Of a DNA stretch of 64,000 nt, positions 1-64,000 are shown in pieces. The stretch comes from Tabrizicola caldifontis (lineage in GTDB: Bacteria > Pseudomonadota > Alphaproteobacteria > Rhodobacterales > Rhodobacteraceae): positions 1 through 64,000 of the forward strand of contig NZ_SIJH01000004.1 in the NCBI RefSeq assembly GCF_004762095.1, in the 5' to 3' direction. Under the pieces are notes generated by a model, which saw nothing but the letters and a program-made list of their open reading frames with translations, had not been told where the DNA came from and made no database searches. A program made the translations under genes and the position numbers. Positions within the stretch are counted from its first letter, which is position 1. Every line of letters starts with the position of its first letter.

Positions 1-534
1 GGCGATGCGGGCGGCCCAGCCCTCCGAGCCATCGGGAACAGCCAGCATGACAGCCATACCCGCATCGCCTGCGCCCAAGCAGCTTCCCACCGACATGGGC
101 GCATTGAAAAGAGGTAAGGCGGCATGAACACCAAGCTGCATGCCGTCACCGACGCCGAAGGTCGTCCGATCCGCTTCTTCATGACCGCAGGCCAGGTCAG
201 CGACTACACAGGTGCGGCGGCGCTGCTGGGTAGTTTGCCAAAGGCAGAATGGCTGTTGGCCGACCGGGGCTATGACGCCGACTGGTTCAGAGATGCGTTG
301 AAAGACAAGGGGATAAAGCCCTGCATCCCGGGCAGGAAGTCGCGCGGCAAACCCATCAATCACGACAAGCGACGCTACAAACGACGCAACCGGATCGAGA
401 TCATGTTCGGTCGGCTGAAAGACTGGCGCAGGGTTGCCACCCGCTATGACCGCTGCCCAAAGGTCTTCCTCTCAGCCGTCGCACTCGCCGCAACCGTCAT
501 GTTCTGGCTATGAATGGAGAACGAGTCCTGACCC
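1..534 (+). mobile_element. IS5-family insertion sequence, right part only
   Basis: The window opens inside an IS5-family element. The transposase C-terminal half is intact from 124. The bases before it read on only in another frame (open from 2 to about 124), so the transposase is either split by a one-base change near 116-118 or relies on a -1 frameshift there. After the stop at 513 comes GAGTCCTGACCC (523-534), then TA, which fits a right terminal inverted repeat beside the TA target favoured by the IS427 subgroup. The left end lies outside the window, so the repeat cannot be matched. The element sits directly downstream of the LuxR-type gene's 3' end. Confidence 0.75.
124..513 (+). CDS. 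IS5-family transposase, C-terminal half
   Basis: This 129-residue product carries the C-terminal half of an IS5-type DDE transposase, which cuts and joins the element's DNA ends. The second catalytic aspartate lies in ADRGYDADWF and the glutamate in RNRIEIMFGRLKDWRR, a hallmark of the IS427 group. The first catalytic aspartate would be upstream. In this frame a TAA stands at 115-117, so the ATG at 124 is only the first available start. It is not evidence of an independent protein. The preceding codons of the neighbouring frame (ending near KRGKAA) would join well to GGMNTKLH after a one-base shift. Family identity is clear. Whether it still moves is doubtful. Confidence 0.8.
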   Translation: MNTKLHAVTDAEGRPIRFFMTAGQVSDYTGAAALLGSLPKAEWLLADRGYDADWFRDALKDKGIKPCIPGRKSRGKPINHDKRRYKRRNRIEIMFGRLKDWRRVATRYDRCPKVFLSAVALAATVMFWL

Positions 535-574
535 TAGGACGTCATGCAGTTGCCATGTATACTGGGACGCTTAA

Positions 575-1366
575 CTAGATCCGCCCCAGCGTCTGGATGA
601 AGCGCGAGAACAGTTCTCCCTGCGAACTGATGCGCAATTTCGCATAGATGTTGCGGCGGTGAATCCGGACCGTGCCCGGCGAAATGCCCAGGATCCGGCC
701 GACCGCTTCGGCCGAGTGGCCCTTCAGCGTGTGCTCGACTATTTCCCGCTCGCGCGCGGTCAAGACACCGTCGCCGAAACTCTGGAACGACCTTTCGATC
801 TCGGTCCGCATGGCAGGGCCATCCGCTCCCTGCGACACAGCACCGAACCGCGCAGGCAGATCGGCCCAATGGCGCCGGATCGAGGCCTCGACGACCGGGC
901 GCACGTCTTCCAGTGCCTTCATCTCGCGCAAGGTAAATGGCCTTTCATCGCGCATCAGCGACAGCACGACCATGGCCCCCCCGGGTATATCGATGAAATA
1001 GCCGATCTCCTCAGCCAGCCCCGTCTGGATGTAGTAGTTGCGGAAATATTCGCCCTGATAGAAGCGGTCGGGCGCCAGATCGCGCATCCGGTACAAGCCC
1101 GCCTCTACAGGCCGCGTCGCGGCAAGGTAGAAGGGGTCCAGCAGATAGGGACCTTCCTGATAGTCGGTCACGAACACCTGTCGCTTGGTGGCCGGAAAAT
1201 CGTCATACAGATCAAGCGGCCGGTCCTGCCCCCGGTAGCCGAAGACCACCGTATAGGTATAGGGCGCCATGGCCTGCAATAGGCCGGTAAGAGCGGGGGC
1301 GAAGCGGTCCCCGCCGATCGCCGCGATCATTGCGCCGGTTCGTGACAGCAGACTCGCCCTATCCAT
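575..1366 (-). CDS. LuxR-family (GerE HTH) transcriptional regulator
   Basis: This 263-residue DNA-binding regulator has a C-terminal LuxR/GerE helix-turn-helix at about residues 198-250 (LTAREREIVEHTLKGHS, then GISPGTVRIHRRNIYAKL). The N-terminal part is a GAF/PAS-like sensory region without the conserved acyl-homoserine-lactone pocket signature, so a quorum-sensing role is not supported, and no luxI lies nearby. The ATG at 1366 is preceded by a good ribosome site (GAGGGGG); a further in-frame ATG lies at 1384. The gene is divergent from the polyamine-type ABC transporter operon across 97 bases. In Rhodobacterales such regulators often sit next to amine or opine transporters, so control of that operon is the natural inference. 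Confidence 0.85.
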   Translation of the reverse strand: MDRASLLSRTGAMIAAIGGDRFAPALTGLLQAMAPYTYTVVFGYRGQDRPLDLYDDFPATKRQVFVTDYQEGPYLLDPFYLAATRPVEAGLYRMRDLAPDRFYQGEYFRNYYIQTGLAEEIGYFIDIPGGAMVVLSLMRDERPFTLREMKALEDVRPVVEASIRRHWADLPARFGAVSQGADGPAMRTEIERSFQSFGDGVLTAREREIVEHTLKGHSAEAVGRILGISPGTVRIHRRNIYAKLRISSQGELFSRFIQTLGRI

Positions 1367-1388
1367 TTCGCGCCCCCTCAGCATTCCG

Positions 1389-1455
1389 ATATGCCATTTG
1401 TGGTATATACATCCTTCGGCATCGTTTCTACGCTGAACCACATCTAAAGGCATAT
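1389..1455. promoter_or_regulatory. Divergent promoter region with imperfect inverted repeat
   Basis: Between the LuxR-type gene and the transporter ATPase gene two arms face each other: ATATGCCATTTGTGGT (1389-1404) and ACCACATCTAAAGGCATAT (1437-1455). The arms also hold the direct repeat GGTATATAC / GGCATATAC. A -10-like TATACT (1453-1458) lies only a few bases before the start codon at 1466. The geometry fits a two-half-site operator for the divergent regulator. Binding is inferred, not shown. Confidence 0.5.
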
Positions 1456-1465
1456 ACTCGGCGTG

Positions 1466-2587
1466 ATGGAAAGCAAACTGAAACCTGCCTCGGAGGAGAG
1501 GGACGCCCCGATCGCCGAGCTTCGCGATGCAAGCAAGCACTACGGCGCCGTCGTCGCGGCCGAGGGCCTGAACCTGGCGATCCGCCGGGGCGAGTTCCTG
1601 TCGTTCCTGGGCCCGTCGGGCTGCGGCAAGACGACGGCGCTGCGGATGCTGGCGGGGTTCGAAAGCCCGACCTCGGGTGACATCCTGCTGGACGGGCAGC
1701 GCGTCAATGACGTGCCGCCGCACCAGCGGCCGGTGAACATGGTCTTTCAGCACTATGCGCTGTTCCCGCATCTGACCGTGGCGCAGAACATCGCCTATGG
1801 CTTGCGCCAGCGCCGCCCCCGCCCGCCCGAGGACGAAATCTCCCGCGCCGTCGAACGGGCGCTGGAAACGGTGCGCCTGCCCGGCTTCGGACCGCGCCGC
1901 ATATGGGAAATGTCGGGCGGCCAGCAGCAGCGCGTGGCGCTGGCCCGCGCCATTGTCAACCAGCCCAAGCTTCTGCTGCTGGACGAACCGATGGCCGCGC
2001 TGGACAAGAAGCTGCGCCGCGACATGCAGATCGAGCTTCAGACCCTGCAGCGCCAGCTTGGCATTACCTTCATCCTTGTCACCCACGACCAGGAGGAGGC
2101 ACTCTCGATGTCCGACCGGATCTGCATCATGCGCAGCGGGCGGATCGTGCAGGTGGGCAGCCCGCGCGAATTGTACGACCGGCCCGCCAGCCGCTATGTG
2201 GCGGATTTCGTGGGAAAGTCCAACTTCTTTCCCGGCACCGTCACGGCAGTCTCTGCCGGCCGGACGGAACTTGCCGCTGCGGGGGGACACGTGATCGCGG
2301 GACTTGCCCCGGTCGGGATTGCCGCAGGCCAGCGTGCCAGCGCGAGCCTGCGGCCCGAGCAGATTGCCCTTACCCGCAAACCCGCCGGCCACGCCCTTCC
2401 GGTCACGGTGGTCAACCGCATCTTCCTGGGCGAACATACCGAGTATCTCGTCCGAAATGGCGATCTGGGCGAATTCCTCGTGCTCGTGTCACGCCAGGCA
2501 GAAGCCAGCGAAGGCGGGTTCGAACCGGGCGATCAGGCCTTTGCATCATGGTCCGAAGGGGCGGCGCTGATCCTCGAGGATGACTGA
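1466..2587 (+). CDS. potA: Polyamine-type ABC transporter, ATP-binding protein (PotA-like)
   Basis: This 373-residue ATPase energises uptake of a spermidine/putrescine-class substrate at the inner membrane. It has the nucleotide-binding domain first (Walker A GPSGCGKT at about residue 50, signature MSGGQQQR, Walker B LLLLDEP, switch H in LVTHDQEEA), then a TOBE-type C-terminal regulatory domain. Both length and domain order fit PotA. A GTG at 1463 directly precedes the ATG at 1466, and no clear ribosome site is visible. A -10-like TATACT ends 7 bases upstream, so a leaderless transcript is possible. It overlaps the region before the binding-protein gene and heads a four-gene transporter operon. 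The exact substrate (polyamine, opine or related cation) is not determined. Confidence 0.9.
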   Translation: MESKLKPASEERDAPIAELRDASKHYGAVVAAEGLNLAIRRGEFLSFLGPSGCGKTTALRMLAGFESPTSGDILLDGQRVNDVPPHQRPVNMVFQHYALFPHLTVAQNIAYGLRQRRPRPPEDEISRAVERALETVRLPGFGPRRIWEMSGGQQQRVALARAIVNQPKLLLLDEPMAALDKKLRRDMQIELQTLQRQLGITFILVTHDQEEALSMSDRICIMRSGRIVQVGSPRELYDRPASRYVADFVGKSNFFPGTVTAVSAGRTELAAAGGHVIAGLAPVGIAAGQRASASLRPEQIALTRKPAGHALPVTVVNRIFLGEHTEYLVRNGDLGEFLVLVSRQAEASEGGFEPGDQAFASWSEGAALILEDD

Positions 2588-2618
2588 AGGACAACAGGAA
2601 CCAACTGGGAGAATGACG

Positions 2619-3779
2619 ATGACAGACCGGAATGACTTCATCTCGCGCGAGAAATTCATGGCCGAGCTCTATCGCTACAAGAAGGGCTCGGTCACGCGGC
2701 GGCACTTCCTGGGCGTGACCGGTCTGGGGGTGGCGACCAGCGTGCTGGGTGCCGCGATGCCGGGCCTGCGCTCGGCCGCCCGGGCCCAGGGCTCGATCGG
2801 CGACCGCGTGGTGGTAGCCAGCTGGCCCAACTATCACGATCCTGCCAATTTCGAGGCCTTCACCGCCGAAACCGGCGCGGCTGTCGATCTGAACGTCTTC
2901 GGCTCGAACGAGGAGATGCTGGCCAAGCTTCAGGCTGGCGGTTCGGGCTGGGATGTGTTCGTGCCCACCAACTACACGATCTCGACCTATGTCGAGGAAG
3001 ACCTGATCGAACCCCTCGACCTGTCCAAGCTGCCGAATTACGACCCCGCCAGCTTTGACGCCCGCTTTGCGGAAGCAGGCACCGTGAACGGCGTGGTCTA
3101 TGCCGTGCCGCGCAACTGGGGCACCACCGGATTCGTGGTCAACACCAGCATGCTGGGCGACCTGCCCAAGCCGACGACCTGGAAGGAATTCTGGGACATG
3201 ACAAAGGCCGAATTCTCGGGCCGGACGATGGTGCATGACTATCAGCTGACCACCATCGGCAATGCGCTGAAATATTTCGGCTATTCCTTCAACTCGATCG
3301 ATCCGAAGGAGCTGGCCGATGCCGAAAGGCTGCTCCTTGAGGTCAAGCCCCACCTCTTCGGCATCAACTCGGACTATCAGCCCTCGATGAGGTCGGGCGA
3401 TGCCTGGATGTCGATCGCCTGGACAGGCGACGGGTTGCAGCTGCACCGCGACATGCCGGAGATCGACTATGTGCTTGGGAAGGAAGGCGGCGAACTGTGG
3501 TCCGACTTCTTCGCCATTCCGAAGGGTGCCCCGCACCGCGATGCGGCCTATGCGCTGATCAATTACCTGCTCACGCCCGAGGTGAACGCGAAAGAGGTGA
3601 TGTTCCACGGCTATCCGGTGGCGGATGCCCGCGTGAACGCCATCCTGCCGCCCGAGATGCTGAACGACCCGATCATGTATCCGGCGCAGGAACTGCTGGA
3701 CGCGCTGGAATTCGGCGCGGCCGTCACGCTGACAGACCCCAACCGCGCCGAGCTGATGGCGCGCTTCAAGTCCGCGTAA
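2619..3779 (+). CDS. Polyamine-type ABC transporter, periplasmic binding protein (PotD-like), Tat-exported
   Basis: This 386-residue extracytoplasmic solute receptor belongs to the spermidine/putrescine-binding family. Residues 27-50 form a twin-arginine signal (TRRHFLGVTGLG, then a hydrophobic run and cleavage near ARAQG), so the protein should be folded before export by Tat. That is unusual in well-studied enterics but common in this family in alphaproteobacteria. The ATG at 2619 is chosen because GGGAGA lies 6-10 bases upstream; the ATG at 2613 is too close to it. The gene follows the ATPase by 31 bases and precedes the permeases by 4, so it is co-transcribed. The substrate is inferred from family only. 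Confidence 0.9.
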   Translation: MTDRNDFISREKFMAELYRYKKGSVTRRHFLGVTGLGVATSVLGAAMPGLRSAARAQGSIGDRVVVASWPNYHDPANFEAFTAETGAAVDLNVFGSNEEMLAKLQAGGSGWDVFVPTNYTISTYVEEDLIEPLDLSKLPNYDPASFDARFAEAGTVNGVVYAVPRNWGTTGFVVNTSMLGDLPKPTTWKEFWDMTKAEFSGRTMVHDYQLTTIGNALKYFGYSFNSIDPKELADAERLLLEVKPHLFGINSDYQPSMRSGDAWMSIAWTGDGLQLHRDMPEIDYVLGKEGGELWSDFFAIPKGAPHRDAAYALINYLLTPEVNAKEVMFHGYPVADARVNAILPPEMLNDPIMYPAQELLDALEFGAAVTLTDPNRAELMARFKSA

Positions 3780-3783
3780 GACC

Positions 3784-4638
3784 ATGCAGCGGCAGGCCCT
3801 TCGCACATGGCTTTTCCTTGCCCCCGCCGGGGCATGGTTCCTGTGCATGCTGGTCCTGCCGCTGATCGTCGTATTTGTCTATTCCTTCGGCGAACGGGGG
3901 GCGGCGGGCGGTTATGCGCCCGCCTTCACCTTCGACAATTTCCTGAACCTCGGCAGCCGCTGGGCCGCCTTCAAGAACACGCTCATCCTGGCGCCCCTCG
4001 GCACGCTGATCTGCCTGCTGATCGCCTATCCCCTGGCCTATTTCCTTGCGCTGAAGACCTCGCCGCGGTGGAGGACGGTCCTGCTGATCCTGGTGATCGT
4101 GCCGTTCTGGACCTCGATTCTGATCCGCAGCTATGCCTGGATCTATCTTCTGGGTGGCCAGGGCATCCCGGCGCTTCTGAACGCCCTCGGGCTTGGCAAT
4201 CCCCGGCTGATCAACACGCCCTTCGCGGTGCTGGTGGGGATCGTCTACGGCTACCTGCCGCTGATGGTCTTTCCGATCTACGTCGCCCTGGAACGCCTGG
4301 ACAAACGCCTGCTGGAGGCCTCGTCCGACCTTGGCAGCCCACCGTGGCGCAGCTTTCTGCAGGTCACTCTGCCACTGTCCATGCCTGGCGTGGCCACTGG
4401 CTGCATGCTGGTCTTCATCCTGCTGATGGGTGAATTCCTGATCCCGGCGATGCTGGGCGGGGGCAAGGTGTTCTTCATCGGCAATGCGCTGGTGGACCTG
4501 TTCCTGCAGTCGCGCAACTGGCCCTTCGGGTCTGCTGTCGCCGTGGCGCTTGTGCTTGTGATGCTGATCACGGTTCTTGCCTACATGCGTTTCACTCGCC
4601 GCTGGGCCGGCGGGCGCGACGACGTGTCCTTGATGTAG
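3784..4638 (+). CDS. potB: Polyamine-type ABC transporter permease 1 (PotB-like)
   Basis: This 284-residue inner-membrane protein has about six hydrophobic segments. The permease EAA loop that contacts the ATPase lies around residues 180-200 (EASSDLGSPPWRSFLQVTLPLS), matching the binding-protein-dependent permease family (BPD_transp_1). The N-terminal segment is followed by a short periplasmic stretch, as in PotB. It begins 4 bases after the binding-protein gene and is followed 11 bases later by the second permease; together these form the heterodimeric channel. Confidence in family is high; the substrate follows from the operon. Confidence 0.9.
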   Translation: MQRQALRTWLFLAPAGAWFLCMLVLPLIVVFVYSFGERGAAGGYAPAFTFDNFLNLGSRWAAFKNTLILAPLGTLICLLIAYPLAYFLALKTSPRWRTVLLILVIVPFWTSILIRSYAWIYLLGGQGIPALLNALGLGNPRLINTPFAVLVGIVYGYLPLMVFPIYVALERLDKRLLEASSDLGSPPWRSFLQVTLPLSMPGVATGCMLVFILLMGEFLIPAMLGGGKVFFIGNALVDLFLQSRNWPFGSAVAVALVLVMLITVLAYMRFTRRWAGGRDDVSLM

Positions 4639-4649
4639 GGGCCTGCGGT

Positions 4650-5465
4650 ATGAGACTTTACGCCCTTGCCGTCTATCTGTTCCTCTACATCCCGATCGGG
4701 GTGATCGCACTGTTCAGCTTCAATGCCGGACGCCACGCGGCACAGTTCCAGGGCTTTTCGACCCAGTGGTACGGCAAGGCGCTGTCCAACCCCTTCGTGA
4801 TGGACGCGCTGCAGACCAGCCTGACCGTGGCCCTTGCTTCGGCGCTGCTGGCAACCCTCTTCGGAACCATGGCAGCCCTAGCCCTGCAATCGGTCAGGGG
4901 GCGGGTGCGCATGGCCTTTGACGCGCTGATCTACATCGCGGTCATGGTGCCGGGGATCGTGATCGGCATCGCCACGCTGATTGCGTTGGTCACGCTTTTC
5001 GGCTGGCTGAACCCTCTGATCGAGGCGCTGTGGCCCTTGGCCGGGAAGGCACCGCAGCTGTCGCTGGGCTATGGCTCGCTGATCGCGGCGCACGGGCTGT
5101 TCACCATGGCGCTGGTCATCATCATCGTGCGGGCCCGGATGGCCGGCATGGACCGCAGCCTGATCGAGGCTTCGGCCGACCTTGGCGCTACGCCGTGGGG
5201 CACCTTCCGCCAGGTGACACTGCCGCAGATCTTCCCCGGCATCCTTGCGGGGTTCCTTCTTGCCTTCACCTTCAGCTTCGATGACTTCATCATCGCTTTC
5301 TTCGTGGCCGGGTCGCAGACCACGCTGCCGGTCTATGTCTTTTCCTCGATCCGCCGCGGCGTCACGCCGGAAATCAACGCGATCGGCACGATGGTGCTTG
5401 CCGTCTCGCTGGTCATGCTGATCGCAGCGCAGGCCATCCTGCAACGCGGACGCAAGGCGGCATGA
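4650..5465 (+). CDS. potC: Polyamine-type ABC transporter permease 2 (PotC-like)
   Basis: This 271-residue inner-membrane permease is the partner of the preceding PotB-like protein. Six hydrophobic segments are visible, with the EAA loop around residues 170-190 (EASADLGATPWGTFRQVTLP) and the motif FSFDDFIIAFFVAG typical of PotC. The stop at 5463-5465 lies within the leader of the SDR gene, whose best start is 5483, so the dehydrogenase is probably translated from the same transcript. Confidence 0.9.
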   Translation: MRLYALAVYLFLYIPIGVIALFSFNAGRHAAQFQGFSTQWYGKALSNPFVMDALQTSLTVALASALLATLFGTMAALALQSVRGRVRMAFDALIYIAVMVPGIVIGIATLIALVTLFGWLNPLIEALWPLAGKAPQLSLGYGSLIAAHGLFTMALVIIIVRARMAGMDRSLIEASADLGATPWGTFRQVTLPQIFPGILAGFLLAFTFSFDDFIIAFFVAGSQTTLPVYVFSSIRRGVTPEINAIGTMVLAVSLVMLIAAQAILQRGRKAA

Positions 5466-5482
5466 TGCCAGGGAGTTCCCGG

Positions 5483-6241
5483 ATGCTTCTTCAGGATCGC
5501 GTGGCCTTCGTGACTGGGGGCGGTTCCGGCATCGGCCGGGCCGGGGCCCTTGCCATGGCCGCCGAGGGTGCGCTTGTCATTGTGACCGACCGAGACGGCG
5601 ACCGGGCGCGCGTCGTCGCCGAAGAGATCGCGCAAAGCGGCGGCCGGGCCGAGGCGCTGGCGCTGGATGTCAACGACGACGACATGCTTTCGGCAGAGAT
5701 TGCTGGCACGGCAGCCCGGCACGGGCGGCTGGACATCCTGCATTCGCATGCCGGCATCCAGATTCCGGGACGGCTGGAAGAGGTGACGCCCGAGCAGATG
5801 GATGCCTCCTGGCGGCTGAACGTGCGATCACATTTCGTGGCGGCACGGGCGGCCATGCCGGTGATGAAGGCGCAGGGCAAGGGCTCTATCATCATCACGT
5901 CGTCGAACTCGGGCGTGCAGTATGACCGCGGGATGATCGCCTATGCGACGACAAAGCATGCTGTGATTGCCATGACGCGGCAGATGGCGGTGGACTACGC
6001 ACGCCACAATGTTCGCTGCAATGCGCTGTGTCCCGGCTTCGTTGACACCCCGTTCAACGACGGTTTCGAACGCCAGATGGGCGGCCGCCGCGCGCTGGAG
6101 GATTACGTCGCCCAAGCCATCCCGATGGGTCGCTGGGGCACGCCGGAAGAAATCGCCCACGGGATCGTCTTTCTTGCCTCGGACCAGTCGGCCTTCATGA
6201 CCGGCCATGCCCTGGTCATCGACGGCGCGGAATGCCTTTAG
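5483..6241 (+). CDS. SDR-family oxidoreductase
   Basis: This 252-residue short-chain dehydrogenase/reductase probably acts on a small alcohol or carbonyl compound with NAD(P). It shows the cofactor motif TGGGSGIGRAG at about residue 12, catalytic serine in IITSSNSG, YATTK for the Tyr-Lys pair, and the structural Asn in RLNVRSHF. The usual NNAG motif reads SHAG here, which is odd for the classical subfamily. The ATG at 5483 is picked because GGGAG stands 7 bases before it. ATGs at 5462 and 5465 overlap the permease stop and lack a ribosome site. As last gene of the transporter operon it may process the imported compound or an aldehyde derived from it; this is inference. Confidence 0.85.
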   Translation: MLLQDRVAFVTGGGSGIGRAGALAMAAEGALVIVTDRDGDRARVVAEEIAQSGGRAEALALDVNDDDMLSAEIAGTAARHGRLDILHSHAGIQIPGRLEEVTPEQMDASWRLNVRSHFVAARAAMPVMKAQGKGSIIITSSNSGVQYDRGMIAYATTKHAVIAMTRQMAVDYARHNVRCNALCPGFVDTPFNDGFERQMGGRRALEDYVAQAIPMGRWGTPEEIAHGIVFLASDQSAFMTGHALVIDGAECL

Positions 6242-6304
6242 GCGGACGGAAGGGCATAAGATGGACGCCAGGCGCGGTCTCAACCAGACCCGACAGACAG
6301 ACGA

Positions 6305-6326
6305 AAGGCCCCGACTTCGGGGCCTT
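6305..6326. terminator. Bidirectional hairpin terminator
   Basis: AAGGCCCC (6305-6312) and GGGGCCTT (6319-6326) form a perfect 8-bp stem with a 6-base loop. It lies between the convergent ends of the SDR gene (6241) and the DUF4167 gene (6352). The A and T flanks make it usable from both sides. Confidence 0.75.
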
Positions 6327-6351
6327 GTCATTCCTGTGCCGGCTGTTTGGG

Positions 6352-7041
6352 CTATTCGGCCGCTTCTTTAGGCGGCTCGCCGTCCGACTTGCTTTCGGAC
6401 TTGCCTTCCGACTTGGGCTTGCGCGGTCCCCGCGGGCGGCGGTTCTGGCTGCGCTCCTCGCGCGTTTCGGCAACAGCGGACTCGGCCCGCGCCTCGGCCA
6501 CGGGCTCGGCAGGTTCGGCACGGGGGCGCGGTGCAGACTCGGGCGTTTCGATCAGGCTGCTGCCTTCGTCGCTGCCAAGGTCGATCACATCCACCACGCG
6601 CGGCTGGTCTGCACCGCCGGAATCGCGATCATCGCGAAACTCGCGGGCAAAATCCTGACGCCTTTCGCAGCGATCGCCCCGATCACGACCGTCGCCCTGA
6701 CGGTCGGCGCGGAAGCCGTGCCCCCCGTTCTGGCCGCCATGCTGCCCGCCGTTGCTTTGGGCCTGCTGCTGGCGCGCCTCTTGCTCGGCCGCCATCTCGC
6801 GCATCGCCTCGGCCAGCATGCGCGTGTAATGTTCGGCATGCTGCAGGAAATTCTCGGCCGAAACCCGGTCGTTCGACAGCTGCGCATCGCGGGCGAGCAT
6901 CTGGTATTTTTCGATGATCTGCTGCGGCGTGCCGCGCACCTTGCCCTCAGGACCCGAGGAATCGAAGACGCGGTTGACAATGTTGCCGAGGCTGCGCGGG
7001 CGGTTCTGGTTGGAACGCGAGCGTTTCTTGGAAGAGCGCAT
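6352..7041 (-). CDS. DUF4167 domain protein
   Basis: This 229-residue protein is of a family restricted mainly to alphaproteobacteria. The N-terminal 75 residues are the conserved DUF4167 part (basic start MRSSKKRSRSNQNRPRS, then QQIIEKYQMLARDAQLSNDRVSAENFLQHAEHY). The rest is low-complexity, rich in Q, G, R, D and E with a run of S/K/E at the end, probably disordered. Such charged basic ends suggest nucleic-acid or ribosome association, but no function is established. It is transcribed in the same direction as prmC-prfA upstream, separated by 180 bases. Confidence 0.85.
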   Translation of the reverse strand: MRSSKKRSRSNQNRPRSLGNIVNRVFDSSGPEGKVRGTPQQIIEKYQMLARDAQLSNDRVSAENFLQHAEHYTRMLAEAMREMAAEQEARQQQAQSNGGQHGGQNGGHGFRADRQGDGRDRGDRCERRQDFAREFRDDRDSGGADQPRVVDVIDLGSDEGSSLIETPESAPRPRAEPAEPVAEARAESAVAETREERSQNRRPRGPRKPKSEGKSESKSDGEPPKEAAE

Positions 7042-7072
7042 CTTGTCCTTTTGATGGCTTTGGCCCGCGACC

Positions 7073-7091
7073 GCTGCCCGCCACGGGCAGC
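7073..7091. terminator. Perfect hairpin between prmC and DUF4167
   Basis: GCTGCCCG, loop CCA, CGGGCAGC form an 8-bp stem 130 bases past the prmC stop and 32 bases before the DUF4167 start on the minus strand. No T run follows, so it may be a weak terminator or a 5' mRNA structure of the DUF4167 transcript. I see no gene in the 180 bases here. Confidence 0.35.
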
Positions 7092-7221
7092 CTGAATGAA
7101 GTCAGCAAGGCCGGCATTGGGCTGGGGCAGGTTCGACCCCGCCCGAAGCTTGGGTCCAGTAATCACAGGCCACGGCGGCTGACAAGCGATAAATTCAACC
7201 GCCTTGCGAATTCGGCGGCGC

Positions 7222-8076
7222 TCAGGCAGCGATGCAACGGTTGCCAACGGGCTTTTCTGCCGCCACCACGCGGTCGCGTCCGTCGAGGTCAGTCAGGATT
7301 CGCACATCCGTAAGCCCAGCCTCGCGGAACAGTGCGGCCACCGCCTGCCCCTGTGTCGGCCCGATCTCGACCAGAATACGCCCGCCCGCCATGAGTCTTG
7401 CCACCGCGCCGCCTGCGATGGTGCGGTAGGCATCCAGTCCATCGCCACCGGGGGTCAGCGCGAGATGCGGCTCCCAGTCGCGCACCTCGGGGGAAAGCCC
7501 CTCCATCTCGGCCTGGGCGACGTAGGGCGGGTTGGCCACGATCAGGTCGAAGACCCCATCAACGGCGGAAAACCAGTCCGACCGCAGGAACCGCGCCCGG
7601 TCGGACAGGCCAAGGTTGCGTGAATTTTCCATCGCAACCGCAAGCGCAGCCTCGGAAACATCGACACCCAATCCCTGGGCATCGGGGGTTTCGCTGAGGC
7701 AAGACAGAAGGATGCAGCCGGTCCCGGTGCCAAGGTCGAGAATTCTGCGAAAGGGGCGGGACAACGCCTCGGCGACCAGCACCTCGGTCTCGGGGCGGGG
7801 GTCCAGAGTGTCACGGGTGACGCGGAACGGCAGGCCCCAGAACAGCCTGCGCCCGGTGATCTGCGCAACCGGCTGGCGAGCGATGCGCGCAAGCAGTGCC
7901 TCCTCGTATGCCCGCGCTTGCGGCGCGGTCATCTCGTCGGGCAGGTGCAGGGTCAGGCGGTCGGGCGACACGGCCAGCGCATGGGCCAGCAACAACCGTG
8001 CATCGCGGCCCGCGTCCTCTACCCCCGCTGCGGCCAGCCGGGGCACGGCCGAGCGCAACGCCTCGGCCGCTGTCAC
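7222..8076 (-). CDS. prmC: Release factor glutamine methyltransferase PrmC
   Basis: This 284-residue S-adenosylmethionine-dependent enzyme methylates the glutamine of the GGQ motif in peptide chain release factors, raising termination efficiency. The N-terminal helical domain binds the release factor. The SAM site is seen in [13 protein letters not shown], and the catalytic NPPY motif binds the glutamine side chain. It starts with GTG at 8076, overlapping the prfA TGA by four bases (GTGA), so it is translationally coupled to its own substrate's gene, the usual prfA-prmC arrangement. Confidence 0.95.
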
Positions 8077-9128
8077 GCCTCCATCTCCGCCAACCGTTCG
8101 GCCTGATCATGGGCCACCAGCGCGTCAATCACCTCGCCCAGATCCCCGCCCATGATCTGCGGCAGGGCATAAAGCGTCAGGTTGATCCTGTGGTCGGTCA
8201 TCCGGCCTTGCGGGAAGTTGTAGGTGCGGATCCGCTCGCTGCGGTCGCCGGTTCCCACCTGGCTTTTCCGGTCGGCCGAGCGTTCGGCATGCAGCCGTTC
8301 CCGTTCCGCTTCGTAAAGCCGCGACCGCAACACCTGCATGGCGATCTCGCGGTTCCGGTGCTGCGATTTCTCGGACGAGGTCACCACAATTCCGGTGGGA
8401 ATGTGGGTGATTCTGACAGCCGAATCGGTGGTGTTGACGTGCTGACCGCCCGCGCCGCTGGACCGCATGGTGTCGATGCGGATGTCCGAGGCCGGAATGT
8501 CGATATCCACCTCTTCGGCCTCGGGCAGCACCGCCACGGTGGCGGCCGAGGTATGGATACGCCCGCCCGCCTCGGTTTCCGGCACCCGCTGCACCCGGTG
8601 GACGCCGCTTTCATATTTCAGCCGGGCATAGACCCCGTCGCCCGAGACCAGCGCGACCAGTTCCTTCAACCCACCCAGATCGGATGTCTGTTGCTCCAGC
8701 ACCTCCCAGCGCCAGCCCATGCGTTCGGCATAGCGCTGATACATCCGCGCAAGGTCGGCCGCGAACAGCGCCGCCTCCTCGCCCCCGGTGCCCGGGCGGA
8801 TTTCCAGGATAGCGGGGCGGGCATCGGCGGCATCCTTCGGCAGAAGCGCCAGCCGCAGCGCCTGCTCCATCTCGGGCAGGCGCGACCGGAGGCGCGGAAG
8901 TTCCTCTTCCGCAAGGGCCTTCATCTCCGGGTCGGCAAGCATCGCTTCGGCCTCAGCCAGATCGGCCAGCGCCTGGCGATAGGCCCGAATCTGTTCGACC
9001 ACGGGCTTCAGCTCGGTGTATTCACGGCTGATCCGGGCGATCTCGGCCGGGGCGGCGCCTGCGTTCAGTTGCGCCTCGAGAAACTCGAAACGCTCGACGA
9101 TCTGGGCAAGTTTGTCCAAGGGAACCAT
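8073..9128 (-). CDS. prfA: Peptide chain release factor 1
   Basis: This 351-residue protein recognises UAA and UAG stop codons and triggers hydrolysis of the finished peptide on the ribosome. The codon-recognition PxT motif reads PET (within [18 protein letters not shown]), and the catalytic GGQ lies in [15 protein letters not shown]. The length fits RF1 (about 350-360). The ATG at 9128 gives the normal start [20 protein letters not shown]; longer in-frame upstream codons run into the next gene and are not needed. It forms an operon with prmC. Confidence 0.95.
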
Positions 9129-9252
9129 GGGCGCGGTTTGGCGCGGAAGCGGGGGGCGGTCAAGGGGGCAGACCTGCGGGGTTGCACGCCAGACGTCCGG
9201 TTCTGCCCGAACCACTTGACCGCCCGACAGGATGTTCGCTCTGGAAATCAGA

Positions 9253-9732
9253 TCAAAGGCGCGACAGCCATTCACGCAACCGCGCCGCATTAACCCCCAG
9301 GTCGCTCTTTCCAAAGCGCGAGCGGGCTAACAGGGTTACTTCGGTGCTACCCTCCTGCGGGGTCGCCGCCTGCGCTGTGGTGTAGTCGGGAAAGCCCCAA
9401 AGTGCAGAGCGGGTGATCCACGTGATCCGCCCTTGTTCCGGGCTACCGGCAAGCCGGGTGGTGCGCGGCGTGGCCAGCGCTATTGCGTCCAGGCGCGCCA
9501 GAACCTCGGGCGCTGATCCCGGCATCTCGACTCGCACGACGGCCGTGTTCTGCGTCGTGGCAATCTGCGGCGCCTGACCTGGGCGCGTGACCGGCAGCCC
9601 CCCGGCGGGCAAGGCCATCGACGGGTCGATGTGCCAGACTGAGGGGTCCGACGGGGCAAGACGGACGTAGGCCCCCCCAGCGACCAGCGTCGCCAGGACC
9701 AGCCACGGAACCGCCATGCCCCACCCTTTCAT
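9253..9732 (-). CDS. DUF1499 family protein
   Basis: This 159-residue protein has an N-terminal hydrophobic segment (about residues 8-24) that serves as a membrane anchor or signal, followed by a periplasmic DUF1499 domain (ending [12 protein letters not shown], then an R-rich segment and [19 protein letters not shown]). The function of the family is unknown. Its ATG overlaps the stop of the agmatinase gene (ATGA), so the two are coupled. A 124-base gap separates it from the prfA start, leaving room for a prfA promoter. Confidence 0.8.
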
Positions 9733-10694
9733 CTTTGCGTCCGTGCCCAGTGATAAAGGCAGATCAGCTCGTAGGCCACATGCGCCCCCGCGATGGCAGT
9801 CGCCCCGGTCGTGTCATAGGGTGGCGAAACCTCGACCACATCGCCACCGACCAGGTTGATCCCGGCAAGGTCGCGCAGCATCGCCGCCGCCTGCCAGCTG
9901 TGCAGACCGCCCCAGACCGGCGTGCCCGTGCCCGGTGCAACCGAGGGGTCAAGGCAGTCGATGTCGAAGGTCAGATAGACCGGCCTTTCGTCCACGATGT
10001 CCCGTGCCAGCGCAACGGCATGGGCCACACCCTTTTCGTGCACCTCGCGCGCGTCGATGACGTGCAGGCCCAAGTAATCTTCGGTCGTGGTGCGGATGCC
10101 GATCTGCACCGACCGTTTGGGATCGACCAGCCCGGTCTTGACCGCCTTGTACAGCATCGTCCCGTGGTCGATCCGGGTGAGGTCATCGTCGGGCCACAGG
10201 TCTGAATGGGCGTCGAAGTGAATCACGCCAAGGGGGCCGAACCTTTCGGCATAGGCCTTCAGGATCGGATAGGTGATGTAGTGGTCGCCCCCCAGCGTGA
10301 CCGTGCCCGCCCCTGCCTTCAGGATGGTGCGGATGTGGTCAGTCAGTCGGTCAGGGAAATCGGCGACCTTTGCATAGTCGAAGGCCAGATCGCCGTAGTC
10401 GATGATGTTCATCTCTTCCAGCGGGTTCGTCGGCCAGCCATAGGGCGGATCGTAGGGTTGCAGCGACGATGCCTCGCGGATCGCCCGGGGGCCAAAGCGG
10501 GTGCCGGCGCGATGTGTCACCGCCTGGTCGAAGGGCACGCCGGTGATCGCCAGATCGACCCCGGTCAGGTCCTTCGTGTATGTCCGGCGCAGGAAGGATG
10601 TCGCGCCGCCGAAGGCGTTTTCAAAGGCATAACCCCGCTGCGTGGGGCGGGTGAACGCAGTATCGACCTGCGTCTTGGCGTCTTCAAGGGCCAT
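9729..10694 (-). CDS. speB: Agmatinase / ureohydrolase
   Basis: This 321-residue enzyme of the arginase/agmatinase fold hydrolyses a guanidino compound, most likely agmatine to putrescine and urea. The two-manganese centre is visible: GGDHY, FDAHSDL, and FDIDCLDP. The N-terminus (FGGATSFLRRTY) and the motif HRAGTRFGPRAIREAS fit bacterial agmatinases; related guanidinobutyrase activity cannot be excluded. A TTTGATCAAA palindrome lies 92 bases before the start. The class III aminotransferase gene lies upstream on the same strand and could act on the putrescine product. DUF1499 is coupled downstream. Confidence 0.88.
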   Translation of the reverse strand: MALEDAKTQVDTAFTRPTQRGYAFENAFGGATSFLRRTYTKDLTGVDLAITGVPFDQAVTHRAGTRFGPRAIREASSLQPYDPPYGWPTNPLEEMNIIDYGDLAFDYAKVADFPDRLTDHIRTILKAGAGTVTLGGDHYITYPILKAYAERFGPLGVIHFDAHSDLWPDDDLTRIDHGTMLYKAVKTGLVDPKRSVQIGIRTTTEDYLGLHVIDAREVHEKGVAHAVALARDIVDERPVYLTFDIDCLDPSVAPGTGTPVWGGLHSWQAAAMLRDLAGINLVGGDVVEVSPPYDTTGATAIAGAHVAYELICLYHWARTQR

Positions 10695-10785
10695 GATGGT
10701 CTCGGGTCTTGCAGCGCAGTCGTTCAGCGGAGACGCGCGGATCCGGGAAGGGCAGGAAACCTCTGCCCCGCCCGGTTGTCAAGCC

Positions 10786-10795
10786 TTTGATCAAA
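10786..10795. promoter_or_regulatory. Palindrome TTTGATCAAA upstream of agmatinase gene
   Basis: A perfect 10-base palindrome directly adjoins the aminotransferase stop codon and lies 92 bases before the agmatinase start. The same 10-mer precedes two other genes nearby (12238, 14461). A small hairpin GGGCAG/CTGCCC (10750-10768) lies between it and the gene. Confidence 0.55.
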
Positions 10796-12199
10796 TCACC
10801 CCAGCCGGAAGCCCTCGCGCACCAGTTCGTCCGTCACCTGGCGGATGGCACGTTCCAGTGTCTCGGCCACGAAGTCGATCTGGGCCTCGGTGATAACCAG
10901 GGGCGGCGACATCACGTTCAGATGCCCCATCGGGCGGACCAGAAGGCCCATCGCCTCGGCCGCGTTCGAGATGCGCTTGGATTCGTTCGCGGCCTCCGGC
11001 AGCACCACCTTGGTCGCCTTGTCGGCCACGCTTTCCACGCAGAGCATGAGCCTCCGCCCGCGCACGTCGCCGATCAGCGGCAGGTCGGCCAGGGGCGCCA
11101 TGCGGTCCTCGAAATAGCGGCCGACCTTGTCCGCCTGCGCCAGAAGGCCCTCGCGCTCCATGATCTCGATGTTCTTCAGCCCTGCGGCGCAGGCGACCGG
11201 ATGGCCGGAATAGGTGAAGCCGGCGGTGAACCAGCGGCTGCCGTCCTGCGCCATGGCGTCCCACATCCGGTCGCTGACGATCAGCGCGCCCAAGGGCACA
11301 TAGCCCGAAGTCAGCCCCTTGGCGGTGCAGATCATGTCGGGCTGCACGCCGAACATCTCCCAGGACGAGAACCAGTGGCCAAGGCGGCCGAAAGACGTCA
11401 CCACCTCGTCGGCGATGAACAGGATGTCATGGCGCCGGCAGATTTCCCACATCCGCTTCAGATAGCCGTCAGGCGGCACGATCACCCCACCGCTCGCCTG
11501 AATGGGCTCGGCGATGAAGCCGCCGATCCGGTCCGCCCCGACCCGGTCGATCAGCGCCTCGAACTCGGCCACCAGAGCGTCGCAGAACTCCGCCTCTGTC
11601 ATGCCCTCGGGGCGACGATAGGGGTTCGGGACCGACAGGTGATGGATCCCGTCCTCCTTGTAGCGGAACTGCGGCACCCGGTCGCCCGGCCGCTTGCCGA
11701 CCGACTGCGCCAGGTAGGTTGATCCGTGATAGCTGTAGTCCCGCGCGACGATGTCGGTCTTGCCGGGTCGGCCCATGCAGGTCTGGTAATAGGCCACCGC
11801 CCGCACCGCCGTATCCACCGCGGTCGAGCCGCCGGTAGTGAACATCACCCGGTTCAGGTCGCCCGGCGCCAGTTCCGCCAGCTTCGCGGCCAAGAGCGCC
11901 GAAGGGTCGTTCGTCACATCGACGAAGGTGTTGGTGAAGGCCAGCCGCTCGGCCTGCTCGGCGATGGCCTGCGCCATCTCCTTCCGCCCCAGCCCGATGT
12001 TGGTGCACCACAGCCCCCCCACCGCGTCCAGATAGCGCCGCCCTTCGGCGTCCCACAGGTAACAGCCCTCGCCCCGCGTCAGAACCAGCGAACCCTCCTT
12101 TTCGAATGGGCCGAAATTCGTCCAGGGATGCAGCACATGCGCCCGGTCCATCTCCCACAGATCGGTCGGCGAAGGCGAGTTCATGGCTAGGACGGTCAT
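10796..12199 (-). CDS. Class III (omega) aminotransferase
   Basis: This 467-residue pyridoxal-phosphate enzyme belongs to aminotransferase class III. The Schiff-base lysine is in TAKGLTSGYVPLGA, the cofactor aspartate in FIADEVVTSFGR, and a glycine-rich substrate region GGSTAVDTAVR is present. Members near polyamine genes act as putrescine/beta-alanine:pyruvate aminotransferases, which would fit agmatinase next door, but the substrate is inferred from context. The ATG at 12199 has GGGAG seven bases upstream; a second ATG lies at 12184. TTTGATCAAA is 39 bases before the start and a pair of CCAAAGGTTG repeats lies farther up. Confidence 0.88.
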   Translation of the reverse strand: MTVLAMNSPSPTDLWEMDRAHVLHPWTNFGPFEKEGSLVLTRGEGCYLWDAEGRRYLDAVGGLWCTNIGLGRKEMAQAIAEQAERLAFTNTFVDVTNDPSALLAAKLAELAPGDLNRVMFTTGGSTAVDTAVRAVAYYQTCMGRPGKTDIVARDYSYHGSTYLAQSVGKRPGDRVPQFRYKEDGIHHLSVPNPYRRPEGMTEAEFCDALVAEFEALIDRVGADRIGGFIAEPIQASGGVIVPPDGYLKRMWEICRRHDILFIADEVVTSFGRLGHWFSSWEMFGVQPDMICTAKGLTSGYVPLGALIVSDRMWDAMAQDGSRWFTAGFTYSGHPVACAAGLKNIEIMEREGLLAQADKVGRYFEDRMAPLADLPLIGDVRGRRLMLCVESVADKATKVVLPEAANESKRISNAAEAMGLLVRPMGHLNVMSPPLVITEAQIDFVAETLERAIRQVTDELVREGFRLG

Positions 12200-12237
12200 G
12201 GTTCACTCCCGGCTGTTACACGTTTGAATAATAGCAC

Positions 12238-12247
12238 TTTGATCAAA
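12238..12247. promoter_or_regulatory. Palindrome TTTGATCAAA upstream of aminotransferase gene
   Basis: A perfect palindrome identical to those at 10786 and 14461 stands 39 bases before the aminotransferase ATG, a position expected to overlap a promoter. Its regulator is unknown. Confidence 0.6.
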
Positions 12248-12270
12248 ATCGGGCCAGTCCCAAGCGGGCC

Positions 12271-12311
12271 CCAAAGGTTGCGGTGAGCCAAGATATGGTG
12301 TCCAAAGGTTG
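12271..12311. repeat. Two direct CCAAAGGTTG repeats, 31 bases apart
   Basis: CCAAAGGTTG occurs at 12271-12280 and 12302-12311, a spacing close to three DNA turns, in the upstream region of the aminotransferase gene. It could hold paired binding sites for an activator. Nothing else is recognised in 12248-12428. Confidence 0.45.
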
Positions 12312-12428
12312 ATGTGGCCCCATTAGGACCATGCAGCCACTGTCGCCTTGGGCCGATCGCCGATTCGGGCAAGTTCTCCTGGCCGCCTCCATGCGGCTAT
12401 GCCGCGCCCTGCGCCTGGTATAGTCGGA

Positions 12429-12829
12429 TCAGCACAGCTTCTGCCGCCCTCGCGATACGCTGAAGCCGTGGCCTTCCGCATTGGTGCAGGCCATTCCTGT
12501 CCGGGCCGAGACGCAGGAGATGCCGCCTAAAGATACCGCCTCCCCGTAGCCAAGCACCGGATTGTGCCGGTCGATCACCGTGTCACCATGGCATGTCAGG
12601 CCGGCCGCGCCCCTTGCCCCGACATGGAAGAAATCCCCCACCTCAGATCGCAGCCCGCCGGGCGCTTGCGGTGGGATGGCGTCAGTTCCATCAGGTCACA
12701 GCGCGCCTCGGCCCCGCCGACCCAGGCGTGGATTGCGCAATGGATGTTGCCGGTGGGGGACCGGAAGCCGACATGTTCCTCGGCCACAGCCGGGCCGGCG
12801 ACAAGCACAAGACAGGCAAGGGATTTCAT
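12429..12829 (-). pseudogene. DUF6636 secreted protein, frameshifted
   Basis: Two reading frames join into one small secreted protein. The first part (from 12829) has a signal peptide ending near AVAEEH and the motif FRSPTGNIHC with RPAGCDLRWG. The second part (12641 to 12429) resumes as GDFFHVGARGAAGLTCHGD and ends with a cysteine-rich region (GGISCVSARTGMACTNAEGHGF). The frame is lost at a run of five G (12635-12639, minus strand); one extra G would restore DLRWGDFFHV. Either the gene is inactive, phase-variable at the G run, or the run is miscounted. Function of the family is unknown. An alternative start lies at 12841. Confidence 0.75.
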
Positions 12830-12837
12830 GTGAAACT

Positions 12838-12852
12838 GCATTTGTGAAATGC
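12838..12852. promoter_or_regulatory. Palindrome GCATTTGTGAAATGC between divergent genes
   Basis: GCATTT-GTG-AAATGC is a perfect inverted repeat in the short region between the minus-strand DUF6636 start and the plus-strand membrane protein start. It could be an operator or an mRNA hairpin. No regulator is identified. Confidence 0.35.
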
Positions 12853-12900
12853 ACCGCAAGCCTACTGCTGCCACCCGCATCCCGCCAGCCTGCACGTCCC

Positions 12901-13290
12901 ATGCCAAGTATCGTCGCAGCCGCTGTCAGCTACTTTGCCGCGGTCTTCGCCGTGGCTTTCGTCCTCGGCGCGCTGCGTGTCACGCTGGTTGCCCCCCAGA
13001 CCGGGCCGCTTCTTGCCGTGGCGCTGGAAGTGCCACTGGTCCTAGCCCTGTCATGGCTGGTCGCCGGACGTGTGCTGAGGCGCTGGCCGATGGCGCTGCG
13101 TGAGCGGCTGGCCCTGGGCGGGCTGGCCTTCGTCCTGCTGATGCTGGCCGAACTTTCCCTGGCCCTCGCCTTCGGCCAGACGCCCGCCAGGTTCCTGTCC
13201 GACCTCGCCACCCCGCCCGGCGCGCTTGGCCTGGCCGGTCAGATCGGCTTTGGCCTGATCCCGGCGCTGCACCGTCAGCGCAGGGGCTGA
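12901..13290 (+). CDS. Small integral membrane protein
   Basis: This 129-residue hydrophobic protein has about four membrane segments (near residues 5-25, 35-55, 68-90 and 108-122) separated by short basic loops (RVLRRWP, RERLAL). It has no catalytic motif. Similar small membrane proteins of unknown role are common in Rhodobacterales. The start is taken at ATG 12901 because the hydrophobic segment begins there; the ribosome site is weak. Its last 16 bases overlap the convergent 3' end of the M20 amidohydrolase gene. Confidence 0.6.
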   Translation: MPSIVAAAVSYFAAVFAVAFVLGALRVTLVAPQTGPLLAVALEVPLVLALSWLVAGRVLRRWPMALRERLALGGLAFVLLMLAELSLALAFGQTPARFLSDLATPPGALGLAGQIGFGLIPALHRQRRG

Positions 13291-14438
13291 GCCCGCTCCA
13301 CCAGACGGGCAAAGAAACTCGCTCCGACCGGCGCCACCTCGTCGTTGAAGTCATAGGCAGGATGGTGCAGCCCCGCCCCGGGCCCGGTGCCCAGGAACAG
13401 ATAGGCCCCCGGCCGCGCCTCCAGCATGTAGCTGAAATCCTCCGACCCCATCTCGCGGTTGGCCCGCGCATCCACGGCATCGGGTCCGGCAACCTCTCGC
13501 GCCACCTCGGCGGCGAATTCGGTCTGGTCCTCGTGGTTGATCGTCGCCGGATAGCCCCAGTCGTAGTCGATCCGCGCCTTGACGCCGTAGGCCGCCGCGT
13601 GGCCCTCTACGATCTCGTGGAAGCGCTTCTTCAAGAGCGCTCGCACATCCGGCTTGAAGCAGCGGATCGTGGCGCAGAACATCGCCTCTTCCGGGATGAT
13701 GTTCGATGCCGTCCCGGTGTGGATCTGCGTGACCGAGATCACCGCCTCGTCCAGGGCATGCACATTGCGTGGAATGATCGTCTGCACCGCCTGCACCATG
13801 CCGACGACCGCCACCACCGGATCGACGCATTCATGCGGCGTGGCGCCATGCCCGCCCTTGCCTGTGATGTAGACGAAGGCCGTGTCCACGCTGGCCATCA
13901 AGGGCCCGGGCGTGGTGGTGAAATGCCCGAAGGGCACGTTGGGCGCATTGTGGATGCCATAGACCTGCGTGATGCCGAACCGATCCATCACCCCTTCCTG
14001 CACCATCACCTGGCCTCCGCCGCCGTCTTCTTCGGCCGGCTGGAAGATCAGCGCAACGGTGCCCGCGAAATTCCGCGTCTCGGCCAGATACTTCGCCGCG
14101 CCCAGCAGCATCGTCACATGTCCGTCGTGGCCGCAGGCATGCATCTTGCCCGGCACGGTGCTGGCATGTTCCGCCCCGGTCATCTCCTGGATCGGCAGCG
14201 CATCCATGTCGGCGCGCAGGCCGATCACCGGGCCGTCCGCCCGCCCCCTGATCAGCGCAACGATCCCGGTCTTGGCAATGCCCTGATGGATCTCGTCCAC
14301 CCCCATCTCGCGCAGACGCTCCACGATGAAGGCCGCCGTCTCGTGGCAATCGAACGCAAGTTCCGGATGCCTGTGCAGATGGCGCCGCCACGCTTTCATG
14401 TCGTCGGCATAAGAGGCGATGCGGTTCAGGACGGGCAT
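13275..14438 (-). CDS. M20 family amidohydrolase (hippurate hydrolase-like)
   Basis: This 387-residue zinc-dependent amidohydrolase of the M20D group cleaves N-acyl or amide bonds of amino acids such as hippurate or N-acetyl amino acids. Metal-site motifs are seen: GLRADMDALPI, HACGHDGHVTMLLGAAK, PAEEDGGG and, in the dimer domain, KGGHGATPHECVDPV. The ATG at 14438 has AAGGAG at proper distance. TTTGATCAAA lies 23 bases before it, the same motif as upstream of the aminotransferase and agmatinase genes, suggesting joint control in amino-acid or amine catabolism. Confidence 0.9.
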   Translation of the reverse strand: MPVLNRIASYADDMKAWRRHLHRHPELAFDCHETAAFIVERLREMGVDEIHQGIAKTGIVALIRGRADGPVIGLRADMDALPIQEMTGAEHASTVPGKMHACGHDGHVTMLLGAAKYLAETRNFAGTVALIFQPAEEDGGGGQVMVQEGVMDRFGITQVYGIHNAPNVPFGHFTTTPGPLMASVDTAFVYITGKGGHGATPHECVDPVVAVVGMVQAVQTIIPRNVHALDEAVISVTQIHTGTASNIIPEEAMFCATIRCFKPDVRALLKKRFHEIVEGHAAAYGVKARIDYDWGYPATINHEDQTEFAAEVAREVAGPDAVDARANREMGSEDFSYMLEARPGAYLFLGTGPGAGLHHPAYDFNDEVAPVGASFFARLVERAQPLR

Positions 14439-14460
14439 TGATAACTCCTTCGATGTTCCG

Positions 14461-14470
14461 TTTGATCAAA
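14461..14470. promoter_or_regulatory. Palindrome TTTGATCAAA upstream of M20 amidohydrolase
   Basis: This is the third copy of the perfect 10-base palindrome, 23 bases before the ATG and just upstream of the ribosome site. Bound protein here would block transcription start or elongation, so repression is the simplest reading. Confidence 0.6.
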
Positions 14471-14627
14471 TCGCAAAACCGCTTGGCCCGCAATCGGCGA
14501 AACGCCGGCACCTCTGTCCTGCAGGCATAAGCGCCGCATCCACCCTGCCTTGCGACACTTCGGTTTACAGTAGAGCCACGCTGACTGTAGACTTCGCAGC
14601 ATCGCCTTGCACGAAGGGGTCTCCGGG

Positions 14628-15269
14628 ATGCGCGTTCTGCTGACTTACCTGTTCTGTGCCATTACCGGACCTGCACCCGCCTTTGCAGGTGGTCCGGTTA
14701 CGATCGCGTCTGAGCCGCCACCTACTGTGTCCGCACCACCCACAACTCTTGACTGGTCGGGCGCCTATGCAGGTCTGGGCTACGGCAAGACTTCGGCCGA
14801 CTATGCCTTGGGTGAATCCATCCAGCCGGAGCTGCCATCCACGACCACCAAAATGACAGACGGCAGAGTGGCTTCAGTGCATGCCGGCTATCTTTTCCAG
14901 CAGGGTGTGCTGGTCTACGGCGCTGAACTGTCAGTTTCCAGCCTGAAGGACACCGGCTTTGCGATCGAGCCGGACGCAAAAATCAATCGTGCCATCGATC
15001 TGAAGGGCAGGCTGGGTTTTTCGTCCGACCGGGTTCTGGTGTATGGCCTGCTCGGCTATTCGCAGGTCCATTTCACTGCGCCGGGCGACGAAGGATTCAC
15101 GGCTCGCGGGGCAAGCTATGGCCTCGGCATCGACCTGGCGGCATCCGACAGACTGACGATCGGCCTCGAATATCTGATGCGAAACGCGGGCACCGACCTC
15201 ACATCGCCGGACCGGGCGGTTGACGTCGATCTTGACACGCTCTCGCTGCGCGTCGGGCTGCGCTTCTGA
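14628..15269 (+). CDS. Outer-membrane beta-barrel protein
   Basis: This 213-residue protein is predicted for the outer membrane. It starts with a signal peptide (hydrophobic core LLTYLFCAI, cleavage near AFAGG), then a proline-rich linker. Eight or so alternating beta strands follow, beginning LDWSGAYAGLGYGKTSADY, in the OMP_b-brl/Omp25-like style, and it ends in the C-terminal phenylalanine (VGLRF) needed for BAM insertion. The ATG at 14628 directly precedes the signal. Neighbours give no hint of a substrate. Confidence 0.8.
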   Translation: MRVLLTYLFCAITGPAPAFAGGPVTIASEPPPTVSAPPTTLDWSGAYAGLGYGKTSADYALGESIQPELPSTTTKMTDGRVASVHAGYLFQQGVLVYGAELSVSSLKDTGFAIEPDAKINRAIDLKGRLGFSSDRVLVYGLLGYSQVHFTAPGDEGFTARGASYGLGIDLAASDRLTIGLEYLMRNAGTDLTSPDRAVDVDLDTLSLRVGLRF

Positions 15270-15385
15270 CTGGCGCTGACCCTTGCATCAGGGGGACCCC
15301 CCGCCGTTGGATTCCGGCCGCAGGCGAAGCGTGACAGCTTGCGCGAAATCCCTAGACTGCGCCCGGACGAAACAGCAGGCATCCC

Positions 15386-16189
15386 TTGACCACCGAAACT
15401 CTCCCCCCCTCCGGCATCGACCGCCTTCTGGCCATCATGGCGCGCTTGCGCGACCCGCAGACAGGCTGCCCCTGGGACATCGAACAAAGCTTCGCCACCA
15501 TCGCCCCCTACACGCTGGAAGAGGCGCACGAGGTGGCCGATGCGATCGAGCGGCAGGCCTGGGGCGAACTGAAGGGTGAACTGGGCGATCTCCTGTTACA
15601 GGTGGTCTATCACGCGCAGATGGCCGCCGAGGCCGGACATTTCACCTTCGCCGATGTGGTGGCCGCGATCTCCGACAAGATGATCGCCCGCCACCCGCAT
15701 GTCTTCGGCTCCGAAAGCCGCGACAAGACCGCCGAACAGCAGACCCGCGACTGGGAGGCGCAGAAGGCCCGCGAACGCGGGGCCGCCCGCACGCTGGATG
15801 GCGTGGCGCTCGCCCTGCCCGCCCTCACCCGCGCGTTGAAATTGCAGAACCGCGCCGCCCGCGTCGGCTTCGACTGGCCTTCGACTGCCGAAGTGCTGGA
15901 CAAGCTGATCGAAGAGGCGCGCGAGGTGGTCGAAGCCCGAGACAGCCTTTCCCACGAGGCCCTGACCGAGGAGATCGGCGACCTTCTGTTCGTCATGGCC
16001 AACCTGGCCCGCCACCTGAAGGTGGACCCCGAGGCCGCGCTGCGCGCTGCCAATGCCAAGTTCACCCGCCGCTTCGCCCGGATCGAGGACTGGCTGGCTG
16101 AATCTGGACGCCGCCCTGCCGACAGCACGCTGGAGGAGATGGACGCGCTATGGAACCGTGCCAAGGCCGAGAACAAGCGGCAGGGCTGA
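15386..16189 (+). CDS. mazG: Nucleoside triphosphate pyrophosphohydrolase MazG
   Basis: This 267-residue enzyme hydrolyses (d)NTPs to NMP and pyrophosphate, cleaning the nucleotide pool. Two MazG repeats are visible: the N-terminal one with LRDPQTGCPWD, TLEEAHEVADAIE and ELGDLLLQVVYHAQMA, and the C-terminal one with KLIEEAREVVEA and EEIGDLLFVMANLARHL. The likely start is TTG at 15386, since the conserved IDRLLAIMARL lies before the first ATG (15437). It stands alone between the beta-barrel and iron-binding genes. Confidence 0.9.
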   Translation: MTTETLPPSGIDRLLAIMARLRDPQTGCPWDIEQSFATIAPYTLEEAHEVADAIERQAWGELKGELGDLLLQVVYHAQMAAEAGHFTFADVVAAISDKMIARHPHVFGSESRDKTAEQQTRDWEAQKARERGAARTLDGVALALPALTRALKLQNRAARVGFDWPSTAEVLDKLIEEAREVVEARDSLSHEALTEEIGDLLFVMANLARHLKVDPEAALRAANAKFTRRFARIEDWLAESGRRPADSTLEEMDALWNRAKAENKRQG

Positions 16190-16235
16190 TGCCGCTGGCC
16201 ATTGCGGAAAAATGCCGACAAAATCACTCGGCCTC

Positions 16236-16264
16236 TTGACCCAAGTAAAACAGTCGGATTTAAC
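16236..16264 (+). promoter_or_regulatory. Candidate sigma-70 promoter for the iron-binding protein gene
   Basis: TTGACC (16236-16241), a 17-base spacer and TTTAAC (16259-16264) lie 32 bases before the ATG of the next gene. No recognised iron-responsive box is evident. Confidence 0.45.
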
Positions 16265-16295
16265 CGCCGCATAAACCCGACAAAAGGACTCAGCC

Positions 16296-17294
16296 ATGCT
16301 TCGTCTTTCGACCCTGGCACTTCTCGCCTGCTCCACGCCCCTTCTGGCTCAGGAAATCAACGTCTATTCCCACCGGCAGCCGGAACTGATCCAGCCGCTG
16401 GTCGATGCCTTCACGGCGGAGACGGGGATCAAGGTCAACGTGGCCTTCGTGGACAAGGGCATGGCCGAACGGCTGGTGGCCGAGGGCAACCGTTCGCCCG
16501 CCGATCTGGTGCTGACGGTGGACATCGCCCGCCTGATGCAGATCGTGGATGCCGGGGTGACCCAGCCTGTGCAATCCGAGGTGCTGGAGGCCAACATCCC
16601 CGAGACCCTGCGCGACCCGATTGACCACTGGTTCGGGCTGACCGCACGCGCGCGGATCGTATATGCCTCGAAGGACCGGGTGGATCCGAAGGAGATCACC
16701 ACCTACGAGGATCTGGCCACGGAGAAGTGGAAGGGTAGGCTCTGCTCGCGGTCCGGGCTGAATGATTACAACATCGCGCTGCTGGGCGCCTACATCGTGC
16801 ATCACGGCGAGGAAGAGGCCACGAAATGGGCCGAGGGTCTGAAGGCCAACCTCGCGCGCAAGCCCGATGGCGGCGACCGTGACCAAGTCAAGGCCATTGC
16901 CGCCGGCGAATGCGACATCGCGATCGGCAACACCTATTACATCGGCCAGATGATGGCGGATCCCGAACAACGCGCGGCGGCCGAGGCGGTGAACGTGACC
17001 TTCCCGGTCTTCGAGAATGGCGGCACGCATCTGAACATCTCTGGCGTGGCAATGACCAAATCCGCCCCGAACAAGGAAGACGCGCTGAAGTTCATGGAAT
17101 GGCTGGCGGGCGATACCGCGCAGAAGATCTATGCCGAAACCAACAACGAATATCCGGTGAAACCCGGCGTCGAACGCTCGGCATTGGTCGCGTCCTGGGG
17201 CGATTTCACGGCCGACCCGACGCCCCTGGACCAGATCGCCAAGGCCCGCGCTGCGGCGTTGAAGATCATGGAAACGGTCAACTTCGACGGCTGA
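16296..17294 (+). CDS. Iron(III) ABC transporter periplasmic binding protein (FbpA/AfuA-like)
   Basis: This 332-residue periplasmic receptor takes part in ferric iron uptake. It has an N-terminal Sec signal (hydrophobic run to PLLAQ), mature start EINVYSHRQPELIQPL, and the paired tyrosines NTYYIGQM that coordinate Fe3+ in FbpA-type proteins. AAAAGGA lies before the ATG at 16296. No permease or ATPase genes follow: a hairpin stands just after the stop, and the next gene is convergent. It must therefore use transporter parts encoded elsewhere. Confidence 0.9.
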   Translation: MLRLSTLALLACSTPLLAQEINVYSHRQPELIQPLVDAFTAETGIKVNVAFVDKGMAERLVAEGNRSPADLVLTVDIARLMQIVDAGVTQPVQSEVLEANIPETLRDPIDHWFGLTARARIVYASKDRVDPKEITTYEDLATEKWKGRLCSRSGLNDYNIALLGAYIVHHGEEEATKWAEGLKANLARKPDGGDRDQVKAIAAGECDIAIGNTYYIGQMMADPEQRAAAEAVNVTFPVFENGGTHLNISGVAMTKSAPNKEDALKFMEWLAGDTAQKIYAETNNEYPVKPGVERSALVASWGDFTADPTPLDQIAKARAAALKIMETVNFDG

Positions 17295-17312
17295 TCTGTT
17301 GACTTGCCAATG

Positions 17313-17337
17313 GCGCCCCGGTCGCAGCCCGGGGCGC
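17313..17337. terminator. Strong GC hairpin between convergent genes
   Basis: GCGCCCCGG (17313-17321) pairs with CCGGGGCGC (17329-17337), a 9-bp perfect stem 18 bases after the iron-binding protein stop and just beyond the end of the convergent protease gene. No T run follows. Confidence 0.6.
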
Positions 17338-17344
17338 ATCCCCT

Positions 17345-18774
17345 TCAGTTGCAGGCAACAAGGCGGGTGAAGGCTGCGGCCGTCTCGGCCAGATCTTCCG
17401 GCGCGACGGGGATTCCGGCCATCTCGACCAGCGGATCGACGCCATTCTGCGCGAGGAACAGCTTGGCGATCTCGCACCGGATTGCGAAATTGACGTTCTG
17501 CGGAATATCGTCGTAAAGCCGTGCCAGGCCCCGGCATCCAGCTTGGCCACCACGACGCCGACCACCTGCCCCGCCGCATTCAGCACCGGCCCGCCCGAGT
17601 TGCCCGGCTGCACGGGCGCCGAGATCTGCATGTTGATCCCGTCGCCACCAACACCCTTCAGGCTGGTCACCGCCCCCCGCGTGACGTTCAGCCCGCCCAG
17701 CAGGTCGGGCAGCGGAAAGCCTGCCACCGTGACATCCGAATTCAGGCGCGCCGGTTCCAGCGCAAACACCGCAGGGGCCACCCCTGACAACTCCTCGACC
17801 CGCAAGAGCGCAAGGTCGAAGGTCCGGTCCTCGGCTATCAGTGCGGCCGGTCGGCCATCGACCGCCACCCGCCGGCAACCGTTCACGACATGCCGGTTGG
17901 TCAGAACGTGGCCCGCAGACGACACGACGAACCCTGACCCGAACCCCATTGCCGGGGCTGGCGTCGAGGCCGTCATGCCGCCTGCCTCGCCCGGCGGGCG
18001 GCGCAACCATGGCGCTTCTTTCCCTTCATCTTCTGCCAGCACACGGGCCAGCGTCTCGATGCCGGCAGACAGTCGTCCGGGAGAAATTCCGATCGCGGGC
18101 GCATGACCCGGCGCGATGCTGCCGGTGATCGCGGCAAAGGCGCCGGCGTCGTCGTCGCGGGCCGACACCATGATCGTGGACCAGCGCCCCCGCCGGAAAT
18201 CCGAACGGGTGTAAAGGCTTATGCCCGTGGCCATCCGCACGGACGTGACCCATACCAGCGGCCGGCGCAGGATGTAGGGCACGCCCACCGCCTGCCGCAA
18301 GGCATAGTCATGGAACCCCGCTGTCTCCGGCCCGTCGCGCACCGTCAGCGAATAGCCGATCGAACGGCCCCGTACCGTCATGTTGGCAAAGGTATCGGAC
18401 GGCGCCCCTGCCATCAGCGCCTGCGTCGGCACCAGGAAGGACATGTCGAGTGTCGAATTGTGCTGCCGCTCCCATCCCTCTTCCTCGATCAACGCAAAGG
18501 TTTCCAGGGTAACGAGCAACACGGCCATGTTTGTCACCACTGTCTCGCCGGTCAGGGTTTGCACATGGCGTTCCAGGGCGCGCTGGCTTCCTTCGCCCCA
18601 GTCACCGTCGATCATCCCGTTGTAATGCCCGGAGAAGGCCAGTCCGGTCTGCAGCAGCCGCTTTTCCTGTGCGGTCAGCACACAGGCGTCGAATGGCGCA
18701 AGCATCTGCTCGACCGTATAGGGCCACGCGATGACAGGCGCGAAAAGCAGCAGCACCAGGATCATTGGGCGCAT
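17345..18774 (-). pseudogene. Trypsin-like serine protease, frameshifted near the C-terminus
   Basis: This is an exported serine protease of about 475 residues. It has a signal peptide (MRPMILVLLLFAPVIAWP), then a peptidoglycan-binding-like segment (SGHYNGMIDGDWGEGSQRALE), and a trypsin-like domain with all three catalytic residues: His in LTNRHVVNG, Asp in RTFDLALL, Ser in PVQPGNSGGPVL. After VVAKLDAGA the frame changes; the expected end (LARLYDDIPQNVNFAIRCEI, then KLFLAQNGVDPLV) continues one base out of frame to 17345. One extra C near 17527-17532 would repair it. The intact catalytic domain suggests a recent lesion or a sequence error. Read as is, the product gets an alien tail ending at 17278. 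Confidence 0.75.
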
Positions 18775-18914
18775 GGGCTGGCTCCGGGGTTGCCTTCCCC
18801 GATAGGAGCGGCGGAATCCCCCACGGGTCAAGGATCAATGTCCCTCGCGATTTCCTGACCATCTGGACAAATTTTCTTCCATGTCGCCTTATTCCCGGCA
18901 AAGGAGTCACACCC

Positions 18915-19847
18915 ATGCCCCGCAAGATCATCATCGATACCGACCCCGGCCAGGACGACGCCGTCGCCATCCTGCTCGCCCTCGCCTCTCCCGAGCTCGA
19001 GGTTCTGGGCATCACCGCCGTTGCCGGCAACGTGCCCCTGCCGCTGACCCAGAAGAACGGGCGCACCGTCGTCGAACTTGCCCGAAAGGACACCCCGGTC
19101 TATGCCGGTTGCGAGGCACCGCTGAAGCGCAAACTCGTCACTGCCGAACATGTCCACGGCAAGACAGGGCTTGACGGTATCGCCCTGCCCGACCCAACGC
19201 ATCCGCTGCAACCCGAACACGCCGTCGATTTCCTGATCGACACGCTGCGCGCCCATGCCCCCGGCACGATCACCCTCTGCCCGCTTGGCCCGCTGACGAA
19301 CATCGCCACCGCCTTCCAGCGCGCCCCGGATATCGTTTCGCGTGTGGCCGAGATCGTCCTGATGGGCGGCGGCTGCTTCGAAGGCGGCAACATCACCCCG
19401 GCGGCAGAATTCAACATCTACGTCGATCCCGAAGCCGCCGACATCGTGTTCCGATCCGGCGTTCCGCTGGTGGTCATGCCGCTTGACGTCACCCACAAGG
19501 CGCTGACCAGCCGTGCCTGGGTCGAGGGGATGCGGTCCCTCGGCACGCCCGTCGGCCAGGCGGTGGCCAGCTGGACCGATTTCTTCGAACGCTTCGACAC
19601 CGCCAAATACGGCAGCGAAGGCGCCCCCCTGCACGACCCCTGCGTGATCGCCTATCTGCTGGAACCCGCCCTCTTCACCGGCCGGCACATCAACGTGGAA
19701 ATCGAAACGCAAAGCCCCCTCACCCTCGGCATGACCGTCGCCGACTGGTGGCGCGTGACCGACCGCGCGCCCAACGCGCTCTTCATGGGCGGCGTGGACC
19801 GGGAGGGGTTCTACCGGCTGCTGACGGAGCGGTTGGGGAGGTTGTGA
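18915..19847 (+). CDS. Nucleoside hydrolase (IUNH family)
   Basis: This 310-residue enzyme splits ribonucleosides into base and ribose. The calcium-binding N-terminus DTDPGQDDA is diagnostic, together with NVPLPLTQKN, VLMGGGCFEGGNITPAAEFN (here cited in part) and LHDPCVIAYL near the C-terminus. AAGGAG lies nine bases before ATG 18915. It is divergent from the protease gene. Purine versus pyrimidine preference cannot be told from sequence. Confidence 0.92.
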   Translation: MPRKIIIDTDPGQDDAVAILLALASPELEVLGITAVAGNVPLPLTQKNGRTVVELARKDTPVYAGCEAPLKRKLVTAEHVHGKTGLDGIALPDPTHPLQPEHAVDFLIDTLRAHAPGTITLCPLGPLTNIATAFQRAPDIVSRVAEIVLMGGGCFEGGNITPAAEFNIYVDPEAADIVFRSGVPLVVMPLDVTHKALTSRAWVEGMRSLGTPVGQAVASWTDFFERFDTAKYGSEGAPLHDPCVIAYLLEPALFTGRHINVEIETQSPLTLGMTVADWWRVTDRAPNALFMGGVDREGFYRLLTERLGRL

Positions 19848-20204
19848 GGGGACACCCGGGCCAAAGCTCCGGTTTCTCCGGGTTGACCCGACATGATGAC
19901 ACCTCGACACGTCGCGGTCTCGGTAGTGCCGACCAAAGCTCCGGGCATCCGCCACGGACCATCCATTGCACAAGGCGAGGGTCCGCGTGGCTATTTCTGG
20001 CTCTGCATCGCAGATCCTGGCGTTGGGTGCGCTTCCGCACCGCTGCGTTGATCAGCACGCGGCGCTGCCCAGACACTGAACAGCGGCCGTCCGTAAAGCT
20101 GCGCGGAAGCGCAACCTACGGCGCAGCCTTAGGGCATCTTGCGGGGCCGTCGATGATCCGCATTTGCCCAACCTGGACAGATCGGATCTTGCTGCCCCGC
20201 CGCC
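19848..20204. other. Gene-free stretch with short repeats
   Basis: No convincing gene lies in these 357 bases. They contain two copies of CCAAAGCTCCGG (near 19861 and 19933) and an inverted pair GCGCTTCCGC (20029-20038) / GCGGAAGCGC (20103-20112). The stretch separates the ends of the nucleoside hydrolase and PhoR genes and looks like decayed or inserted sequence. I see no clear terminator. Confidence 0.5.
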
Positions 20205-21212
20205 TCAACCCAGCGGCAGCACCACCGAGAACCGGCTGCCCTCGCCCTTCTCGCTTTCGATCCGCAGCCAGCCGCGGTGGCGGCTGACGATGTGCTTGAC
20301 GATGGCAAGGCCCAGGCCCGTTCCGCCCATCTCGCGGCTGCGGTGGCTGTCGACACGGTAGAACCGTTCGGTCAGGCGCGGGATGTGGATCGGGTCGATG
20401 CCTTCGCCTTCGTCCGCGACATCGACGCGGATCGCCGGGCCGCGGACGGTGTCCTCGGGGCTGAGCGTGATCCGCACGACCTGCCCTTCCCTTCCGTATT
20501 TCAGCGCATTCTCGATCAGATTGGTGAAGACCTGCGTCAGCTGGTCGGCATCCCCCGGCACGGTCAACGGATCACCCGCCAACTCCACCCGCGCGCGCGA
20601 CCGCTCGGCCACCCCGTTCAGGGATCCGATCACGTTTTCCAGAAGCGGCTTCAGTTCCACCCTGTCGCGGGGACGGACCCGCTCTTCCGCCTCGACGCGC
20701 GAAAGCTGCAACAGGTCGCGAACCAACCGGTTCATGCGCCCCGCCTCGTGCTCCATGATGCCCAGAAACATGTCGCGCGCCTTGGGATCGTCGCGCGCGG
20801 CATTCTTCAGCGTCTCGATGAAGCCCATCAGCGCGGTCAGAGGGGTGCGCAACTCATGAGAGACATTGGCCACGAAGTCGCGCCGCATCTCTCCGGCCTT
20901 CTCCTCCTCGCTGACATCGCGAAAGACGCACAACACGTGGCCCTCGCCCTGATCCGACACGGTGACCTGGAACACCTGCTCCTGCCCGTCGCGCCGCAGG
21001 GTCATGCGGGCCTCCTGCACGCCACCCTGCCGCGTGACGGCGCCGATCGCGGCCAGCACCGAAGGCGCCCGCACGGCCATGGCGGGGTTGCGACCGACGA
21101 CTCCGTCGCCCAGAAGGGCGATGAGCGGGCCGTTCCCGGCTTCGACCCGGTCCTCGCGCTCCACCAGCATCGCCGGCATCGGCAGCCCTGCAAGCACCCT
21201 GTCCCAATCCAT
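20205..21212 (-). CDS. phoR: Sensor histidine kinase, PhoR-like
   Basis: This 335-residue kinase has a PAS-like N-terminal sensing domain (residues 1-105), dimerisation/phosphoacceptor helix with the H-box VSHELRTPLTALMGF, and an ATP-binding domain (N box NLIENALKYG, DEGEGI, GGTGLGLAIVKHI). It has no membrane segment in this reading, so the sensor is cytosolic or docks on membrane partners. This is the soluble PhoR type found in alphaproteobacteria near phosphate genes, but no phoB, phoU or pst genes lie in this window, so the phosphate role is a family guess. The ATG at 21212 is preferred; a TTG at 21242 would add ten residues. Confidence 0.8.
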   Translation of the reverse strand: MDWDRVLAGLPMPAMLVEREDRVEAGNGPLIALLGDGVVGRNPAMAVRAPSVLAAIGAVTRQGGVQEARMTLRRDGQEQVFQVTVSDQGEGHVLCVFRDVSEEEKAGEMRRDFVANVSHELRTPLTALMGFIETLKNAARDDPKARDMFLGIMEHEAGRMNRLVRDLLQLSRVEAEERVRPRDRVELKPLLENVIGSLNGVAERSRARVELAGDPLTVPGDADQLTQVFTNLIENALKYGREGQVVRITLSPEDTVRGPAIRVDVADEGEGIDPIHIPRLTERFYRVDSHRSREMGGTGLGLAIVKHIVSRHRGWLRIESEKGEGSRFSVVLPLG

Positions 21213-21412
21213 CCCGCGCCCCTGCCCGGCCAGCCGGGTCAACTTTTTGCCTCACGCGTCTTGCCAGGTCAGGAAATAGCGGTAATCTTTCTGCACTGTA
21301 AGTGAATTAGTTCGCTGCCGGCCTTTGCCCGGATCGAAGGTCGGCACCGGTGGAAACTCCAGGCGATCCAGACGCTTGCCCGGCGCCCCTCATGACGGAG
21401 GTGGAGCTAACG

Positions 21413-21742
21413 ATGTCGCAGAGGTTGAGATGCCTGGTGATCGGCATTCCCCAGGCGACCTTCCCGGAAGGCTTGCTCCGGCCCGATGAAGCCGCGTCTA
21501 TCCCGTATGCGCAACTGGCCGAACACCTGCCGCTGCCCGATACGCTGGAACTGGTGGTTGCGCCGCTGTTCTGCGACGATTTCGATGCCCTGGAAATAAT
21601 CGAAACACTTGGATCGGCGGGCTATCGCCGCGTGCTGCGCATCGTGGCGCCCAAGCTGCCCAACCGGCAGATCGTCCTGCGCGAGTTGCGCAGCCATGCC
21701 GTCCGGCAAGGCATCACGCTGGAAATGGTGGAAGAGGGCTGA
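21413..21742 (+). CDS. Small conserved hypothetical protein
   Basis: This 109-residue soluble protein is of unknown role. It is an alpha/beta sequence with LRCLVIGIP, LELVVAPLFCDDFDALEIIETLGSAGY (cited in part below 20 in a row elsewhere), and RIVAPKLPNRQIVLRELR, reminiscent of receiver-like or Rossmann folds but without conserved phosphoacceptor geometry that I can defend. GGAG lies six bases before ATG 21413; ATG 21392 is an alternative. It is divergent from the PhoR-like kinase with 200 bases between, and convergent with the carbonic-anhydrase gene. Confidence 0.6.
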   Translation: MSQRLRCLVIGIPQATFPEGLLRPDEAASIPYAQLAEHLPLPDTLELVVAPLFCDDFDALEIIETLGSAGYRRVLRIVAPKLPNRQIVLRELRSHAVRQGITLEMVEEG

Positions 21743-21745
21743 ACC

Positions 21746-22264
21746 TCAGGCCGGGCGCAGCCCCTGGCGGTAACGGGCAGCATTGGCCCGATAGCCAGCC
21801 GCTGACAGCAGAAGGCGGTCACGCGCAGCCTGGTCCAGAACGCGCACCACCTTGCCCGGCGCGCCCATGACCAGCGACCCGTCAGGTATTTCCTTGCCTT
21901 CGGTCACCAGTGCGCAAGCGCCGATCAGACAGCCACGGCCGATCCGAGCGCCATTCAGGATCGTCGCCCCCATCCCGATCAGGCTGCCGTCGCCGATCAT
22001 GCATCCATGCAGCATGGCCTTGTGTCCGATGGTACAATCGGTGCCGATAACCAGCGGATAGCCCATGTCTGTGTGCAGGACACAGTTCTCCTGCACGTTC
22101 GAGCCGCGGCCCACGCGGATTTCCTCATTGTCGCCACGGATCGTCACACCGAACCAGACCGAGGCCTCTGCCTCCAGGACGACGCGACCGATCAGGTTGG
22201 CATCCGGCGCCACCCAGGCTGTCGGGTCGATCTGCGGAGAGATGCCGTCAAGCGCATAGATCAT
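21746..22264 (-). CDS. Gamma-class carbonic anhydrase-like protein
   Basis: This 172-residue left-handed beta-helix protein is built of hexapeptide repeats (for example [16 protein letters not shown]). Three histidine metal ligands are visible in VLHTDMG and GHKAMLHGC. It belongs to the YrdA/CaiE-like gamma carbonic anhydrase group, whose members may hydrate CO2 or bind metals without known activity. Its ATG overlaps the stop of gmk (ATGA at 22261-22264), so it is the last gene of a yicC-gmk-CA operon. Confidence 0.88.
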
Positions 22265-22893
22265 CGGGCCTCGAACTCCTCGTTCAACGAGCGGACAAAG
22301 GCCGACAGGTCCGGCTGGCGTTCGCGTTTCAGGCGTTCCGCCGTCAGGATGGTCTTGAGCTTGTCGAAGGTTGCCTCGAGATCATCGTTGACCAGCACAT
22401 AGTCGTACTCCGCCCAGTGGCTTATCTCGTCGCGGCTTTTGGCCATGCGACCGCGGATGACCTCGTCGCTGTCCTGGGCGCGGGTCCGCAGTCGCCGTTC
22501 CAGTTCGGCAATGGACGGCGGCAGGATGAAGATCGACACGACATCGCCGCGCATGGCCTGCTTGATCTGCTGGCCACCCTGCCAGTCAATGTCGAAGACG
22601 GTATCGGTGCCCGCTTCCATCGCCGCCAGCACCGGGCCCTTTGGCGAGCCGTACAGGTTTCCGAAGACCTCGGCGTGTTCCAGCATCTCGCCGGCCTTCA
22701 CCATGGCCTCGAATTCCTCGCGCGAGCGGAAATAGTATTCCCGCCCGTCCACCTCGCCCGGACGGGGGGGGCGCGTCGTGGCCGAGACCGAAAAGCGCAT
22801 CGTCGGATCCCAGGCCATCAGCATCCGGCTGAGCGTCGATTTGCCGGCGCCCGAGGGCGAGGAAAGGATGAGAAGCAGCCCGCGCCGCGTCAT
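22261..22893 (-). CDS. gmk: Guanylate kinase
   Basis: This 210-residue enzyme phosphorylates GMP to GDP with ATP. It shows the P-loop [11 protein letters not shown] at about residues 10-20, the GMP-binding segment [15 protein letters not shown], and a lid rich in arginine ([13 protein letters not shown]). It follows yicC by three bases and overlaps the carbonic-anhydrase-like gene. The yicC-gmk pairing is widely conserved. Confidence 0.95.
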
Positions 22894-22896
22894 TGG

Positions 22897-23790
22897 TCAT
22901 TCCACATTCTGCACCTGTTCGCGCATCTGATCGATGACGGTTTTCAGGTCAAGGCCGATCCGGGTCAGCGCCAGAGACTGCGCCTTGGAACACAGCGTGT
23001 TCGCTTCGCGCATGAATTCCTGCATCAGGAAATCCAGCTTGCGGCCCACCGGGGCGGTTTCGGTAAGATGGGCGCGGGCTGCGGCGACATGGGCCGACAG
23101 GCGATCCAGCTCCTCGGTCACGTCGGTCTTCACGGCCAGCATCGCCAGTTCCTGAGCCAGCCGGCCCGCGTCCACCGCGTCGGTCGCCGCCATCACGCGG
23201 GCAACCGCCTCGCGCAGCGTGTCGGCCTGGACCGCCGACCGCGCGACGGCCTCGCGCTGCGCTTCGGCGGTCAGGGCCTCGATCCGGTCAAGTTGCGCGG
23301 CAAGAACGGCGGCCAGTGCCGCACCTTCGGTCGCGCGCATTGCTGCAAAGTCGGCAAGCAGGCCCGGAAGGTCGGCCAGGATCGCGGCGCGCAGGGGGGC
23401 GGTGTCCTGGGTTTCGCTGCTCTGGTCCAGGACGCCGCGCAGCGTCAGCACATCGGTCGCCGTCGGCTGGCGCAGGGTGACACCTGCCGCCACCGCGGCT
23501 GCTTCCACTTCGCCCAGGGCCGCCAGAGCCGCCGCCAGCTGGCGCCGGTTCAGCCGGAAAACGCCATCATCGCCGCCGCCGTCCTGCATGACCTTCAACG
23601 TCAGGGTGACATTTCCGCGCGGCACAGCCTTCTGCAATTCCGCACGGACTGCCAGTTCCAGCCCGTCGATCCAGTCAGGAAGGCGCAGGCGCAGATCCAG
23701 CCCCTTGCCGTTGACCGAACGCAGGTCCCAGACCCAGGCGTGGCCCGCCCCGGTGCCGCGCCTTGCGGCAAAGCCTGTCATCGAAATCAT
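22897..23790 (-). CDS. yicC: YicC-family endoribonuclease
   Basis: This 297-residue protein has the family's start (MISMTGFAARRG), the YicC N-terminal domain (WDLRSVNGKGLDLRLRLP) and the C-terminal DUF1732 part with the conserved GRKLDFLMQEFMREANT. In E. coli YicC is a ribonuclease that helps degrade the small RNA RyhB. It is first in an operon with gmk. The promoter must lie within the 142 bases shared with the divergent PAS gene. Confidence 0.92.
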   Translation of the reverse strand: MISMTGFAARRGTGAGHAWVWDLRSVNGKGLDLRLRLPDWIDGLELAVRAELQKAVPRGNVTLTLKVMQDGGGDDGVFRLNRRQLAAALAALGEVEAAAVAAGVTLRQPTATDVLTLRGVLDQSSETQDTAPLRAAILADLPGLLADFAAMRATEGAALAAVLAAQLDRIEALTAEAQREAVARSAVQADTLREAVARVMAATDAVDAGRLAQELAMLAVKTDVTEELDRLSAHVAAARAHLTETAPVGRKLDFLMQEFMREANTLCSKAQSLALTRIGLDLKTVIDQMREQVQNVE

Positions 23791-23932
23791 GCGGTCCTTT
23801 CAGCCCCGAGAGGCCCGGTATTTACCATTTGATTAGATTTTCGTCCGATTCTTGGCGATCCGCCGTAGCTTGTCTTCATGGCGTGGCCACGGATGGGCCG
23901 CAAGTCGCAAGGTCCGTTCGGCAAGGTATGCG

Positions 23933-24550
23933 ATGGATGCAAGGTTTCCTGACCGGGGTCGTTTCCACCCGCCCCATCCAAGCAGGGCATTGCAGTTGAT
24001 TCCCGGTCCCGCGGATGTCTTGGCCTGCTGGAAAAACCTGCGCAAGCCCGGCTATGTCCTGGACCGTGCGCAACTGGACGCGCGCAGACTGGCCGGCGTG
24101 CTGAACCGTGTGTTCCTTGCCGAACCCCTCGGCAAGGGGATTGCGCATCTACGTTTCGCCGGCTCGACGCTGGCCAGCATCGCCGGAGCGGACCTGCGCG
24201 GCCTTCCCCTGTGCTGTCTTTTTTCCGCCGAGGCCCGGGAAACCCTGGCCGAAGTGGTCGAATGCGTTGCAGCAGACAGAAGGTTGGCCACGCTGGTCCT
24301 GACATTGGACAGGTGCTGTGTGCAGCCCGTCGCGCAGCTGCTGCTATTGCCCCTGACCGATGGCCCCGAAAAACGGCTGGTGCTGGGGTGCCTTGGCAGC
24401 AACCTGGTGCCACCAAGGTCAAGGTTCCGCATCCTGCGCCGGATCGCGGAACTACCCGTCGTGCCACGCACTTCGGCGTCGGAAACTGTCGGGATTGGGG
24501 CCACCCCAAGCCGCCGCTACCTGAAGCTGGTTCACTGCTCAGACGAATGA
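23933..24550 (+). CDS. PAS-domain protein (PAS_5 type)
   Basis: This 205-residue protein of the PAS_5 family is widespread in Rhodobacterales and of unknown signal. The characteristic opening is MDARFPDRGR; the PAS core follows (DARRLAGVLNRVFLAEPLG, then HLRFAGSTLASIAGADLRGLPL). The N-terminal half carries the sensing fold and the last 40 residues look linker-like. The ATG at 23933 matches that opening; earlier codons in frame are not typical. No effector domain is fused, so it probably works through a partner. Confidence 0.75.
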   Translation: MDARFPDRGRFHPPHPSRALQLIPGPADVLACWKNLRKPGYVLDRAQLDARRLAGVLNRVFLAEPLGKGIAHLRFAGSTLASIAGADLRGLPLCCLFSAEARETLAEVVECVAADRRLATLVLTLDRCCVQPVAQLLLLPLTDGPEKRLVLGCLGSNLVPPRSRFRILRRIAELPVVPRTSASETVGIGATPSRRYLKLVHCSDE

Positions 24551-24602
24551 CTGCGGCGGCAAGGTGGCCCCCGCCGCCGCGACGCCGTGCCCGTTACGGT
24601 GG

Positions 24603-25973
24603 CTAAAGCGCCACGCGCCGGTCGGCCTCGCGCTGCGAGCACAGTTCTTCAGCCACCAGGAAGGCCAATTCCAGCGATTGGCTGGCATTGAGCCGCGGGT
24701 CGCAGGCGGTATGATAGCGGTCGGCCAGGTTCTCGTCCGACACGGCGCGCAGGCCACCAGTGCATTCGGTCACGTCCTTGCCGGTCATCTCGAAATGCAC
24801 CCCGCCCGGCACCGTGCCTTCGGCCTTGTGGATGGCGAAGAACTCGCGCACCTCGCGCAGGACGCTGTCGAAGGGCCGGGTCTTGTAGCCTGTCGAGGAT
24901 TTGATCGTGTTGCCATGCATCGGGTCGCAGGACCAGACGACGTTCGCGCCTTCCTCGCGCACGGTCTTGATCAGCCGCGGCAGATGGTCACCCACCTTGC
25001 CCGCGCCAAAGCGCGCGATCAGCGTCAGCCGGCCCGGCTCGTTCTCCGGGTTCAGCTTGGCCATCAGCACCTTCAGATCCTCGGCCGTGGTGGTGGGGCC
25101 GCATTTCAGCCCGATCGGGTTCAGCACGCCGCGGCAGAATTCGACATGCGCCCCGTCGGGCTGCCGTGTGCGATCGCCGATCCAGATCATGTGGCCCGAG
25201 CCCGCGACCGGCTGACCCGTGATCGAATCCACCCGGCACAGCGCCTCTTCGTATTCCAGGAGCAGCGCCTCGTGGCTGGTATAGAAATCGACGCGCGCCA
25301 GCTCTTGCGCGGTGTCGCTGTTGACCCCGGCCGCATTCATGAAATCCAGCGCATCAGAGATGCGGTTGGCCATTTCCCGATAGCGTTCGGCCTTGTCATG
25401 TTCGGCAAAGCCCAGCGTCCAGGAATGCACCCGGTGGATGTCGGCAAAACCGCCGGTGCTGAAGGCGCGCAGCAGGTTCAGGCTGGCCGCCGCCTGGGTA
25501 TAGGCCTGCAACATCCGCGCCGGGTCGGGGATGCGCGCCTCGGGCGTGGGCTCGAATCCGTTGATGATGTCGCCCTTGTAGCTAGGCAGCTCCACACCGT
25601 TGATGACCTCGGTCGGGGCGCTGCGCGGCTTGGCGAACTGGCCGGCCATGCGGCCGACCTTGATGACCGGCACCTTGGCGGCATAGGTCAGCACCACCGC
25701 CATCTGCAGCATCACCCGGAAGGTATCGCGTATGTTGTCGGCGCTGAATTCCGCAAAGCTTTCGGCGCAGTCGCCACCCTGCAGAAGGAAGGCCTTGCCC
25801 TCGGCCGCAAGTGCAAGCTGCTTCTTCAGCCGCCGCGCCTCGCCGGCGAAGACAAGCGGGGGATACTTCGCCAGCTGGGCCTCGACCGCGTTCAGTGCAC
25901 CCTGATCGGGATAATCCGGCATCTGGACCCGCGGCTTCGCGCGCCAGGCGGCTTTCGTCCATCCCTTGGTCAT
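24603..25973 (-). CDS. aroG: 3-deoxy-7-phosphoheptulonate synthase, class II
   Basis: This 456-residue enzyme makes DAHP from phosphoenolpyruvate and erythrose 4-phosphate, the first step of aromatic amino acid synthesis. Class II (plant/actinobacterial type) is shown by [39 protein letters not shown] and CDPMHGNT. Length fits the class (about 455). GGAGTAGG stands before ATG 25973. It is divergent from the GlxA-type regulator, sharing 156 bases of promoter region. Confidence 0.95.
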
Positions 25974-26129
25974 CGGTCCTACTCCAGTCATCGGCAGATC
26001 GGCCTGCGGTATACGCAACCGTTTCCGCCTTGGCAAAGGGAGATTGGGCGAAAACTGCCCGTTTCGGCCCTTGCGGCTGCCCGGAATTTGCGGTTCCGTA
26101 GCATGCAAACGACACGTTCAGGTCGCAAG

Positions 26130-27152
26130 ATGTCGAATCTTCCGCGCAAAGCCACTCCAATCGCCAAGGAAGCAACGCCCCGGCGTTTCGTCTTTCTGCT
26201 TCTCGACCGTTTCACCATGCTGTCCTTTGCCGGTGCGATCGAGCCCCTGCGCATCGCGAACCGCGTTTCGGGGCAGGAACTTTACCGCTGGGTTCTGGCT
26301 GGCGAAGGCGGGGAATATGCCACCTGTTCGAACGGCGCGGCCTTCAAGCTGGACATGGGGCTGGACGAGATCGAGCGTGACGACATCGTGCTGGTCTGCG
26401 GCGGTGTCGATGTGCAGAAGGCGACGACCCGGGGCATCATCAACTGGCTTCGGCGCGAGGCGCGGCGGGGGGCAACCATCGGGGGGCTGTGCACCGGGGC
26501 CTATGCCGTCGCCAAGGCCGGCCTGCTGGACGGAAAGAAGGCCACGATCCACTGGGAAAACCAGGACGGCTTCCTTGAGGAGTTCGAGGCGGTCAAGCTG
26601 ACCAAGTCAGTCTTCGTCATGGACGGCAACCGCTGGACCACTGCGGGGGGCACCTCGTCCATCGACCTGATGCTGAAGGTCATTGCCGCCGACCATGGCG
26701 AGGATCTGGCGAACACGGTCGCCGACCAGCTGATCTATTCCACGATCCGCACCGATCAGGACACCCAGCGCCTGTCGATCCCGACCAGGATCGGTGTGCG
26801 ACACCCGAAACTCAGCCAGGTCATCCAGATGATGGAGGGCAACATCGAGGATCCGATGTCACCCGCCGATCTGGCCGAGGAAGTGGGCATGTCCACGCGC
26901 CAGCTGGAACGGCTGTTCCGCCGCTATCTGAACCGCAGCCCCAAACGCTATTACATGGAACTGCGGCTGCAGAAGGCGCGAAACCTGCTGATGCAGACCG
27001 ACATGAGCGTGATCAACGTGGCGCTGGCCTGCGGTTTTGCCAGCCCTTCGCATTTCTCGAAATGCTACCGCAGCCATTATCACACCACACCCTATCGTGA
27101 ACGCGGCACCCAGGGGCTCCCCGGCGGGGCACCGGCACGTCTGTCGATCTGA
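26130..27152 (+). CDS. GlxA-family AraC-type transcriptional regulator
   Basis: This regulator of about 340 residues has an N-terminal DJ-1/PfpI-like domain (RFVFLLLDRFTMLSFAGAIE, GGLCTGAYAVAKAGLL) and a C-terminal AraC HTH pair (SPADLAEEVGMSTRQLERLFRR, then VALACGFASPSHFSKCYRSH). GlxA relatives include GbdR, SouR and CdhR, regulators of glycine betaine, sarcosine and carnitine use, though many members have other roles. The ATG at 26130 is preferred; 26103 is an alternative adding nine residues. A dimethylglycine-dehydrogenase-like gene lies 8 kb away, so a link is possible but unproven. Confidence 0.88.
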   Translation: MSNLPRKATPIAKEATPRRFVFLLLDRFTMLSFAGAIEPLRIANRVSGQELYRWVLAGEGGEYATCSNGAAFKLDMGLDEIERDDIVLVCGGVDVQKATTRGIINWLRREARRGATIGGLCTGAYAVAKAGLLDGKKATIHWENQDGFLEEFEAVKLTKSVFVMDGNRWTTAGGTSSIDLMLKVIAADHGEDLANTVADQLIYSTIRTDQDTQRLSIPTRIGVRHPKLSQVIQMMEGNIEDPMSPADLAEEVGMSTRQLERLFRRYLNRSPKRYYMELRLQKARNLLMQTDMSVINVALACGFASPSHFSKCYRSHYHTTPYRERGTQGLPGGAPARLSI

Positions 27153-27170
27153 ACGGCTGCTCCGGGCCTG

Positions 27171-27575
27171 TCAGGCGCGCGGATCGTCGCCGAACCGGTT
27201 CGCGCCGGGGTAGCCCTTGCTGGCGAAGAACACGATCAGGACGATGATCCCGATCAGCGGCACAAGGCCGATCAACAGCCACCAGCCCGACCGGTCGGTA
27301 TCGTGCAGCCGCCGAACGGAAAGGGCCAGCGCCGGGATCAGGTTGACCAGAGACCACAGCATCGACAGCGGGCCGCCGTTGTAGCTTGCCTCGAACCCGC
27401 CACCGCCGCGCATCATGGCCCCCTGGCCAAGACCCAAGGCAGTCTCGACGACCATGATGATGAACGAGACGATGACGGAGAACAGAAAGAACCACCAGTA
27501 CTCGGACCGCTGGGCCCGACCGCTGAAGTTGAAGTAATTGCGATATACATTGCTGACAGCTTTGGCAAAATTCAT
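27171..27575 (-). CDS. DUF805 membrane protein
   Basis: This 134-residue inner-membrane protein has the DUF805 pattern: amphipathic start YRNYFNFSGRAQRSEYWWF, three or four membrane helices, and the conserved SVRRLHDTDRSGWW between helices. Function unknown. It is convergent with the GlxA-type gene (19 bases between ends) and has its own upstream region of 114 bases before the sugar dehydrogenase end. Confidence 0.88.
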   Translation of the reverse strand: MNFAKAVSNVYRNYFNFSGRAQRSEYWWFFLFSVIVSFIIMVVETALGLGQGAMMRGGGGFEASYNGGPLSMLWSLVNLIPALALSVRRLHDTDRSGWWLLIGLVPLIGIIVLIVFFASKGYPGANRFGDDPRA

Positions 27576-27689
27576 CCGCGCCTCAAATGTTCCATGCGAT
27601 TGAAAACGCCTTGCATTTTCGCAAGGTCAGCCTGGAATTCAAATCCTTTCCTTCCGGAACGATGCCCCAGGGCCATGCGGCCGCGGTCT

Positions 27690-28802
27690 TCAGTCTGCCG
27701 GGGTAAGCCTGTAGGCCGCACCGTTCAGAACCGAAAGGAACCAGATCGAACCGTCCGGCGCCTCGCGCACGTCGCGCACGCGAAGCGTGGCCTCGCCCGC
27801 AAGCCGTTCCTCGGCATAGCCGGTGACAGCCGGCGTGTCGGGGTCAAGCCGGCCCAGAAAATCGCTGTTCAGCGAACCGAAGAAGATGTCGCCACGCCAT
27901 TCCGGCACCAGCGCGCCGGAATAGATCATCAGGCCCGACGGCGCGATCGAAGGATCCCAGAAATGCACGGGCTGTTCCATGCCGTCCCGTTCCGTGCCGG
28001 CGCCGATCGGCTGCCCGTTGTAATTGACCCCATAGGTGATGACCGGCCAACCATAGTTCCTGCCGGGTGCCGGCGCGTTCAGCTCGTCGCCCCCGCGCGC
28101 ACCGTGTTCGACGGTCCACAGCCGACCCTGCAGATCCAGCGCGGCACCTTGCGCGTTGCGGTGGCCAAGGCTGTAGACACCGGGCAGGGCAGCGGGCAAT
28201 ACGGTTGCGGGCTGGCCATCGCGGGCAAGATGGATCACCTTGCCTTCACCGCGCATCGGGTCCTGCGCTTCCAGTCCCCCGGGCCCGGTGCCACGGTCAC
28301 CCACAGTCATGAAGATCGACCCGTCCGGCGCCTCCACGAGGCGCGAGCCGAAGTGCCGCCCCCCACTTGCGCCTTCGGGAATGGCAAAGACCTGCTCGAA
28401 GCCAACCAGGCGGCTGCCGTCCTCGGACAGGATCCCGCGCCCCACGGCAGTGACCGCCCCTGCGTCGCGCGGTGCGGAATAGCTGAGCCAGACCTCTCGG
28501 CTGACAGGAAAATCGCGCGGCACCATCAGGTCTAGCAGACCGCCCTGCCCTTCGGCTGCAACCTCGGGCCCCCCCTCGACCGTAACCGCTTCGCCCCCCG
28601 CAGCCGCGAAGTATTTCAGCACCCCGTCCCTTTCGGTCACGAGGAAAGCCCCGCCGGGCAGGAAGCCGATGGCCCATGGCTCCTGCAATCCGGTCGCAAC
28701 CGGGATGACGGACATCGGGCCGGCTGACGTGTCCAGAATGTCCTGGGCCAGGGCGTGACCGGCAAAAGCCACCAGCGTGGTCAGGGCAAGGGCGCGGCGC
28801 AT
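27690..28802 (-). CDS. PQQ-dependent sugar dehydrogenase (soluble glucose dehydrogenase family)
   Basis: This 370-residue secreted beta-propeller enzyme belongs to the sGDH/Yli-like family, oxidising aldose sugars with PQQ in the periplasm. A signal peptide (ALTTLVAFAGHALAQ) precedes ATGLQEPWAIGFLPGG; the catalytic-histidine motif GHRNAQGAALD and ARGGDELN are typical, as is NYGWPVITYGVNY. No PQQ synthesis genes are nearby. The actual sugar is not predictable from sequence. The ATG at 28802 opens directly on the signal peptide. Confidence 0.88.
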   Translation of the reverse strand: MRRALALTTLVAFAGHALAQDILDTSAGPMSVIPVATGLQEPWAIGFLPGGAFLVTERDGVLKYFAAAGGEAVTVEGGPEVAAEGQGGLLDLMVPRDFPVSREVWLSYSAPRDAGAVTAVGRGILSEDGSRLVGFEQVFAIPEGASGGRHFGSRLVEAPDGSIFMTVGDRGTGPGGLEAQDPMRGEGKVIHLARDGQPATVLPAALPGVYSLGHRNAQGAALDLQGRLWTVEHGARGGDELNAPAPGRNYGWPVITYGVNYNGQPIGAGTERDGMEQPVHFWDPSIAPSGLMIYSGALVPEWRGDIFFGSLNSDFLGRLDPDTPAVTGYAEERLAGEATLRVRDVREAPDGSIWFLSVLNGAAYRLTPAD

Positions 28803-28979
28803 GGTTCTCCTTTCGGTTGCTTCCCCTGGACCTAGGTCGCATGGCGGTAAACGTCCACTCACCACAGGTCACGGCTTGGTTGGGATTGGTGCCCCGAAAG
28901 ACCCGTCAAACCGCTTTTCTTTTCGATTTTGGCCTACTAGGGTCTTCCGCAGGATTGCGATCCAATTAGGGAGACAACA

Positions 28980-30176
28980 ATGAAAAAACTGCTTCTGGCG
29001 TCGGCAGCGGCCACCGCGCTTGCCGGGGCCGCCGCGGCCGAAGAGGTCAAGGTCGGCATCCTGATCGGCTTCACCGGCCCCATCGAATCCCTCGCCCCCG
29101 CCATGGCGGCGGCGGCCGAGATGGCGATGAAGGAAGTGTCGGATTCGGGCAAGTTCCTCGGCGGCTCAACGATGGTGCCGGTGCGCGGCGACAGCACCTG
29201 CGGCGATGCCCAGGCCGGCACGGCCGCAGCCGAACGTCTGGTCACCTCGGACATGGTCAAGGGCATCGTCGGCGCCGACTGTTCGGGCGTGACGGGTGCC
29301 GTTCTGCAGAACGTCGCTCGCCCGAACGGCATGGTCATGATCTCGCCCTCGGCCACCTCGCCCGCGCTGACCACGGCCGAGGATGATGGCCTGTTCTTCC
29401 GCACCGCGCCGTCGGATGCGCGCGAAGGCGAAGTCATGGCCGAAATGCTGGTCGAAAAGGGCATCAAGTCGATCGCGCTGACTTACACCAACAACGACTA
29501 CGGCAAGGGTCTGGCCGAAGCCATTGCCAATTCCTTCACCGCCAAGGGCGGCACGGTCACGATCAACGCCGCGCACGAGGACGGAAAGGCCGACTATTCG
29601 GCTGAAGTTGCGGCGCTGGCCTCGGCCGGCGGCGACCTGCTGGTTGTCGCGGGCTATCTGGACCAGGGCGGCAAGGGCATCATCCAGGCCGCGCTGGACA
29701 CCGGTGCCTTCTCGACCTTCGGCCTGCCGGGCGGCATGATCGGCGACAGCCTGCCCCAGGCGATCGGGCCGGCGCTGGACGGCTCTTGGGGCCAGATCGC
29801 GGGCTCGGATTCGGCCGGTGCCGCGACGTTCGAGGAGATGGCCAAGGCGGCCGGCTTCGACGGAACCTCGGCCTATGCGCCGGAAAGCTATGACGCGGCT
29901 GCCCTGATCGCGCTGGCCATGGCGGCGGCGGGCTCGACCGATCCGAAGGTCTACAAGGACAAGGTCATGGAAGTGGCCAACGGTCCGGCCGATGGCACTG
30001 GCGAAAAGATCTATCCGGGCGAACTGGCCAAGGCACTGGATCTGATCGCGGCCGGGACGCCCATCGACTACGAGGGCGCGACCGCCGTGCACCTGATCGG
30101 GCCCGGCGAAAGCGCAGGCCGCTACCGGGTGATCGAGGTCCGGAACGGCAAGAACGAGACCGTCGGTTTCCGCTGA
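28980..30176 (+). CDS. livK: Branched-chain/amide ABC transporter, periplasmic binding protein
   Basis: This 398-residue receptor has signal peptide MKKLLLASAAATALAGAAAA and the type I periplasmic-binding fold (VGILIGFTGPIESLAPAM, IVGADCSGVTGAVLQNVA). The AAT-rich leader with GGGAG before ATG 28980 is a strong initiation site. It is followed by a stable hairpin and then by livG, F, H and M, so it heads a complete transporter. The ligand could be branched-chain amino acids, amides, or a methylated amino acid, given the dimethylglycine-dehydrogenase-like gene after livM. Confidence 0.9.
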   Translation: MKKLLLASAAATALAGAAAAEEVKVGILIGFTGPIESLAPAMAAAAEMAMKEVSDSGKFLGGSTMVPVRGDSTCGDAQAGTAAAERLVTSDMVKGIVGADCSGVTGAVLQNVARPNGMVMISPSATSPALTTAEDDGLFFRTAPSDAREGEVMAEMLVEKGIKSIALTYTNNDYGKGLAEAIANSFTAKGGTVTINAAHEDGKADYSAEVAALASAGGDLLVVAGYLDQGGKGIIQAALDTGAFSTFGLPGGMIGDSLPQAIGPALDGSWGQIAGSDSAGAATFEEMAKAAGFDGTSAYAPESYDAAALIALAMAAAGSTDPKVYKDKVMEVANGPADGTGEKIYPGELAKALDLIAAGTPIDYEGATAVHLIGPGESAGRYRVIEVRNGKNETVGFR

Positions 30177-30202
30177 TACGGAAAACCGGTTGACAGACCA
30201 GC

Positions 30203-30228
30203 GCGGCCCGGGCATGTCCCCGGGCCGC
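30203..30228 (+). terminator. Hairpin between binding-protein and ATPase genes
   Basis: GCGGCCCGGG (30203-30212) pairs with CCCGGGCCGC (30219-30228): a perfect 10-bp stem with a 6-base loop, 26 bases after the livK stop. Such intra-operon hairpins usually leave excess binding-protein mRNA and reduce read-through to the membrane genes. Confidence 0.7.
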
Positions 30229-30274
30229 TGCTTATGAACCCGCCCGAACAGAGGCGGGGCCTTGGGGGAAATGG

Positions 30275-31066
30275 ATGATCGTAGTCGAAGACCTTCACCG
30301 GCACTTCGGGGGCTTTCGTGCCGTTGACGGGGCGTCGCTGACCATCAGGACCGGCTCGATCACCGGACTGATCGGACCGAACGGCGCGGGCAAGACCACC
30401 CTGTTCAACGTGATTGCCGGACGCCTGCCGCCGACCTCGGGCCGGGTGCTGATGGACGGCGAGGACATCACCGGCCTGCCCCCGCATGTGCTGTTCCACA
30501 AGGGCCTGCTGCGCACCTTCCAGATCGCGCACGAGTTCGGGTCGATGACGGTGCGCGAAAACCTGATGATGGTGCCGCCCAATCAGACGGGCGAGACGAT
30601 CTTCAACACCTGGTTCCGGCGGGGCACCATTGCGGCCGAAGAAAAGCGGCTGCGCGAAAAGGCCGACGAGGTGCTGGAGTTCCTGACGATCAGCCATCTG
30701 GCCGACCAGAAGGCCGCCAACATCTCGGGCGGGCAGAAGAAGTTGCTGGAGCTGGGGCGGACGATGATGGTGGACGCCAAGATCGTCTTCCTGGACGAGG
30801 TCGGTGCTGGCGTGAACCGGACGCTTCTGAACACGATCGGCGATGCCATCGTGCGGCTGAACAGGGAACGCGGCTATACCTTCTGCGTGATCGAACACGA
30901 CATGGACTTCATCGCGCGTCTCTGCAACCCGGTGATCGTGATGGCCGAAGGCAAGGTTCTGGCCGAGGGCACCGTGGACGAGGTGAAAAGCGACGAGCGC
31001 GTGATCGAGGCCTATCTGGGCACCGGGTTGAAGAACAAGGCCAAGGCGGAGGGCTTCCATGTCTGA
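30275..31066 (+). CDS. livG: Branched-chain-type ABC transporter ATP-binding protein LivG
   Basis: This 263-residue ATPase shows Walker A GPNGAGKTTLFN, signature NISGGQKKLLELGR, switch histidine in CVIEHDMDFI and the LivG C-terminus. Walker B reads IVFLDEVGAGVNRTLL, with V in place of the usual P after DE, a known variant of a LivG subgroup. The stop overlaps the start of livF by eight bases. It starts 98 bases after livK, beyond the hairpin. Confidence 0.92.
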   Translation: MIVVEDLHRHFGGFRAVDGASLTIRTGSITGLIGPNGAGKTTLFNVIAGRLPPTSGRVLMDGEDITGLPPHVLFHKGLLRTFQIAHEFGSMTVRENLMMVPPNQTGETIFNTWFRRGTIAAEEKRLREKADEVLEFLTISHLADQKAANISGGQKKLLELGRTMMVDAKIVFLDEVGAGVNRTLLNTIGDAIVRLNRERGYTFCVIEHDMDFIARLCNPVIVMAEGKVLAEGTVDEVKSDERVIEAYLGTGLKNKAKAEGFHV

Positions 31067-31769
31067 GCCCTTCCTGATCGGCGAGGCGATGACCGGCGGC
31101 TATGGCGCGGTCGATATCCTGCATGGCTGCACAATTGCGGTCGAAAGGGGTGAAATCGCAGTGATCGTCGGCCCCAACGGGGCGGGCAAGTCCACCGCGA
31201 TGAAGGCCGTCTTCGGCATGCTGAAACTGCGTGCGGGCCATGTCCGGCTGGACGGCGAGGACATCACCCAACTTTCGCCCCAGGCACGCGTGGCCAAGGG
31301 CATGGCCTTCGTGCCGCAGACGCACAACATCTTCACCTCGATGACGGTCGAGGAGAACCTGGAAATGGGCGCCTTCCTGCGCCGCGACGACATTCGGACG
31401 ACGATGGAGCAGGTCTATGAACTGTTCCCGATCCTGAAGACCAAACGCTATCAGGCGGCGGGGGAACTGTCTGGCGGCCAGCGCCAGCAGGTGGCCGTGG
31501 GTCGCGCGCTGATGACCCAGCCCAAGGTTCTGATGCTGGACGAACCGACTGCCGGCGTCAGCCCCATCGTGATGGACGAGCTGTTCGACCGCATCATCGA
31601 GGTCGCCCGGACCGGCATTTCCATCCTGATGGTCGAACAGAACGCCCGCCAGGCGCTCGAGATCGCAGACAAGGGTTATGTTCTGGTGCAGGGTGCCAAC
31701 CGCTTCACCGACACCGGCAAGGCCCTGATGGCCGACCCGGAAGTGCGCCGCAGCTTCCTGGGCGGCTGA
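31059..31769 (+). CDS. livF: Branched-chain-type ABC transporter ATP-binding protein LivF
   Basis: This 236-residue second ATPase of the transporter is seen in Walker A GPNGAGKSTAMK, signature LSGGQRQQVAVGRAL, Walker B VLMLDEPTAGVSP and switch LMVEQNARQAL, all typical of LivF. Translation is coupled to livG by overlap. A 53-base gap then precedes livH. Confidence 0.93.
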   Translation: MSEPFLIGEAMTGGYGAVDILHGCTIAVERGEIAVIVGPNGAGKSTAMKAVFGMLKLRAGHVRLDGEDITQLSPQARVAKGMAFVPQTHNIFTSMTVEENLEMGAFLRRDDIRTTMEQVYELFPILKTKRYQAAGELSGGQRQQVAVGRALMTQPKVLMLDEPTAGVSPIVMDELFDRIIEVARTGISILMVEQNARQALEIADKGYVLVQGANRFTDTGKALMADPEVRRSFLGG

Positions 31770-31822
31770 CATGACCCGAACCTGCCCACCGAACCGCCCC
31801 AGATCACGGATGCAGTGACAAG

Positions 31823-32833
31823 ATGGATCTTTTAAACGCCCTCGTCGCCTTCCTGAACTTCGTCTTCATCCCGGGGCTCGCCTACGGGGCGCAGCTGGCG
31901 CTTGGGGCGCTGGGTGTGACGCTGATCTACGGCATCCTGCGGTTTTCCAACTTTGCCCACGGCGACACGATGGCCTTCGGAACCATGGTCACGATCCTCG
32001 TGACCTGGGCACTTCAAGGCGCGGGCGTGACCTTCGGGCCGCTGCCCACCGCCCTGCTTGCCCTGCCCGTCGGCATCGCCGCAACCGCTGCCTTCGTGCT
32101 GGCAACCGATCGGGTTGTCTACCGCTTCTACCGCCGTCAGAAGGCAAGCCCGACCATCGTGGTCATCGTCTCGCTGGGCGTGATGTTCGTGATGAACGGC
32201 ATCGTCCGACTGATCATCGGGGTGAACGACCAGAACTTTGCCGATGGCGCCCGCTTCGTGATCAGCGCGCAAGAATTTCGCGAAGCCACCGGCCTTGCCG
32301 AGCCCTTGGCGATACGCACCACCCAGGCGGTGACCGTGGTGACGGCAGTGATCGTCGTGGCGCTGCTGTTCTGGTTCCTGCAGAAGACCCGCACCGGCAA
32401 GTCGATGCGCGCCTTTTCCGACAACGAGGATCTGGCGCTCTTGTCGGGCATCAACCCCGACCGGGTCGTGGCGGTGACCTGGCTCATCGCTGCCGCGCTG
32501 GCAACCATCGCGGGCGTCCTTTACGGACTGGACAAGAGCTTCAAGCCCTTCACCTATTTCCAGCTTCTGCTGCCGATCTTCGCGGCGGCGATCGTCGGCG
32601 GGCTGGGCAGCCCTCTGGGTGCGATCGCGGGCGGGTTCGTCATCGCCTTTTCCGAGCTGCTGCTGACCAATGCGTGGAAGAAGATCGTCACTTATGCCCT
32701 GCCCGAAAGCATGGCGCCGGACGGGCTGCTGCAGCTGATGTCCACCGACTACAAGTTCGCGGTCAGCTTCACCATCCTGATCATCGTGCTTCTGTTCATG
32801 CCGACCGGCCTGTTCAAGGGGAAATCGCTATGA
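31823..32833 (+). CDS. livH: Branched-chain-type ABC transporter permease LivH
   Basis: This 336-residue polytopic inner-membrane protein has about eight hydrophobic segments with the LivH signature (GALGVTLIYGILRFSNFAHGD and, near the end, AAIVGGLGSPLGAIAGG). Its TGA overlaps the ATG of livM (ATGA at 32830-32833), so both channel subunits are made in register. Confidence 0.92.
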   Translation: MDLLNALVAFLNFVFIPGLAYGAQLALGALGVTLIYGILRFSNFAHGDTMAFGTMVTILVTWALQGAGVTFGPLPTALLALPVGIAATAAFVLATDRVVYRFYRRQKASPTIVVIVSLGVMFVMNGIVRLIIGVNDQNFADGARFVISAQEFREATGLAEPLAIRTTQAVTVVTAVIVVALLFWFLQKTRTGKSMRAFSDNEDLALLSGINPDRVVAVTWLIAAALATIAGVLYGLDKSFKPFTYFQLLLPIFAAAIVGGLGSPLGAIAGGFVIAFSELLLTNAWKKIVTYALPESMAPDGLLQLMSTDYKFAVSFTILIIVLLFMPTGLFKGKSL

Positions 32834-34131
32834 GCGCGCGCAATCTGGCGCTGTTTGCCGCCGTCGCGGCCCTTTATGTGCTGACCGGCTTCATGAACAG
32901 CTGGAATACGTCGCTGTCGATCCTGAACTTCGCGCTACTGGCCACGATCGCGGCCATGGGCGTGAACATGCAGTGGGGCTATGCGGGGCTGTTTTCGGTG
33001 GGCACCATGGGCTTCACCGCCCTTGGCGGTCTGGCCGTCGTGCTGGTTTCGGCCCGGCCCAACGTCGAGAACTGGCAGGCGGGCGGCCTTGGCATTCTTC
33101 TGGCGCTGGTTCTGGGCGCGCTGTCTGTGGCGGCTGCGATCGTCGCGTGGAGACTGCTGCCGCGCGGGCGGGTGCGGTCCCTTTCCGTCGCCGCGATCCT
33201 GATCGGTGGCTTCTTCCTGTTCCGTGCGATCTTCGACCCGAATGTCGCGGCGGTCGAGGCGGTGAACCCTCAGTTCGCCGGTAACCTTGGCGGGCTTGGC
33301 CTTCCCTCGCTGGTCGCCTGGCCGGTCGGCGGCTTGCTCGCCGCGGCTGTTGCCTGGGCCATCGGCAAGACTGCACTTGGCCTTCGGTCGGACTATCTGG
33401 CCATCGCCACCCTCGGCATTGCCGAGATCATCGTCTCGGTCATCAAGAACGAGGACTGGCTTGCCCGCGGGGTGAAGAACGTCACCCAGCTGCCGCGCCC
33501 TTGGCCCGTGCCGCTGGAAGTGGACCTGCAGCAGCAACCAGGTTTCCTGGCCTTTGTGGCCGACTGGGGCTGGAACCCGGTCGCCGCCTCGACGATCGTG
33601 GTCAAGCTTCTTTATGCGGGCTTGTTCATACTGGTTCTGGGGGCAATCATCTGGGCCTTCGAACGGGCCCTGAATAGCCCATGGGGCCGGATGATGCGTG
33701 CCATCCGCGACAACGAGGTTGCCGCCGCCGCCATGGGCAAGGATGTGACACGCCGGCACTTGCAGGTCTTTATCCTGGGTTCTGCCGTGATCGGCTTTGC
33801 CGGCGCCATGGCCACGTCGATGGAAGGCGCGCTGACCCCGGGCAGCTATCAGCCGCTGCGCTTTACCTTCCTGATCTGGGTGATGGTGATTGTCGGTGGA
33901 TCCGGCAACAACTGGGGAACGGTCCTTGGCGGGCTGCTGGTCGGCTGGCTGTATTTCGCGGTCGAATTCCTGGGGCCGAACATCATGGGTCTGGTTACCG
34001 CGGGCCTGCCCGATGGGGCTTTGAAGGCGCATCTGGTCGGATCGGCCGAAAATATCCGCCTTCTGACGCTTGGTGTGATCCTGCTTCTGGTCCTGCGGTT
34101 TTCTCCACGCGGGCTGATCCCCGAGAAGTGA
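32830..34131 (+). CDS. livM: Branched-chain-type ABC transporter permease LivM
   Basis: This 433-residue polytopic permease has LivM features: ALLATIAAMGVNMQWGYAGL, SVGTMGFTALGG, SDYLAIATLGIAEII and the conserved cytoplasmic RAIRDNEVAAAAMGKD. It is longer than E. coli LivM owing to an internal hydrophobic stretch near residues 100-130. It ends 85 bases before the dimethylglycine-dehydrogenase-like gene, with an inverted repeat in between. Confidence 0.92.
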   Translation: MSARNLALFAAVAALYVLTGFMNSWNTSLSILNFALLATIAAMGVNMQWGYAGLFSVGTMGFTALGGLAVVLVSARPNVENWQAGGLGILLALVLGALSVAAAIVAWRLLPRGRVRSLSVAAILIGGFFLFRAIFDPNVAAVEAVNPQFAGNLGGLGLPSLVAWPVGGLLAAAVAWAIGKTALGLRSDYLAIATLGIAEIIVSVIKNEDWLARGVKNVTQLPRPWPVPLEVDLQQQPGFLAFVADWGWNPVAASTIVVKLLYAGLFILVLGAIIWAFERALNSPWGRMMRAIRDNEVAAAAMGKDVTRRHLQVFILGSAVIGFAGAMATSMEGALTPGSYQPLRFTFLIWVMVIVGGSGNNWGTVLGGLLVGWLYFAVEFLGPNIMGLVTAGLPDGALKAHLVGSAENIRLLTLGVILLLVLRFSPRGLIPEK

Positions 34132-34135
34132 CAAC

Positions 34136-34154
34136 TGCGACATTATTTGTCGCA
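34136..34154. promoter_or_regulatory. 19-base inverted repeat before the dimethylglycine-dehydrogenase-like gene
   Basis: TGCGACA-TTATT-TGTCGCA is a perfect 7-bp inverted repeat directly after the livM stop and 62 bases before the next ATG. No T run follows, which argues for an operator more than a terminator. Confidence 0.5.
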
Positions 34155-34215
34155 AAACCGCATGATCGCCTGAACTGCCCCGGCCAGATTGCGCGGGACA
34201 GGTAGGGAGTCGTCC

Positions 34216-36639
34216 ATGAAAACCCATTCGCGCGTGGTCGTGATCGGCGGCGGGGTCGTCGGCTGTTCTGTGTTGTATCACCTGACCAAGCTCGGCTGGT
34301 CAGACGTGATGCTGATCGAACGGTCGGACCTGACCTCGGGTTCCACCTGGCACGCGGCCGGCGGCTTTCATACCCTGAACGGCGACACCAACATGGCCGC
34401 GCTTCAGGGTTACACGATCCGGCTTTACAAGGAGCTTGAGGAAATCACCGGCATGTCCTGCGGGCTGCACCATGTCGGCGGCATTACCTTGGCCGACAAC
34501 CAGGCCAGGTTCGAAATGCTGAAGGCCGAGCGCGCCAAGCACCGCTACATGGGTCTGGATACCGAAATCCTTGGGCCGGAGGAGATCGCAAAGCTTACCG
34601 ACGGGCTGGTGAACCTCGACGGCATCCTTGGCGCTCTTTATGACCCGCTGGACGGCCACCTCGACCCCTCGGGCACCACGCATGCCTATGCGAAGGCCGC
34701 ACGCATGGGCGGGGCCGAGATCGTGCTGCATAACCGCGTGCTGGCGACGAACCCCACGCGGGACGGCTGGGAGGTCGTGACCGAAAAGGGCACCATCCAT
34801 TGCGAACATCTGGTGAATGCCGCAGGGCTCTGGGCACGTGAAGTGGGGGCAATGGCAGGTGTTTACTTGCCATTGTTGCCGATGGCGCACCAATATCTGG
34901 TCACAGATGACATCCCCGAGATCATGGATATCCTCAAGCAGGGCCGCGAATTTCCGCATGTGATGGATCCCGGCGGGGAAAGCTATCTGCGGCAGGAAGG
35001 CCGCGGCCTCTGCATCGGCTTCTACGAAAAACCGTGCGAACCCTGGGCCGTGGACGGCACGCCCTGGAACTTCGGTCACGAGCTCTTGAACGAGCAGTTC
35101 GACAAGATCGAGGACAGCGTCGCCTTCGCCTACCGCCGCTTCCCTGTGCTGGAGCGCAGTGGCGTCAAGCGGGTGATCCATGGACCCTTCACCTTTGCCC
35201 CGGACGGAAACCCGCTGATCGGCCCGGTGCCGGGCCTGCGCAACTACTGGTCGGCCTGCGCGGTGATGGCAGGGTTCAGCCAGGGCGGGGGCATGGGCCT
35301 GGCGCTGGCGCAATGGATGATCCACGGCGAGGTGGAACGCGACCCGCGCGGCTTTGACGTCGCGCGCTTCGGGAACTGGACCAGCCCCGGCTACACCGTG
35401 CCGAAGGTGATCGAGAACTATCAGATGCGCTTCTCGGTCAGCTATCCGAACGAGGAACGCCCCGCCGCCCGCCCCTTCCGCACCACGCCGATGTATGACG
35501 TGTTCGACCGGATGAACGCGGTCTGGGGCCAGCAATACGGGCTGGAGGTTGTGAACTACCACGCCCTGCCGGGCGAGCCCCGCTATGAGACGCCCAGCTT
35601 CAAGCGGTCGAACGCCTGGGAGGCGACGCGTCAGGAGGTGCTGGCCGTGCGCGAGGGCGTGGGCATCAACGAGGTGCAGAACTTCGGCAAGTATCGCGTG
35701 ACCGGCCCGAAGGCGCGGGACTGGCTTGACCGGATCATGGCCGGGCTGATCCCGCAGCCCGGGCGGCTGAGCCTGACCCCGATGCTGGCCCACAGCGGCA
35801 AGATCATCGGCGATTTCACCGTCTCGTGCCTGTCGGAAACCGAATTCCAGCTTACCGCCAGCTATGGCGCCCAGGGCTGGCACGAACGCTGGTTCGAACA
35901 GAATGCGATGGACGGGGTGGGTGTGGAAAACATCTCGGACGCGCGTTCCGGCTTCCAGATCGCCGGGCCGAAGGCGCGCGAACTGCTGTCGCGCGTCACC
36001 CGCAGCGACGTGTCGCCCGATGCCTTCCGCTTCATGGACGTGAAGCGGATGACCGTTGGCATGGCCAACTGCATCGTCCAGCGCGTCAGCTATACCGGAG
36101 ACTTGGGGTATGAGATCTTCACCGACCACATGTCCGTCCGCCATCTCTGGGACGTGCTGACCGAGGCCGGGAAGGATCTGGGCCTGCGTCCCTTCGGGAT
36201 GCGTGCGATGATGTCGCTGCGCCTGGACAAATGGTTCGGCAGCTGGGGCCGCGAATTCAGCCCCGATTACACCCCCGCCGAGACCGGACTTGACCGCTTC
36301 ATTCGCTGGAACAAGCCGGCAGAATGGATCGGAAAGGCCGCGGCCCTCGCCGAAAAGGCCAGGGGGCCGAAGCGCCGCCTGGTCAGCTTCATCGTCGATG
36401 CCACCGATGCCGATGTGGTGGCATGGGAACCGATCTGGCTGGACGGCAGCGTTGTCGGCTTCTGCACCAGCGGCGGTTTCAGCCACTGGACGGGGAAATC
36501 CGTCGCCATGGGTTTCCTGCCCGCCGACCGCGTGCAGGACGGGCTGGCCTGCGAGATCGAGATCCTTGGCGAACGCCGACAAGCCCTGGTGCACCTTGCC
36601 CCGCTGTGGGATGGTGACGGCGCGCGGATGCGGGGATAG
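34216..36639 (+). CDS. Dimethylglycine/sarcosine dehydrogenase-like flavoprotein with GcvT domain
   Basis: This 807-residue fusion has an N-terminal FAD-dependent oxidase domain (GGGVVGCSVLYHL at about 10-22; STWHAAGG with His46 at the usual covalent-flavin position) followed by a GcvT aminomethyl-transfer domain from about residue 430 (YDVFDRMNAVWGQQYG; SYTGDLGYEIF; RLDKWFGSWGREF). Such enzymes demethylate dimethylglycine or sarcosine and pass the methylene group to tetrahydrofolate. AGGGAG lies before ATG 34216. It follows the ABC transporter and may metabolise what is imported. Exact substrate is inferred. Confidence 0.88.
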   Translation: MKTHSRVVVIGGGVVGCSVLYHLTKLGWSDVMLIERSDLTSGSTWHAAGGFHTLNGDTNMAALQGYTIRLYKELEEITGMSCGLHHVGGITLADNQARFEMLKAERAKHRYMGLDTEILGPEEIAKLTDGLVNLDGILGALYDPLDGHLDPSGTTHAYAKAARMGGAEIVLHNRVLATNPTRDGWEVVTEKGTIHCEHLVNAAGLWAREVGAMAGVYLPLLPMAHQYLVTDDIPEIMDILKQGREFPHVMDPGGESYLRQEGRGLCIGFYEKPCEPWAVDGTPWNFGHELLNEQFDKIEDSVAFAYRRFPVLERSGVKRVIHGPFTFAPDGNPLIGPVPGLRNYWSACAVMAGFSQGGGMGLALAQWMIHGEVERDPRGFDVARFGNWTSPGYTVPKVIENYQMRFSVSYPNEERPAARPFRTTPMYDVFDRMNAVWGQQYGLEVVNYHALPGEPRYETPSFKRSNAWEATRQEVLAVREGVGINEVQNFGKYRVTGPKARDWLDRIMAGLIPQPGRLSLTPMLAHSGKIIGDFTVSCLSETEFQLTASYGAQGWHERWFEQNAMDGVGVENISDARSGFQIAGPKARELLSRVTRSDVSPDAFRFMDVKRMTVGMANCIVQRVSYTGDLGYEIFTDHMSVRHLWDVLTEAGKDLGLRPFGMRAMMSLRLDKWFGSWGREFSPDYTPAETGLDRFIRWNKPAEWIGKAAALAEKARGPKRRLVSFIVDATDADVVAWEPIWLDGSVVGFCTSGGFSHWTGKSVAMGFLPADRVQDGLACEIEILGERRQALVHLAPLWDGDGARMRG

Positions 36640-36748
36640 CGGGCGCTCTTCCACTGTTCCGGCGGGTTGTTGCCGGCCTTGGCAGTCGATACCCGCACCT
36701 GCCCATGTGCTGCTTGACAGGGGCGTTCGCCGGCATGAGCCTGCGGCA

Positions 36749-37357
36749 ATGGCAGCCGTCGTGCACATCCTGATCCTTGCGGCCGGAGCATCCTCGCGGA
36801 TGCGGGGAGGCGACAAGCTGCTTTTGCCGGTCGGGCATCAGCCACTTCTTCGCCATGTGGCGCGCGGGGCGCTTGGCACCGGCGCCCCTGTCACGGTCGC
36901 CCTGCCATCCGGCGCGACCGCCCGCCGGAAAGTTCTTGCCGACCTGCCGGTTCGGATCGTCGAGGTGCCTGACGCCGCTCTGGGCATGTCGCGGTCGCTG
37001 GTGCGCGGGATGGCGGCAGTTGAACCGGATGCGGGGCCCGAGGACGGGGTGATGATTCTGCCCGCCGACATGCCCGGTTTCACGACTGCCGTGCTGGCCG
37101 ATCTGATCGCGCGCTTTCGGGCCGATCCCGACCTGATCATCCGGGGTGGAACCCTGGATGGCCAGCCCGGCCACCCAGCCATATTTCCACGCGATCTCTG
37201 GCCTGAACTGGCGCGGGTGACCGGCGACGAAGGCGGACGTTCCGTCCTGCGCCAGAGCCAGGGCCGTATCAGGGTCATTCCCCTGCCCGACCGGATGGCT
37301 CTGCTGGATCTAGACACCCCCGAGGATTGGGCCGCCTGGCGTGCCGCCCAGGGCTGA
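36749..37357 (+). CDS. MobA-like nucleotidyltransferase
   Basis: This 202-residue protein belongs to the NTP_transf_3 group that includes molybdenum-cofactor cytidylyl/guanylyltransferases. The nucleotide-binding start ILAAGASSRMRGGDKLLLPV is clear, the metal aspartate is in ILPADMPG, and GHPAIFPRDLWPEL resembles MocA. Whether it handles molybdopterin is open: no molybdenum enzyme is nearby. The ATG at 36749 fits the motif. It lies 109 bases after the preceding gene and only three bases from the convergent Hint gene. Confidence 0.85.
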   Translation: MAAVVHILILAAGASSRMRGGDKLLLPVGHQPLLRHVARGALGTGAPVTVALPSGATARRKVLADLPVRIVEVPDAALGMSRSLVRGMAAVEPDAGPEDGVMILPADMPGFTTAVLADLIARFRADPDLIIRGGTLDGQPGHPAIFPRDLWPELARVTGDEGGRSVLRQSQGRIRVIPLPDRMALLDLDTPEDWAAWRAAQG

Positions 37358-37360
37358 GGA

Positions 37361-39451
37361 CTATTCGGCCGCGAACAGAACCCGTGCCTCATGCGCCTTG
37401 ATCGAAAGGCGGGCCCCCTCGAAGGCGACACCGACAGTATCGATTTCGGGGAATAGGGCAACGATCTCGGCGCGGACGGCCTTGTCCATCGCGGAAAGCA
37501 TCCGCACGGCCGGCTGGAAGCTTTCGGTCCACAGGCCATCGGACTGCACGATCTCGTGCCGATGGAACAGGAGGTGAATGTAGGTCACCCCCGTATCCGG
37601 CACGACCCGCTTCGCATTGACGCTGCCTTCAAGATGCCGTGCTGGCACCAGCACCTCGGGCTCTGCGAACAGCAGTTCGGCCCGCGCGCCCTCGATCAGG
37701 ATGCGATGCTGCGGCGACACCAGCATGTCACGGGCAGGCGCCTGCGGTCCTAGGGCATCTCGGGCGATCAGCACGGGTTGGAGGTCGGGCTGCGCTAGCA
37801 GCTCTGCGCGCGCCAGCTTTCGGCGCCCGACCCAGAGCAGCGGTTGCGGGCCATGGTCCCGCGTCAGGACCAGATCACCCACCCGCAGGCTTTCGACGGG
37901 ACGCAGCCCATCCGGCGTGGCGATCAGCGTGCCGATCGTGAAGCACGGGATGATCTGTTCGATCTCGCTGAAATTGATGGTCCCCAGGATCGTGACGCCA
38001 TCCGCCGCATAAAGCGTGACAGTGCCGGATTCGGTCGTTGGGTCGTCATTGGTATACTGGATGACAACGCGGCTCCACCCGAAGGCCGCGCCATAGGCCG
38101 ACAGGTCGAGTATGTCGAAGTCGTCGCCCCCCTCGCCCCCGACGACCACTTCGCCGATGGCGGCATCCCCGACCTGAAAGACGAAGGTGTCTCGGTCGCT
38201 GCCGCCATACAGCGTGTCCACGCCGGCACCGCCGAAGATGGTGTCGTTGCCCGCGCCGCCACGGACGACATCATTGCCGGTGTCGCCATACAGCAGGTCG
38301 TTGCCGTCTCCGCCATCGACGGTGTCATTCCCGCTGCCACCGTAGATCGTGTCGCGATCCGCACCGCCGTAGAGGATATCGTCCCCGCCGCGGCCATACA
38401 TCAGGTCGTTGCCGGCGCCACCATAGAAGATGTTGGTGTAGATATCGCCGCCGCCCGTGCCCTGGTTGTCAAAGCCGTAAAGCACGTCGTCGAAGGCTGA
38501 TCCGTAGATCCCGTCGATACCGCCCAGACTGTCACCCGCGGCATGGCCCCCGGCGCCGGTGCCGGCCGCAAGGTCCACCGTGACCCCAGCGCCAGAGGCA
38601 GAGTAGTCGACAAAATCCATCCCCTGGCCGCCGTTGAGCGAATCCGCGCCCGCGCCCGAAACCAGGGTGTCGTCACCTGTGCCCCCGAACAGGAAATTGC
38701 CGTTCGGACCAGCAACGAGAACGTCATTTCCGGCGTCGCCGTATAGCGTGTCTGTGCCGGGGCCAGCGTAAAGCCGGTCATTTCCGGTGCCGCCATAAAG
38801 CAGATCGTTCCCCGCGCCACCGTAAAGGATGTCGTCGTCGGCATCGCCATAAATCAGGTCATTGCCGTTGCCGCCATCCAGCAGGTCGTTGCCGCCCCCG
38901 CCAGCCAGCACGTCGTTTCCCGTGCCGCCATACAGTGAATCCGCCCCCAGACCGCCATAAAGCGTGTCGTTTCCGGCATTTCCGAACATCACGTTGTCTT
39001 CGGCATTGCCGGTGACGCTGTCATTGCCACTGCCGAGGTTGATCCCCTCGATCCCCAACAGCGTGTCTGTGCCATCAACCCCGATCGTGGAGGTGCTGAA
39101 ATTGTAGGTGATGCCGGAGGTTGCCGTACCGTAATCGACGATGTCGAGGCCGGCTCCGCCGAAGATCTGGTCATTTCCTCCGCCGCCGATCAGCCAGTCG
39201 TCGCCGTCGCCGCCGTAGAGAGTGTCGTTCTGGCCGTCGCCATAAAGCGTATCGTTGCCTTCGTCGCCGTAAAGACTGTCGGCTCCGGCGCCGCCATACA
39301 GCAGGTCGTTCCCGGTTCCACCGTAAAGCAGGTCAGTGCCGCCGCCACCATAAAGCGTGTCGTCGCCACCAAGACCGTAAAGCGTGTCCTGCTCGTTGCC
39401 CGCACTTGGGCCTAGTACGTCATTGCCGCCTGAACCGATAATGTTCGCCAT
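37361..39451 (-). CDS. RTX repeat protein with C-terminal Hint domain
   Basis: This 696-residue protein is likely exported by a type I system. About thirty nonapeptides of the GGxGxDxLY type (residues roughly 18-230 and 330-430) form calcium-binding parallel beta rolls. A Hint_2 domain follows, starting at Cys503 (CFTIGTLIATPDG) and holding VSPQHRIL, TGVTYIHLLFHRHE and SDGLWTESFQP. Hint domains can cleave the chain at the Cys; cleavage here would free the repeat part. No T1SS ABC or MFP genes occur in the window. The ATG at 39451 (MANIIGSGGNDVLG) is preferred to that at 39487. Confidence 0.88.
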   Translation of the reverse strand: MANIIGSGGNDVLGPSAGNEQDTLYGLGGDDTLYGGGGTDLLYGGTGNDLLYGGAGADSLYGDEGNDTLYGDGQNDTLYGGDGDDWLIGGGGNDQIFGGAGLDIVDYGTATSGITYNFSTSTIGVDGTDTLLGIEGINLGSGNDSVTGNAEDNVMFGNAGNDTLYGGLGADSLYGGTGNDVLAGGGGNDLLDGGNGNDLIYGDADDDILYGGAGNDLLYGGTGNDRLYAGPGTDTLYGDAGNDVLVAGPNGNFLFGGTGDDTLVSGAGADSLNGGQGMDFVDYSASGAGVTVDLAAGTGAGGHAAGDSLGGIDGIYGSAFDDVLYGFDNQGTGGGDIYTNIFYGGAGNDLMYGRGGDDILYGGADRDTIYGGSGNDTVDGGDGNDLLYGDTGNDVVRGGAGNDTIFGGAGVDTLYGGSDRDTFVFQVGDAAIGEVVVGGEGGDDFDILDLSAYGAAFGWSRVVIQYTNDDPTTESGTVTLYAADGVTILGTINFSEIEQIIPCFTIGTLIATPDGLRPVESLRVGDLVLTRDHGPQPLLWVGRRKLARAELLAQPDLQPVLIARDALGPQAPARDMLVSPQHRILIEGARAELLFAEPEVLVPARHLEGSVNAKRVVPDTGVTYIHLLFHRHEIVQSDGLWTESFQPAVRMLSAMDKAVRAEIVALFPEIDTVGVAFEGARLSIKAHEARVLFAAE

Positions 39452-39627
39452 CGTTGTCTGCCGTCTTACGATATACCGCTCGTCCACCCGCCGGAACGTG
39501 GCCCAGGCGGGACACGTTCAGACGGGTTTTGGGCGCCAGTTGGGCCCTGCTTTCCCCCAGTTCGGGAAAGAAATGGTGAAGATGTTGATGCTTCTGGTCC
39601 GAAGGGGCCTGTCTTGCTGCTGACGGA

Positions 39628-40305
39628 TTAAACCGCGATCACGGTCCCTTCGGTCGTGGTCATGGTCGGCCGGGCAGAGGCATAGGCAGCGCGGCCCTCT
39701 TCGGTCTTCAGCTCGGGGAAAAGCTCGAAGATCTCAAGCCGCTGGGCATTTCCCATGCCCCCCAGCGACTGGTCGTCAGGCTGGAAACTTTCCGTCCAGA
39801 TCCCGTCGGCCAGCACGACCTCATGCCGGTCGCACATGAAATGGATGTATGTCGTGCCACTGGACTGGACCGTATGGACGCCCTGCGTGGTCAGGTGCTT
39901 CGCGGCTACCAGAACCTCGCGATCGGCAAAGCGCAGGGCAGTCTTCTCATTCGCCACCAGGATGCGGTGATTGGGCGACACCATCATGTCACGCTCGGGC
40001 AGCCCCCTGCCCAGCGAACCCTGCCGGATGAAGATCGGCAGAAGATGCGGTTCGGCCTGAAAATCCTGCAGGAACATCTGCGATTTGCCGACCCAGCGCA
40101 CGGTCTGGATCCCGTTGTCGCGGGTGACGACGCGATCGCCGACGGCCAGATGTTCAACCGGGATTTCGCCGCGATGGGTGGTGATCAGGGTGCCCGGCGT
40201 GAAGCAGGGTGTCGTGCGCGCCACGCGCTGGCCACACGCTGCATCCGCCCGCCTGTTCAAGGGCTGTCCATCCTGCCGGTCCATGCCATCCCCACCATTT
40301 GCCAT
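39628..40305 (-). CDS. Stand-alone Hint_2-domain protein
   Basis: This 226-residue protein is almost entirely a Hint_2 domain. Cys34 opens it (CFTPGTLITTHRGEIPVEHL), with VVTRDNGIQTVRWVG, VSPNHRILVANEK, TTYIHFMCDRHEVVLADG and WTESFQP aligning with the neighbouring RTX-Hint protein. The 33 residues before Cys34 are hydrophilic, with no signal peptide or RTX repeats, so its secretion and target are unclear. GGGGCGGA precedes ATG 40305. The two genes point the same way and are probably paralogues. Confidence 0.85.
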   Translation of the reverse strand: MANGGDGMDRQDGQPLNRRADAACGQRVARTTPCFTPGTLITTHRGEIPVEHLAVGDRVVTRDNGIQTVRWVGKSQMFLQDFQAEPHLLPIFIRQGSLGRGLPERDMMVSPNHRILVANEKTALRFADREVLVAAKHLTTQGVHTVQSSGTTYIHFMCDRHEVVLADGIWTESFQPDDQSLGGMGNAQRLEIFELFPELKTEEGRAAYASARPTMTTTEGTVIAV

Positions 40306-40749
40306 TCCGCCCCGTGACGAGGCGCTACCTTCCGGCCGCACAAATAGCGCGCAACTCCCTTGCCACAAAGGGAAAATTCGGGACCGGTCCGGGTGGACCG
40401 GACCGGGATTCTGCCTATGGATGAAAAGCCGGAAACGGGACGATCGACACCTTGACCAAAGGCAACCCGAGGCCGGTGGACTGCGCGGATGGACCGATCA
40501 ACCAAATATTTGGATTTCCTGCCTTTTGCTTGCGCGGTCGTCCAAGGTGGCGCGACAGCCGCGCCCAGACTGGAAGGCCCAACACAACAACCATGACACG
40601 AAAGCCAACTTGGGTGGTTTTTCGCTGCTCGGGAACGAAACGGCGCTGGCAGTGTTTCCCGTTCGGGACCGGTTTCCCGTCAATCGCGCAGACTGACGAC
40701 CCAACAGCAATTACGCTGCCGAATCAAGCACTCAGCACATGCAGAAAGC
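40306..40749. other. Long regulatory or gene-free region between Hint gene and tRNA
   Basis: No gene is recognised in these 444 bases. They hold a 12-base direct repeat TTCGGGACCGGT (40377-40388 and 40662-40673), the hairpin CGGTCC-GGGT-GGACCG (40385-40400) and the palindrome CCAAATATTTGG (40502-40513), AT-rich in a GC-rich setting. They include the upstream region of the Hint gene on the minus strand and the end of the tRNA. Confidence 0.5.
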
Positions 40750-40833
40750 TGGTGCCCGAGGCGAGACTCGAACTCGCATGCCTTGCGGCGACGGATTTTG
40801 AATCCGCTGCGTCTACCATTCCGCCACTCGGGC
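40750..40833 (-). tRNA. tRNA-Leu, anticodon CAA
   Basis: An 84-base class II tRNA including the encoded CCA. Acceptor arms GCCCGAG and CTCGGGC pair perfectly. The anticodon stem GCGGA/TCCGT encloses loop TTCAAAA with anticodon CAA. A variable arm (CGCCGCAAGGCAT region) and a T loop with GTTCGAGTC are visible. It reads UUG codons. Confidence 0.95.
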
Positions 40834-40883
40834 CACCGAAGTTCCGTCTAGTGCCTCCTGCCCCGGTCGTCAATGCGCGCCCG

Positions 40884-41747
40884 TCACAGCCGTGTGGCGC
40901 CAAACGTGTCGCAGTCGGCCATTTTCCCGGACTTGAGCCCGATCATGAACCACCGGGCGCGCTGTTCCGACGTGCCATGGGTGAAGGTATGCGGCATCGG
41001 GCGACGGCCGGCATTCCTTTGCAGCGTATCGTCCCCGATCTGCCGGGCGGCGTTTACCGCCTCCTCCAGATCCCCGGCATCAACCACACCAAGACTCTGG
41101 GCCGCCTCGCGCGCCCAGATGCCCGACAGGCAATCTGCCTGCAACTCGATGCGCACCGAAATCGCGTTGGACTCTGCCTCGGCGACCTGCTGGCGGACCT
41201 GGTTGGCCTGGCCCAGGATCCCAAGCTCGTTCTGTATGTGGTGGCCGATCTCGTGGGCAACGACATAGGCCGCGGCAAAGTCGCCACCGGCGCCAAGGCG
41301 CTGATGCAGCGTCGTGAAGAAGGCCGTGTCGAGATAGACCTTGCGGTCTGCCGGGCAGTAGAAGGGTCCGGTTGCCTCGGACGCGCCACCGCAGGCCGAA
41401 CGGGTTGCCTCCTTGAACAGAACCAGCGTCGCGGGGCGATAGGTGCGCCCGAGCTGATCCTGGAACAGCCTTGCCCAGATTTCCTCGGTATCGGCCAGCA
41501 CGACCGAAACGAAGTCGCCCTCGGCCTGGTCAGCGTCGGTCAGTTCGGCCGGTGCGCTGGCACGGGACTGGGTCTGAAGACCTTCGGGCCCAAGGAACTG
41601 GCCGGGATCGACGCCAAGCAACAGCGCAAGCAGGATCACCACGATGGCCCCTGCCCCGCCGATACCGCCCGCCCGGGCGACACCGCCGCCGCGCTGCTGG
41701 CGCCGGTCCTCGATGTTGGAACTGCCGCGGCGGCCTCTCCAGTCCAT
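40884..41747 (-). CDS. Neutral zinc metallopeptidase (YpfJ family)
   Basis: This 287-residue protein of the zinc_peptidase family (PF04228) has a cytosolic basic N-terminus (MDWRGRRGSSNIEDRR), one membrane helix at about residues 28-48, and a periplasmic protease domain with the metal motif AAYVVAHEIGHHIQNELG and ELQADCLSGIWA. The family's end motif GTSEQRARWFMIGLKSG is intact. GGAGG stands before ATG 41747. Substrates unknown. It lies beside tRNA-Leu and is divergent from DsbB. Confidence 0.92.
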   Translation of the reverse strand: MDWRGRRGSSNIEDRRQQRGGGVARAGGIGGAGAIVVILLALLLGVDPGQFLGPEGLQTQSRASAPAELTDADQAEGDFVSVVLADTEEIWARLFQDQLGRTYRPATLVLFKEATRSACGGASEATGPFYCPADRKVYLDTAFFTTLHQRLGAGGDFAAAYVVAHEIGHHIQNELGILGQANQVRQQVAEAESNAISVRIELQADCLSGIWAREAAQSLGVVDAGDLEEAVNAARQIGDDTLQRNAGRRPMPHTFTHGTSEQRARWFMIGLKSGKMADCDTFGATRL

Positions 41748-41918
41748 GGGTTCCCTCCGCACGCAAGTCCCCGGAGCCGGGATGTCCGCCCCGCAAAAGT
41801 GTATTGCGAAAGCTCGCCGGCGCAAAGCGCGATTGCAGCCCGCTGAAGCGTGACTTCCCCCCGGCCCGCGCACGGCGTATGGTCGGGCCGCGACAAGACC
41901 AAATGGAAGGCCCGAAGC

Positions 41919-42389
41919 ATGCCGCTGACCCGCAAGACCCTGACATGGCTGGCCTTGCTTGGTTCGGCTGGCCTGCTGGCGGGGGCTTTCGCCTTTCAGT
42001 ACATCGGCGGGTTGGCGCCGTGCCAGCTTTGCCTTTGGCAACGCTGGCCCCATGCTGCCGCCGTCCTGATCGGGATCGTGGCGCTGGCGACGGGCTGGCG
42101 ATGGCTGCTGTGGCTTGGGGCGCTGGCGGCGCTGACCACGGCCGGAATCGGCGTCTTCCATGTCGGCGTCGAGCAGGGCTGGTGGGAGGGGCTGGCCACC
42201 TGCACCGCAGGGTCCATCACCGGAATCTCGACAGCCGACCTGCTGAACCCGGCGGCCGATGTGGCCCAGCCCGTGCGCTGCGACGCCATCGCGTGGGAGA
42301 TGTTCGGCATCTCGATGGCAGGCTGGAACGTCATCGTCTCTGTGCTTCTGGCCGGGCTGTGGCTTGTGGCGGCCCTGCGCCGGGGCTGA
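41919..42389 (+). CDS. dsbB: Disulfide bond formation protein B
   Basis: This 156-residue inner-membrane oxidase passes electrons from DsbA to quinone. Four membrane helices are visible. The first redox pair is in GLAPCQLCLWQRWPHAA; the second periplasmic pair is in ATCTAG and VRCDAI. Length fits DsbB-family proteins of alphaproteobacteria. GGAAGG lies before ATG 41919. It is convergent with dgt. Confidence 0.9.
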   Translation: MPLTRKTLTWLALLGSAGLLAGAFAFQYIGGLAPCQLCLWQRWPHAAAVLIGIVALATGWRWLLWLGALAALTTAGIGVFHVGVEQGWWEGLATCTAGSITGISTADLLNPAADVAQPVRCDAIAWEMFGISMAGWNVIVSVLLAGLWLVAALRRG

Positions 42390-42427
42390 ACGCGCCATCC
42401 CTAGCGCGCGCTTCCAGTGCCTTGCGT

Positions 42428-43591
42428 TCAGCCGCAGAGCCGCTGGTGTTCCTGAATGGCGAAACGGTCGGTCATGCCGGCAACATAGTCCGCCACCACG
42501 CGGGCAAGCTGCGTTTCGTCGGACGCAGCCGCGACATCAGCCTGCCATTCGGGTGGCAGCAGTTCGGGCCGGCGCAGAAACAGCGGGAACAGGTCTTCGA
42601 CGACCCGCGTCACCTCGGCCCGGACCGCCATCACGCTGGGGGCGCGATACATTCGGTGGAACAGGAAGCTGCGCACCGCCTTAAGCTCCTGGTAAAGCGG
42701 TTTGGAGAAGCGGATGATCGTCGTGCCCATCTGGCGGATCTCGTCCACCGATTTCGGCTGCGCGCTGGCCAGCCGGTTCTGGGCCACGGCGATCACGTCC
42801 TCGACCATGCGGCCGAAGACGCGGCGCAGCGCCTCGTGCCGGCGGCGCATTTTCTCCAGCCCCGGATAGAGGCGGTCCACCTCCTCGAAAGCCGGGCCGG
42901 TGACGGGCAGGTCCATCAAGTCGGCCTCGGTGAAGAGGCCCGAGCGCAGGCCGTCGTGCAGGTCATGGTGCGAATAGGCCACGTCGTCGGCGATGGCGGC
43001 GACCTGGGCCTCGGCGCTGGCATGGGTGTCAAGCTCCAGATCCCACTGGGCGTTGACCTCGGCCAGGGCATAGGGCAGCGGGCCGTCATGCTTGCGGTCG
43101 GCGTTGGGGCCGGTGACGGGCCCATTGTGTTTGGCAATGCCTTCAAGGGTTTCCCAGCTGAGGTTCAATCCGTCGAAATCGGCGTAGTGCCGTTCGAGCC
43201 GCGTCACGATCCGCAGCGCCTGGGCGTTGTGGTCGAAGCCGCCATAGGGTGCCATCAGCCGCTCCATCGCGTCCTCGCCGGTATGGCCGAAGGGTGTATG
43301 GCCAAGGTCATGGGCCAGCGCCACCGCCTCGGCGAGGTCGGTGTTCAGGCCCAGCACCCCGGCGATCGTGCGGGCGACCTGCGTAACCTCGATCGTATGG
43401 GTCAGGCGGGTGCGGTAATAGTCACCCTCGTGTTCCACGAACACCTGGGTCTTGTGCTTCAGCCTGCGAAAGGCCGAGGAATGGATGATCCGGTCGCGGT
43501 CGCGCTGGTAGGGCGAGCGAAAGGAGGACAGCCGTTCGGGCCAGAGACGGCCGCGGCTGGCCTCGGGCAGGCAGGCAAAGGGGGCGAGCAT
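42428..43591 (-). CDS. dgt: Deoxyguanosinetriphosphate triphosphohydrolase-like protein
   Basis: This 387-residue HD-domain enzyme splits dGTP (or dNTPs) into nucleoside and triphosphate. It shows SSAFRRLKHKTQVF, the HD residues in RTRLTHTIEVTQ and AHDLGHTPFGHTGE, and DDVAYSHHDLHDGL. The ATG at 43591 has AAGGA before it; 43624 is an alternative. It is divergent from erpA with 70 bases between, a conserved pair in Rhodobacterales. Confidence 0.93.
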   Translation of the reverse strand: MLAPFACLPEASRGRLWPERLSSFRSPYQRDRDRIIHSSAFRRLKHKTQVFVEHEGDYYRTRLTHTIEVTQVARTIAGVLGLNTDLAEAVALAHDLGHTPFGHTGEDAMERLMAPYGGFDHNAQALRIVTRLERHYADFDGLNLSWETLEGIAKHNGPVTGPNADRKHDGPLPYALAEVNAQWDLELDTHASAEAQVAAIADDVAYSHHDLHDGLRSGLFTEADLMDLPVTGPAFEEVDRLYPGLEKMRRRHEALRRVFGRMVEDVIAVAQNRLASAQPKSVDEIRQMGTTIIRFSKPLYQELKAVRSFLFHRMYRAPSVMAVRAEVTRVVEDLFPLFLRRPELLPPEWQADVAAASDETQLARVVADYVAGMTDRFAIQEHQRLCG

Positions 43592-43661
43592 GGGCTGTCC
43601 TTGTCCGGGTTGGTTGCCTTTCATATATTCGGCGCATGCGCGCATGGATACGGGAACAGCC

Positions 43662-43994
43662 ATGGAACTGACGCTTCCTCCGAAGGTGACGGACCGGGCC
43701 TTCGCCCGGCTGGCCGAAATTGCCGAACTGACCGGTGAGGTGAGGCCGCTGCGTGTTGCAGTGGACGGCGGCGGTTGTTCGGGTTTCCAGTATTCGATCT
43801 GGCTGGACGACCCGGCGCCGGATGATCTGGTGCTGGAAAAGGATGGCCAGCGGGTGCTGATCGACCAGATCAGCCTGCCCTTCCTTCGCAATGCGATCAT
43901 AGACTTCACCGAAGAACTGATCGGCGCGCGATTCGTGGTACAGAACCCGAACGCCACCTCAAGCTGTGGTTGCGGCACGTCCTTTTCGATCTGA
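43662..43994 (+). CDS. erpA: Iron-sulfur cluster insertion protein ErpA
   Basis: This 110-residue A-type carrier passes Fe-S clusters to apoproteins. All three ligand cysteines are present: DGGGCSGFQY, and SSCGCGTSF at the C-terminus. GGGA lies seven bases before ATG 43662; an earlier ATG at 43644 is in frame but lacks this spacing. It is the first gene after dgt on the opposite strand; the next gene downstream is disrupted. Confidence 0.92.
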   Translation: MELTLPPKVTDRAFARLAEIAELTGEVRPLRVAVDGGGCSGFQYSIWLDDPAPDDLVLEKDGQRVLIDQISLPFLRNAIIDFTEELIGARFVVQNPNATSSCGCGTSFSI

Positions 43995-44062
43995 AGACCA
44001 GATTCCGCTGGCCGGCCTTCGCTTGCGGCTTACCTCCCCCATGCAAGGAAACGGGGGATGGA

Positions 44063-44782
44063 ATGACAGTGGTCCTGATGCTTGGCTCGGCGCCCATGGC
44101 GGCGGAGTCGGTCGGTTGGCCGCGCGAACCCTTTGATCGGGTCGTGGCAATAAACAATGCGTGACGCCTGCGGCCTGACTGGGATTTCGCGGTCTATCCC
44201 TGGGACTTTCCCGAAGAGCGTCGCCCGATGGCCGGTCCTGGACAGACCGTGATCACCGAGAACGACTTTGTGCCGGCCCAGAATGTCTATGGCGGCTTTG
44301 TTTACGCTGGCGCAACAATGGCTTTCACCACCGGGTATTGGGCACTTCACGCGCTGCAGCCTGCGGTCATTGCTGTCTTTGGCTGTGACATGCACTATCC
44401 GGCTTCGGGGCCGACACATTTCTATGGCGTGGGCACGTCCGATCCCTTGCGGCCTGACATCACCCTGCGCTCGCTAGAGGCAAAGTCGGCGCGGCTTATG
44501 GTGCTGGCGGCGATGCAAGGCTGTGCCATCGTGACCCTGTCGGCGGGGCCGTCGCGTCTGATCTTTCCCCGTGTGCCTCGCGCTGCGGCGGCCCATGCCC
44601 GGGTGCGGGAATTCTGCGGACGGACGGCCGATCGTGCGCTGGCGCTGGAGGCAGAGCTTGGCTACCTTGTCCCGTCGGGCCGCTACTGGGAAGCGCAAGA
44701 CCGTTTCGATCCCCTGGCGCTTGACCGGTTGGATGCTCTGTGGTTGCACGCCGCACGGCCAGCCCTGCGCCAGACGGCTTGA
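44063..44782 (+). pseudogene. Conserved hypothetical gene interrupted by one in-frame TGA
   Basis: From ATG 44063 (MTVVLMLGSAPMAAESVGWP) the frame runs to AINNA, hits TGA at 44162-44164, then continues in the same frame as RLRPDWDFAVYPWDFPEERRP and onward to 44782, about 240 residues in all. Family members, as I recall them, carry tryptophan (TGG) after INNA, so this looks like a TGG to TGA change. Downstream features (FVYAGATMAFTTGYWALHAL, GCDMHYPASGPTHFYG) are intact. The function is unknown. The lower part could still be started at the ATG at 44228. Stop, decay, or a base-call error are all possible. Confidence 0.75.
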
Positions 44783-44828
44783 TCCTCGCGCCCGGCCGGG
44801 CCTAGATGGGCAAAGGCGGGGGGATCTC

Positions 44829-45608
44829 ATGAAACTTGCGACGTTCAACATCAACGGGATCAAGGCACGGCTCGATGCGCTGACGGCGTGGCTGGCCGAA
44901 GCCGCGCCGGACGTGGTCTGCCTGCAGGAGATCAAGTCGGTGGACGAAGCCTTCCCGCGCGCGCCGCTGGAGGCGCTGGGTTACCGGGTGGAAACGCACG
45001 GCCAGAAGTCGTTCAACGGCGTGGCGATCCTGTCGAAACTGCCCTTGTCCGACCTGCGGCGCAGCCTGCCCGGTGACGATACCGACGATCAGGCGCGCTG
45101 GATCGAGGCGGTGGTAGAAGGGGGGCGGCCGCTGCGGATCTGCGGCCTGTATCTGCCGAACGGCAATCCGGCACCCGGACCAAAGTTCGATTACAAGCTT
45201 TCCTGGATGGCGCGCATGGAAGCGCGGGTGCGCGAGGTGTTGGCGGCAGAGGAACACGCCGTGTTTCTTGGCGATTACAACGTCATCCCGCAGGCAGAGG
45301 ATGCTGCCAGACCCGAGGCCTGGGCGACGGATGCACTTTTCCTGCCGGAAAGTCGGGCGGCCCTGCGCCGGATCGTGAACCTTGGGCTCACCGATGCGGT
45401 TCGGGCCCGGATGCCCGGCCCCGGCGTCTATACCTTCTGGGACTATCAGGCCGGCGCGTGGGAGCGGAACAACGGCATCCGCATCGACCATGTGCTGCTT
45501 TCCCCACAGGTCGCCGACCGTCTGGAAGAGGCAGGCGTGGACAAGGCCCTGCGCGGAACCGAGAAACCCAGCGATCACGTGCCGGTCTGGGTGCGGCTGG
45601 CGGCCTGA
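44829..45608 (+). CDS. xth: Exodeoxyribonuclease III
   Basis: This 259-residue AP endonuclease/3'-5' exonuclease works in base excision repair. Motifs: LATFNINGIKARL, catalytic Glu in CLQEIKS, Asp/Asn in LGDYNVIPQ, and SDHVPVWVRL at the end. It is preceded by GGGGGGATCTC at the ATG 44829. It follows the disrupted hypothetical gene and lies near erpA, a common arrangement in this order. Confidence 0.93.
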   Translation: MKLATFNINGIKARLDALTAWLAEAAPDVVCLQEIKSVDEAFPRAPLEALGYRVETHGQKSFNGVAILSKLPLSDLRRSLPGDDTDDQARWIEAVVEGGRPLRICGLYLPNGNPAPGPKFDYKLSWMARMEARVREVLAAEEHAVFLGDYNVIPQAEDAARPEAWATDALFLPESRAALRRIVNLGLTDAVRARMPGPGVYTFWDYQAGAWERNNGIRIDHVLLSPQVADRLEEAGVDKALRGTEKPSDHVPVWVRLAA

Positions 45609-45650
45609 CCGGCCGCGCGCGCAGCCCGGCACCACGGGGGCAGCGAATGC

Positions 45651-46847
45651 TCAGGACACGTCTCCGGCCGCCAGCGTCACGTCATGGTCATACAGCCAGT
45701 CAAAGCGCGACAGCATCGCGTCGGGGAACAGGCGGCCAAGCACGCGCAGACCGGCATGACCGACAAGACGCGGCAGGCCGGATAGGTGATAGGCCCGGGC
45801 ATTGGCACTGGCTGCGGCAACGATCCTTGTGGTCCGGGGCTTCCGGACGGACTGATAGGCGGCCAGCGCCGCAGCGACCGTATCGTGGCGGGCCAGCGTA
45901 TCTGCCAGAACCCAGGCATCCTCAAGGCCCATGCTGGCGCCCTGCGCCAGGAAGGGAAGCGTCGGATGCGCGGCATCGCCCAGGATCGCGACGCCGCCCT
46001 GCCCCATCGCCCGACCCCAGATTGCGGCAACCCGGTGGCGGAACAGGCCCCAGAGCCAGGGATCCTGCACCTGATCAAGCCAGCCCCTGACCCGCGGCGA
46101 AAATCCCGCGAAGGCCAGGCGCATGTCCATGCTGTCGTCGCGCAGGGTCCAGCTTTCCTCGGCCCATTTCGCGCGTTCCTCGACCGCAACGATATTGCGC
46201 AGTGTCCCGCCGCGCAGCGGATAGCTGACCAGGTGGCGCCCCGGGCCCATGTGAACCTCGACCACCGGGGCCGCATCCTGTTCACACGGAATGACCGCCC
46301 GCCAGGCAACCTGACCGGTAAAGAACGGCTGTTCCGCCCCGTTCAACGCCGGCCGCACCTTCGAATGCAGCCCGTCGGCACCGATCAGCAGCGCGGGCTG
46401 CAATGTCTCGCCGCCCTCAAGCGTCACCGAAGGCCGCCCGGCCAGTTCGACCGACTGCACCCGCGACAGAAGCCGCAGGGTCACCCCCGCCTCTTGCGCG
46501 CCGCGCAACAGCAGCGTGATCAGATCGGCGCGGTGCAGGAAGTGGTAGCCCTGGCCGGGCCGCAGCCTGGCCAGATCCAGCCGCGTGACCTCTTCCCCGG
46601 TAGGGCCATCGACCAGGCGCACCGCCTGGGCCCGGATCGAGACTGCATCCAGAGCCTCCTGCAGGCCCAGCGCCCGCAGCACTGCCGCACCATTGGGCGA
46701 GATCTGCAAACCCGCCCCCACCTCGCGGATCGCGTCGGCCTGCTCCAGCACGGTGACTGATGCCCCGCGCAGCGCCAGCGCGCGCGCAACGGCCAATCCC
46801 GCAACTCCCGCGCCGATCACAGTGACGGATTGTCCGATCAGGCTCAT
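45651..46847 (-). CDS. FAD-dependent monooxygenase (salicylate hydroxylase-like)
   Basis: This 398-residue flavoprotein hydroxylase of the UbiH/PHBH-like class has the FAD motif VIGAGVAGLAVARALALRGA at the N-terminus, LLIGADGLHSKVR, and the second FAD motif LGDAAHPTLPFLAQGA. Its substrate is an aromatic or enolic ring but not identifiable. AAAGG precedes ATG 46847. It stands in the same direction as dksA upstream with 76 bases between, so it may be transcribed with it. Confidence 0.88.
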   Translation of the reverse strand: MSLIGQSVTVIGAGVAGLAVARALALRGASVTVLEQADAIREVGAGLQISPNGAAVLRALGLQEALDAVSIRAQAVRLVDGPTGEEVTRLDLARLRPGQGYHFLHRADLITLLLRGAQEAGVTLRLLSRVQSVELAGRPSVTLEGGETLQPALLIGADGLHSKVRPALNGAEQPFFTGQVAWRAVIPCEQDAAPVVEVHMGPGRHLVSYPLRGGTLRNIVAVEERAKWAEESWTLRDDSMDMRLAFAGFSPRVRGWLDQVQDPWLWGLFRHRVAAIWGRAMGQGGVAILGDAAHPTLPFLAQGASMGLEDAWVLADTLARHDTVAAALAAYQSVRKPRTTRIVAAASANARAYHLSGLPRLVGHAGLRVLGRLFPDAMLSRFDWLYDHDVTLAAGDVS

Positions 46848-46923
46848 GCAGGATGCCTTTCCAAAGTGACAACGCCGGACCAATGGCCCGGCGTCGAAAA
46901 CAATTCAATGCGCCGGGCAGGCG

Positions 46924-47346
46924 TCAGTCGTCACGGTGCACCTTCTCGCGCCGCTCGTGCCGTTCCTGGGCTTCCAGCGTCATCGTGGCGATCGGCCGGG
47001 CATCAAGCCGCTTCAGGCTGATCGGCTCACCGGTCACCTCGCAATAGCCGAATTCGCCGTTCTCGATCCGGCGCAGCGCGGCGTCGATCTTGGCGACCAG
47101 CTTGCGCTGGCGGTCGCGGGTGCGCAGTTCCAGCGCGCGGTCAGTTTCCTCGGAGGCGCGATCGGCAATGTCGGGCACGTTGCGGGCCGATTCCTGCAGA
47201 CTGTCGATTGTTTCTGCAGACTGTTCCAGAAGCTCCTGTTTCCAGGTCAGAAGCTTGCGCCGAAAATACTCAAGCTGCCGCTCGTTCATGAAGGGCTCGT
47301 CCTCGGCGGGACGATAGTCGTCAGGCAGGAAAACTTCAGCCTTCAT
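46924..47346 (-). CDS. dksA: DksA-type RNA polymerase-binding regulator (single-cysteine form)
   Basis: This 140-residue protein works with ppGpp on RNA polymerase. The coiled-coil tip DIADRA (59-64) matches the D-x-x-D-x-A of DksA. The zinc-finger region has only Cys102 (GYCEVTGEP); the other three zinc cysteines are replaced, so it should bind no zinc. R. sphaeroides has a DksA of this kind that is active, so function is expected. The ATG at 47346 has GAGAGG before it; an ATG at 47397 lies further up. The region between it and moxR is a divergent promoter. Confidence 0.92.
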   Translation of the reverse strand: MKAEVFLPDDYRPAEDEPFMNERQLEYFRRKLLTWKQELLEQSAETIDSLQESARNVPDIADRASEETDRALELRTRDRQRKLVAKIDAALRRIENGEFGYCEVTGEPISLKRLDARPIATMTLEAQERHERREKVHRDD

Positions 47347-47452
47347 CGAACCTCTCTCCTTCGTGCCGGACCGCTCCGACAGGTGGGCTTCTGTCATGGC
47401 GCGCTCCTGTTGGGGCGCATGTAGCCCATGCCATGAAGATTGTCACTAGCGG

Positions 47453-47481
47453 TTGCGACATTTTCTGGGCACAGGTAGGGT
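47453..47481 (+). promoter_or_regulatory. Candidate promoter of the moxR cluster
   Basis: TTGCGA (47453-47458), a 17-base spacer and TAGGGT (47476-47481) lie 36 bases before moxR. The match to the consensus is modest. Confidence 0.35.
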
Positions 47482-47517
47482 TTGTGAAATTCTGCCAGAC
47501 AGGATCTTGAAACGGCG

Positions 47518-48357
47518 ATGAAATTTTCCTCGACCTCGTCCTACGTTGCCACCGATGACCTGGTCATGGCCGTGAATGCTGCCGTCACGCTGCAAAGGCC
47601 GCTTCTGGTCAAGGGCGAACCGGGGACGGGCAAGACGGAACTGGCGCGGCAGGTTGCGCAGGTCATGGGACTGCCGCTGATCGAATGGCATGTGAAATCG
47701 ACGACCCGGGCTCAGCAGGGGCTTTACGAATACGACGCCGTCAGCCGCCTGCGCGACAGTCAGCTGGGCGACAAGCGCGTGAACGACGTGCGCAACTACA
47801 TCCGCAAGGGCAAGCTGTGGCAGGCGTTCGAGGCCGAGGGCCGGGTGGTGCTGCTGATCGACGAGATCGACAAGGCCGACATCGAGTTTCCGAACGACCT
47901 GTTGCAGGAACTCGACCGGATGGAGTTTCACGTCTACGAAACCGGCGAGACGGTGCGCGCCCGGCAGCGGCCGGTGGTCATCATCACCTCGAACAACGAG
48001 AAAGAGTTGCCGGATGCCTTTCTGCGCCGCTGCTTCTTCCACTACATCCGCTTCCCCGACGCCGAGACGCTTGCGGCCATCGTCAGGGTGCATTTCCCCG
48101 ACATCAAGGAAAGGCTGCTGAGCGAGGCCTTGACCCGTTTCTTCGAGATCCGCGAGGTGCCGGGGCTGAAAAAGAAGCCATCGACCTCGGAAGTGCTTGA
48201 CTGGCTGCGCCTTCTGCTGGCCGAGGATCTTGCACCCGAGGATCTGCGCAATGATGCACGCACAGCCCTGCCCCGGCTTTACGGGGCACTGCTGAAGAAC
48301 GAGCAGGACGTGCAGCTGTTCGAAAGGCTGGCCTTCATGGCAAGGGCACAGCGCTAG
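47518..48357 (+). CDS. MoxR-type AAA+ ATPase
   Basis: This 279-residue AAA+ chaperone-like ATPase is of the group paired with CoxE/VWA proteins. Walker A GEPGTGKTELARQ, Walker B LLIDEIDKADIEF, sensor SNNEKELPDAFLRR, and the family's middle segment TTRAQQGLYEYD are intact. Such proteins remodel or insert cofactors into partner proteins together with a VWA partner, found here at 50253. It opens a same-strand run to about 53092. Confidence 0.92.
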   Translation: MKFSSTSSYVATDDLVMAVNAAVTLQRPLLVKGEPGTGKTELARQVAQVMGLPLIEWHVKSTTRAQQGLYEYDAVSRLRDSQLGDKRVNDVRNYIRKGKLWQAFEAEGRVVLLIDEIDKADIEFPNDLLQELDRMEFHVYETGETVRARQRPVVIITSNNEKELPDAFLRRCFFHYIRFPDAETLAAIVRVHFPDIKERLLSEALTRFFEIREVPGLKKKPSTSEVLDWLRLLLAEDLAPEDLRNDARTALPRLYGALLKNEQDVQLFERLAFMARAQR

Positions 48358-48486
48358 CCGAATCGTCGCGCAACGATGTGGAAAGGCCCCTGCGCGGATC
48401 GCGGGAGACCTCGGGTTTTGCTGTAACATCGCGTGAATGCCGGCGGATAGATCTGGCCTTCCCCAAAACTTTAGCCGCGAGGTATA

Positions 48487-48501
48487 GTGTTTTGAAAACA
48501 C
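48487..48501. promoter_or_regulatory. Perfect palindrome GTGTTTTGAAAACAC
   Basis: A 7+1+7 perfect inverted repeat, AT-rich in a GC-rich region, lies 91 bases before the DUF2927 start and overlaps a -10-like TATAGT (48483-48488). Operator-like. Confidence 0.5.
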
Positions 48502-48550
48502 CGGTTTTCCGCCCGTTGACTCTGGCCCAGGCAGGGTTGGACACTGAACT

Positions 48551-48569
48551 TGCCCCGTCTGTCGGGGCA
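48551..48569 (+). terminator. Hairpin TGCCCCG/CGGGGCA before the DUF2927 gene
   Basis: A perfect 7-bp stem with a 5-base loop lies 23 bases before ATG 48592. It may end moxR transcripts or fold in the leader. No U run follows. Confidence 0.4.
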
Positions 48570-48591
48570 CCGCCAAATCGTGGTCCAGTTG

Positions 48592-49911
48592 ATGCGACTG
48601 TCCTGCCTTGCCCTTGTCCTGTCCGCGCTTGCGGCCTGCGCCCCGCCGGCGCAGGTGTCCAAGAACGGCCCTGCGGACGAAACCGGGGTCGGCTTCGGCA
48701 GCCTTTCGCTCTCGCCGTTTCCGGTTGCGGCAGGGGGTAGTTCGCCCCTTGCACGGGACTTCATCGAGCTGACCTTCGCCATGGAAAGCGGGCGGCAGCT
48801 TCAGGTCTTCACCAGATTCGAGGGCCCGGTCAGCGTGGCACTGACGGGTCAGGTTCCGCCGACGGCGCCTGCCGACCTTGCCGCGCTGATCGGACGGCTG
48901 CGCAGCGAAGCCGGGATCGACATATCCCCAGCCAGCGGACCCGCGACGATCACGGTCGAATTCGCCCGCCGGGCGGACCTGCGTCGGCTGGCGCCGCAGG
49001 CCGCGTGTTTCGTGGTTCCCAACGTCGCCTCGCTGGCAGAATATCGCCGCAAGCGCGGCTCGGAAGCGGTGGACTGGGCACTGGTCACGCGCCGCGAACG
49101 GGTGGCGGTCTTCATCCCCTCCGATACCAGCCCGCAAGAGGTGCGCGACTGCCTGCACGAGGAACTGGCCCAGGCGCTGGGGCCGCTGAACGACCTGTAC
49201 CGGCTGCCGGACAGCGTGTTCAACGACGACAATTTCCACTCGGTTCTGACCGGCTTCGACATGCAGATCCTGCGGCTGACCTATTCGCCGCTGATCCGGT
49301 CGGGCATGGGCCGTGACGAGGTGGCGCTGCGCCTTTTCGGGGTGCCAGGCCTGGTTCCCGCCGGCCCGCCGCGCGACTGGACCCAGGCGATCGAGACTGC
49401 GCTTGGCGGCAAGGGTGCCCCGCGGACACGGCTGGCGGCGGCAGAGCGCGCGCTTGCGATTGCCTTGCGGTCGGGATGGCAGGACAGCCGGACCGCCTTC
49501 AGCCATTTCGCCGTGGGCCGCCTGGCAGCAGGCAGCGACCCCGCCCGGGCGCTGGAGGCCTTCAGGCAAGCTGCGGCAATCTATGCCCGGCTGCCGGGGG
49601 GCGACGTGCATCTGGCGCACATCGACATGCAGCTTGCCGCCATGGCCCTGGCGGGGGGACGGGCCGACTATGCCATCCGTCTGGCCGACCGTGCGATCGC
49701 GCAGGTCCGCACCCAGCAGAACCCCGCGCTTCTGGCGACCCTCATGCTGATAAAGGCCGAAGCGCTGGAGCGGCGGGGTGACGCAGCCGCGGCGGCGGTG
49801 CTGCGGCTCGACACCCAGCCGTTCGCGCGCTATGGGTTCGGTTCCGAAACCATGGTCAGGGCCCGAACGCGCGATATCGCCGCCGTGGCCGACCGGGCGG
49901 AGAAAGGCTGA
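48592..49911 (+). CDS. DUF2927 lipoprotein
   Basis: This 439-residue protein has a lipoprotein signal (LALVLSALAAC, lipobox LAAC). Residues about 45-260 hold the DUF2927 domain, common in Rhodobacterales (DFIELTFAMESGRQLQVFTRF, DCLHEELAQALGPLNDLY). The C-terminal third is helical and TPR-like (ALEAFRQAAAIYARLPGG). The pattern HEELAQALG recalls metalloprotease-like folds, but no complete HExxH is seen. It sits between moxR and the VWA gene and so may be part of their envelope system. The ATG 48592 directly fits the signal. Confidence 0.8.
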   Translation: MRLSCLALVLSALAACAPPAQVSKNGPADETGVGFGSLSLSPFPVAAGGSSPLARDFIELTFAMESGRQLQVFTRFEGPVSVALTGQVPPTAPADLAALIGRLRSEAGIDISPASGPATITVEFARRADLRRLAPQAACFVVPNVASLAEYRRKRGSEAVDWALVTRRERVAVFIPSDTSPQEVRDCLHEELAQALGPLNDLYRLPDSVFNDDNFHSVLTGFDMQILRLTYSPLIRSGMGRDEVALRLFGVPGLVPAGPPRDWTQAIETALGGKGAPRTRLAAAERALAIALRSGWQDSRTAFSHFAVGRLAAGSDPARALEAFRQAAAIYARLPGGDVHLAHIDMQLAAMALAGGRADYAIRLADRAIAQVRTQQNPALLATLMLIKAEALERRGDAAAAAVLRLDTQPFARYGFGSETMVRARTRDIAAVADRAEKG

Positions 49912-49945
49912 GGGGACGCACGGCTCGTCCCGGGAAAGGGGCGGA

Positions 49946-50116
49946 ATGTTCGTGATCGCGGGTCTGGTTCTAGGGGCTTTGGGCGGCGGCTGGCAGGCCA
50001 GGCGGCGCGGCGGGGGCGTCGCCGACATCGCACAATATGCAGCGGTCTATGCCATTCTGTTCGGTCTGATCGGACTGTTCGTGACACTTGGCGTCGATCG
50101 CATGGTCCGGGGCTGA
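49946..50116 (+). CDS. Small two-helix membrane protein
   Basis: This 56-residue protein (MFVIAGLVLGALGGGWQARR to GVDRMVRG) has two hydrophobic helices with a basic/glycine loop (RRRGGG) between. Similar tiny proteins stand at this place in many Rhodobacterales genomes and are sometimes misnamed apolipoprotein acyltransferase. A good ribosome site (GGGAAAGGGGCGGA) precedes ATG 49946. Function unknown. Confidence 0.6.
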   Translation: MFVIAGLVLGALGGGWQARRRGGGVADIAQYAAVYAILFGLIGLFVTLGVDRMVRG

Positions 50117-50122
50117 CCGGCG

Positions 50123-50248
50123 ATGGACGCGATGCGGACCAATCCGGCAACGGCGGAAGTTTCAAAGGCTCTGCGACACAGCCTTCACAGGCTCGGGCCC
50201 GATTTCCTGAAGGAAGTCGGTTCTGCCATTCCCGACGCAGCCGGTTGA
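50123..50248 (+). CDS. Possible 41-residue small ORF
   Basis: ATG 50123 opens 41 codons (MDAMRTNPATAEVSKAL to IPDAAG) ending five bases before the VWA gene. It is placed between genes in the cluster and helical in character. There is no strong ribosome site and no known family, so it may be a chance ORF. Confidence 0.3.
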   Translation: MDAMRTNPATAEVSKALRHSLHRLGPDFLKEVGSAIPDAAG

Positions 50249-50252
50249 CGCG

Positions 50253-51434
50253 ATGTTCCTCCCGTTCTTCCAGTCGTTGCGGGAAGAGGGGGTGCCTGTC
50301 ACGGTGCGCGAGTTCCTGACCTTTCTCGAGGCCATGGCTGCGGGCCTTGCAACCCATGACCCGGAGGGCTTCTATCACCTGGCCCGCGCCGCCATGGTCA
50401 AGGACGAACGCCACATCGACTGTTTCGACCGCGCCTTTGCGCGCAGCTTCGCCGGGCTGGAGGCGATCGGCGCGGATCAGGTGCTGAAGGCCCTGGACCT
50501 GCCGCACGACTGGCTGGAGAAGCTGGCCGAGCGGCATCTGTCGGCCGAGGAGCGGGCCGCCATACAGGCGATGGGCGGGTTCGAGAAGCTGATGCAGACG
50601 CTGCACCAGCGCCTGGCCGAACAGAAGGGCCGGCATCAGGGCGGGTCGAAATGGATCGGCACGGCCGGCACCAGCCCCTTCGGCGCCTGGGGCTACAACC
50701 CCGAAGGCGTGCGCATCGGGCAGGAGGAAAGCCGGCACCGCCGCGCGGTCAAGGTCTGGGACCGGCGCGAGTTCCGCAACCTCGACGGCGATGCCGAGAT
50801 CGGCACGCGGACGATGAAGCTGGCGCTGCGCCGTTTGCGCCGCTGGGCGCGCGAGGGAGCGACCGAGGAGCTGGACCTCGATGGCACGATCCGCGCCACG
50901 GCGGCGCAGGGCTGGCTGGACGTGCAGACCCGGCCCGAGCGGCGCAATGCGGTGAAGGTGCTCTTGTTCCTCGACATCGGCGGGTCGATGGACCCCCATG
51001 TCCGGGTGATGGAGGAGCTGTTCGCCGCCGCCAAGGCCGAGTTCCGGCATCTGGAGGTCTTCTATTTCCACAACTGCGTCTACGAGGGACTGTGGCGCGA
51101 CAACCGCCGCCGCTGGGACGCGCAGACCCCCACCTGGGACGTGATCCGCACCTATGGCCCCGATTGGCGGCTGATCGTCGTGGGTGACGCCGCAATGAGC
51201 CCCTACGAGATCACCCATCCTGGCGGGGCAAACGAACACTGGAATCGCGAAGCGGGCGAGGTCTGGCTGCGACGAATCCGCGCGCAATGGCCGTTCCACC
51301 TGTGGATCAACCCGGTGGCCGAGGCGGAATGGGGTCATACGCGTTCGACTGCGCTGATCCGGGACATCTTCGAGAACCGCATGGTGCCGATGACCCTGGA
51401 CGGCCTGGCCCGCGGGATCAGGGAGCTGCGATGA
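50253..51434 (+). CDS. CoxE-type VWA domain protein
   Basis: This 393-residue VWA protein of the CoxE family is the usual partner of MoxR ATPases. The metal-dependent adhesion site reads LFLDIGGSMDPHVRV, with DxGxS as in most CoxE proteins. The N-terminal 140 residues form the family's helical part (FFQSLREEGVPVTVREFL). A conserved SRHRRAVKVWDRREF segment precedes the VWA domain. The stop overlaps the next gene's ATG (ATGA). Confidence 0.9.
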   Translation: MFLPFFQSLREEGVPVTVREFLTFLEAMAAGLATHDPEGFYHLARAAMVKDERHIDCFDRAFARSFAGLEAIGADQVLKALDLPHDWLEKLAERHLSAEERAAIQAMGGFEKLMQTLHQRLAEQKGRHQGGSKWIGTAGTSPFGAWGYNPEGVRIGQEESRHRRAVKVWDRREFRNLDGDAEIGTRTMKLALRRLRRWAREGATEELDLDGTIRATAAQGWLDVQTRPERRNAVKVLLFLDIGGSMDPHVRVMEELFAAAKAEFRHLEVFYFHNCVYEGLWRDNRRRWDAQTPTWDVIRTYGPDWRLIVVGDAAMSPYEITHPGGANEHWNREAGEVWLRRIRAQWPFHLWINPVAEAEWGHTRSTALIRDIFENRMVPMTLDGLARGIRELR

Positions 51435-51784
51435 ACCGACTGTTGACCCTCTGGCGCGCGCGGCCCTGGCTGACCTCGGCCTTCCTGCTGGCCTGTGCGG
51501 TGACGCTGTTCTTTGCGGGGCGTTTCACCGTCTTCACCATCTACTGGGCGACCCACCGCGAAATGCCCGTCGAGCCCTGGATGACCGTGGGCTATGTCGC
51601 CCGTTCCTGGGGGCTGAACCCGCGCGATCTGGATGCGGCGGCAGGCCTGCCTCCGCCCCAGGTCAGGGGTCATCCGCTGCCCCTGTCGGAAATCGCCGAA
51701 GATCGCGGCGTGCCGGTGGAACAGGTGATCGCCGAGGTAGAGGCAGCTATTGCCCGCCTGCGCTCAGCCGGAACCACGGAATGA
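51431..51784 (+). CDS. Single-helix membrane protein of the moxR-VWA cluster
   Basis: This 117-residue protein has one membrane helix at residues 14-38 (LTSAFLLACAVTLFFAGRFTVF) with the rest facing the periplasm or cytosol, ending in a coil-like ADE-rich helix (EVEAAIARLRSAG). It overlaps VWA upstream and dedA downstream (51781-51784, ATGA), so it is part of the operon. Function unknown. Confidence 0.7.
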   Translation: MNRLLTLWRARPWLTSAFLLACAVTLFFAGRFTVFTIYWATHREMPVEPWMTVGYVARSWGLNPRDLDAAAGLPPPQVRGHPLPLSEIAEDRGVPVEQVIAEVEAAIARLRSAGTTE

Positions 51785-52395
51785 CCGACTGGCTGCTGGC
51801 GCAGGTTCCGCAGTACGGGCTGTGGCTTCTGGCCGTGACCACCTTCCTGTCCTGCCTCGCCCTGCCTATTCCGGCCTCGGTCCTGATGCTTGCTGCCGGG
51901 GGCTTCGTTGCCGCGGGCGAACTTGCACTTTCGCAGGCGATCCTGGCCGCCGCCTGCGGTGCCGTCGCGGGCGATCAGCTTGGCTACTGGCTGGGGCGCG
52001 GCTTTGGCGCCTTGGTGCTGGGGCGGCTACGCGCCGACCCGGCGCGCGACAAGCTGCTGGCAAGGGCAGACGACCTGATGGACCGGCGCGGCACGCTGGC
52101 CGTGTTCCTTTCGCGCTGGCTGCTCAGTCCGCTTGGACCCTATGTGAACGTGATCGCAGGAAGCACCCGCTATGGCTGGCGCCGCTTCACGGTAGCCGGC
52201 GTCGCGGGCGAAGTCACCTGGGCCGGCCTGTATGTCGGCGCGGGCTTTGCCTTCGGCGGCAACATCGCGGCGGCAAGCGACATGGTCGGATCGCTTCTGG
52301 GCATGATCGGGGGGGCGGGCGCGGTGGTTGCACTGGGTTACTGGCTGTTCAACACCGCTGCCGGAAGGGCCGCATTGCGCGGACCCGGGCACTGA
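51781..52395 (+). CDS. DedA-family membrane protein
   Basis: This 204-residue polytopic protein is of the DedA/SNARE-associated family, which help move undecaprenyl phosphate or phospholipids across the membrane. Marks: FLSCLALPIPASVLMLAAGG, GDQLGYWLGRGFG, FLSRWLLSPLGPYVNVIAGS and the arginine in the last motif. Translation is coupled to the preceding gene. The M48 protease follows by 14 bases. Confidence 0.88.
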   Translation: MTDWLLAQVPQYGLWLLAVTTFLSCLALPIPASVLMLAAGGFVAAGELALSQAILAAACGAVAGDQLGYWLGRGFGALVLGRLRADPARDKLLARADDLMDRRGTLAVFLSRWLLSPLGPYVNVIAGSTRYGWRRFTVAGVAGEVTWAGLYVGAGFAFGGNIAAASDMVGSLLGMIGGAGAVVALGYWLFNTAAGRAALRGPGH

Positions 52396-52408
52396 CTATA
52401 TCCGGCTG

Positions 52409-53092
52409 ATGAGCAAGTTCCTTCCCCTGATCCTGGTGGCCGTCTATGCGCTGGCGATGCTGCGCTTTTCGGTCTGGCGCACGAGGAAGACACTCGAGGC
52501 CAACTCGCGCCCTCTGACAGACCCGTCGATCATTCGGCTGGCCAACCGGATGGCGGCGGCAATGGGCCTGCCCGGCATCCGGGTGAACGTCTTCGAGATC
52601 GATGCGGTGAACGGGCTGGCATCGCCCGACGGGCAGATCTACCTGACGCGCGGGTTCCTGAACCGCAAGGCGCGCGGCGAGGTCACGGCCGAGGAACTGG
52701 CCTCGGTCATCGCGCATGAGATGGGGCATGTCGCCCTGGGCCACATGCGGCGGCGGATGATCGATTTCACCGGCCAGAACGCGGTCTTCGTGATGCTTTC
52801 GGCGCTGCTGAACCGGTTCCTGCCCTTTGTCGGCATCTGGATCGCAAACCTGATCTCGACAGCCCTGATGGCGCGGCTCAGCCGCCGTGACGAATTCGAA
52901 GCCGATGCCTATGCCAGCGCGCTGCTGATCAAGGCCGGAATCGGGACAGGGCCGCAGAAGTCGCTGTTCCGCAAGCTGGACGCCCTGACCCAGAACCGGG
53001 CCGAGGGCATCCCCGCCTGGTTGCTGAGCCACCCCAAGACCGCAGAACGCATCGCCGCGATCGAGGCGAACGAGGCACGCTGGCTGGGATAG
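52409..53092 (+). CDS. M48-family zinc metalloprotease
   Basis: This 227-residue membrane protease has one N-terminal helix, the zinc motif SVIAHEMGHVALGHM, a helix pair near residues 130-165 and the third ligand glutamate in RDEFEADAYAS. This is the HtpX/M48-like pattern but with a shorter membrane part, so a periplasmic or cytosolic quality-control role is likely. The ATG at 52409 directly follows a TGATGA. It closes the 47.5-53.1 kb run. Confidence 0.88.
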   Translation: MSKFLPLILVAVYALAMLRFSVWRTRKTLEANSRPLTDPSIIRLANRMAAAMGLPGIRVNVFEIDAVNGLASPDGQIYLTRGFLNRKARGEVTAEELASVIAHEMGHVALGHMRRRMIDFTGQNAVFVMLSALLNRFLPFVGIWIANLISTALMARLSRRDEFEADAYASALLIKAGIGTGPQKSLFRKLDALTQNRAEGIPAWLLSHPKTAERIAAIEANEARWLG

Positions 53093-53152
53093 GGCCAGTC
53101 GCGCCCTGCGCCTGCCCCCGAAGCGGGCCGACCCGCACGATGCCGGCAAAGG

Positions 53153-53725
53153 TCAGGCCCCCAGTGCCTTGGCCAACCGGAAAAGCCGCGCGCGCTTCAG
53201 CAGCGGCTTCAGCCCCACCGGCTGGCCCGAGATCGCCTCGGCCTTTGCTCGGACGCAATCGACGATGCGCGCCATGACCTCGGGGTGGCGGGAATGCAGC
53301 TCCCACAGAAAGCCATCCGGGTCACGGCGCACGACGCCCTCGGCCGCAAGGACGTGGCCCGGAAAATCCTGCGCGTTGAAGGTTACGATGGCATCGGCCC
53401 CGCTGGCAATGGCGGTAGCCAGCACATGCCGGTCGTCCGGGTCCGGCAGCAGAAGCCGGGCCTCGATCTCGGGGTGCTCGCGCACCACCGCGCGCGGAAA
53501 CGCTGCGCGAAGGACCGCAGCCTCGCCCGCAGCCAGCGCAGAGGCAGCGGGACCAAGCTTTGCCGTTGCCAGCACCCATTCCCGCAGGATGCGCTCGGAA
53601 AAGACCGGCTGGAACAGGCCGGCCTCGGCAGCGCCTTGAAACAGTTCCCGCAGCACGGTCGGGTAAAGCACACAGGCGTCCAGCACGGCCCTGATCGGGG
53701 GGGCGGCAGCGCCCATACTAGCCAT
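53153..53725 (-). CDS. PIN-domain protein
   Basis: This 190-residue protein is of the PIN_3/RSP type, possibly a metal-dependent RNase. The acidic residues appear in VLDACVLYP, LREWVLATAK, PDPDDRHVLATAI and GADAIVTFNAQDF. Its start overlaps the end of the RlmI-like gene by eight bases (53718-53725); ATG 53716 is an alternative. No typical antitoxin is adjacent, so a TA role is not supported by context. It is convergent with the M48 gene. Confidence 0.75.
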   Translation of the reverse strand: MASMGAAAPPIRAVLDACVLYPTVLRELFQGAAEAGLFQPVFSERILREWVLATAKLGPAASALAAGEAAVLRAAFPRAVVREHPEIEARLLLPDPDDRHVLATAIASGADAIVTFNAQDFPGHVLAAEGVVRRDPDGFLWELHSRHPEVMARIVDCVRAKAEAISGQPVGLKPLLKRARLFRLAKALGA

Positions 53726-54950
53726 CCAGCCGGAAGAACAGCGCCTTGAGGTAAGAGGATTCCGCCAGTTGCGGCAGAACCGGGTGGTCGGGGCCGGCAA
53801 AGCCGGTGTGGATGATCTGCGCCCGACGCCCGCCGCGCCCGATGCCGCGCGCGCTGGCGTTGCGGAAGGCGGTCAGATCAGCGGCATGGCTGCAGGAACA
53901 CAGCACCAGAAATCCCCCCGGGGCGACCAACGGTGCAGCCAGCCGGGCGATGCGTTCATAGGCCCGAAGGCCCGCTTCCAGCGCCGGCTTGGCGGGCGCG
54001 AAGGCCGGCGGGTCGCAGATCACCAGATCGAAACGCGCGCCCTCTGCGCCCAGCGCCTCCAGAACCTCGAAGGCATCGCCCTGGCGGGTTGACAGTCGGT
54101 CGGCAAAGCCGGCTGCCGCGGCCCCCTGCCCCGCGAGGCCCAGGGCGGCCGCAGAGGCATCCACCGCGAGGGCCGAGGAGGCACCTGCGGCCAGCGCCGC
54201 AAGCGCAAAGCCGCCGACGTGGCTGAACACGTCCAGCACCCGCGCGCCGCGGGCCAGGCGGGCCGCAAAGGCATGGTTCGGACGCTGATCGAAGAACAGG
54301 CCCGTCTTCTGCCCACCCATCACGTCGGCCATGTAGAGCGCCCCGTTCATCGGCACCGGGACCGGGCCTTGTGGCACGGGGCCATGCACGACCGCAAGCT
54401 CCTCGGCCAGGCCTTCCAGCCCCCGTGCCCTGCCCTGTCCGTTCTTGACGACGGTGCGGACGCCCGTGACTGCAACAAGGGCAGCGACAATGTCCGACAG
54501 CGCGGTTTCTGCCCAGGCGGCGTTGGGCTGGACCACGGCGACATCACCGAACCGGTCGATGATGACACCGGGCAGACCGTCCGCCTCGGCATGAACCAAC
54601 CGGTAGAAGGGTGCGTCGAACAGATGTTCGCGCAACGCCAGCGCCCGGACCAGCCGCGCCTGGAACCACGCCCGGTCCACCACGGCCTCGGGGTCGCGGT
54701 CCAGCACCCGGGCGATGATCTTCGACCGCGTGTTGACGGTGACAAGGCCCAGCGTGCGCCGGTCGCCGTCTTCCAGAACCGCCAGCGTCCCGGGCGGCAA
54801 GGCCTGCGTTCGCCGATCGGTCACCAGTTCGTCAGCATAGACCCAGGGAAACCCGTGGCGGATCGCCCTCGCCTCTGCCCGGGGCTTCAGGCGGACGGTC
54901 GCACGACGACCGGTTTGCAGAGGGGGCGGGTTCAGGTTATCGTCGGTCAT
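53718..54950 (-). CDS. Class I SAM-dependent rRNA methyltransferase, RlmI-like
   Basis: This 410-residue enzyme methylates a cytosine C5 in 23S rRNA if it is RlmI-type. It has an N-terminal PUA-like region (RATVRLKPRAEARAIRHGFPWVYADEL, quoted in part), the SAM site VLDVFSHVGGFALAALAAG, and the catalytic region DLVICDPPAFA with cysteines in FLVLCSCSHAADL. The ATG at 54950 starts a typical length. The PIN gene overlaps downstream. Confidence 0.88.
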   Translation of the reverse strand: MTDDNLNPPPLQTGRRATVRLKPRAEARAIRHGFPWVYADELVTDRRTQALPPGTLAVLEDGDRRTLGLVTVNTRSKIIARVLDRDPEAVVDRAWFQARLVRALALREHLFDAPFYRLVHAEADGLPGVIIDRFGDVAVVQPNAAWAETALSDIVAALVAVTGVRTVVKNGQGRARGLEGLAEELAVVHGPVPQGPVPVPMNGALYMADVMGGQKTGLFFDQRPNHAFAARLARGARVLDVFSHVGGFALAALAAGASSALAVDASAAALGLAGQGAAAAGFADRLSTRQGDAFEVLEALGAEGARFDLVICDPPAFAPAKPALEAGLRAYERIARLAAPLVAPGGFLVLCSCSHAADLTAFRNASARGIGRGGRRAQIIHTGFAGPDHPVLPQLAESSYLKALFFRLDG

Positions 54951-55027
54951 ACCGTTCCCATAGCCGGTTCGCGCGCCCACCGGAAGGCGGAAGCTGCGCT
55001 GCGTAAGCCTTGTGGCGCGCAATGGTC

Positions 55028-55056
55028 TTGTTAGCGCTAACAGCAGTTGCTATATC
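55028..55056 (+). promoter_or_regulatory. edd promoter with LacI-type operator TGTTAGCGCTAACA
   Basis: A perfect 14-base palindrome (55029-55042) of the kind recognised by LacI/GalR-family repressors overlaps a good promoter: TTGTTA (55028-55033), 17-base spacer, TATATC (55051-55056). The palindrome covers the -35 and spacer, so binding should block polymerase. No repressor gene lies in this window. Confidence 0.75.
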
Positions 55057-55083
55057 CCCGACAGCCAGCCGCCGGAGGATCCT

Positions 55084-56889
55084 ATGCCCCTGAATCCGAC
55101 CATCGCCCGCGTCACCGACCGCATCCGCGCCCGGTCAGAAGCCACGCGCGACGCTTATCTGGAACGGATGGGCAAGGCGATCTCGAACGGGCCGGTGCGG
55201 GCACATCTGAGCTGCGGTAATCAGGCCCATGCCTATGCCGCCATGGGCGAGACCAAGGCAGCACTGGCAGAGGCCAAGGTGCCGAACCTCGGTATCGTGA
55301 CGGCCTACAACGACATGCTCTCGGCGCACCAGCCCTTCGAACGCTATCCCGACCTGATCCGGGCGGCGGCCAGGAAGGCAGGCGTGACGGTGCAGGTCGC
55401 GGGCGGGGTGCCGGCCATGTGCGACGGGGTCACCCAGGGCCAGCCGGGCATGGAGCTGTCGCTCTTTTCGCGCGACGTGATCGCCCTGGCAGCAGGCGTG
55501 GCGATGAGCCACAACTGTTTTGATGCAGCCCTCTATCTGGGTGTCTGCGACAAGATCGTGCCGGGCCTGATCATGGCGGCGGCCACCTTCGGCCATGTGC
55601 CTGCCGTCTTTGTTCCGGCCGGGCCGATGACCTCGGGCATCCCGAACGACCAGAAATCCGCCGTCCGCAACGCCTATGCGGAAGGCCGCGCCACACGCGA
55701 AGAGCTGATGGCCGCCGAGATGGCCAGCTACCACGGCCCCGGCACCTGCACCTTCTACGGCACCGCGAACACCAACCAGATGCTGATGGAGGTGATGGGC
55801 CTGCACCTGCCCGGCGCGAGCTTCGTCAACCCCGGAACCCCCCTGCGCGAGGCGCTGACCGCGGCGGCGGTCGAACGGGCCGCCGCGATCACCGCGCTTG
55901 GCAACGACTTCCGCCCGGTGGGCGAGATCCTGGACGAGCGCGCCTATGTGAACGGGATCGTCGGGCTGATGGCGACGGGCGGCTCCACGAACCTCGTGCT
56001 GCACCTGCCCGCCATGGCCCGCGCCTCGGGCGTCATCCTCGATCTTCAGGACTTTGCCGACCTCAGCGAAGCCGTGCCGCTGATGGCCAAGGTCTATCCG
56101 AACGGTCTGGCCGACGTGAACCATTTCCACGCGGCCGGTGGCTTGCAGTTCCTGATCGGCCAGCTTCTGGACGCGGGCCTGCTGCACCCCGACGCCAAGA
56201 CCATCGCGGGCGATGGTCTGTCCGCCTACCGGCAGGAACCGGTGCTGGATGGGGGCCGCCTCGTCTGGCGCGACGGACCGAAGGCAAGCCTGAATGACAA
56301 GGTCGTCCGCCCCGCGTCCGATCCCTTTGCACCTTCGGGTGGGCTGAAACTGCTGACCGGCAACCTCGGCCGCGGCGTGATCAAGGTCTCGGCCGTGGCA
56401 CCCGAGCGCCACGTCGTCGAAGCCCCGGCGCGCATCTTCCATAGCCAGGAGGCGGTGAAGGCCGCCTTCAAGGCGGGAGAGTTCACCTCGGATACAGTGG
56501 TGGTCGTCCGTTTCCAGGGGCCCAAGGCAAACGGGATGCCGGAACTGCATTCGCTGACACCAACGCTGTCGGTCCTTCAGGACCGGGGCCTGAAGGTGGC
56601 GCTGGTGACAGACGGGCGGATGTCGGGCGCCTCGGGCAAGGTGCCGGCGGCGATCCACGTTGCACCCGAGGCGGCGGCGGGCGGACCACTGGCGAAATTG
56701 CGCGATGGCGACATGGTGCGGCTAGATGCCGTAGCGGGTACGCTGACCGCCCTTGTCCCCGATTTTGACAGCCGCGCGCCTGTCACCGCCGATCTTTCGG
56801 CCAACGAATACGGGATCGGCCGCGAGCTTTTCGCTGCTTTCCGCCGCAACGTCGGATCTGCCGACACCGGGGCATCGACCGTCAACTGA
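55084..56889 (+). CDS. edd: Phosphogluconate dehydratase
   Basis: This 601-residue [4Fe-4S] enzyme makes 2-keto-3-deoxy-6-phosphogluconate (KDPG) from 6-phosphogluconate, the first step of the Entner-Doudoroff pathway. Marks are [44 protein letters not shown], and [27 protein letters not shown] leads ATG 55084. It is followed by eda 151 bases later; a LacI-type operator lies in its promoter. Confidence 0.95.
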
Positions 56890-57040
56890 CGCCCCGGGCC
56901 CGCCTACCCCCTCGCTGTTGGCAGGAGTACCTGGAAACGAGCATGACAGCATTGCGCACCCGGATTGCTGCTTGCCAGAATGCTTCCGCCGACGGCACCC
57001 TGACTTGCCACCCGCGCCGATCGGCGCAGAAAGGGAACCG

Positions 57041-57688
57041 ATGACCCCCGCAGAACAATCGCTGAAGGCCGCCGAGATCTGCCGTCTGGCTCCGGTCGTG
57101 CCGGTTCTGGTGATCGACGATCTCGCCCACGCCCGCCCCCTGGCCGAGGCGCTGATTGCCGGTGGCCTGCCAGCGCTGGAGGTGACGCTGCGCACGCCCT
57201 GCGCGCTCGACGCGATCCGTGCCATGGCCGAAGTGCCAGGCGGCGTGGTCGGGGCCGGCACCCTGCTGACCCCTGCCGATGTAAAGGCCGCGAAGGCCGC
57301 TGGTGCGACCTTCGGTGTATCGCCGGGCGCAACCGACCGCCTGATCGCCGCCTGCCAGGACGAAGGCCTGCCGCTTCTGCCCGGTGCGGCGACGGCATCC
57401 GAGATCATGGCCCTGCTGGAAGTGGGATATTCGGTGCAGAAGTTCTTCCCCGCAGAGCAGGCGGGCGGCGCGGCATATCTGAAGGCAATCGGCGCACCCA
57501 TTCCGCAGGTCAGCTTCTGCCCTACCGGGGGGATCAGCCTGAAGATCGCGCCCGACTATCTGGGTCTGAAGAACATCCTCTGCGTCGGCGGCAGCTGGGT
57601 CGCCCCGAAAGAGGCGATGGCGCAGGGCGACTGGGCGGCGATCACCATGCTTGCCCGCGAGGCCTCCGCCCTGCCCCGCAGCTCTTGA
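57041..57688 (+). CDS. eda: KDPG aldolase
   Basis: This 215-residue aldolase cleaves KDPG to pyruvate and glyceraldehyde 3-phosphate. The class I active site is visible: catalytic Glu in LEVTLRTP, Schiff-base Lys in VQKFFPAEQ, and FCPTGGISL. AAAGGGA stands before ATG 57041. It is likely co-transcribed with edd; the 151-base gap shows no terminator. Confidence 0.95.
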   Translation: MTPAEQSLKAAEICRLAPVVPVLVIDDLAHARPLAEALIAGGLPALEVTLRTPCALDAIRAMAEVPGGVVGAGTLLTPADVKAAKAAGATFGVSPGATDRLIAACQDEGLPLLPGAATASEIMALLEVGYSVQKFFPAEQAGGAAYLKAIGAPIPQVSFCPTGGISLKIAPDYLGLKNILCVGGSWVAPKEAMAQGDWAAITMLAREASALPRSS

Positions 57689-57720
57689 CCGGAACCGCGC
57701 TGGACGGGGCAGGCGCCGGC

Positions 57721-57996
57721 TCAGTCCCGGATCATCTGCCGTGCCGCCCGACCGCCCTTGCGACGTGGGGTTTCGGGTGCCGCAAGGGCCTGATGCAGCA
57801 CTTCGGTCATCGGATGGTCCGGCGCGCCGACACCATAGGCCGCAATCAGCACCCGCACCGCCTCGACCACAGGGGCACCCGCCGGGATCGACAGCGCCCA
57901 GTCCATGAAGATCGACCGGCACTCTCCTGCCGTGATCCCCTCTATCCGGTAGCTTTCCCGCACCAGCCCCTTCGGATCGGCCTCAGCCAAGTCCAT
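57721..57996 (-). CDS. Small conserved hypothetical protein coupled to glnE
   Basis: This 91-residue soluble protein is found next to glnE in Rhodobacterales. Conserved parts are MDLAEADPKGLVRESYRIEG and ITAGECRSIFMDWAL; the end is basic (TPRRKGGRAARQM). The ATG at 57996 has GGGGAGA before it and overlaps the glnE stop (57983) by 14 bases, so it is translationally coupled. Function unknown. Confidence 0.7.
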   Translation of the reverse strand: MDLAEADPKGLVRESYRIEGITAGECRSIFMDWALSIPAGAPVVEAVRVLIAAYGVGAPDHPMTEVLHQALAAPETPRRKGGRAARQMIRD

Positions 57997-60760
57997 CGCC
58001 TGTCTCCCCCACCACATGTTCCACGGCGGCCGCGGCCGCTGTCACCGCTGCTGCAAGCTGCCGCGCCAGGGCCGCGCCATCCTGCGCGCCGGTCTCGCGC
58101 AGCACAAAGGCCCGCGCGCCTTCGCCAAGGGCATCCCAGTCAAGCGTCCGGTCGGACAGCAGCCGCGCCGCCGCATGCAGCCGCCACAGAAGCCTGTAGG
58201 CCGAAAGAAGCGCTTGCGCGTCGGACTCCGGCAGTCCGATGCCCTTTCCCGCCGCGATCTGCCGTTCGACACTGCGTGCCGGGCTGCCGGCGATCAGCGC
58301 CACGGTCTGGGCGGCCAGTTCGATGTCCATGATCCGGCCCGGCCCGTTCTTGGCGTCCCAGGGCCCCTGCGCCGGTTTTGCCGCCGCAAGCCGCGCCCGC
58401 ATCTTGGCCACATCGGCGCGCACGGCGGCCCCCTGCCCCTTGCGCCGCAGCAGCGCACGTCGAAAATCCTCTACCTCGTCCGCCAGCGCCGGCTCGCCCG
58501 CCAGAACCCGCGCACGGGTCAAGGCCAGATGCTCCCACGTCCAGGCCTCGGTCTCCTGATAGGTGGTGAAACTTTGCAGGCTGGTCGCCACCGGACCCGC
58601 CCGGCCCGAGGGCCGCAGCCGCATGTCCACCTCGTAAAGCCGCCCCTCGGGCATCTGCGCGGTCAGTGCCGTGACCAGCGCCTGGGTCAGACGCGCAAAA
58701 TAGGGCCGCGTGGCCAGCGGGCGCGGCCCGTCCGAGCCCTCGGCCCCCTGGGCGTCGTAGATCACGATCAGGTCGAGATCGGACCCCGCGTTCAACCGTG
58801 CCGCCCCCATGCTGCCCATGCCCAGAACCACCGCCCCTCGCCCCGGCATTGCGCCGTGCTTGCGGGCGAAATCCGCCACAACCTCGTCCCAGATGGATGC
58901 GACCACGGCCTCGGCAAGGTCAGCATACTGCTTGCCCGCCTCGAACCCGTCGATCAGCCCGCGCAGATGATGGACACCCACCCGGAAATGCCATTCCTTC
59001 ATCCAGCGCCGTGCCGCATCGAGCCTAGCCTCGTAATCAGAAGCCAGGGCCAGGCGTCGGGCCAGTTCTGCCCGAAGGCCCGCCACGCCGGGCCAGGTGT
59101 CCCAGAAACTGCCGCCGATCACCCCATCAAGCACCGAGGCATTGCGCGCCAGATACTGCGCCAGCCCGGGTGCCGATCCTGCGATGTCGATGATCAGATC
59201 GATCAGCGTCGGGTTCGCCTCGAACAGCGCGAAAAGCTGCACGCCTGCGGGCAGCCTGGCGAGAAATCCGTCCAGTGCCGCCAGCGCCTCGTCGGGGTTC
59301 GCGGCCCGGGCCAGCCCCTTCAGGAAGCGGGGCCGCAACCGGCGGAAGATCGTCTGCGCGCGGTCCGTTCTCAGCGCCGGGTAGCCTTCCCAGCGCCGCG
59401 TGATCTCGCGCGCGGTTTCGGAAAGTTCCGGCCCCTCCTCGATATCGGCGGGAGAGAAGAAGCCTTCGGTCAGCCGGTCGGTCCGGTGCAGCCGGTCCAG
59501 CAGGTCGCGGCGAAATTCGGCCTCTGTCTGGCCGCAGAAGGCAGCAATGCGGGCCACGCCTTCGGGGGTGGTCGGCAGGGAATGGGTCTGGGCGTCGTTC
59601 ACCATCTGCAGCCGATGCTCCACCTCGCGGTGGGCACGGTAAAGCTGGGTCAGCTCCTTGGCGACATCGGGTGGCACCCAGCCCTTGGCGGCCAGCGCGG
59701 CGAGCCCCCCGACCGTGGTGCGATCGCGCAGGTCAGGGTCGCGGCCCCCGGCAATCAGCTGGCGGGTCTGGGTGAAGAACTCGATCTCGCGGATGCCGCC
59801 GGCGCCAAGTTTCATGTTGTGGCCCTCCACCGTGATCGGCCCGTGCAGGCCCCGGTGGTCACGGATGCGAAGGCGCATGTCATGGGCATCCTGGATTGCC
59901 ACGAAATCCAGATGCTTGCGCCAGACGAAGGGGGTTAGCGCCTTCAGGAACCTCTCGCCCGCCGCAAGGTCGCCCCCACAGGGGCGAGCCTTGATGTAGG
60001 CAGCGCGTTCCCAGGTGCGGCCCTCGGCCTCGTAATAGGCTTCGGCGGCGGCCATCGACAGGCAGACCGGCGTCACGCTGGCATCGGGGCGCAACCGAAG
60101 ATCGGTGCGGAACACATAGCCGTCGGCCACATCCGACAGGATCGCCGTCATGCGGCGCACGACCTTTATGAAGCTTGCGCGCGCCTCATGTTCCTCGCCG
60201 GGATAGAGGGTTTCGTCGAACAGGCAGATCAGGTCGATGTCCGAGGAATAGTTCAGCTCTCCCGCGCCCATCTTGCCCATGGCCAGCGCCACCATCCCGC
60301 CTGCGGTCGGCACAGCGTCGGGCGTGGCACCGGGCAGCCTGCCGCGGCGGATCTCATCGGCCACCAGGCGGGTCAGCGCCAGATGCACCGCCCGGTCGGC
60401 AAGCGTGGTCAGCGCCCCGGTCACCTGCTCCAGCGGCCAGACGCCGCCCAGATCGCACAGCGCAACCAGCAACGCCACGCGCCGCTTGGCCTGCCGCAGT
60501 GCGTCCGGCAGGGCATCAAGCGCCGCAGCCTCTGGCGCGGCCAGCACGGCCGCGAGGGCCGCCTCGGGATCAGCCACGGCCTCGGGCATCCATCCGGCTT
60601 CGCGCTCCATCAGCCCGCGCAGATAGGGGCTGCACCCGGCGGTTGCGGACACAAGCTCCATGACCTCGGGGCCGAGGTCGGGCAGACTGGCGCGCAGGTG
60701 GGATGCTGCGGTGGGATCGAAGGCGATGGGCGTGCGGGTGATGCGGGCGGCAAGGGTCAT
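57983..60760 (-). CDS. glnE: Glutamine synthetase adenylyltransferase/adenylyl-removing enzyme GlnE
   Basis: This 925-residue bifunctional enzyme adenylylates and deadenylylates glutamine synthetase in response to PII. It has two nucleotidyltransferase domains, each with the metal motif: NYSSDIDLICLFDE in the first half (around residue 180) and NAGSDLDLIVIYD in the second (around residue 650), with the regulatory region between. Length matches the family (about 930). The ATG at 60760 is preferred over an upstream one at 60781. A small conserved gene is coupled downstream. Confidence 0.95.
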   Translation of the reverse strand: MTLAARITRTPIAFDPTAASHLRASLPDLGPEVMELVSATAGCSPYLRGLMEREAGWMPEAVADPEAALAAVLAAPEAAALDALPDALRQAKRRVALLVALCDLGGVWPLEQVTGALTTLADRAVHLALTRLVADEIRRGRLPGATPDAVPTAGGMVALAMGKMGAGELNYSSDIDLICLFDETLYPGEEHEARASFIKVVRRMTAILSDVADGYVFRTDLRLRPDASVTPVCLSMAAAEAYYEAEGRTWERAAYIKARPCGGDLAAGERFLKALTPFVWRKHLDFVAIQDAHDMRLRIRDHRGLHGPITVEGHNMKLGAGGIREIEFFTQTRQLIAGGRDPDLRDRTTVGGLAALAAKGWVPPDVAKELTQLYRAHREVEHRLQMVNDAQTHSLPTTPEGVARIAAFCGQTEAEFRRDLLDRLHRTDRLTEGFFSPADIEEGPELSETAREITRRWEGYPALRTDRAQTIFRRLRPRFLKGLARAANPDEALAALDGFLARLPAGVQLFALFEANPTLIDLIIDIAGSAPGLAQYLARNASVLDGVIGGSFWDTWPGVAGLRAELARRLALASDYEARLDAARRWMKEWHFRVGVHHLRGLIDGFEAGKQYADLAEAVVASIWDEVVADFARKHGAMPGRGAVVLGMGSMGAARLNAGSDLDLIVIYDAQGAEGSDGPRPLATRPYFARLTQALVTALTAQMPEGRLYEVDMRLRPSGRAGPVATSLQSFTTYQETEAWTWEHLALTRARVLAGEPALADEVEDFRRALLRRKGQGAAVRADVAKMRARLAAAKPAQGPWDAKNGPGRIMDIELAAQTVALIAGSPARSVERQIAAGKGIGLPESDAQALLSAYRLLWRLHAAARLLSDRTLDWDALGEGARAFVLRETGAQDGAALARQLAAAVTAAAAAVEHVVGETGDGLG

Positions 60761-61007
60761 GGCGCAGACCTTGCGCGGCAACCCGGCGGGGGGTCAACGG
60801 CTGCCGATGCCGCGGGCTGAAAAATCCTTGGAAGGATCCGGCAGGCAGGCCCGGGCAACGCCAAGGCAGGGCGCTGTTTCGCCGCCGGCAAGGCACCCGG
60901 CAGGGTGAAGCGCCCATGCCGGCGCCATCCCGTCAGACCACCCGAGCAATGTCAAAATCTTTCACATTGCCCCTTGAAGCACCCTTCATCAGGCCACATC
61001 TTCGCGA

Positions 61008-61024
61008 TGTGAATTCAATTCACA
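61008..61024. promoter_or_regulatory. Perfect palindrome TGTGAATTCAATTCACA upstream of DUF2852
   Basis: An 8+1+8 perfect inverted repeat lies 21 bases before the DUF2852 ATG. TTCACATT also appears at 60961-60968, so further half-sites may exist. This suits an operator overlapping the transcription start. The 284 bases between glnE and DUF2852 hold no other gene. Confidence 0.6.
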
Positions 61025-61044
61025 TTCCAAGAGGAGACCCGCCG

Positions 61045-61521
61045 ATGATGACCACCACCGACACCGCCCGGCCTGGCGGGATCCGCTCTGCGCTGCGCCG
61101 TGGCGAGGACTGGCTGGACGAGCGCGGCAAATGGGCCTGGATCGCCGCAATGGTCCTGGGCTTCGTCCTGTTCTGGCCGGTAGGCCTTGCGCTTCTTGCC
61201 TACATGATCTGGGGAAAACAGATGTTCGCACGTTCCTGCGGCCAGCGCCGCCACCGCGACCATGCCTGGGGGCGCCACGCGATGCGTGCGGGCCAGCCCA
61301 CCGGCAACCACGCCTTCGACAGCTACAAGGCAGAGGCGCTGCGCCGGCTGGAAGAAGAGCAGGAGGCCTTCGAGACCTTCCTCCAGCGGCTGCGCAATTC
61401 CAAGGACAAGGCCGAATTCGATGCCTTCATGGAGGAGCGTGCCCGCACCACCGACGCGCAAGATGCGACCGGGGCCGATGCACCACCTCCTGACCCCGGA
61501 ACGCGCCGCGGCGAGTACTGA
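61045..61521 (+). CDS. DUF2852 membrane protein
   Basis: This 158-residue protein has one strong membrane helix (about residues 30-52: AWIAAMVLGFVLFWPVGLAL) then the family motif YMIWGKQMFA and a helical, acidic C-terminus. DUF2852 is typical of alphaproteobacteria and of unknown function. GAGGAG stands before ATG 61045. A hairpin terminator follows the stop. Confidence 0.88.
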   Translation: MMTTTDTARPGGIRSALRRGEDWLDERGKWAWIAAMVLGFVLFWPVGLALLAYMIWGKQMFARSCGQRRHRDHAWGRHAMRAGQPTGNHAFDSYKAEALRRLEEEQEAFETFLQRLRNSKDKAEFDAFMEERARTTDAQDATGADAPPPDPGTRRGEY

Positions 61522-61532
61522 GGCCCTTTGCC

Positions 61533-61557
61533 CTGCCCCGCAATCGGGGCGGGGCAG
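61533..61557 (+). terminator. Hairpin after DUF2852
   Basis: CTGCCCCG (61533-61540) pairs with CGGGGCAG (61550-61557), 12 bases after the stop. It is a GC-rich 8-bp stem without an obvious U run. Confidence 0.6.
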
Positions 61558-61640
61558 TCCGGCGCAAGCCGCTGCACTACATGCTTGGCGGATGGCGCGA
61601 GGCTTGCTAGGCTCGGTTCGCCTTGCCTTCTCCAGTTCTC

Positions 61641-62468
61641 ATGCGACACACGCTGCCCCTTGCGCCCCAGTTCTATGTGACGGCTCCGCAGCCCTGCCCC
61701 TATCTGCCGGGCAGGATGGAACGGAAGCTGTTCACCGCGCTGCAAGGCGAACATGCGCAGAAACTGAATGACACGTTGTCGAAACAGGGCTTCCGTCGCA
61801 GCCAGAACGTGCTTTACCGCCCCTCATGCGCCGAATGTTCCGCCTGCCTTTCCGCGCGCATCCGGGTGGCCGATTTCCAGCCATCGCGCACCCAGCGGCG
61901 GATCCTCCGGCGGAATGCCGATCTGCGCCGCAATGCCACCAGCCCCTGGGCGACCGAGGACCAGTTCTCCCTGTTCCGCCGCTATCTGGACCACCGCCAT
62001 GCCGACGGCGGCATGGCCGACATGGACATCTTCGAATTCGCCGCGATGATCGAGGAAACCCCGATCAAGAGCCGCGTGATCGAATATACCCGCCCCCCGG
62101 CCGAGGGCGAACGCTCGCGGCCCCTCGCCGCCGTCTGTCTGACCGATGTCTTTGATGACGGCCTCAGCATGGTCTACAGCTTCTACGACCCCGACCTCTC
62201 TGACCTGTCGCTGGGCACCTACGTCATTCTTGACCACGTTGCCATCGCGCGCGAGGCGGGGTTGCCATACGTCTATCTGGGTTACTGGGTGCCGGGCAGC
62301 CGCAAGATGGGTTACAAGGCCGGCTTCTCGGCGCTGGAAATCTACAAGGGCGGTGTCTGGCAGCCCGTCGGCAACCCCGAGGACCATACCGCCGACCTGC
62401 ATCCACTTTCGGTGGACCCCATCGCAGAACAGGTCGCGCGGATCAGCCTGCCCGATACCCGCACCTGA
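61641..62468 (+). CDS. bpt: Aspartate/glutamate leucyltransferase
   Basis: This 275-residue aminoacyl-tRNA-protein transferase adds leucine to N-terminal Asp/Glu, marking proteins for ClpS/ClpAP degradation. Its motifs are [20 protein letters not shown], the cysteine cluster [30 protein letters not shown] and [19 protein letters not shown]. The gene's ATG at 61641 gives MRHTLPLAP, the normal start. It is the last of the right-hand housekeeping group. Confidence 0.93.
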
Positions 62469-62826
62469 TGACGGCGCGCCATGCCGACCTGGCGATGGCC
62501 CTGCCCGGCTGCCACGCCATGATCCTGATCCATTCCGAAAGCCGGGCCTCAGGGTGACCAGGGGAACGCACCAATGCACCAGACGCGCGGACTTGGTCCG
62601 GCCCGCGCCCACCCCATCTGACCAACCGGGGCTTGCGTGACCCGGTGGCCCGCTTCATCCTGCGGGCATGGGACGGGCGCCATGACGTTTTCGGAATGCG
62701 AAGGGTCGGGATTGACCCGTCGCTGCGACCTACTGTAACTGGCCCGACTGGCTTGCCAGACCAGGCCGGACTGAACACAAGGCCTGCCGGATCAACCGGT
62801 GGCCATCCAGGGGAGGACTTAGCCGG
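62469..62826. other. Gene-free stretch before the TRAP genes
   Basis: I see no convincing gene in these 358 bases; the open frames have no family features. The end, with CAGGGGAGGA at 62809-62818, is the leader of the TRAP small permease gene. A promoter for the TRAP operon is expected here but not clearly resolved. Confidence 0.5.
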
Positions 62827-63432
62827 ATGCAGGCCTTGCTTGCCATTTCGCGCGGAATCGACCGCGTGAACGCGTTCATAGGAAAGGGTGTCATGTGGCT
62901 GATCCTGCTGGCGGTTCTCGTCAGTGCGGGCAATGCGGTCAGCCGCAAGTTCTTCAACCTGTCATCCAACGCCTGGCTGGAATTGCAGTGGTATCTGTTC
63001 GGCGCGGCCTTCATGGGCGCGGCCGCCTACACCCTGCAGCAGAACGAGCACATCCGCATCGACGTCTTCTACGCCACGCGCTCGCGCCGGACGCAGCACT
63101 GGATCGACCTTCTCGGCCACATCTTCTTCCTTCTTCCCTTCGCCGCGCTGATGGCCTGGTATCTCTGGCCCTACACGATGCAGGCCTGGCGGTCGGGGCA
63201 GGTCTCGACCAACGCGGGCGGGCTGATCATCTGGCCGGCGCGCGCGATCCTTCTTGCAGGGTTCGTGATGCTGGCAGCCCAGGCCCTTGCCGAGATCATC
63301 AAGAAGATTGCCGTCATGCGCGGGCTGATCGAGGATCCCCATCCCTTCGTCTCGGCGCAGGATCACGCGCTGCAAGAGGTGGAGGAAATCAAGGCCGACG
63401 TGCAGGCCCATGCCGGCGAGGTGCGCAAATGA
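62827..63432 (+). CDS. TRAP transporter small permease
   Basis: This 201-residue DctQ-type membrane subunit has four helices (about 20-42, 55-78, 96-118 and 136-160) and the family mark [21 protein letters not shown] with [12 protein letters not shown] (each cited within limits). It pairs with the large permease that follows, sharing ATGA at 63429-63432. The binding protein (DctP) is not in the window. Confidence 0.9.
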
Positions 63433-64000
63433 TCGAGCTCATCGCCCACAACATGGCGCCGATCATCTTCGTCAGCCTGGTCTTCTTCCTGCTGATGGGC
63501 TACCCCGTGGCCTTCTCGCTGGCGGCGAACGGGCTGATCTTCTTCGTGATCGGCGTCTGGCTTGCCCCCTATTCCAACGGCGAGATCACGCTGGACTGGC
63601 CGCTTCTGGGCACAATGCCGCAACGATTGTGGGGCATCATCTCGAACGAGACATTGCTGGCCATCCCCTTCTTCACCTTCATGGGGATCATCCTGGAACG
63701 AAGCGGCATGGCCGAGGATCTGCTGGACACGATCGGCCAACTTTTTGGGCCGATCCGCGGGGGCCTCGCCTTTGCCGTGGTCCTCGTCGGCGCGCTCTTG
63801 GCGGCCACGACCGGGGTCGTCGCGGCAAGCGTGATCGCCATGGGTCTGATCTCGCTGCCGATCATGCTGCGCTATGGCTATGACCGGCGCACGGCAACCG
63901 GGGTGATTGCGGCCTCGGGCACGCTGGCACAGATCATCCCGCCCTCGCTGGTGCTTATCATTCTGGCCGATCAGCTGGGCCGGTCGGTCGGCGACATGTA
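63429..64000 (+). CDS. TRAP transporter large permease (DctM), cut by window end
   Basis: The first 190 residues of the DctM-type channel subunit, which uses the sodium gradient to take up organic acids delivered by a periplasmic receptor. It shows the DctM start ([21 protein letters not shown]), [20 protein letters not shown], and [21 protein letters not shown]. About 250 more residues are expected beyond 64000. Its ATG overlaps the small permease stop. Confidence 0.92.

Follow-up and report, generated by a model that had tools for sequence, protein, structure and literature searches.

In the passages of PMC4052901 that deal with it, the LacI-family regulator GapR is predicted to control edd-eda, zwf-pgl-pgi, gapA, gapB, pycA, pckA and scrK, as well as its own gene in five of 13 genomes; the GapR gene is given there as RSP_1663, 'in Rhodobacter capsulatus'. 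A passage of PMC5507952 cites Ravcheev 2014 together with Imam 2015 for CceR and has it sensing gluconate-6P, and the effector is likewise 6-phosphogluconate in a passage of PMC4419725. This joint citation and the matching regulons indicate that CceR is the same protein as GapR. Deletion of cceR in P. denitrificans supports both repression of glycolytic enzymes and activation of gluconeogenic enzymes, as described in part of PMC11323563. Other known systems are similar in some respects. PckR of Rhizobiales is a dual regulator, also of the LacI family, that acts on Entner-Doudoroff and gluconeogenesis genes, but it is non-orthologous to GapR and has another motif according to a passage of PMC4052901. 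GluR of Caulobacter exerts LacI-family control over zwf-pgl-edd-glk, with gluR directly behind its target operon (same source, in part). HexR of gammaproteobacteria regulates Entner-Doudoroff genes and responds to an intermediate of the pathway, but is of the RpiR family and not of the LacI family, as a passage of PMC5507952 states.

Here we describe an operator before edd in a window of 64,000 nt (the whole stretch of DNA that was analysed) from Tabrizicola caldifontis. It is very probably a new instance of the already described GapR/CceR system, a global LacI-family regulator by which Rhodobacteraceae switch between the use and the synthesis of sugars, and this specific operator would assign a so far unstudied Tabrizicola-like genome to the CceR system. 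Shared with the GapR/CceR regulon are a LacI-family regulator unclustered with its targets, a palindromic operator, and the targets edd-eda, zwf-pgl, gap, pyc, scrK and the regulator's own gene. The published motif is 20 bp long, whereas nearly all the information here falls within 13-14 columns, and a DUF1127-like ORF and pfkB, found here, are absent from the target list in the passages of PMC4052901. The arrangement of GluR was not found, as eda follows edd and the contig carries no LacI-family gene. The LacI-family GntR gluconate repressors are similar in that their NCBIfam model (NF052440) is the best match of the CceR-like protein of this genome (E 7.8e-87), but membership was rejected because the score of 291.4 bits is below the curated cut-off of 400.

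The operator and the putative edd promoter

The initial annotation had pointed to a palindrome overlapping the -35 element and spacer of a promoter TTGTTA-17-TATATC, and this was borne out at the positions given in Table 1. TGTTAGCGCTAACA is a perfect 14-nt palindrome with CG as its central pair, lies 41 nt 5' of edd and is present as a single copy in the window. Its symmetry ends exactly at 14 nt. Perfect palindromes of this length are fairly common, with five in the window, and the word itself is rare, one match at up to two mismatches being found in the window against 0.05 expected. The spacer between the two hexamers is 17 nt long. The putative promoter agrees only moderately with the E. 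coli-type consensus (4/6 in each hexamer, 8/12 in total). A generic sigma-70 scan built on this consensus did not list an edd promoter, because the scan needs 9/12 and a final T. Most of the alphaproteobacterial sigma-70 promoters examined in PMC8407463 lack the final T of the -10 element. We take the empty scan as weak evidence against a strong edd promoter, to be weighed alongside the conserved geometry described below.

Table 1. Features at the edd locus, and the nine places in the genome that match the motif with up to two mismatches
Feature	Position in window	Strand	Basis or remark
RNA methyltransferase, RSP_2647 family, divergent	53718..54950	-	NF046099, above cut-off; start from translation
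Putative -35, TTGTTA	55028..55033	+	five bases common to the operator
Operator TGTTAGCGCTAACA, putative CceR/GapR site	55029..55042	.	sequence and conservation before edd
Putative extended -10, TGC TATATC	55048..55056	+	TG at 55048-55049, TATATC at 55051-55056
GGAGGA, likely edd ribosome-binding site	55074..55079	+	read from sequence
edd, phosphogluconate dehydratase, 601 aa	55084..56889	+	TIGR01196, E 2.3e-291, above cut-off
eda, KDPG aldolase	57041..57688	+	PF01081, E 7.3e-69; TIGR01182 above cut-off; start from translation
Site 1, before edd			exact
Site 2, before LacI-family (CceR-like) gene			contig 3; one mismatch
Site 3, before pyc (pyruvate carboxylase)			divergent 792-aa ORF on the opposite side
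Sites 4 and 5, before two adjacent gap genes
Site 6, before small ORF behind the second gap			one mismatch
Site 7, before zwf-pgl
Site 8, before fructokinase-like (scrK-like) PfkB gene			protein below curated fructokinase cut-off
Site 9, before hexose-kinase pfkB

The start codon of the divergent methyltransferase is about 78 nt away from the operator. We infer that edd and eda are co-transcribed, the eda start lying about 151 nt past the end of edd. This gap (56890-57040) is long for an operon, and eda might have a promoter of its own.

Conservation before edd and co-occurrence with CceR

For the family we used a sample of 120 genomes, one per genus, and read 105 edd upstream regions. Eleven genomes (G003, G016, G049, G067, G078, G083, G091, G092, G094, G099 and G100) were left out as they had no true edd, the match being at the level of other dehydratases, and four more (G018, G026, G063 and G105) as their edd match was truncated or split. 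The region read from G118 comprised 198 nt only. Shuffled palindromes up to five mismatches from the motif were removed from the controls. The best match within 300 nt before edd was exact in 8 of the 105 genomes and had one mismatch in 50, two in 15, three in 7 and five or more in 25. Thus, a site with up to two mismatches was present in 73/105 genomes, as against a mean of 0.11 and a maximum of 6 for 186 shuffled palindromes; with up to three mismatches, 80/105 compared with a mean of 1.04 and a maximum of 15 for a second shuffled set. The match in G025 (three mismatches, at -268) is not an edd site, since it lies over 200 nt upstream, within zwf, and that in G001 was not counted as a site, being inside edd. 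In G046 (C4:1287817-1289617), edd appears as two overlapping matches, maybe because of a frameshift or faulty assembly.

Among named relatives, the site before edd was exact in Tabrizicola aquatica and T. flagellatus, had one mismatch in Rhodobacter sp. SW2 and Maritimibacter alkaliphilus, and two in R. capsulatus. The Rhodobacter sp. SW2 site has the same place and score as that of sample genome G102, which is probably the same genome. The expectation that the motif should stand before edd in close relatives therefore held, both in the 73 of 105 genomes and in these five. Over the whole records, motif places with up to two mismatches numbered 5 against 8 for the control in R. capsulatus and 12 against 3 in T. 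flagellatus. The central CG pair was invariant in 73/73 sites; according to PMC4052901, in the part dealing with LacI-family motifs, a CG centre occurs in 1173 of the regulators studied and an even palindrome is usual. The inner six positions of each half-site were about equally conserved, at 1.4 to 2.0 bits, in sites preselected by palindrome likeness, and the outermost pair was unequal (1.06 vs 0.17 bits). Such preselection favours symmetry.

Presence of the site was then compared with that of the regulator, an edd site being a match with up to three mismatches within 200 nt upstream and an orthologue a protein of at least 65% identity. The site was found in 79/92 genomes with a CceR orthologue and in 0/13 without (Fisher 7e-10, overstated as relatives are not independent). 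Operon layout is a confounder here, since edd lies directly behind zwf or pgl in 17 of the 26 site-less genomes and in none of the 79 with a site. After removal of those 17, the site was present in 79/84 genomes with CceR and 0/4 without (p 5e-5, overstated by kinship). For 20 of the 26 site-less genomes (all except G004, G013, G014, G039, G054 and G086), reading was extended further upstream. Nine of the 13 CceR genomes that are site-less at edd had a site with up to two mismatches before the zwf, gap-zwf or gap leading into edd, the gap-like stretch being partial in one of these nine, G031. In G069, G043 and G080, which have CceR, no site was present in the stretch read, and likewise none in G093 within 775 nt. 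Of the seven orthologue-less genomes read further upstream, only G109 had such a site; G001 and G025, with the matches inside edd and zwf noted above, are among the seven, and the stretch read in orthologue-less G076 stops short of the zwf start. In G109 (L286), gap-zwf-edd has a gene for a 52% CceR-like protein as its divergent neighbour, and a two-mismatch palindrome lies in between. This genome, which lacks the true orthologue, may have a local variant of the system.

Counted over whole genomes at up to one mismatch, the motif had 239 places and the reversed control 71 where the orthologue is present (102 genomes), compared with 11 and 15 where it is absent (18 genomes). An exception is G083, which has neither CceR orthologue nor edd, yet shows four one-mismatch places against none for the control.

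Geometry was examined at the 79 edd sites. A TA dinucleotide occurred at +22 from the operator start, the offset seen in the window, in 38/79 sites, at +17 in 17 and at +18 in 14; offsets 14, 15 and 19 had it in 8, 6 and 7 sites, respectively, and each of 16, 20, 21 and 23-39 in 0 to 3. TGNTA at +19 was present in 29/79. By simple rules, 34/79 sites, among them that of the present genome, fell into the register of the window, in which the operator bases TTGTTA form the -35 element (register A), and 10/79 and 12/79 into two registers (B and C) with the -35 element just before the operator and the operator filling the spacer. Thus, 56/79 fit one of the three registers and 23/79 none. From the preferred distances to the putative -10 element it follows that a bound dimer should block RNA polymerase; judged from the sequence, a dimer bound in register A, B or C would cover the core promoter. 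The 79 operators suggest that the register of a repressor site within a core promoter can vary, with one register in which the site also serves as the -35 element.

The regulator, its other sites and competing explanations

The genome contains eight LacI-family genes, none of them on the 230-kb contig carrying edd. The absence of an adjacent repressor gene was thus confirmed, the idea of a distant regulator is supported, and a CceR-like gene was found on contig 3, from about base 129798. Its product has LacI HTH and sugar-binding domains, and a one-mismatch operator lies upstream of the gene itself. Orthologues of at least 65% identity are present in 102/120 genomes of the family, the next listed matches being at 57% or less. 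Among the matches listed, the closest CceR is that of T. flagellatus (93%), and the R. capsulatus orthologue is 77% identical. Fetched loci were the best 80 of 566 confirmed; R. sphaeroides, to which we take the tag RSP_1663 to belong, was not among these by name. In these best 80 of 566, the recognition helix VSEMTVSR was present in 80/80, and a site with up to two mismatches lay within 350 nt upstream of the matched start in 49/80, compared to a mean of 0.03 and a maximum of 1 for 144 shuffled palindromes. Based on family-wide presence and regulon content, the contig 3 protein is probably the CceR/GapR already studied.

We scanned the genome (3.48 Mb, 53 contigs) with the motif and, as control, with the reversed motif. 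The only exact copy of TGTTAGCGCTAACA is that before edd. With up to one mismatch, the motif was found at 5 places against 0 for the control, and with up to two at 9 places (Table 1) against 4, a control count by which chance could supply some of the weaker sites. The genome search for the 14-mer proposed by the initial annotation thus returned a regulon-like set of sites, together with a LacI-family gene bearing its own. None of the nine places is upstream of fba, eno, pykA, tal or mdh. Two three-mismatch sites lie 20 nt apart before pckA (L291), 243 and 263 nt before the start of the Pfam match. At the first gap gene (L020:5156-5188), two CceR-type sites start 19 nt apart, the second with three mismatches.

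We conclude, with a probability of about 0.92, that the palindrome is a CceR operator, through which CceR represses edd-eda and from which it is released by 6-phosphogluconate. The LacI-family operator with a distant regulator first proposed for the edd promoter is thus supported, and that regulator is one already described as GapR/CceR. For Tabrizicola, dimer binding, repression and effector are presumed, the repressor role and effector by analogy with the literature on relatives. Under low sugar flux, CceR (GapR), a LacI-family dimer encoded on contig 3 and so away from edd, would bind the palindrome, cover the -35 element and spacer, and exclude RNA polymerase. Build-up of 6-phosphogluconate, the substrate of Edd, should then make CceR release the site, and edd-eda would be transcribed. 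CceR would also act on zwf, gap, pyc, pfkB, the fructokinase-like gene, its own gene and perhaps pckA.

A different protein might bind the same site. The genome encodes a paralogue on contig 10 (L024:1305-2330) that is 46% identical to the CceR-like protein, carries the similar helix VSESTVSR and has the same GntR model as its best NCBIfam match. Binding mainly by this paralogue, or by both proteins, is nevertheless improbable, since matches at a like distance from CceR (44-57%) are listed in 12/120 genomes, whereas the edd site is common in the family and goes with the CceR orthologue. The paralogue also adjoins a gene for an NAD-dependent epimerase and, by eye, an ABC-transporter ATPase-like ORF, as for a local regulator, and it is probably a local sugar regulator. 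Moreover, the one helix residue at which it differs from CceR is one that sets specificity in LacI. That the palindrome arose by chance and is conserved merely as a promoter part might be argued from the five perfect 14-nt palindromes in the window and the five operator bases that double as the -35 element. However, we give this next to no credence, as the word recurs before other pathway genes, control palindromes do not recur before edd, and the inner six positions of both half-sites are about equally conserved (the outermost pair is not, and preselection favours symmetry).

The sign of control was also considered. In favour of activation, CceR activates gluconeogenic enzymes, so that both actions are possible for one protein (PMC11323563, in part), and the weak pckA sites are far upstream. 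Activation of edd is still very unlikely, even more so than binding by the paralogue, because the operator overlaps the -35 element and spacer, three such registers account for 56 of the 79 sites, and CceR represses glycolytic enzymes in P. denitrificans as described in that part of PMC11323563. Repression of edd-eda by CceR remains our preferred reading.

A small DUF1127-like protein as a possible further target

The small ORF behind the second gap gene (L020:7731-7901; contig C34, about 155730-155900) encodes 56 aa and has a one-mismatch CceR-type site. Relatives of it were found in 46/120 genomes, and 30 of these loci were read. In 17/30, a gap gene of the same orientation lies no more than 1.5 kb upstream. 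An operator was present within 200 nt upstream of the small gene in 16/30 loci at up to two mismatches and in 21/30 at up to three, and 9/30 had none within that distance even at three mismatches. For 293 shuffled palindromes, the corresponding values were a mean of 0.03 and a maximum of 1 (up to two mismatches) and a mean of 0.17 and a maximum of 3 (up to three). We therefore lean towards the view that the targets of CceR include a conserved small DUF1127-like protein (49-57 residues) whose gene often follows gap.

Such a target is not mentioned in the passages concerned of the CceR/GapR literature and is possibly new; among the matches listed in a literature search on DUF1127, CceR and GAPDH, no paper treating DUF1127 and CceR together was found. 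A passage of PMC12501420 describes DUF1127 proteins as binding either RNA, as does CcaF1 of R. sphaeroides, or the kinase PhoR. If control by CceR is true, a sugar-flux switch would be coupled to a type of small protein with a role in RNA turnover or phosphate signalling in relatives. The copy in this genome, first labelled DUF1127 by eye, was rejected as a member of that family, its 17 bits being below the Pfam cut-off of 23.3. Of the 30 sequences, 10 were tested, and 7 of these 10 gave a DUF1127 match at E up to 0.1, the best being 4e-4.
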